A DNA stretch of 10,064 nucleotides from Betaproteobacteria bacterium. Its GTDB lineage: Bacteria > Pseudomonadota > Gammaproteobacteria > Burkholderiales > SG8-39. Location: positions 1 through 10,064 of the forward strand of contig JAFARH010000054.1 of NCBI GenBank assembly GCA_019245555.1, given 5' to 3'. Positions 1 to 10,064 of the stretch are shown in pieces. Under the pieces are notes generated by a model. That model was not told the origin of the DNA. It searched no databases and worked only from the letters and a program-made list of their open reading frames with translations. Numbering within the stretch: position 1 is the stretch's first letter; every line of letters begins with the position of its first letter. Made by a program: the position numbers and the translations under genes.

Positions 1-534
1 GCGGGTGACGCTGCAACCGGCGTCTCCATAATGCAGATGGACGAGGGCTTGGACACAGGCCCGGTGCTCGCCACGCGCGCTATCCCGATCGGCGCAAACG
101 ATGATTTCGGCAGTGTGTACGACAAGCTTGCTGACCTGGGCGCCGAACTGCTTATAGAGGTTCTCCCTACCCTGCCTGCGCACGCTACACCGCAGCCGGC
201 CGAGGGAGCAACGTACGCCGCGAAGATCGACAAGAGCGAGACCCAACTGGACTGGAAACGGAGTGCGGCCGAGCTTGAACGCGTCGTGCGTGCATTCCGC
301 CCCGCGCCCGGCGCGGTTGCTCGCTTCCAGGGCGAGTCGCTAAAAGTTTGGCGCGTCCACGTTGGAAGCGGCTCCGGCGCACCCGGCACGATCACCGATG
401 CGAAAAGACTGCACGTCGCGTGCGGCTCCGGCGTACTAGCCATTGAGGAACTGCAACCCGCAGGCGGTCGCCGCATGGCAGCGTCCGACTTTCTGCGCGG
501 CCACCGCATCGAGAACGGCATGCGCTTCGAATGA
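1..534 (+). CDS. fmt: Methionyl-tRNA formyltransferase, C-terminal part (5' end outside window)
   Basis: This is the last 177 codons of Fmt, which transfers a formyl group from 10-formyltetrahydrofolate to initiator Met-tRNA in the cytoplasm. The reading frame is open from base 1 and ends at TGA 532-534. The first residues contain the end of the catalytic domain with the family signature SIMQMDEGLDTGPVL. The C-terminal OB-fold tRNA-binding domain follows, recognisable from AAKIDKSETQLDW and VRAFRPAPGAVARF. The family is usually about 310 residues, so roughly 130 N-terminal residues lie upstream, including the formyl-folate site. The stop overlaps the rsmB start as ATGA, which suggests translational coupling. 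Fmt next to RsmB is a classic arrangement, often with def upstream. The identification is certain; only the truncation by the window limits it. Confidence 0.96.
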   Translation, partial: AGDAATGVSIMQMDEGLDTGPVLATRAIPIGANDDFGSVYDKLADLGAELLIEVLPTLPAHATPQPAEGATYAAKIDKSETQLDWKRSAAELERVVRAFRPAPGAVARFQGESLKVWRVHVGSGSGAPGTITDAKRLHVACGSGVLAIEELQPAGGRRMAASDFLRGHRIENGMRFE

Positions 535-1796
535 AGCAGTCCGCGGCGCTTGCGGTGCAGCTAGCGGAAGCAGCGCGCATCGTGGCGCATGTCGCCTCGG
601 GCGGCAGCCTCGCCGAAGGGATGGACAAGACGCGCGAGGACTCGCGCGGTGCGCTGATCGATCTCACCCATGAAACGCTGCGTCGTTATGGACGCGGACA
701 GGCCATCGTTGTGCAACTGTCGCGCCGCGGCCGCCCGGACGCTGTCATTGAGGCGCTTCTCTGGACGGCTCTCTATGCCTTGGAGTCTGGGCGCTACAGT
801 GAGCACACGGCTGTGGACGAGGCGGTCAAGGCCTGCGGACTACTCGAGCAATGGCCCGCGAAAGGCTATGTCAACGGTCTGCTGCGCAGTTTTCTGCGCC
901 AGAGAACCGCGCTCGAAGCGCAGCTCGCGAACGAGTTGGAAGCGCGGTATCAGCATCCGCTTTGGTGGATCGATCTGCTGCGTCGCGCCTATCCAACAGA
1001 ATGGGAGAGCGCTCTCGCTGCAGGAAATACGCACCCGCCCATGACGCTGCGCGTGAATCGGCGTCGCATTGACATCGACGCGTACCAAGCGAGATTGACG
1101 TCGGAAAACATCGCGGGAAGGCGCCTCGGCGCCGAGGGGTTGCTACTCGAAAATCCGTTGCCCGTGGATCGACTGCCAGGATTCGCAGCGGGAGACGTTT
1201 CGGTGCAGGACTTCGGCGCGCAGCGCGCCGCGCATTGCCTCGACTTGCGATCCGGCCAGCGCGTGCTCGATGCTTGCGCGGCTCCGGGTGGCAAGACGGC
1301 GCACATGCTAGAGCTTGCGGATGTCGCATTAACCGCGGTCGACGTCGATGTGACGCGAGTCGCGCGCATCGGTGCGACACTCGATCGCCTAGGCCTGCGT
1401 GCGGAAACTCTTAATGGCGATGCACTCCAGCCGCAGCAATGGTGGGATGGTCGTCCGTTCGACCGCATCCTCGCCGACGTTCCCTGCTCGGCCTCCGGCA
1501 TCGCACGCCGCCGCCCAGACATCAAATGGTTGCGTCGAGCCAACGATCTGGCGCGTTTCGCCGACCAACAGCGCAATCTCCTGGTTGCGCTTTGGCGGGT
1601 GCTGGCACCGGGTGGTAAATTGCTCTATGCCACGTGCTCGATATTTCCCGAGGAGAATGAAGCGGTTGTGGCAGCCTTTGTCGCCAGCGAAAAGACAGCA
1701 CGGCAGCTCCCACTGCCTGATGGCGCTCGCGCGCAGTGGCTGCCCGATGCCGAGCACGATGGCTTCTATTACGCGTTGATCCAGAAGCAGACCTAA
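531..1796 (+). CDS. rsmB: 16S rRNA (cytosine-967-C5)-methyltransferase RsmB
   Basis: RsmB uses SAM to methylate C967 of 16S rRNA during 30S assembly. At 421 residues it has the normal family length. Residues 1 to about 140 form the NusB-like RNA-binding domain. The Rossmann methyltransferase domain follows, with SAM-binding motif I DACAAPGGKT (247-256), motif IV DVPCS with Cys319, and motif VI YATCS with Cys369. These are the two conserved cysteines of the family; E. coli uses the later one as nucleophile. The tail HDGFYYALIQK is also typical. The ATG at 531 overlaps the fmt stop by four bases, and no clear Shine-Dalgarno site precedes it, so coupling to fmt translation is likely. The product and SAM are linked to the rest of the window only loosely, through the MetH/SAM cycle. 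Confidence 0.96.
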   Translation: MKQSAALAVQLAEAARIVAHVASGGSLAEGMDKTREDSRGALIDLTHETLRRYGRGQAIVVQLSRRGRPDAVIEALLWTALYALESGRYSEHTAVDEAVKACGLLEQWPAKGYVNGLLRSFLRQRTALEAQLANELEARYQHPLWWIDLLRRAYPTEWESALAAGNTHPPMTLRVNRRRIDIDAYQARLTSENIAGRRLGAEGLLLENPLPVDRLPGFAAGDVSVQDFGAQRAAHCLDLRSGQRVLDACAAPGGKTAHMLELADVALTAVDVDVTRVARIGATLDRLGLRAETLNGDALQPQQWWDGRPFDRILADVPCSASGIARRRPDIKWLRRANDLARFADQQRNLLVALWRVLAPGGKLLYATCSIFPEENEAVVAAFVASEKTARQLPLPDGARAQWLPDAEHDGFYYALIQKQT

Positions 1797-1797
1797 G

Positions 1798-2406
1798 GTG
1801 AAGGCGATGCAAGCCTTTGCCGTCATCGTCGCATGGCTTGCGCTTCTCGCTACGTCTCCGGTCTACGCGGACGACATCGAAGTACGCGATGCGCAGTTGC
1901 GTACCACCGAGGAAGGCCTGGTGCTCGATGCGGATTTTGATTTCGAGCTAAGCCCGCGGCTCTCGGACGTCGTGGCGAACGGCGTGCCACTGTACTTCCG
2001 CGTGGACTTCGAGTTGACGCGGCGTCGCTGGTATTGGTTCGACGAGAGCGCGGCTTCCAAGCGATTGCAGATACGTCTGTCCTATCACGCGCTCTCGCGG
2101 CAATACCGCCTTTCCACGGGATTGCTGCAGCAGAGCTTCGCCACTCTGGACGAAGCGTTGAATGTGCTGAAGCGCATTCGCAACTGGCTGGTGGTCGATC
2201 GCACGGTGACGTTCGACGAGGCCGATTACGACGCCGCGGTGCGTATGCGACTCGATCCGACGCTACTGCCGAAGCCTTTCCAGCTGAGCGCCCTCACCAG
2301 TCGCGATCTTCAGCTTGATTCGCCGTGGAGGCGATTCACCGTGAAATCGCCACGCCAACTGCCGGCGCCGGTCGAAAGCCGAGAACCGAAGGCACCGGAT
2401 CGATGA
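1798..2406 (+). CDS. DUF4390 family exported protein of unknown function
   Basis: This 202-residue protein matches the DUF4390 family found between rsmB and ntrY in many betaproteobacteria. Its function is unknown. An N-terminal signal peptide is visible: Lys2, a hydrophobic stretch at about 6-19 and a VYA cleavage site before DD at 25. The mature part is probably a beta-rich periplasmic domain, with RVDFELTRRRWYWFD (residues 61-75) and an LSYHALSRQYRLS segment as the best conserved-looking parts. The C-terminus is Pro-, Arg- and Lys-rich and looks unstructured. I chose GTG 1798, one base after the rsmB stop, because it gives the signal peptide its positive charge. ATG 1807 has a better-spaced AAGG (1795-1798, 8 bases away) and is the alternative. 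The stop overlaps the ntrY start, so a role near the sensor kinase in the periplasm is a fair inference, not shown. Confidence 0.85.
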   Translation: MKAMQAFAVIVAWLALLATSPVYADDIEVRDAQLRTTEEGLVLDADFDFELSPRLSDVVANGVPLYFRVDFELTRRRWYWFDESAASKRLQIRLSYHALSRQYRLSTGLLQQSFATLDEALNVLKRIRNWLVVDRTVTFDEADYDAAVRMRLDPTLLPKPFQLSALTSRDLQLDSPWRRFTVKSPRQLPAPVESREPKAPDR

Positions 2407-4478
2407 AGCTCCTCCTAATCATCGGCAGCGCAGTCGCGGCGGTCGGTCTCTTCCTTCTCGCCACCGCAAGCAGCGATACGACGTTCTTCGCGCAGCAGTA
2501 CCCGCTGCTCCTCGCCCTCAACGCGGTGCTCGCGGCCTTGCTCGCCGGCGTGGTGAGCTATCAGCTCCTCGCAATGGCACGCCGCTACCGGGCGCGCGTC
2601 TTCGGCACCCGCCTCACGCTGCGCCTCTTCCTGCGCTTTGCGGCGCTCGCCGTATTGCCCGGACTCATCGTCTACACCGTATCGGTCCAGTTCATTACGC
2701 GATCGATCGAATCATGGTTCGACGTCAAGGTCGACGCAGCGCTCGAGGGCGGTATCAACCTCGGACAGCAAGCCGTAGACCAGATGCTGGTGGAATTGCA
2801 GACTAAAGCACGCAGCATGGCGCTCGAGCTCGCGGATATGCGCGGCACGGAAGTCGTTCCTCGACTTGAACGGATGCGCTTGCAGGCCGGCGTGAAAGAA
2901 GCGCTCGTCGTCGGCGCGAACGGTCAGCTCCAGGCGAGCGCTTCCGACGAAGTGTCGAAGCTCATCCCGCAACTGCCCAGCCAATCGATCCTGCGGACTG
3001 CCCGCCTGCAGCGCGGCTACACCACGATAGATGCGCTCCCGGGCGGCGCGCTGGGCCTGCGCACCATCGTACCCATCGAATCGCTGACGCTCGCGGGTGA
3101 ACCGCGCTTCCTGCAGTTGCGCGCGCCGGTGCCGGCAAATCTCGCGCGGAACGCCGAAGCGGTCGAAGCCGCTTATCGCGACTATCGCGAGCTCGCGCTC
3201 GCCCGCGACGGGTTGAAGCGGATTTACGTCGTGACGCTCAGCTTCGCTCTACTGATGGCGCTCTTCGTCGCCGTGGCTGTCGCGGTGACGCAGTCCAACC
3301 TTCTCGCGGAACCTCTCGCCACTCTGGCGCAAGCGATGCAAGCCGTGGTGCGCGGCGACTTCTCGCGCCAAGCGCCCGTCACGAGTCGGGACGAGCTCGG
3401 CGTGCTGACCGAATCGTTCAACTCGATGACACGTCAGCTCGACGAAGCGCGGCGTATCCTCGACACCAACCGGGTCGCACTCGAGTCGGCAAAGGCGCGG
3501 CTCGAGAACATCCTCGCTAACCTCTCGGCTGGCGTGCTCGTCTTCGATCAGCAACTGGGACTCTCCATCTCCAACCACGGCGCGGTGGCGATTCTCGGCG
3601 CGGAGCTCGATTCATTCGCCGACCTGATGCGCGAAGAGTTCCGCGGCCACGGCGACAAGCCTTGGCAGCTCGAGCTTCAACTGAAGGGCACGCCGAAGAC
3701 CGTGCATGCGCGCGGCGCGCGACTACCGCAATCGACTGGCGGCGGTTACGTTCTGGTCTTTGACGACATCACGCAGCTCATCAATGCGCAGCGTGCGACA
3801 GCGTGGGCGGAGGTGGCGCGGCGCCTGGCGCATGAAATCAAGAACCCGCTGACGCCGATCCAACTCTCCGCGGAGCGGCTCGAAATGAAGCTCGGCGATC
3901 ATCTCTCGCCCGATGACGCCGACACCTTGCGGCGCTCCACCAGCACGATCGTCAGCCAGGTGACGGCCCTCAAGGCGATGGTCGATGATTTCCGCGATTA
4001 CGCGCGCCTGCCCGCGCCGCAGCCGACGCGCTTGGATCTTAATCAACTGGTGGGTGAGGTGCTCGCGTTGTACGAGAATTCACGGGTGCCGATCACGAAG
4101 CGACTCGCGCCCGAATTGCCGCCGGTCTGGGCCGATGGCGCGCAGATTCGCCAAGTCATTCACAACCTCGTGCAAAATGCCCAAGACGCGCTGGAGAACA
4201 TGCGCGGTAATGCCCGTGCGCCGGCGATCGAAGTGAGCACCGCTCTCGCCGACGACGGTGTACGGCTCGCCGTCTCCGACAACGGTGCCGGATTTCCCGA
4301 GGAGCTGATGGCCCGAATTTTCGAGCCCTACGTTACCACTAAGCCCCGTGGCACCGGCCTTGGGCTCGCTATCGTCAAGAAGATCATCGACGAGCACCAC
4401 GGCAGCGTCGCGATCGAGAACCAGCCGGCGCGCGGCGCGTCGGTTACAGTGTTGCTGCCCCTCGCCGAGGCTGCCTGA
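2403..4478 (+). CDS. ntrY: NtrY-type transmembrane sensor histidine kinase
   Basis: This 691-residue inner-membrane sensor kinase phosphorylates the adjacent NtrX-type regulator. Predicted membrane segments lie at about 3-22, 33-57, 75-97 and 274-296. A periplasmic sensor region (about 98-272) lies between the last two. A HAMP domain follows (about 296-349), then a PAS domain (about 367-459, ending VFDDITQLINAQ). The HisKA domain has LAHEIKNPLTPIQ with phospho-acceptor His477. The ATPase domain has N-box VIHNLVQNAQDAL (Asn588, Asn592), DNGAGFP (626-632) and GTGLGLAIV (650-658), so all catalytic motifs are intact. An in-frame upstream start at 2325 exists, but it would add 26 polar residues before the first membrane helix. 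ATG 2403, overlapping the DUF4390 stop as ATGA with GAAGG 10 bases upstream, is preferred. NtrY homologues respond to nitrogen or redox state in other bacteria; the signal here is unknown. Confidence 0.93.
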   Translation: MKLLLIIGSAVAAVGLFLLATASSDTTFFAQQYPLLLALNAVLAALLAGVVSYQLLAMARRYRARVFGTRLTLRLFLRFAALAVLPGLIVYTVSVQFITRSIESWFDVKVDAALEGGINLGQQAVDQMLVELQTKARSMALELADMRGTEVVPRLERMRLQAGVKEALVVGANGQLQASASDEVSKLIPQLPSQSILRTARLQRGYTTIDALPGGALGLRTIVPIESLTLAGEPRFLQLRAPVPANLARNAEAVEAAYRDYRELALARDGLKRIYVVTLSFALLMALFVAVAVAVTQSNLLAEPLATLAQAMQAVVRGDFSRQAPVTSRDELGVLTESFNSMTRQLDEARRILDTNRVALESAKARLENILANLSAGVLVFDQQLGLSISNHGAVAILGAELDSFADLMREEFRGHGDKPWQLELQLKGTPKTVHARGARLPQSTGGGYVLVFDDITQLINAQRATAWAEVARRLAHEIKNPLTPIQLSAERLEMKLGDHLSPDDADTLRRSTSTIVSQVTALKAMVDDFRDYARLPAPQPTRLDLNQLVGEVLALYENSRVPITKRLAPELPPVWADGAQIRQVIHNLVQNAQDALENMRGNARAPAIEVSTALADDGVRLAVSDNGAGFPEELMARIFEPYVTTKPRGTGLGLAIVKKIIDEHHGSVAIENQPARGASVTVLLPLAEAA

Positions 4479-5722
4479 TGGCACAGATCCTCGTTGTCGG
4501 CGACGAAGTCGGCATCCGCGAACTCCTCTCGGAGATCCTGGCGGACGAGGGCCACCAGGTCGCGCTCGCCGAGAGCGCAGGCGATGCGCGCCGCATCCGC
4601 GAACGCGGGCGTCCCGACCTGGTGCTCCTCGATATCTGGATGCCCGATACCGACGGCATCACGCTCCTCAAGGAATGGGCAGCGAGCGGCCAGCTCACCA
4701 TGCCGGTCGTAATGATGTCGGGTCACGCCACCATCGAGACGGCGGTCGAGGCGACGCGCATCGGTGCGCTCGACTTCCTCGAGAAGCCGATCGCGCTGCA
4801 GCGGCTGCTCGCTACGGTGAAGCGCGCGCTGCGCAATCCGGAGGCAACCCCTTCACCGCAGCTAACGCTCGCGGCGGTCGGGCGTTCCGGTGTGCTCGCC
4901 GATACCAAGAAGCGACTCGGCCAGCTGGCTCAGCTCGCTGCGCCACTCATGCTGCGCGGCGAACGCGGCATGCGTGCGGAGCTTTTCGCGCGACTTCTCG
5001 TGCCGAACGGAGCTCCGTTCATTGCCGGTGCGGAGATGCTTGCCGAGCCACCCTCCGAGCTCCTCGGCAAGGCCGCGGGCGGCGTCCTGTTCCTGCCGGA
5101 TTTGAGCCGGCTCGAACGCACCGAGCAGCGTCACCTCGAATTTCTCCTGCCACGCGCAGACAAGTACCGAGCGCGGGTCGTATCGTTCTCACCGCTCGAT
5201 ACGCGGACGCTCGTCGAGAAGCATGAATTCGACGCGGAGCTTTGCACGCGCCTTGCCGAGCTCACGCTCAAGCTTCCAACGGTTCGCGAGTTCGCCGAGG
5301 ACGTACCGGACCTCGCTTCGCTGATGCTGGCACAGCTCGTCGAAGCACGCGCGTGCCCGCCACGACGCCTGGCGATCGCGGCGTTGAATGCCCTGCGCCA
5401 CCACTCGTGGCCCGGCAACCTGGCCGAGCTTGAAAGCGTGGTGAAGGATCTGGCCTTCACGACGCTGGAGGAAGAAATTCAGCTGCACGACGTCGAGCGC
5501 GTGCTCGGCGCCCGCGGCACGCCGGGACCGATTCCCGAAATCGCTTTGGATCGTCCCTACCGCGAAGCGCGCGAGGCGTTCGAGCGGGTGTACTTCGAGA
5601 ATCTGCTCGCGCGCGAGCATGGCAGCATGTCGCGCGTCGCCGAGCGCTCGGGACTCGAGCGCACGCACCTCTACCGCAAGCTCAAAGCACTCGGGCTGCC
5701 GGTCGGCCGCCGCGAGGAATAG
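4478..5722 (+). CDS. ntrX: NtrX-type response regulator with degenerate AAA+ domain
   Basis: This 414-residue regulator is the partner of the upstream kinase; its ATG overlaps the kinase stop by one base (TGATG) and GAGG lies 7 bases upstream. Residues 1-120 are a receiver domain with phospho-acceptor Asp52 (LLDIWMP), Ser81 and Lys103. The first acidic-pocket residue is Gly8 (VVGDE instead of VVDDE). Residues about 128-345 align with the sigma54-activator AAA+ domain but lack the active parts. The Walker A position reads LRGERGMRAE, the GAFTGA segment is absent, Walker B reads GGVLFLPDL, and sensor II reads WPGNLAELE with Ala for Arg. Residues about 368-407 are a Fis-type helix-turn-helix (VAERSGLERTHLYRKLKALG). 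The family usually has about 450 residues, so the shortening fits the lost loops. It probably binds DNA and controls promoters without sigma54 activation. The DNA targets are unknown. Confidence 0.92.
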   Translation: MAQILVVGDEVGIRELLSEILADEGHQVALAESAGDARRIRERGRPDLVLLDIWMPDTDGITLLKEWAASGQLTMPVVMMSGHATIETAVEATRIGALDFLEKPIALQRLLATVKRALRNPEATPSPQLTLAAVGRSGVLADTKKRLGQLAQLAAPLMLRGERGMRAELFARLLVPNGAPFIAGAEMLAEPPSELLGKAAGGVLFLPDLSRLERTEQRHLEFLLPRADKYRARVVSFSPLDTRTLVEKHEFDAELCTRLAELTLKLPTVREFAEDVPDLASLMLAQLVEARACPPRRLAIAALNALRHHSWPGNLAELESVVKDLAFTTLEEEIQLHDVERVLGARGTPGPIPEIALDRPYREAREAFERVYFENLLAREHGSMSRVAERSGLERTHLYRKLKALGLPVGRREE

Positions 5723-5827
5723 TCAGCCCGACTTCTTGGCTTTTTTCTTCTGCCGGTGGGGCCGCGATTTGCCGTAGCTGCCTTTGTAGATCTTGCCCTT
5801 CCGTGTTCGCTTGTCGCCTTTTCCCAT
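5723..5827 (-). CDS. thx: 30S ribosomal protein bTHX (THX), 34 residues
   Basis: This small, very basic protein begins MGKGDKRTRKGKI and continues with GSYGKSRP and a Lys-rich tail. That matches the Thermus Thx pattern (MGKGDRRTRRGKI, GTYGKYRP), which binds in the head of the 30S subunit and stabilises rRNA contacts. The 34 codons start at ATG 5825-5827 and end at TGA 5723-5725. The metH stop lies 13 bases upstream on the same strand, so the gene may be co-transcribed with metH. A TATAAT six bases before the ATG suggests a separate leaderless transcript as well. No Shine-Dalgarno site is visible. The stop codon directly abuts the ntrX stop on the other strand. The gene is easily missed because of its size. 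The family match is by eye from the N-terminal motif and is strong. Confidence 0.9.
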   Translation of the reverse strand: MGKGDKRTRKGKIYKGSYGKSRPHRQKKKAKKSG

Positions 5828-5833
5828 GCGTCG

Positions 5834-5839
5834 ATTATA
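5834..5839 (-). promoter_or_regulatory. Candidate -10 box for a leaderless thx transcript
   Basis: A perfect TATAAT lies between the metH stop and the thx ATG, with six bases (CGACGC) separating it from the start codon. With normal -10 to start-site spacing, transcription would begin at or next to the A of the ATG, giving a leaderless mRNA. No good -35 hexamer is visible 16-18 bases upstream, inside the metH 3' end. This is a sequence match only. Confidence 0.45.
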
Positions 5840-5840
5840 G

Positions 5841-9551
<3,711 letters not shown>

Positions 9552-9556
9552 GGACG

Positions 9557-9560
9557 CTCC
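9557..9560 (-). promoter_or_regulatory. Shine-Dalgarno site deciding the metH start
   Basis: GGAG on the minus strand lies five bases before GTG 9551-9549 and immediately after the terminator T-tract. No comparable site precedes the in-frame TTG at 9566, which sits in the terminator itself. This site is the main reason for calling the GTG start. Confidence 0.75.
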
Positions 9561-9598
9561 AAACAAAAAAGCCCGTTCAGCTTTCGGCAGAAACGGGC
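9561..9598 (-). terminator. Intrinsic terminator in the metH leader (attenuator)
   Basis: On the minus strand GCCCGTT (9598-9592) pairs perfectly with AACGGGC (9577-9571). An inner stem closes around a short CGAAA loop, and TTTTTTGTTT (9570-9561) follows. This is a strong rho-independent terminator by form. It lies between the SAM-II aptamer and the metH ribosome binding site, so it must be conditional if metH is expressed from the upstream promoter. It could not serve any minus-strand gene ending here, since none does. That makes attenuation of metH the natural reading. Confidence 0.85.
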
Positions 9599-9624
9599 CC
9601 GCTTTACTTCCTCGGAGCGATGCG

Positions 9625-9678
9625 TCTCTTTAGCCGGATTTATTACGCGCCCGCAAGCTGAACATCAAATCGGCGCGG
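9625..9678 (-). ncRNA. SAM-II (SAM-alpha) riboswitch aptamer upstream of metH
   Basis: The minus strand carries the H-type pseudoknot pattern of the SAM-II class. P1 is formed by CGCGCC (9677-9672) and GGCGCG (9651-9646), six perfect pairs. The loop begins GATTT, as in the class. The 3' strand reads TAATAAAT, two bases, then GGCTAAAGAG, close to the conserved TGATAAAT and GCTAAA segments of the known metX/metA leaders. The loop also has AGCT, able to pair with GGCT in the 3' strand for part of the pseudoknot. The class binds S-adenosylmethionine and shuts off methionine or SAM synthesis genes. Its place in front of metH fits that role exactly. The match was made by eye from remembered consensus; a covariance-model search with Rfam RF00521 would settle it. 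Confidence 0.86.
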
Positions 9679-9680
9679 AA

Positions 9681-9696
9681 GTGGGAGTCTGCCCAC
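9681..9696. repeat. Short inverted repeat over the metH promoter -10 region
   Basis: GTGGG and CCCAC form a perfect five-base inverted repeat with a six-base centre (AGTCTG) that is exactly the candidate minus-strand -10. It could be an operator half-site pair, or chance in GC-rich DNA. I do not recognise it as a known methionine regulator site. Confidence 0.3.
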
Positions 9697-9714
9697 ACCT
9701 CTGGAGAGTGTCAA
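9686..9714 (-). promoter_or_regulatory. metH: Candidate sigma70 promoter for the metH leader
   Basis: On the minus strand a perfect TTGACA (9714-9709) is followed after 17 bases by CAGACT (9691-9686), a weak -10 with three of six consensus bases. Transcription would begin near 9679, directly at the first stem of the SAM-II aptamer, and give a leader of about 128 bases. The fit of start site to aptamer supports the call more than the -10 sequence does. Confidence 0.5.
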
Positions 9715-9722
9715 TCGCTGCC

Positions 9723-9728
9723 TATAAT
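9723..9728 (+). promoter_or_regulatory. Candidate -10 box for the thioesterase gene
   Basis: A perfect TATAAT ends 11 bases before the ATG at 9740. Transcription would begin near 9735, leaving a leader of about five bases, too short for a normal Shine-Dalgarno site. No convincing -35 is seen (TCTGGA at 9700-9705 is weak). The box lies just beyond the minus-strand -35 of metH, so the two promoters would be back to back. Confidence 0.45.
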
Positions 9729-9739
9729 CGGCGCCTCCT

Positions 9740-10064
9740 ATGAGCGACGCATCGGAATTCCAGTCGATCGTGAGCCGGCTGCCCTGCCAGGTATTTTGGG
9801 GTGACTGCGATCCCGCGGGGATCATCTTCTACCCGACGTATTTCCGTTGGATCGATGCGGCGTGCTGGACTCTATTTGAGAGCGTCGGCTACGGATCGAA
9901 ATGGATGCGCGAGAACCACATGGCGATGCCGCTCGTTTCCGCACAGTGCGAGTTCATGGCGCCGGCAGCGCAAGGCGACCAGTGCGAGGTACGCTCGCGC
10001 ATCGGAAGATTTGGCGGCAAATCGTTCGTGGTCGAGCACGAAATCGTGCGCGCCGACGGCACAG
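9740..10064 (+). CDS. 4-hydroxybenzoyl-CoA thioesterase-family hotdog protein (3' end outside window)
   Basis: The frame is open from ATG 9740 to the window end, giving the first 108 residues of a protein whose family is about 130-150 long. Residues 20-36 read WGDCDPAGIIFYPTYFR, followed by WIDAA. This is the signature of 4-hydroxybenzoyl-CoA thioesterases, single-domain hotdog enzymes that hydrolyse acyl-CoA thioesters in the cytosol. Asp24 corresponds to the catalytic Asp17 of the Pseudomonas CBS3 enzyme. The later GGKSFVVEHEIVR segment also resembles that enzyme (RRKSFVQRHSVSR), which makes this closer to the aromatic acyl-CoA branch than to YbgC. The natural substrate cannot be told from sequence and no aromatic pathway gene is in view. 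The gene is divergent from metH and appears nearly leaderless. Confidence 0.88.
   Translation, partial: MSDASEFQSIVSRLPCQVFWGDCDPAGIIFYPTYFRWIDAACWTLFESVGYGSKWMRENHMAMPLVSAQCEFMAPAAQGDQCEVRSRIGRFGGKSFVVEHEIVRADGT

Follow-up and report, generated by a model that had tools for sequence, protein, structure and literature searches.

A SAM-II leader upstream of metH in a betaproteobacterium and its probable use in transcription attenuation

The leader of the metH gene in the DNA analysed here (a 10,064-nucleotide stretch, hereafter the window, and an entire contig; the genome it comes from is fragmented, with 466 contigs totalling 2.44 Mb at 78% completeness) raises a simple question: how would a SAM-II aptamer that stands well upstream of the ribosome site, with a terminator in between, govern the gene below it? 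A first-pass annotation of this DNA had named transcription attenuation as the likeliest mode, and the analysis supports that reading: the leader likely turns metH off by SAM-dependent transcription attenuation. SAM binding and the direction of the response (OFF) are what we infer here.

The gene itself (5841-9551, minus strand, 1236 aa) was first read as metH, encoding B12-dependent methionine synthase, and the name holds. Its product contains the Pfam domains S-methyl_trans, Pterin_bind, B12-binding_2, B12-binding and Met_synt_B12 (searched on a longer frame from TTG 9566), and two NCBIfam models, PRK09490 (2093.6 bits) and TIGR02082 (1721.6 bits), each score above their cut-offs. The start chosen is GTG 9551, 5 nt past the Shine-Dalgarno GGAG (9557-9560, minus strand), which lies outside both the aptamer and the terminator hairpin; close relatives (L005, L011, L016) have GGAG-GTG or GGAG-ATG at this place. 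A search for other methionine synthases (MetE candidates) gave PF01717 matches of at most 121 bits in the genome.

Upstream of the gene, a covariance-model check bears out the earlier assignment to SAM-II: RF00521 (SAM_alpha) matches 9686-9609 on the minus strand, the strand of all leader features described below, at 38.1 bits against a gathering score of 36 (E 8e-6 over the window), and no other Rfam family reaches its gathering score in the window. The computed aptamer core occupies 9623-9677. In P1, the 5′ strand CGCGCC (9672-9677) pairs with the 3′ strand GGCGCG (9646-9651), 9677-9672 opposite 9651-9646; in the pseudoknot P2, the 5′ strand (9653-9661) forms seven pairs with the 3′ strand GCUAAAGAGA (9625-9634), whose end overlaps a strand of the proposed antiterminator (9629-9623). 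A covariance model built from relatives scores 79 bits at 9680-9620, the window itself being among that model's 75 sequences. The element thus resembles RF00521 in P1, in the pseudoknot, in the conserved core, in having a methionine gene downstream and in scoring over the cut-off, and differs in its target, metH.

Covariation, whose absence had been named beforehand as counting against the element, is present in both P1 and the pseudoknot over 75 aptamers (every second one of 187 distinct aptamers up to the 75th, with L184 left out). Taken together, P1 and P2 are 97.2% paired, with a computed covariation score of 0.137 against 0.047 in shuffles (0/500 as high); both sides are changed in 44 cells, where shuffles give 14.9. 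P1 alone has 96.9% of its cells paired, with two of six pairs changing on both sides and three invariant; for P2 the figures are 97.5%, one of seven and four. Seven of the 13 pairs are therefore invariant, hence uninformative, and the signal comes from two pairs of P1 and one of P2. The outer pair of P1, for example, is CG in 30 aptamers, AU in 19, UG in 11 and GU in one (unpaired in 14 of 75), and the P2 pair 9661:9625 is UA in 37, AU in 15, UG in nine, CG in five and GU in two (unpaired in seven of 75); the third pair of P1 is CG in 73 and UA in two. Unlike this column test, a duplex swap test on the two strands of the pseudoknot detected nothing. A chance aptamer is ruled out by the score, the covariation and the three matches before methionine genes in this genome (two of them over the cut-off). 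Judged from its sequence, the element very probably senses SAM.

Between the aptamer and metH, the first-pass annotation had placed a terminator, and a hairpin with a U-run is indeed found there (9599-9561). The hairpin, GGCCCGUUUCUGCCGAAAGCUGAACGGGCU (9570-9599), has a computed energy of -14.9 kcal/mol, with GGCCCGUUUC as its 5′ arm and GAACGGGCU as its 3′ arm, and leads into the U-rich tract UUUUUUGUUU (9561-9570). A simple consensus terminator scan found nothing in the metH leader stretch, probably because the loop is too long for that scan, which allows at most 8. By itself the hairpin is modest: when the downstream sequence is dinucleotide-shuffled, an equally good one appears within 160 nt in 48 of 500 cases. 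It is accepted as real because of recurrence across metH leaders, not hairpin stability alone. A terminator was found in 24 of 25 leaders of the first metH set (shuffled versions of the same leaders reach -8 kcal/mol in 89 of 500 cases) and in 67 of 68 SAM-II metH leaders of the enlarged set; L132 has SAM-II before metH without a terminator. As first estimated, 65 nt separate the 3′ edge of the aptamer (9625) from the Shine-Dalgarno GGAG (9560-9557), a distance that rules out direct masking of the ribosome site by the aptamer.

A probable promoter sits on the other side of the aptamer. TTGACA (9709-9714) is the probable -35 element, and 22 of 25 metH leaders have TTGAC ahead of the aptamer; 17 nt away, CAGACT (9686-9691) is a weak match to a -10 element that recurs in close relatives. 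Transcription from this pair would begin just ahead of P1, and Corbino 2005 (PMC1273637) notes that the likely start site usually falls a few nucleotides ahead of P1 in SAM-II leaders. A simple promoter scan found nothing in the metH leader stretch. On the plus strand, a divergent thioesterase-like gene (9740 onward) has TATAAT at 9723-9728, 8 bases from the metH -35 element, and several relatives have ATTATA at the matching place.

The earlier reading named no antiterminator; since an attenuation mechanism requires one, a candidate is proposed here. With SAM bound, the pseudoknot would hold GCUAAAGAGA (9634-9625) and the loop strand (9661-9653) within the aptamer, the terminator (9599-9570) would form, and RNA polymerase would halt ahead of the metH ribosome site. 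Without SAM, both pseudoknot strands would be free to pair elsewhere, in two helices that we infer from complementarity. In helix A, AGAGACG (9629-9623) would pair with CGUUUCU (9595-9589) in the 5′ arm of the terminator (7 bp, -8.2 kcal/mol). In helix B, GUUCAGCUU-GCGGGC (9663-9649) would pair with AAGCUGAAC (9583-9575), which lies in the terminator loop and 3′ arm, and with GCCCG (9598-9594); the two segments, GUUCAGCUU (9663-9655) opposite AAGCUGAAC (9 bp exact) and GCGGGC (9654-9649) opposite GCCCG, make one colinear helix. Once both helices had formed, the terminator would be blocked and metH transcribed. Four strands would therefore exchange partners: either strand 1 with 2 (the SAM-bound pseudoknot) and 3 with 4 (the terminator), or 2 with 3 and 1 with 4 (the antiterminator). 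This exact antiterminator is likely, and less certain than attenuation as such.

The pairing partners of the two helices were compared in swap tests on 67 metH leaders with a terminator, which reduce to 60 distinct ones, a set in which common descent is only partly removed by swapping. For helix A, the leaders' own pairing gave -9.63 against -7.94 for swapped partners (0/5000), and -9.20 against -8.26 when collapsed to 24 combinations (40/5000). Examples of own partners are AGAGACG/CGUUUCU, GCGAC/GUCGC, AAGCGC/GCGCUU and AAAGCG/CGCUUU. For helix B, own partners gave -14.60 against -13.57 (n=58, 0/5000); its GCGGGC:GCCCG part hardly varies and shows no covariation. The smaller first set was less clear: within the family, helix A for metH was not significant (327/3000), and helix B for metH was weak (236/3000 in the family, 93/3000 over all sets). 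Among leaders of other genes, helix A holds for the sulfhydrylase group (0/2000 and 0/3000) and is weak for metX over all sets (48/2000, 142/3000); for the remaining genes both helix A (1643/2000; 2942/3000) and helix B (1447/3000) fail. The register of the antiterminator pairs shifts from lineage to lineage.

Folding gives a mixed picture. From the aptamer to the end of the terminator, the ligand-free RNA folds into the helix B form, whose -36.4 lies 5.5 kcal/mol below the -30.9 obtained when the terminator is enforced; an intermediate that stops at 9583 forms P1 and helix A. A longer segment (9690-9545) folds with P1 and the terminator, at an energy no better than that of shuffles (z 0.36). 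Among the minimum folds of 24 metH leaders, the aptamer-terminator fold appears in 10 and the terminator in 15, one leader having both.

The strongest of the other explanations is that the aptamer is a true SAM-II element and the terminator constitutive, always lowering metH expression, with SAM acting on the promoter, on translation or on RNA stability, a reading already put forward for metA in Sinorhizobium meliloti. There the terminator after the SAM-II element is not predicted to respond to SAM (PMC9373788), and the terminator-containing minimum folds in 15 of the 24 metH leaders fit this explanation too. So do three relatives: L319 and L320 (from the window's own genus) and L349 have TTGAC and, by eye, a terminator-like hairpin with no SAM-II match, so the terminator need not depend on SAM in those leaders. 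They are probable natural losses of the aptamer, and offer natural controls. Against a constitutive terminator stand the complementarity between pseudoknot strands and terminator, which exceeds that of swapped partners, and the presence of a terminator in all but one of the 68 SAM-II metH leaders; on this evidence the explanation is unlikely. A separate leader, L367, holds an apparent decayed remnant of SAM-II.

Control mainly at translation is less probable still. Here the spacer CGCUCC would mask the Shine-Dalgarno GGAGCG in the full-length RNA, and the 146-nt fold of 9690-9545 does pair these two regions; the close relatives L005, L011 and L016 lack the CGCUCC spacer, however, and the 65 nt between aptamer and ribosome site also speak against it, so that we regard it as very unlikely. 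The most improbable suggestion of all is that the locus serves to make the short terminated RNA, which would act in trans as a small RNA, with metH control secondary: S. meliloti makes SAM-II terminated RNAs (RZ, RA1 and RA2) whose trans role their authors left open (PMC9373788), but the metH alignment, which covers the stretch from aptamer to terminator, contains no conserved region between the two.

Transcription attenuation, the preferred reading, has precedents within the SAM-II class. The first-pass annotation had taken the use of a terminator as a departure from the known SAM-II mode; the terminator itself stands, but the departure was overstated, as this mode has been in print since 2005-2007. 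In S. meliloti, the metZ leader has a SAM-II element and then an intrinsic terminator that is predicted or suggested to end transcription (Scheuer 2022, PMC9373788). In Gluconobacter oxydans, an O-succinylhomoserine sulfhydrylase gene has SAM-II and a terminator, with coverage of the leader 20-fold over that of the gene, and the same report cites predicted terminator and antiterminator conformations for SAM-II (PMC5756330). Such predictions thus exist for alphaproteobacterial genes (PMC5756330, PMC9373788). The window shares with these two leaders the order of SAM-II and then intrinsic terminator; they differ in belonging to alphaproteobacteria and to another gene, and their antiterminators are compared here by description rather than by base pairs. 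The logic is also that of the S-box (SAM-I) attenuators of Firmicutes, in which SAM binding blocks an antiterminator and the terminator forms (for OFF switches in general, see Barrick and Breaker 2007, PMC2258182), but S-box is a different aptamer class of which the window's element is not a member. The switch class and its use of a terminator are therefore known. No description of metH as a SAM-II target turned up in the literature searched, which took in a riboswitch review (PMC10907184), included few subscription papers and had the gene comparison in figure 2c of Corbino 2005 outside its scope. With this locus, B12-dependent methionine synthase joins the genes seen downstream of SAM-II; the locus also offers a base-level, testable model of how the pseudoknot may be coupled to a terminator.

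The metH leader has company in its own genome, where SAM-II matches lie before two further genes: metX (L002), at 36.5 bits and above the cut-off, and a metZ-type sulfhydrylase gene (L003), which at 33.2 bits falls below it. Across 98 genomes of the family, searched with stricter filters that lose weak matches, the Rfam model gave 106 matches in 62 genomes, and 40 genomes have one over the cut-off. The genes downstream of the 106 are metX (42), sulfhydrylase-family genes (37), metH (18) and others (nine). These names were given by similarity to references and checked with NCBIfam for L171 (MetX), L186, L003 and the window's MetH. L003 scores as O-succinylhomoserine sulfhydrylase and L186 as a cystathionine gamma-synthase family protein, so the sulfhydrylase group is a mixed family. 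The MetX of L171 scores as homoserine O-succinyltransferase (661.6 bits, cut-off 560), which fits L003 as an O-succinylhomoserine sulfhydrylase.

The Rfam model undercounts SAM-II at metH. There are 89 metH matches in 82 of the 98 genomes, of which 77 were examined; the 12 left comprise fragments at contig ends, a single distant paralogue and a number of complete genes. With a model tuned on relatives, SAM-II was found in 60 of these 77 leaders (28 of 30, a further 25 of 40 at a threshold of E 0.001 or better, and seven already known), and no match to it was found in the other 17; three leaders among the further 40 (L348, L351, L352) end at contig ends. The wider order, taken to be Burkholderiales, is represented by 399 genomes, of which 173 contain a match at E 0.001 and 67 one over the cut-off. 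Among the matches listed, 87 outside the family were examined; they lie before metX (36), the sulfhydrylase group (25), metH (seven) and other genes (19), and the seven before metH are spread over four other families. Among 80 named MetH loci, a significant SAM-II precedes metH in two, both metagenome-assembled genomes (Polynucleobacter and Herminiimonas), each with a terminator.

One probable reason for the undercount lies in an insert-type SAM-II, in which an extra hairpin stands between the 3′ strand of P1 and the AAAU strand. The insert was recognised by reading in about 41 of 60 SAM-II metH leaders of the family, and it also occurs in metX leaders of named Burkholderiales. The insert alignment (A3) holds 42 of 45 references (L323-L326, L328, L330, L334-L336, L340, L341, L343, L344, 23 of L345-L384, L041, L294, L296 and L298-L300), with L337, L295 and L044 left out. 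In a fold test on 34 inserts, 31 fold with at least 5 pairs, and the mean z is -2.56 against base shuffles. Searching 14 insert-type loci with Rfam 15 at E 0.05 gave no RF00521 call and no match to RF01726, the SAM-II long loops variant; RF01726 likewise has no match in the window at its gathering score. By name that variant is a SAM-II with enlarged loops, but it is listed for Bacteroidetes and marine sequences (Weinberg 2010, PMC2864571).

Two elements that carry other names may belong here. The first is RF02424 (Burkholderia sRNA Bp2_287), which matches the reverse strand of three of the 14 insert-type loci, the metH leaders L335, L346 and L347, at 27.2 to 35.3 bits, under its cut-off of 70. 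According to the family's source, it lies ahead of methionine genes and may act in cis (PMC3521395); RF02424 is probably SAM-II read on the opposite strand. The second is the metXZ element of betaproteobacteria (Leyn 2014, PMC4239095), which stands before metX and metZ, has conserved regions that resemble a pseudoknot and a terminator after them, and was presented there as a novel element. Compared by text and taxa rather than by consensus, it is probably insert-type SAM-II. Among 14 named genomes examined, nine have a SAM-II core before metX, including those of Paraburkholderia, Caballeronia, Trinickia and Cupriavidus. It is quite probable that methionine genes of Burkholderiales (metX, metZ-type genes and metH) are widely controlled by SAM-II attenuators, largely overlooked because most metH copies carry an extra hairpin that Rfam misses, that the metXZ RNA and, on the other strand, RF02424 are this same riboswitch, and that its antiterminator would draw on both pseudoknot strands, making the ligand pocket the switch element. 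Should the insert form be accepted, two Burkholderiales elements that now have names of their own would merge into one known riboswitch class.

The host was first taken for a betaproteobacterium, and the MetH gene tree (72 of the 80 named MetH loci) agrees, placing the window within an 18-row clade with SH-aLRT 96. The other members are labelled Nitrosomonas, Nitrosomonadales, Burkholderiaceae, Alcaligenaceae, Oxalobacteraceae and Methylophilaceae, apart from L033, labelled only Proteobacteria; two metagenome-assembled genomes labelled Betaproteobacteria (L065 and L072) fall outside the clade.

Some SAM-II copies met along the way look different. In the metX leaders of Alcaligenes, Eoetvoesiella and Advenella (L190, L191 and L187; Alcaligenaceae), the 3′ end of SAM-II runs into AGGTCC and ATG, and these are probably a translational form that masks the ribosome site. 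Tandem copies about 58-114 nt apart occur at L023, L030, L031, L121 and L179, before open reading frames that are not metX, metH or sulfhydrylase genes, and the contig of L031 and L179 has four copies; tandem SAM-II is already in print (PMC9481103). One of the reading frames, at L030, is weakly like phage exonuclease families, and three others have no PHROG match. A plasmid collection gave one short match (Paracoccus, 22% of the query), and viral contigs gave 0 exact matches to two SAM-II patterns. The window's genome also has one SAH riboswitch (L314, 3067-3137), on a contig other than those of the SAM-II matches.
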